Of a stretch of DNA of 14,666 bases, positions 1-14,666 are shown piece after piece. Origin of the DNA: a bacterium (GTDB taxonomy: Bacteria; CAIWAD01); assembly GCA_030429345.1 (NCBI GenBank), contig JAUIFJ010000054.1, forward strand, positions 1 to 14,666, written 5' to 3'. Under the pieces are notes generated by a model, which was not told the origin of the DNA, did no database searches, and was given only the letters and a program-made list of their open reading frames with translations. Position 1 is the first letter of the stretch. Each line of letters starts with the position of its first letter. Both the position numbers and the translations under genes were made by a program.

Positions 1-2
1 TT

Positions 3-110
3 TCAGTTTCAATCTTCGAGAAAGCCAAGCTCGGAAGCGCCTTCGCCGACTTCGACTACACAAACTCACTGCATGGGGATCCTAACCAACTGAAATTATT
101 CGAGTTTTAA
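3..110 (+). CDS. 3' end of an unidentified protein (truncated by window edge)
   Basis: An open frame enters from the left edge and ends at TAA 108-110, leaving 35 codons. The visible peptide is mixed polar and hydrophobic and protein-like (FEKAKLGSAFADFDY, then ending NQLKLFEF). The other two forward frames stop at 85-92. I do not recognise the protein. A C-terminus of this style occurs in several families, including some transposases, so an insertion-sequence remnant is possible but unproven. It is convergent with the minus-strand gene ending at 413. That it is a real coding end is inferred only from peptide composition. Confidence 0.4.
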   Translation, partial: SVSIFEKAKLGSAFADFDYTNSLHGDPNQLKLFEF

Positions 111-120
111 CCGGACACTA

Positions 121-313
121 GTGGGTCAAGCCACGGGATGACAGGCTTGGGGGCCGCGGATGGGCAGGGCTGTGAGACAACAGGATGACAGGCACTCCGG
201 TCTGCGACGCGGACAAGGATCCCGTGGTCAAGCCACGGGATGACACACGTGCGGGCCGCAGGATGACAGCCCTGAGGGCATGGAATGACAGCCCTGGGGA
301 CTGCGGGATGACA
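121..313. repeat. Cluster of palindromic/tandem GGATGACA repeat units
   Basis: The octamer GGATGACA occurs at 136, 183, 238, 261 and 306, with a one-base variant (GAATGACA) at 283. The last four units are spaced 22-23 bases apart. The first and third are preceded by a hairpin arm pair: the clearest is ATCCCGTGG-TCAAG-CCACGGGAT at 219-241, a perfect 9-bp stem with a 5-base loop, and a shorter version lies at 121-134. The array lies between two convergent gene ends. This looks like an intergenic palindromic repeat family, possibly also acting as a transcription barrier. It lacks the regular long spacers of a CRISPR. Confidence 0.7.
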
Positions 314-341
314 GGCTTGGGGACCAAAGGCCCTTCTTCTT

Positions 342-385
342 CCCCGTGTTCCCTGTCTCCTCCGCGGCCTCCGTGCGAGCTCTTC
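342..385. repeat. Dispersed 44-bp repeat, copy A
   Basis: By hand alignment 37 of 44 bases match copy B at 8551-8594, with no gaps. The last 17 bases, CTCCGTGCGAGCTCTTC, are identical, and six of the seven mismatches are transitions. It lies between the GGATGACA array and the stop of the secreted protein gene at 413. Read on the minus strand it is an ACGGAG-rich tract. Confidence 0.7.
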
Positions 386-412
386 GTATACAACCCCTGA
401 CCGCGAACTCTT

Positions 413-1291
413 CTAGTCCGAAGGAAACATCCCCGGATCCGGCGTGCCCACGGTGTGGACCTGCATGCGCCAGGTCTTGTTGATGCCGTCGGTATGGGGC
501 AGGGTGAAGGGCGGCACCAGCAGGACATCCGGCTGCAGGGTCTCGGCCAGCAGCTGCGGGAAGGGCTGGTACTGCCTCAGGCCGAAGAGGCGATACCCCA
601 GGGCGTGTGGCACGGGCTGCCAGTGCACGCGCAGGGAATCCCCGCCCAGGTGGTGGATCTCGACCTGGGCCGGAGGCACGTCCAGCGGAAAATCCAGTTC
701 CGCCTGCAGATGGTAGAAACCGCCGTCCCCGAAGGCGCCGTCGACGACGACATAGTAGAAGCCGGGCATCAGGTTGCATTCCAGGTCGCTGGCGAAAGGC
801 AGGTCACACAGACCGGTCGGAGAGTCGTCGTTGACGGCCATCGTCACCAGCTGCTCGTCCAGCACGGCCAGCGAGGTGTTGTAGCTGGTCTGCGAGAAAC
901 AGGTGCTCAGACGGATCACCGCCGGCTGCTCGATGAAGAAGGAATACCAGCTGTCCTCGCCCTCGAAACTGCCCTGTTCGAAGCCCAGGTCGCAGTAGAA
1001 GCGCACTTCGCGGCTGCCGCCGCTGCTGGTCGGCGGACCGCTGTAGGTATTTCCCTTGCCCCCGGTCGTGCCTTCGCGGTCGTCCACATCCTGGTATTCG
1101 ACGACATCCAGCGGCTCGGCCTCCGCCGGCCCCGCGCCGCCGTCGCGTTGGTCCCGGGTCTCCTCCTGCTGGATGCGCGGAGTGTCCAGTTCCTGGCCGC
1201 TCTCCGCTGCGGGCCCCTGGGCGGAATCCGCCACAGACAGGGAGGCGGCAGCCGCCAGCCAGAGAGCCAGCAGTCCAAATCGTACGCTCAT
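413..1291 (-). CDS. Secreted protein with PPC-like and FnIII-like domains
   Basis: This 292-aa protein begins at ATG 1289-1291, behind AGGAAG six bases upstream; the frame stays open further upstream but without a signal. Residues 1 to about 22 form a Sec signal peptide (MSVRFGLLALWLAAAASLSVA). A Gln/Glu/Gly-rich linker runs to about 95. Residues 97-205 look like a pre-peptidase C-terminal (PPC-like) beta-sandwich: a SWYSFFIEQPAVIRLSTC stretch, a conserved-looking NTSLAVLD, and MPGFYYVVVDG. Residues 207-290 resemble a fibronectin type III module (VEIHHLGGDSLRVHWQPV, GYRLFGLRQ). The module names come from general pattern, not a profile search. No catalytic domain is visible. It is separated from the upstream oxidase by about 240 bases, so probably has its own transcript. 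A role outside the inner membrane is inferred; substrate and partner are unknown. Confidence 0.8.
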   Translation of the reverse strand: MSVRFGLLALWLAAAASLSVADSAQGPAAESGQELDTPRIQQEETRDQRDGGAGPAEAEPLDVVEYQDVDDREGTTGGKGNTYSGPPTSSGGSREVRFYCDLGFEQGSFEGEDSWYSFFIEQPAVIRLSTCFSQTSYNTSLAVLDEQLVTMAVNDDSPTGLCDLPFASDLECNLMPGFYYVVVDGAFGDGGFYHLQAELDFPLDVPPAQVEIHHLGGDSLRVHWQPVPHALGYRLFGLRQYQPFPQLLAETLQPDVLLVPPFTLPHTDGINKTWRMQVHTVGTPDPGMFPSD

Positions 1292-1336
1292 AGATCTTCC
1301 TGAGAGTTGGTGTTCCGGGGACCTTCCAAGAAAGGC

Positions 1337-1364
1337 AAAGCCCGGGCGTTGGAGCAAGGGCTTT
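1337..1364 (-). terminator. Possible terminator after the oxidase gene
   Basis: AAAGCCC (1337-1343) and GGGCTTT (1358-1364) form a 7-bp stem with a 14-base loop. On the minus strand it is followed by a pyrimidine-rich stretch (GCCTTTCTTGG). It lies between the oxidase stop (1529) and the start of the secreted protein gene (1291), where an operon end is expected. The loop is long and the T-tract interrupted. A second hairpin, CGTTTC-AGGC-GAAACG at 1525-1540, overlaps the oxidase stop codon itself. Confidence 0.35.
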
Positions 1365-1528
1365 CTTCGCTTCAGCCAAAAGGAATGGATCGAAGGGAAT
1401 CCTGCATGGGGGGTTCTCGGAGGAGATTCGCAATGAATGCGATGCGGGCCGTGCCAGGAAAGAACTACGCCTCAGGCAGGAAACGCTGCGCTTGGCCAGG
1501 AGGGCCAGGCGTGGCAAACCGCTTCGTT

Positions 1529-2728
1529 TCAGGCGAAACGTGCGGGATCCGCCCAGGCGGGCAGGGAGGAGTCGTCCTGCAGGGCCCGGGCCACCCGGTG
1601 CGCCCATTCCGGGATCTGGCAGAGGCCGCAGCCGTTGAACCCCGCCAGCACCCAGGACAGGGTATGCCCCGGCAGACGACCGGCCAGCGGCAGGCCATCC
1701 GGCGTGAAGGCCATCTGCCCGGTCCAGGAACCGGCGGTGCGGGCGGCGGCCAGCTTGGGGAAACTGCGGCGGCGGAACTCTTCCAGGGCGGCGTGGACAG
1801 CGGGATCCGGCTCGGGCGCTTCTCGCTCGAGCCCCTGCCCGGGCGCCTGGTCCCGGCAGCCGCCGATCAGCACATGCCCCTTTTCGCCCTGGCGCCAGTA
1901 TTCGGCTCCCTCGCGGCTGTACATCGGCAGGACAAAGACCTTGCGCTCGGGTTCCGTCATCATAATCTGGCCCTGGACCGACCGCACCCGCCCTTCGAGC
2001 AGGGGAAACAGCCGTGGCACACGAGCGCCGGCGCAGCAGAAGAGCTGCCGGGCGCGCAGCTCGCCGGAATCCGTCCGCAGATGAACCCAGCCGCCCTCCT
2101 CGCGAATCTGTGATACACCTTCCCCTGCGTAGCTTCCGCCCGTATCACGAAACTTCTGCAGCGTGGTCCAGACCAGGGCTGCCGGATGCAGCGTCGCATC
2201 GCCGGGCTGGTGCAGCGCGCCGTGGAAGGGCGAGGCCCCGTAGCGCTTGGTCAGCTGGTCCGCGGTCCAGAATTCGGCCTCGAAGCCGTCCTCCTGCAGC
2301 AGGCGCGCCGACTGCTCCAGCTGCCTGCGCTCGCGGTCGCCTGCGGCGCAGGCCAGCGAACCGGTCTGCATGTATTGTACACGGCTGCGGCAGTCGGCCA
2401 GTTCCTCGCCCAGGCGTTTCATCGAGGCCTCGACCAGTTCCCGCGCCTCGCGCGCCCGTTCCCGGCCCAGAATGTCGACGGCCCGCGCGTAGGGCCAGCT
2501 CAGGGCTGCCACCAGCTGCCCGGCGTTGCGGCCGGAAGCGCCGGCGGCAGGATGCGCCTCTTCCAGCAGCAGCACTTCCCGTCCCTGCCGCGCCAGCTCG
2601 AGGGCCAGCCAGCTGCCGGCCAGTCCCGCGCCGACGACCAGGCATTCGACGGAATCCGGCAAGGCGTCCTGGGGAAAGTCGGGGCGGTCCTCGAGCCAGA
2701 GGGGGGTTTGTGTGACAAGGCCGGACAT
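1529..2728 (-). CDS. FAD-dependent oxidoreductase, DAO (D-amino-acid/amine oxidase) family
   Basis: This 399-aa protein has the usual length for a single-domain DAO-family flavoenzyme. An N-terminal Rossmann motif for FAD is at residues 29-57: VECLVVGAGLAGSWLALELA with GxGxxG at 33-38 and an acidic residue ending the second strand (LLLEE). GASGRNAGQL (about 63-72) is the second conserved FAD-contacting stretch in the glycine/sarcosine/gamma-glutamylputrescine oxidase group. The C-terminal part has FTPDGLPLAGRLPG and GFNGCGL, the usual FAD-closing region. The expected reaction is oxidative deamination of a primary or secondary amine or amino acid; the substrate cannot be read from sequence. 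Its ATG shares one base with the stop of the upstream envelope gene (TGATG at 2726-2730), so translation is probably coupled. PuuB-like and glycine-oxidase-like activities are both possible. Confidence 0.85.
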   Translation of the reverse strand: MSGLVTQTPLWLEDRPDFPQDALPDSVECLVVGAGLAGSWLALELARQGREVLLLEEAHPAAGASGRNAGQLVAALSWPYARAVDILGRERAREARELVEASMKRLGEELADCRSRVQYMQTGSLACAAGDRERRQLEQSARLLQEDGFEAEFWTADQLTKRYGASPFHGALHQPGDATLHPAALVWTTLQKFRDTGGSYAGEGVSQIREEGGWVHLRTDSGELRARQLFCCAGARVPRLFPLLEGRVRSVQGQIMMTEPERKVFVLPMYSREGAEYWRQGEKGHVLIGGCRDQAPGQGLEREAPEPDPAVHAALEEFRRRSFPKLAAARTAGSWTGQMAFTPDGLPLAGRLPGHTLSWVLAGFNGCGLCQIPEWAHRVARALQDDSSLPAWADPARFA

Positions 2729-4920
2729 CAGAAGCGGACCCCTTCCAGCAGGGCGTCGATGGCCGTGCTGTCCGGCGCGCTCAGCGGAAAGACCAGGGGC
2801 ACGCGCAAGGTGTCGGAGTGGTCGCCGCGCTCCAGATCCGAAGGATAGCCCCAGGTCAGCAGCTGGGCCAGGATCTCGATGGTCTCCACCGCCTCTGCGC
2901 CGAAACTGGTGTCGGCGGGGGCCAGCTGCGTATACACCGGCAGGCCGTCATGCCCCAGCACCAGGGACAGCTCCGCCTCTCCGACCGGCTGGTTCTCCTT
3001 GAAGAAGGCCTGGCAGACCCCGGCCAGCAGATCCGTCCGGTAGCTCGCTGTATCACGAAGGACCCAGCTGTAGCGGTCCTCGACGAAGGCGAAGCCCTTT
3101 TCGACTTCCTTGCGGGCCTTCTTGTAGCGCTTGCGGTCGAAGCGCAGCTGCAGGTAGCCCCGCTGGATCCAGCCCGCGCCGGGCACGCCCCCGGCCTGCA
3201 GGGCCAGCTCGGGCAGCTGCTCGAGCGCGTGCTCCGCGAAGTCGTAGCCTTCGGGGTCCTCCAGCAGCACTTCCTGTTCGACAAGGGCGCCGGAGGAATC
3301 GATCGCCACGCGCAGCAGGGTCTCGCCCGCCCAATGGAAGCGCTTGGCCTTGCGGGGAAAGGACAGCCTCTTGACCAGCTTCTTCGGATCCAGTGCAGAC
3401 GTGATACGCTGCCGATCGCCCATCAGGCTGTCCAGGAAGGGATCGCCGTCCGCGCCGTTGGCGTACCAGGGGTCCAGGTTGCTGCGGAAGACCGGGAAGT
3501 GCAGGCTGAAGAGCAGTCGCCCGGGGACCAGCTCTTCGGCCAGGGAACCCGGGGAGTAGTTGAGGCTGTTCACCACCTCGATGGCGTAGTCCTTCAGACC
3601 CAGGCCGACGGGGTACTCGTCCAGCACCAGGCTGCGCTCGAGTCTGCCCCGCGGCCCGATGTCCAGGGCCATGACCACGAAGCCGGGCTGTTCCAGGAAG
3701 CGCGAGCGGTTGTAGTTGCGCAGGAGCCGGTCGACCTTGCCCTGGTTGTCGGCGAACCCGGGCGGCAGGTCCAGGTAGCTGAAGAGATAGCGCGAGGTGT
3801 CCGCGGAGACCTGCGCCACCAGGTCGATCCGCAGGCTGTCTGCCGGGACTTCCAGCGAATCGGCCGGCAGCTCCTCTTCCGGGCTTTCGCTCAGGGCGCC
3901 AAGGGAGTTGCCGATCTCGACCAGTTCGGCATCGGCAAGGGACCAGGCGGCGAGCACGCCGCGTGATCCGCTCAGCAGGACGCGGCCCGGTTCGGCCAGC
4001 GCGCTGGTGAAGAGCAGGGTGCGATCCAGCGTGTCCTCGGCAGCCAGGCCTTCGTGGAAGACCTTGATCCTTCCCTCGCTGCCTCCGATGAGCCAGCCGC
4101 CGGTCCAGCGCTCCAGGCACCAGGCCTCGCCCCAGCCGGGTTCGTTGAGGGTCGTCCACGAGCCGTCGGGCTCCAGGCGCTGCAGCCAGCCGTCTTCGGC
4201 CAGCACCAGCAGGCCCCGCGGGTCGCTGCGCAGGGCGACCAGGTCGCTGTAGCTGCGACGCGGAATGCGCTCCCAGGACCCAGCGGTCCGGCTGCGGAAG
4301 AGAAAGCCCCCCGTGCCGGCCAGGTACCAGTCGCCTTCATGGAATTCCAGCGCCAGGAAGCGGGCCTTCACGGGCGGAGCCTGGCGGGTCCAGCTGCGGC
4401 CGCCGTCCATGCTTCGGGCCAGCAGGCCCTTTTCGCCGGCCAGCCAGCCTTCGCCGCCGTTGAAGCGCAGGGCGGCAATGCTGCCCGCCGAGTCCAGCTC
4501 CACGCGGCGCAGGGAATCACGCTGCACGATGTATACGCGCCCCGAGTCGCCGACGACGACAGTGCGACCCGAAAAGGCGATGGCGTTCAGCCCGATGAGC
4601 GAATCCGCGCCCGGCAGGCGGTTCCAGAGACTGTCGCCGGCACTCCAGGCCACCAGGCCCGAATCTCCGCAGATCCAGCGCCGGCTGGCGGAACGGGTCA
4701 GATCGGTCAGCAGCGGGCCCTGGCGGCGAAGCGGGGCCAGGGATGCCAGGCTGTCCTGCAGCAGGCTGTCGAGGGCCAGGCTGTCCAGCGCCAGGCTGTC
4801 GGAAGCAGGAATCTCGTCGCCCTCGCCGGAGGGATCGTCCTGGGCAATGGCCAGTCCCAGTGTTCCGGCCAGCAGCAGCCCCAGGCAGAGCAGCCGCAGT
4901 TTGAAATCACGGATCCTCAT
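2728..4920 (-). CDS. Envelope protein: N-terminal beta-propeller plus three TonB-C-like modules
   Basis: This 730-aa protein has a signal peptide at residues 1-26 (hydrophobic LLCLGLLLAGTLGLAIA). A Ser/Leu/Asp repeat (40-62) follows, encoded by a 15-bp tandem repeat. Residues 78-330 contain repeating short strands with WLAGEKGLLARS, DGGRSWT and GTGGFLFRS, the style of YCF48/BNR-type beta-propellers. Residues 408-476, 528-595 and 640-712 each follow the TonB C-terminal layout: hydrophobic strand, DxxG turn, helix, then a strand ending in F (LRVAIDSSGALVEQEVLLED in the second). No other membrane segment is seen, so it is inferred to be periplasmic or lipid-exposed. The SD-like AGGAG overlaps the stop of the upstream Omp85-like gene, 7 bases away. 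Domain names are by eye; the propeller is more certain than the triple TonB-C assignment. Function is unknown, but pairing with an Omp85 barrel points to the outer membrane. Confidence 0.7.
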   Translation of the reverse strand: MRIRDFKLRLLCLGLLLAGTLGLAIAQDDPSGEGDEIPASDSLALDSLALDSLLQDSLASLAPLRRQGPLLTDLTRSASRRWICGDSGLVAWSAGDSLWNRLPGADSLIGLNAIAFSGRTVVVGDSGRVYIVQRDSLRRVELDSAGSIAALRFNGGEGWLAGEKGLLARSMDGGRSWTRQAPPVKARFLALEFHEGDWYLAGTGGFLFRSRTAGSWERIPRRSYSDLVALRSDPRGLLVLAEDGWLQRLEPDGSWTTLNEPGWGEAWCLERWTGGWLIGGSEGRIKVFHEGLAAEDTLDRTLLFTSALAEPGRVLLSGSRGVLAAWSLADAELVEIGNSLGALSESPEEELPADSLEVPADSLRIDLVAQVSADTSRYLFSYLDLPPGFADNQGKVDRLLRNYNRSRFLEQPGFVVMALDIGPRGRLERSLVLDEYPVGLGLKDYAIEVVNSLNYSPGSLAEELVPGRLLFSLHFPVFRSNLDPWYANGADGDPFLDSLMGDRQRITSALDPKKLVKRLSFPRKAKRFHWAGETLLRVAIDSSGALVEQEVLLEDPEGYDFAEHALEQLPELALQAGGVPGAGWIQRGYLQLRFDRKRYKKARKEVEKGFAFVEDRYSWVLRDTASYRTDLLAGVCQAFFKENQPVGEAELSLVLGHDGLPVYTQLAPADTSFGAEAVETIEILAQLLTWGYPSDLERGDHSDTLRVPLVFPLSAPDSTAIDALLEGVRF
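4747..4800 (-). repeat. 15-bp tandem repeat coding DSLxx
   Basis: CAGGCTGTC recurs at 4747, 4762, 4777 and 4792, exactly 15 bases apart. It encodes the Asp-Ser-Leu repeats just after the signal peptide of the propeller/TonB-C-like protein. As an in-frame microsatellite-like tract its copy number could vary between strains without breaking the gene. Confidence 0.8.
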
Positions 4921-4927
4921 CGGACTC

Positions 4928-6286
4928 CTAGAAACTCTGTCCTGTCTTCACGTAAAACAACAGACCGGCATCCGACCCCCAGGCCAGATCCGCCGAGAGC
5001 ACATCCACATAGGGCACGAAGAAGCGCAGCCCGGCACCCAGCGCTCCGCGGAAGCCCTTGCTGCCTTCCATGTCGGTCTGCCAGGTCTGCCCGCCATCGG
5101 CGAAGAGCACCCCGCCGACCTCCAGGTCCCAGCGCTGGAAGAGGATCCGTTTCGGCAAAAGGGGGAAACGCCCTTCGAGCTTGCCGATCCAGCGGGTCCA
5201 GCCCGTGAGGGCGCCATTCTCCACTCCGCGCACCAGGGGATGCCCTCCCAGGGTCAGCTTCATGTACTCGGCCCGCCGCGCGGGGTCCCCCAGGAAAGAG
5301 GCAGCCCCGGCGTAGGCCCCCAGCACCAGGGGCCCCAGGTCCTTGTAGCGACTCAGCCCGACCGTGAAGCGGCTCCCCTGCGGCTGCCGTTTCCCGGCCA
5401 GGCCGAAAAACCAGGCGTCGGCGTAGAAGCGCCCCCCGCGCCGGGGATTGATGTGAATGTCGGTGGTATTCAGAACGCTTCCAAACGCGCAGGAAAAGAA
5501 CTGGTCCCGGCCCGCGGGATGCACGGTCGTCGGCTCGTTGTTGAAGCGGCCGGCCTCCAGCCGGTACCAGGCCGGTTCCAGGTAGACGCTGAAGCGTGGA
5601 TCCAGGAAGGGCTCGATGCGCGTGCCGAGCAGGGTCGAGCGGCGCTCGAACTCCTGGCGGCGGCCCTCCTCGATGCGTGTCACAGGCCGTTCGTGATGCT
5701 CGGCGAAAAGTGCCAGCCGCTGCCGCCGCCCCAGGAACCAGGGCTCCACGTAGCGCAGCTCCACACTGCGGGCATAGCCCGTCTTGCCGGAGGCCGCCAG
5801 CTGGCGCCCCATGCCGCCCAGGTTGCGCTGCAGGACTCCGGCGCCGTAGCTCCACTGGTCGACCTCGTCGCCCGGCACCAGCAGGGGCAGGAAAAGAAAA
5901 CGCGGGCGCTCGCGCATGGCGTAGATCACGTCGACGCTGTGATCCAGCGTGTCCGGTGTCACGGTCACCACCAGGCGCGCGAAGAGGCGCGTGTTCTTCA
6001 GGTTGTTGCCGTCCTGGACCAGGGCCGCGTCCGAGTAGAGGTCGCCGGTCTCCATCTCCAGCTCGCGGCGCAGGGCCTCTTCCCGTGTGACCTCCAGCCC
6101 GCTGAAGCGGATCGCCTTGACCGGCCACTCGCTCCAGTCCTCCGGAATCATGTAGGACAGGCTGTCCTCGGGAAAGACCTGCGGTGCGAGCTGCACTTGC
6201 GCGGCCTGCAAGGTCGTCGCCAGCAGCAGGAGCAGAAGCAGCGACGCGGGCTGCACAGGCGCGGGCTGCATTGGCGCGGGCTTCAC
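4928..6286 (-). CDS. Omp85-family outer-membrane protein with one POTRA domain
   Basis: This 452-aa protein starts at GTG 6284-6286, overlapping the PNP stop as GTGA; ATG at 6269-6271 is an alternative five residues in. The N-terminus is a signal peptide with a Leu run (SLLLLLLLATTLQA) after Pro/Ala/Gln repeats. Residues 55-127 resemble a POTRA domain (VKAIRFSGLEVTREEALRRE, then NTRLFARLVVTVTPD). From about 145 alternating strands form a 16-strand-size barrel region, with LVRGVENG (351-358) at the place of the VRGF/Y loop motif and a C-terminal aromatic ending (LLFYVKTGQSF) typical of outer-membrane barrels. BamA and TamA have more POTRA domains, so this is a short Omp85 relative; the role (assembly, secretion or lipid transfer) is not determinable. 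Followed 7 bases later by the propeller/TonB-C-like gene. Confidence 0.8.
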   Translation of the reverse strand: MKPAPMQPAPVQPASLLLLLLLATTLQAAQVQLAPQVFPEDSLSYMIPEDWSEWPVKAIRFSGLEVTREEALRRELEMETGDLYSDAALVQDGNNLKNTRLFARLVVTVTPDTLDHSVDVIYAMRERPRFLFLPLLVPGDEVDQWSYGAGVLQRNLGGMGRQLAASGKTGYARSVELRYVEPWFLGRRQRLALFAEHHERPVTRIEEGRRQEFERRSTLLGTRIEPFLDPRFSVYLEPAWYRLEAGRFNNEPTTVHPAGRDQFFSCAFGSVLNTTDIHINPRRGGRFYADAWFFGLAGKRQPQGSRFTVGLSRYKDLGPLVLGAYAGAASFLGDPARRAEYMKLTLGGHPLVRGVENGALTGWTRWIGKLEGRFPLLPKRILFQRWDLEVGGVLFADGGQTWQTDMEGSKGFRGALGAGLRFFVPYVDVLSADLAWGSDAGLLFYVKTGQSF

Positions 6287-7134
6287 GAGGTGGCCGTTTC
6301 CCCGGAAGGACGGAAGCGCGAAAGGCCTTCGCGCACCAGGCGCAGGAAGTCCTCACGCACTTCGGCGGCAGTGTCGGTCACTTCCGTGTGATCCAGGGCC
6401 TGGGCCGAGAGGCCGGCGGCCATGTTCGTCACACAGCTGATCGAGGCCACCGGCAGGCCCAGGTGGCGGGCGGCGATCAGTTCGGGAATCGTGCTCATGC
6501 CGACCACATCGGCGCCCAGGCGCTGCAGCATGCGGATCTCCGCCGGCGTCTCGTAGCTGGGGCCGCTCAGGCCGGCCATCACGCCGGTCTTCAGGCCGAT
6601 GCCCAGGTCGAGGGCTGTCTCACGCAGCAAGCGGTTGAAGGCGGGATCGGTGGGAGCGCTCATGTCCGGGAAGCGCGGGCCGAGCTCCGGGTCGTTGACC
6701 CCCCGCAGGGGATTGCGGAACATGAGGTTGATCTGGTCGTCGAGCAGGACCAGGTCCCCCGGGGACAGCAGGCGATTGATCGCGCCGACGGCGTTGGTCG
6801 TCAGCAGCACCCGGCAGCCGAGGGCGTGACACAGGCGCACGGGCAGCGCCACCTGCTCCTGCGTATACCCCTCGTAGCCGTGCACGCGGCCGGCGAAGGC
6901 CAGCAGGGGCAGGCCCTCCAGCTCGCCCGCCACCAGGCGGCCGGCGTGTCCGGGAACCGTGCTCGGCGGAAAGCCGGGAATGCGGTCGAAGGGCAGGGAA
7001 CGGACCTTGTCCATGCGCTCGGCGACGACGCCCAGGCCGCTGCCGAGCACGACGGCGCGGTCGGGGATCTCGCCCAGGGCCTCCTGTACGACACGGGCGG
7101 CCTGAAGGACGGAGCTGCGGGTCTGCGAATCCAT
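6283..7134 (-). CDS. punA: Purine nucleoside phosphorylase (trimeric PNP family)
   Basis: This 283-aa protein matches the trimeric PNP/MTAP family in length and motifs. VVLGSGLG (28-35) binds phosphate; GRVHGYEGY (about 82-90) and TNAVGAIN (about 113-120) are present; GPSYETPAEIRMLQRLGADV is followed by VGMSTIPELIAARHLGLPV. The Glu of GPSYET and the Asn in CVTN correspond to the human PNP residues that select 6-oxopurines, so inosine and guanosine are the likely substrates, cleaved with phosphate to base and ribose-1-phosphate in the cytoplasm. ATG 7132-7134 has AAGGA five or six bases upstream. It begins 12 bases after the nucleoside transporter stop, so uptake and phosphorolysis are made together. 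Its stop overlaps the Omp85-like start (GTGA). MTAP activity is less likely from the purine-site residues. Confidence 0.92.
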   Translation of the reverse strand: MDSQTRSSVLQAARVVQEALGEIPDRAVVLGSGLGVVAERMDKVRSLPFDRIPGFPPSTVPGHAGRLVAGELEGLPLLAFAGRVHGYEGYTQEQVALPVRLCHALGCRVLLTTNAVGAINRLLSPGDLVLLDDQINLMFRNPLRGVNDPELGPRFPDMSAPTDPAFNRLLRETALDLGIGLKTGVMAGLSGPSYETPAEIRMLQRLGADVVGMSTIPELIAARHLGLPVASISCVTNMAAGLSAQALDHTEVTDTAAEVREDFLRLVREGLSRFRPSGETATS

Positions 7135-7146
7135 TGTCTTCCTTGG

Positions 7147-8448
7147 CTAGGCGATCATGATGCCGGCGACGCAGGCCGTGAGCCAGGAGGCGATCGCCCC
7201 CCCGATCATCGCCTTGAGGCCCAGCTGCGCCAGGTCGCCGCGGCGCTCGGGGGCCAGGGCGGAAATGCCGCCGATCTGGATCCCGATCGAGCTGAAGTTG
7301 GCGAAGCCGCACAGGGCGTAGGTGGCGACCACCTGGGCCCGCTCGCTGAACTCGGGCATGGCGATGTACTCGGTCAGGGTCATGTAGCCTACGAACTCGT
7401 TGACCGCCAGTTTGATCCCCAGCAGGTTGCCGACCAGGCCGGCATCCTTCCAGGGAACGCCCATGATGAAGGCCAGCGGGGCGAGCAGCGTGCCGAAGAA
7501 GGTCTGCAGGCTGCCGGGCACGAAGCCGGCATACTCGCCGTTCTCCATCAGGTCGCCGGCCAGCAGGCCGCCGTCGATCCAGCCGTCGATGCCGCCGAGG
7601 ATCCAGTCCACCAGCGCGATCAGCGAGATGAAGGCCAGCAGCATGGCGCCCACATTGACCGCCAGCTTGAGGCCGTCGGTGGTGCCCTTGGTGGCGGCGT
7701 CGATCACATTGCTGCCGCTGTCGAAGTCGGGAATCTCCACGTCGCCGGCGGTGGCGCTGTGTTCCGTTTCGGGGTAGATGATCTTGCCCACGACCAGCGC
7801 GGCGGGTGCGGACATCACCGAGGCCACGATCAGGTGCCCGGCGCTGACGCCCATGCCGATGTAGCCCGCGAGCACGCCGCCGGCCACGGTGGCGAAACCG
7901 CCGACCATCACCGTCAGCAGCTCCGAGCGGGTCATGTTCTTGAGGAAGGGACGGATCAGCAGCGGCGACTCGGTCTGTCCGACGAAGATGTTGCCGGCGA
8001 CGCTCAGGGTCTCGCTCCCGCTGGTGCCCATCATTCGCTGCATCACGCGGGCCAGGACCTTGATCAGCTTCTGCATCACGCCGGTGTAGTACATCACCGA
8101 CATGAAGGCGCTGAAGAAGACGATGGTCGGCAGGACGCTGAAGGCGAACTGGAAGCCGAAGCCGGGCCAGGTGCTGCCGTCGGTGAAGAAGTGCTGCCCG
8201 TCGGCCAGGTTGCCGAAGAGGAAGCTCGCGCCTTCCCCGGAGAGGGCCAGGAAACTGGCGACGCCATCGGAGAAGAACCGGAAGAGCCTGCGGCCCGTCT
8301 CCCAGTAGAGCAGCAGGAAGCCCAGCGTCAACTGCAGGCCGATGCCCACTCCCACGGTGCGCAGGTTGATCTTCGAACGGTTGTTGGACAGCGCCCAGGC
8401 CGCTCCCAGCAACACCAGCATGCCGACCAGGCTGATCAGTCTCTCCAT
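7147..8448 (-). CDS. nupC: Concentrative nucleoside transporter (NupC/CNT family)
   Basis: This 433-aa inner-membrane protein starts at ATG 8446-8448 with GAGGG seven bases upstream; the 30 extra upstream codons run through tract without a signal. It has many hydrophobic segments, beginning MERLISLVGMLVLLGAAWAL. The CNT signature region GQTESPLLIRPFLKNMTRSE is followed by LLTVMVGGFATVAGGVLAGY, and NEFVGYMTL is the second conserved motif. CNT proteins import nucleosides with sodium or protons; the coupling ion and base preference are not obvious here. It heads a run with PNP 12 bases downstream. It follows tdk after 96 bases that contain a dispersed repeat, so whether one transcript covers both is open. 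Confidence 0.92.
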   Translation of the reverse strand: MERLISLVGMLVLLGAAWALSNNRSKINLRTVGVGIGLQLTLGFLLLYWETGRRLFRFFSDGVASFLALSGEGASFLFGNLADGQHFFTDGSTWPGFGFQFAFSVLPTIVFFSAFMSVMYYTGVMQKLIKVLARVMQRMMGTSGSETLSVAGNIFVGQTESPLLIRPFLKNMTRSELLTVMVGGFATVAGGVLAGYIGMGVSAGHLIVASVMSAPAALVVGKIIYPETEHSATAGDVEIPDFDSGSNVIDAATKGTTDGLKLAVNVGAMLLAFISLIALVDWILGGIDGWIDGGLLAGDLMENGEYAGFVPGSLQTFFGTLLAPLAFIMGVPWKDAGLVGNLLGIKLAVNEFVGYMTLTEYIAMPEFSERAQVVATYALCGFANFSSIGIQIGGISALAPERRGDLAQLGLKAMIGGAIASWLTACVAGIMIA

Positions 8449-8544
8449 TCCCGTACCCTCTCTGTGTGGCAACCCATGTAGAACTCGCGCATGCGGCGTA
8501 TCACCGACGGCCAATTGCTGCCGCCCCCGCCAACACACCGGCTT

Positions 8545-10220
<1,676 letters not shown>

Positions 10221-10224
<4 letters not shown>

Positions 10225-10787
10225 ACCCGTCCTCGCGCCAGGCCGCCCATGCGTTGCCCGCGGAACACGCGGCAGGATTCCAGGCCCTTGGTCCAGTCGT
10301 CCGCTGCCAGGCCGGCCTGCTGGCAGAGCCGCGTGGCCAGTTCCTCTCCGCGGATTCCTTCCAGGCGGGCCTCGCCGGGCAGGGACCAGAAGCTGCCCTT
10401 CGGCCCCTGGACGCGCAGGCCCTCTTCATCATAATCGAGGATTTCACCGGCAAGAATCGGCGAGTCGTTCTCGATCAGGAAGAGCTCCAGGCCGCTCTGC
10501 TCCCATTCGGCGGAGCTCATGGGCGCGTGACGCGGATCCCCGAAAGCGCAGTGGATCAGCAGGTTCTTCAGGCAGCGGCCCAGGGGCTGATCGGCCTCGA
10601 AGCGCGCGGACTGGCTGCGCAAGGTGCCGGCGCGGAAGAGGCGTATTGCCAGTGGACGGCGCATGGCGAAGATCGGATCGTCGGGAGTGCGGAAGGAATC
10701 GCGTCCGGCCAGCACGCCGCGGACCACTTCGCCGGCAAATGCCAGCAGGCGTTCCGCCTGTTGTTCGCTGACCAATTGGACACTCAT
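10221..10787 (-). CDS. Divergent AMMECR1-like protein
   Basis: This 188-aa protein starts at ATG 10785-10787 with GGAG nine bases upstream; a TTG start eight codons earlier is also possible. It follows the AMMECR1 (AmmeMemoRadiSam protein A) layout: N-terminal helix ERLLAFAGEVVRGVLAG, a RPLAIRLFRAGTLRS strand, PLGRCLKNLLIHCAFGDPRH (family: PLaeav..na..aafrDPRf), a GLELFLIEND strand, then LCQQAGLAADDWTKG near the end. The family's hallmark LRGCIG is replaced by LRSQSA, so the conserved Cys is missing. The biochemical role of AMMECR1 proteins is not settled. No MEMO1 or radical-SAM partner lies next to it; it leads the cdd-udk-tdk set instead and overlaps cdd by four bases. Fold assignment is by motif pattern only. 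Confidence 0.65.
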
Positions 10788-11018
10788 CTCAGAAAACTCC
10801 AAAATCTGCAATCCGAAGTGGAACCAATCCGGTCGTCGCGGGTTCTAATCAGCACCCGATCGGCAAGGCTGACGCGGAACACCTGATCCGCCGACTTGCC
10901 GGTCGTCCCATCCACCCTTCCCTTTGCGGTCCTTCGGACCACCTACCCTCTGACAAGCGACACATGAATCCTTCCTTCGGGAAGGATTCGTGTTTCCGGG
11001 CCTCGCGTTCCGGCCGCT
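10788..11018. other. Gap between lipA and the AMMECR1-like operon
   Basis: This 231-base stretch holds the lipA-side hairpin at 10966-10989, a smaller hairpin GGTCC-TTC-GGACC at 10928-10940, and the 5' leader of the AMMECR1-like gene. I found no convincing -35/-10 pair for the downstream operon by eye. The part near 10800-10835 (AAAATCTGCAATCCGAAG) has the look of short AATC-type intergenic repeats seen in many genomes, which I cannot confirm. Confidence 0.5.
10966..10989 (-). terminator. Strong hairpin downstream of lipA
   Basis: GAATCCTTCC and GGAAGGATTC form a perfect 10-bp stem around a 4-base loop (TTCG on the plus strand, CGAA on the minus). It lies about 30 bases past the lipA stop codon. 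There is no T-tract on either side, so it is either a Rho-type end, an mRNA 3'-end stabiliser, or a divergent terminator. Confidence 0.45.
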
Positions 11019-11921
11019 CTAGGCCTGGACGGCGGCGGCCTGGGTCAGCACGCCCTCGCCCTCGAAGGCCTCGTCGGCGTGGTAGGAACTGCGCACCAGC
11101 GGTCCGGCCTGAATCTTGTGTACACCCAGGCTCTTCGCATAGCGCCCGTACTCGACGAAAGTGTCCGGGTGGACCCAGCGATCGACGGGCAGGTGCTTCG
11201 CCGTCGGCTGAAGGTACTGGCCGATGGTGATGAAGTCGCAGCCGTGCTCGTGCAGGTCGCGAATGACCTCGAAGGCCTGCTCGTCCGTTTCGCCGATGCC
11301 GACCATGAAGCCCGACTTGGTATAGAAGCCGTGCTTTTTGGCGCGGGTCAACAGCTGCAGGCTCTGCTGGTAATTGGCCTGCGGGCGCACGGTGCGGTAG
11401 AGGTCCGGGTGGGTTTCCACATTGTGGTTGAGCACGTCGGGCTTCTGCTGCAGGACGAGGCGCAGGGCGCTGTAGTCGCCCTTGAAGTCGGGAATCAGCA
11501 CCTCGATCTTCAGCTCGGGGAATTCCTTGCGGATCTTGTGGATGGTCAGCGCGAAGACTCCGGCGCCCTTGTCGGGCAGCTCGTCGCGGTCGACGCTGGT
11601 CAGGACCACGTAGTTCAGATTCATCTTGCGGACGGCGTCGAGCACGCGATCGGGCTCGTCCCAGTCGACGGTGCCCGGGCGCCCGGTCTTGATGTTGCAG
11701 AAGCCGCAGCTGCGGGTGCAGGTGTCGCCGAGGATCAGGAAGGTGGCCGTGCCCTTGTTCCAGCACTCGTGCAGGTTGGGGCAGCGGGCCTCCTCGCAGA
11801 CGGTCGCCAGGCGCTGTTCGCGCATCAGCGAATTGATCTTCTGCTGTTCCTTGCCATTCGACAGGCGGATTTTCAGCCAGTCGGGCTTGGGCTGGCGGCG
11901 CGGGGTGCTGGAATCGCTCAT
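11019..11921 (-). CDS. lipA: Lipoyl synthase
   Basis: This 300-aa protein has the usual LipA length. The LipA-specific auxiliary 4Fe-4S ligands are C42, C47 and C53 (CEEARCPNLHEC), the radical-SAM ligands C68, C72 and C75 (CTRSCGFC), and the C-terminal RSSYHADE supplies the unusual Ser ligand. VVLTSVDRDELPDKGAG and HNVETHPDLYRTVRP are further family motifs. It inserts two sulfurs into octanoyl groups on lipoyl-dependent carrier proteins. The start is ATG 11919-11921, where the conserved N-terminus begins; the frame is open upstream but the extra residues do not look like LipA. No strong SD is seen. It is transcribed away from the integrase and appears to stand alone, with no lipB nearby in the window. 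Confidence 0.96.
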   Translation of the reverse strand: MSDSSTPRRQPKPDWLKIRLSNGKEQQKINSLMREQRLATVCEEARCPNLHECWNKGTATFLILGDTCTRSCGFCNIKTGRPGTVDWDEPDRVLDAVRKMNLNYVVLTSVDRDELPDKGAGVFALTIHKIRKEFPELKIEVLIPDFKGDYSALRLVLQQKPDVLNHNVETHPDLYRTVRPQANYQQSLQLLTRAKKHGFYTKSGFMVGIGETDEQAFEVIRDLHEHGCDFITIGQYLQPTAKHLPVDRWVHPDTFVEYGRYAKSLGVHKIQAGPLVRSSYHADEAFEGEGVLTQAAAVQA

Positions 11922-12182
11922 ATCTTGATGTAAGGATCCTGGTCTGTGGTTTCGAGTTGCGGAATATAGAGAATGGAAGCTGATGGTGGGGTCGGGGGTT
12001 CCCGGGCCGATCCGGCACAAGTGAATCCTGCGTACCGAAGAGTTCTCCTGTCCGGATCCGACCTGAAGCCGCCTGTCCAGAATGCCTGACAGGAACGCGG
12101 AATCGTTTCTGCCCTTGGCTGTTTTGATTGTCGAAAGCCCAACAATGCAATAGCTTGCTTTGACTTCAAACGGGGACAATCG
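11922..12182. other. Divergent gap between lipA and intI
   Basis: This region must contain the start signals for both lipA (minus) and the integrase (plus). A perfect inverted repeat CCTGTC/GACAGG lies at 12072-12093 with a 10-base gap, and CCTGTCC also occurs near 12048. CTGT-N12-ACAG resembles a LexA-type operator in outline but has four extra central bases compared with the E. coli form. Nothing else in it reads as a gene. Confidence 0.45.
12124..12151 (+). promoter_or_regulatory. Weak candidate promoter for intI
   Basis: TTGATT (12124-12129), a 16-base spacer and TGCAAT (12146-12151) give four matches in each hexamer. The start codon follows 31 bases later with GGGGA at 12172-12176 as ribosome binding site. 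The match is weak and chosen by position. Confidence 0.25.
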
Positions 12183-13226
12183 ATGGCTGCGGGCATTCTT
12201 CCATCCTCATTCGATTCTGCGTTCAGGCCGATGGCCCTTTGCTGCCGTGAGACGCCCTCCTTCGATCCACGGCCACGCATGCGGGAGCGGATCCACGCCG
12301 CGTTTCGTGTGAGACGCTTCGCGCAGCGCACGGAAAAGGCCTACACGGCCTGGATCCTGCGCTTCATCCGCTTCCACGGCACACGGCATCCCGCCGGGAT
12401 GGGCGAGGCGGAGATCAACGAGTTCCTTAGCCACCTGGCGCTGGAGCGCGACGTAAGTGCGTCGACGCAGACCCAGGCGCTCAGCGCCCTGCTCTTCCTG
12501 TATCGCCATGTGCTCGGTCGCGAGATCGGCGACCTGGGCGATGTGATCCGCGCCCGCCGCCCGGCGAAGCTTCCGGTTGTGCTCAGCCGCGTGGAAGTCA
12601 AATCACTCCTTGACGAACTCGATGGTGTCACATCCCTGGTCGCCAATCTGCTCTACGGCGGCGGACTGCGCTTGATGGAAGCGCTTCGGCTGCGCGTCCA
12701 GGATCTGGATCTTGCAGGGCAACGCCTCTGGGTCCGCAGCGGCAAGGGCGCCAAGGATCGCCAGAGCCTGCTCCCCGCTAGGCTGGCGCCGACCCTGCAG
12801 GAACACCTGCGGGCAGTGCGAGATCTGCACGCGCGGGATCGAAAGGAAGGCTTCGGCCATGTCGAGATGCCCGAAGCCCTTTTACGGAAGTATCCTAATG
12901 CCTCCACCGAATGGGCATGGCAATGGGTCTTTCCCCAGCAGCACCGGTGGCGGGACCGGGAAAGCGGCCGCGAAGGGCGGCATCACATGGATCCCTCGAT
13001 CATCCAGCGGGCCGTGAAGGAAGCTGTTCGGCGGGCGGGCATTCACAAGAAAGCCACCTGCCACACCTTGCGACATTCTTTCGCGACTCATCTGCTGGAA
13101 CGGGGGCAGGACATTCGGACGATCCAGGAGCTGCTTGGCCATCGGGATCTGAAAACAACCATGATCTACACACATGTCATCAATCGAGGCCCCATGGGCG
13201 TCATCAGCCCGGCAGATGACCTGTAA
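12183..13226 (+). CDS. intI: Integron integrase IntI (tyrosine recombinase)
   Basis: This 347-aa protein has a SAM-like N-terminal DNA-binding part ([20 protein letters not shown], 42-61) and a catalytic domain with R163 ([10 protein letters not shown]), Lys in GKGAKDR (188-191), H294 and R297 (CHTLRHSF), H320 (LLGH) and nucleophile Y329 (TTMIYTHV). Residues about 227-269 are the extra patch that separates IntI from Xer[22 protein letters not shown] then RHHMDP. IntI joins attI and attC sites, the attC as a folded single strand. ATG 12183 has GGGGA six bases upstream; the N-terminus is about 20 residues longer than usual, with ATG at 12279 as a possible but SD-less alternative. All catalytic residues are present. 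Cassettes lie at its 3' side and read in the same direction, unlike classical integrons. Confidence 0.95.
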
Positions 13227-13228
13227 GT

Positions 13229-13265
13229 GAATATCCTCTTCTACGGACTGGACATGAGGATATTC
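13229..13265 (+). terminator. Inverted repeat immediately after intI
   Basis: GAATATCCTC (13229-13238) and GAGGATATTC (13256-13265) are perfect 10-bp complements with a 17-base loop, starting three bases after the intI stop codon. There is no T-run, so it may end or protect intI mRNA, or be part of attI, as its arms carry the GGATAT motif repeated just downstream. Confidence 0.4.
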
Positions 13266-13374
13266 GGGTGGATATGATTGGCAGGATATGAGATATATGG
13301 TTAGAAGGCCTGATCAAGGGTTGGGCAGACTGTATACTCATAGTTATGTACACAATCGCGCGTAGCAAGTTAAC

Positions 13375-13403
13375 TTGCATATTTGCTAGACAATTGCTAT
13401 ACT
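13375..13403 (+). promoter_or_regulatory. Candidate cassette promoter (Pc)
   Basis: TATACT at 13398-13403 is preceded by TGC, giving an extended -10, and TTGCAT lies at 13375-13380 with a 17-base spacer. The -10 matches five of six consensus bases, the -35 only three. It points into the cassettes and sits where a Pc promoter is expected. Confidence 0.5.
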
Positions 13404-13480
13404 GTGTGGTTAGAATTTGATCATTGAAATGTTCTTAGGCCGGTAGGGGTTGCAGGCGGAGGTTCAATTCCTCTAGCAAT
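13393..13480 (+). other. tRNA T-arm-like hairpin with flanking 7-bp inverted repeat
   Basis: GGAGG-TTCAATT-CCTCT at 13458-13474 matches the tRNA T-arm pattern (GTTCAATTC fits GTTCRANYC). TAGCAAT after it (13474-13480) is the complement of ATTGCTA at 13393-13399, like an acceptor stem. I checked for a 5-bp stem with a 7-base loop in between and found none, and no D-stem forms, so this is not an intact tRNA. It could be a decayed tRNA end or simply a structured leader. Confidence 0.3.
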
Positions 13481-13541
13481 CTTACTAACGATAGCTTGTA
13501 TCTTACTGACCATATTAACCAAAACGAAGTGCTTGAATGCA

Positions 13542-13828
13542 GTTAAACTTATCAATTTACCATGGGAGGTGCTTATGAAAGATAAAATCACAAGACCAGT
13601 ATCAAATCTACTAGACACAACATTCAGTATTTTACATGATATCGGAGTAGGAATTGTAGTGGCGTGCCTGTCGACCTAAGAACATTTGATGTTAAGTTCA
13701 ATAGCAGGAAGAAGTTATCCAACTAGTCTTTAATCTTGACACTACGGAGAAGTTACATCAGCGAAGTTCATGCTGTAACTGTAATCCTTCATCATTCAGA
13801 ACAAGCAAGATACTCATAAAGTAACTGG
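13542..13828 (+). mobile_element. Integron gene cassette 1
   Basis: The left boundary is GTTAAAC at 13542-13548 (fits GTTRRRY); the right boundary is the G of GTTGAGT at 13829. It holds one 34-codon ORF close to its 5' end and an attC at its 3' end. The left boundary is less certain because no attC palindrome ends there; it may be the attI junction. Confidence 0.5.
13575..13679 (+). CDS. 34-aa small protein in cassette 1
   Basis: The ORF starts at ATG 13575 with GGGAGG five bases upstream, the best ribosome binding site in the window, and ends at TAA 13677-13679. The peptide begins MKDKITRPVSNLLDTTFSIL and ends GVGIVVACLST. A polar basic start is followed by a mostly hydrophobic C-terminal half (FSILHDIGVGIVVACL), which could be a single short membrane helix. 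I do not recognise a family. Small membrane-active peptide or cassette leader are the options; either is inference. It begins 33 bases after the presumed cassette boundary, and the strong SD is the main argument that it is translated. Confidence 0.55.
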   Translation: MKDKITRPVSNLLDTTFSILHDIGVGIVVACLST

Positions 13829-13835
13829 GTTGAGT
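13717..13835 (+). other. attC recombination site of cassette 1
   Basis: It starts with ATCCAAC (fits RYYYAAC) and ends with GTTGAGT (fits GTTRRRY), 119 bases in all. Arms pair in order: CAAC/GTTG, AGT/ACT, CTTTA/TAAAG, ATCTTG/CAAGAT, then an inner hairpin AGTTAC...GTAACT, with small bulges between. That is the folded-strand layout of attC. ATG of the next gene follows two bases later, as is common at cassette starts. Confidence 0.65.
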
Positions 13836-14547
13836 CATGAATAGAGCATTCTATGTGAATTTCGGAATCATTGCATGCTCCTTTTCTTGTCTTGAAGCGG
13901 ATCTGCGATCTCTCATTTCAGGAATAGTTTTCCGTGATGAAGCAGTTGTTGCATCAGCTTTCTTGGATAAATCTCAATTCGCAGAAAACACTACCATTCT
14001 GAAGAAGCTAGGACGGAATTTCTGGGAAGAGAAGGAACTGTTTGACAAGATAGTAGGCCAATTGCACCGGATAAGAGATGATCGAAACAGTTTTATTCAT
14101 GGCGTTTGGAGGCCTGGCAATTTCGGCGAGCCAAATGGAAATGCAGAGCTGCTCGATCTTAGGACCGTGTATTGTGAATCAGAGAACCAACGAAAGTGGA
14201 AGCATGGCGTCAGAAAACTGTACTCTCTTAAAGAATTCGCGGTATTACTTGATACGATCGAAAATGTACGATCTGATATCAAATCCTTGTGTATGAAGTT
14301 AGAAAATGCAGCGACTGAAGAGGGCATTCATTTAGACTTTAATCTATCTGGAGTTACTACAGCATACAGGCCACAGCTAATGCGACTAACTCCAGAGGGT
14401 GAACTAGTGCAAATTGAAATTGGAACATAACAACAGCATCAAGCTGGTGCCTCGCCTTGTCACGGCCTTTGCCTGGAATTGGCGCCGCTGCGCGTCGCAG
14501 TGGCTCGGGCAAAGCCCGCGCCAAGCCGGCCACAGCTTATGCTGAAC
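13829..14547 (+). mobile_element. Integron gene cassette 2
   Basis: It runs from the core GTTGAGT (13829) to the core GTTAGAA (14548): one ORF filling most of the unit, a very short 5' leader, and an attC whose first arm overlaps the stop codon. This is the standard cassette plan. Base composition of the ORF is clearly AT-richer than the chromosomal genes to the left. Confidence 0.75.
13837..14430 (+). CDS. Cassette-encoded protein with HEPN-like RNxxxH motif
   Basis: This 197-aa protein starts at ATG 13837, eight bases inside the cassette, with no clear SD, and ends at TAA 14428-14430 inside the attC arm. Residues 5-32 are a helix with the pattern FGIIACSFSCLEADLRSLIS, and 76-91 read QLHRIRDDRNSFIHGVW. 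R83-N84 and H88 form an R-x4-H motif, the catalytic signature of HEPN ribonucleases, in the usual 'helix then RN...HG.W' order of HEPN-like hypothetical proteins. The C-terminal third (about 130-197) is unassigned. If active it would be an RNase, as in toxin or anti-phage systems; no obvious antitoxin gene accompanies it in the cassette. HEPN assignment rests on motif spacing only. Confidence 0.7.
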   Translation: MNRAFYVNFGIIACSFSCLEADLRSLISGIVFRDEAVVASAFLDKSQFAENTTILKKLGRNFWEEKELFDKIVGQLHRIRDDRNSFIHGVWRPGNFGEPNGNAELLDLRTVYCESENQRKWKHGVRKLYSLKEFAVLLDTIENVRSDIKSLCMKLENAATEEGIHLDFNLSGVTTAYRPQLMRLTPEGELVQIEIGT

Positions 14548-14554
14548 GTTAGAA
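14425..14554 (+). other. attC recombination site of cassette 2
   Basis: The left arm has TAAC (14428-14431), a short spacer and CAGCATCAAGCTG (14434-14446). The right arm has CAGCTTATGCTG (14533-14544) and GTTAGAA (14548-14554). The L arms are perfect complements except for one extra C at 14440, the unpaired extrahelical base expected in attC. The layout TAAC-AA-L''...L'-AA-CGTTA matches Vibrio-type repeats closely. The interior is GC-rich and self-complementary (CTGCG-CGT-CGCAG; TTGGCGC/GCGCCAA). Confidence 0.85.
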
Positions 14555-14666
14555 CGTAGCAGTCGATTACCTGTAAGCTGCAGGGATGAAAGTTGGCTGC
14601 TGGTGTTTGAACCTGTGAAGTGCGGCGTGTGGCATCTCGTGTGCCAACCGCTTCTCCTCCAGTTTG
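14548..14666 (+). other. Start of a probable third cassette (truncated)
   Basis: DNA after the core GTTAGAA at 14548 should belong to the next cassette or the flank. No gene can be assigned in these 119 bases: ATG 14586 gives only ten codons, and a frame open from 14549 to the edge has only GTG starts (for example 14603). What follows lies outside the window. Confidence 0.4.

Follow-up and report, generated by a model that had tools for sequence, protein, structure and literature searches.

Organization of the locus

The window that was analysed (14,666 bp) is the entire contig C58 of a genome (G000) of 4.24 Mb, which is assembled in 92 contigs and is 98% complete. The host had been presumed to belong to a little-studied lineage, and its phylum indeed comprises five species among the genomes sampled. 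In the window, lipA (11019 onward, minus strand) adjoins the gene of an integron integrase (intI), which is followed on its 3' side by a spacer, a predicted attI site (attI1), a complete gene cassette ending in an attC site (attC1), and the start of a second cassette (Table 1). Since the window is the complete contig, the assembly truncates the array. The GC content amounts to 67% in the host stretch, 63% in intI, and 40% in cassette 1, in agreement with the preliminary description of an integron beside lipA in high-GC DNA with AT-rich DNA after intI.

Table 1. Features of the integron in the window (positions on contig C58)
Feature	Position	Strand	Description	Evidence
intI	12183..13226	+	integron integrase, 347 aa	TIGR02249, catalytic residues, complete additional domain
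intI-attI1 spacer	13227..13325	+		homology to the sequence that precedes the attI-like site of contig C52
attI1	13326..13346	+	core CAGACTGTATACTCATAGTTA, predicted crossover after G13343	pattern, homology
Cassette 1	13344..14548	+	complete, starts with TTATGT	start complementary to R'' of its own attC
Cassette 1 gene	13837..14430	+	197 aa	ORF; stop codon within attC R''
attC1	14425..14554	+	R'' ACATAAC, L'' ATCAAGCTG, L' CAGCTTAT, R' GTTAGAA	detector and covariance model
Cassette 2 (start)	14549..14666	+	truncated where the contig ends	14548-14656 identical to contig C52 15873-15981

The integrase

The product of intI reaches 452.5 bits against the integron-integrase model TIGR02249 (cut-off of 265), whereas its scores against XerC (150 bits, cut-off of 335) and XerD (146 bits, cut-off of 330) stay far below both thresholds. 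An alignment with Vibrio cholerae IntIA (PDB 2a3v) contains all six catalytic residues (R163, K188, H294, R297, H320, and Y329) as well as the complete additional domain that is specific to IntIs; the two proteins are identical at 141 of 305 residues. The diagnostic extra domain and full catalytic set reported in the preliminary description are thereby confirmed. It is the only IntI above the cut-off in the genome. Upstream of intI, no LexA-type box was found with the motifs tried, and a pattern search and the attC detector revealed neither an attI motif nor an attC on its 5' side.

The attI1 site and the first cassette

The predicted attI1 site is situated roughly 100 bp after the stop codon of intI, on the 3' side of the gene. 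GTTATGT occurs a single time in the window, at 13343, and is the reverse complement of the attC1 R'' box, as the R'' box of a cassette is expected to be the reverse complement of that cassette's own start. On its own, GTTATGT arises by chance in that interval in 13% of shuffles. The boundaries of attI1 and cassette 1 were therefore assigned from this complementarity together with the core CAGACTGTATACTCATAGTTA at the same place and its counterparts in two other species of the family, G003 and G004, which each carry one attI and in which CAGACTGT...TAGTTA is found 3' of intI (145 and 44 bp past the coordinates used, respectively); the contig of G004 stops exactly at GTTA. The pattern CAGACNGNNTACTCNTAGTTA, which was derived from the two sites that it finds, matches two places in the genome, with no other match at ≤3 mismatches. 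Judged from these sequence features, an attI with a G/TT crossover would lie next to intI. The spacer in between holds a promoter-like TGGACA-18-TATGAT (13249-13278), which reads into the cassettes and is a candidate Pc promoter, as well as a perfect 10-bp hairpin (13229-13238/13256-13265).

The single gene of cassette 1 has the same direction as intI, and its protein has no match in Pfam, NCBIfam, or among plasmids. It contains RDDRNSFIH, which resembles the Rx4-6H motif of HEPN ribonucleases and is a weak lead. Two further observations concern the DNA of this cassette. The 21-nt inverted repeats at 13427-13687, 219 nt apart and present as a single copy in the genome, are possibly the remnant of a small transposable element. 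ARAGORN reported a tRNA-like sequence at 13392-13482 with a good T arm and no readable anticodon, for which the Rfam tRNA model was silent and the fold was no better than that of shuffled sequence. Rfam gave nothing at gathering thresholds.

The attC1 site was recognized by two methods. A structure-aware detector, which in a control recovered exactly the two annotated cassette boundaries (attCs) of a class 1 integron, assigns it a score of 23.7, whereas 703 kb of sequence shuffled locally reached 22.7 at most. A covariance model built from the attCs of related loci, with all attCs of the own genome left out, matches it on the plus strand with 38.0 bits (E 4.8e-5), the top match in the 2.07 Mb of contig starts and ends to which the attC scans of the own genome were applied. 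The same search with filters off missed attC1; at 130 nt, the site is probably longer than the hit-length window of the model. The bottom strand of attC1 folds more stably than the top strand (-43.2 versus -33.4 kcal/mol), the R boxes and the extrahelical base are retained, and the bulged base is located in the 5' arm, as in attCs that are oriented away from attI. The preliminary description had counted two attC-like palindromes and proposed a covariance-model search: one of them is attC1, while the other repeat that may have been intended, 13427-13447/13667-13687, is rejected as an attC, having a 219-nt loop, a single copy, and no match to the model. Two candidates elsewhere were also discarded, namely the second match of the model (29 bits, contig C37 3101-3140), a GC hairpin right after a gene and without R boxes, and a detector hit in locus L239 (3410-3560, score 26.7), which is coding-like sequence and has no support from the model.

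The remainder of the array

One complete and one partial cassette precede the end of the window contig, and a further complete cassette is found on contig C85 (locus L109). Here, two attCs, one with 95% identity to attC1 over 113 bp and the other with 89% over 121 bp, flank a cassette encoding a MazE-like antitoxin and a PIN-domain toxin (L109 840-1507). These related copies lend support to attC1. The start of this toxin-antitoxin cassette (GTTAGCT, 691) matches its own R'' (AGCTAAC, 1569), and the second and last of the two attCs has a degenerate R' (GCTCG). Together with a 40-bp attC fragment on contig C60, the scanned contig ends of the genome (2.07 Mb) hold three attC sites and one fragment. 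Because no other attC was found in these contig ends, the array is short, or else most of it was not assembled, and because the window contig and contig C52 both stop inside cassette 2, cassettes are probably missing from the assembly.

Directly before an attC of contig C85, the text of L109 1-582 resembles a reverse transcriptase of group II introns in its N-terminal part (SLYRAAKRSGTRRFHALLDRLVRPDVFWRAWVE), with no Pfam or Rfam match. Group IIC introns favour attC sites, and this stretch would fit such an element.

Orientation among related integrases

In the window, intI is transcribed toward attI1 and the cassettes, and attC1 has plus polarity, which bears out the earlier observation of an integrase read toward its array. 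Since attI1 and attC1 both lie 3' of intI, this is the inverted layout and not the classical one, in which intI diverges from the array. To place this arrangement, 80 contigs with related IntIs were surveyed, a sample that is biased toward the relatives of this IntI and has no bearing on integrons at large. With the covariance model, 41 of these loci were tallied as having attCs downstream in the direction of intI and nine as having them upstream and divergent, with one contrary site (L032); many of the surveyed attCs are also in the training set of the model, so that the count tests polarity and place and not existence. The detector, at a score of at least 21, yielded 68 downstream attCs of plus polarity, 32 upstream attCs of minus polarity, and 10 others (four downstream minus, three upstream plus, and three undecided).

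The orientation follows the IntI phylogeny, which the preliminary description had also suggested as a check. In an IQ-TREE phylogeny of 88 proteins, the 44 inverted and 12 classic rows require two label changes, compared with 11.1 for shuffled labels. The window IntI nests among inverted IntIs and apart from the genome's own XerC/D; it falls within tree sets of 31 and 32 rows (99/86 and 99/94), in which every labelled row is inverted. The nearest rows are IntIs of Synechococcus/Cyanobium, which are about 63-66% identical and have their arrays downstream, and two IntIs from Spirochaetota are also near the window IntI. The inverted sub-clade was sampled in Cyanobacteria, Acidobacteria, Rokubacteria, Myxococcota, Nitrospirota, and Gemmatimonadota. 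Inverted IntIs have been published as a sub-clade inside the soil/freshwater clade (PMC8352920), and Treponema integrons show the same layout, with attI 3' of intI (PMC3607928). The notion of a rare configuration cannot be upheld in view of the 41 inverted versus nine divergent cases among the 80 related loci, the two label changes, and the sub-clade already published: in the sampled relatives the inverted layout is the rule, throughout a single broad IntI clade with members in many phyla.

Within the same family, G002 carries a divergent IntI (contig C206, locus L121, 265-1308). Its gene is followed by tRNA genes, and on its 5' side, close to where the contig begins, the minus strand reads GTTAGGC. 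No attI motif was found 3' of this IntI, and it may be a classical-layout integron. The contigs of family members in L119 and L120 end within 304 and 66 bp past intI, and many related MAG contigs stop a short way beyond the 3' end of the gene, which would be expected if assemblies broke at arrays.

A second attI-like site

The other place matched by the attI pattern is at the end of contig C52 (15757-15981; L110 5758-5982), where an attI-like CAGACCGCCTACTCTTAGTTA is located away from any intI, some 200 bp past the stop codon of a gene that was recognized by eye as cation:proton-antiporter-like. Starting at the G of GTTA in this site, exactly the predicted crossover base, contig C52 matches the beginning of the window's cassette 2 with full identity over 109 bp. 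The site is 77% identical to attI1 over a 30-bp core and less so further up. The upstream sequence aligns with the approximately 120 bp between the intI stop codon and attI1 with a score of 48, compared with a mean of 18.6 (sd 7.3, maximum of 41) for 500 shuffles in which the core was preserved. Both upstream regions contain a ATATCCTC/GAGGATA hairpin and a promoter-like TGGAMA-TATGAT, the latter at differing distances (66 and 88 bp) and with a chance expectation of 0.3-1.3 per region.

As the genome has a sole IntI above the cut-off, the C52 site, if used, is used in trans. The 109-bp identity of cassette 2 at two loci suggests recent movement. On these sequence comparisons, IntI probably also loads cassettes at C52 in trans, or did so recently, which is the least certain step of the scheme. 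The fuller proposal, which we advance tentatively and at slightly under even odds, is that one IntI serves two attI platforms, that is, attI1 and an orphan attI on C52 that has an upstream region, and possibly a promoter, of its own, and that cassettes are captured or copied between the arrays in trans. A less likely reading, compatible with the integron in the window, is that the C52 site is no second capture site and that it arose by a join in the assembly or represents the main locus in another strain. Assemblers branch at repeats such as cassette 2, inside which both contigs end; the genome may be metagenome-assembled, in which case mixed strains could give the C52 site; and no antiporter ortholog flanking such a locus was found in the family members for comparison. 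However, a simple misjoin leaves the difference between this attI and attI1 unexplained, and the identity with cassette 2 begins at the predicted crossover base. The non-identical upstream sequence points to a different, older copy.

Interpretation

Taken together, the locus is best explained as a sedentary chromosomal integron that belongs to the inverted-integrase sub-clade and is inserted beside lipA (probability of about 0.9). Its anatomy, its homologies, and the polarity of its parts are shown by the sequence. By analogy with the biochemistry of the family, IntI would pair a folded bottom-strand attC with the double-stranded attI, and recombination would take place between G and TT (G13343/T13344), so that new cassettes would enter adjoining the 3' end of intI. 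The cassettes could be expressed from the spacer promoter or by readthrough from intI, and the attI-like site on C52 would be used in trans by the same IntI.

It is improbable that the locus is an integrase-only relic, a decayed integron (In0 or close to it) that is no longer active and retains a single leftover cassette. Such a relic would be in line with a genome that contains just three attCs and one fragment, and with the degenerate R' of the last attC on contig C85; it is at odds with an intact IntI that has all catalytic residues, with the R boxes and extrahelical base kept in attC1, and with the 109 identical bp of cassette 2 that two loci share, and the cassettes that seem to be lacking were probably not assembled. 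That a XerC/XerD-type recombinase merely lies beside unrelated inverted repeats, with no integron, has next to no probability, because the weaker XerC and XerD matches of this protein, a member of the tyrosine-recombinase superfamily from which IntIs also descend, stand against the far higher IntI score and its position among IntIs in the tree.

The integron in the window is thus an ordinary member of the broad inverted-integrase clade, and what is new is its presence in a little-sampled phylum and the second attI-like site on C52. Because the inverted layout is common in this clade, PCR and annotation schemes that check only the 5' side of intI will miss such arrays. If the orphan attI is real, arrays can be founded far from the integrase, which would provide one origin for integrase-less cassette clusters.

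Comparison with known systems

The chromosomal integron of the Treponema denticola type (PMC3607928) is similar in layout to that of the window, with attI 3' of intI, and belongs to another host lineage. With the published inverted-IntI sub-clade (PMC8352920), the window shares both orientation and phylogenetic position, while it differs in its host, from a phylum of five sampled species, and in the extra attI-like site elsewhere in the genome. The class 1 integron (IntI1) and the V. cholerae IntIA superintegron have the enzyme family, the attC structure, and the G/TT crossover in common with the window, but their layout is divergent, with attI and the array 5' of intI, which is the reverse of the arrangement found here. 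Finally, contigs C52 and C85 resemble CALINs (attC clusters without an integrase) in carrying cassette or attC sequence on a contig without intI, yet the cassette on C52 is immediately preceded by a separate attI-like site, a feature that is absent from the usual definition of a CALIN.
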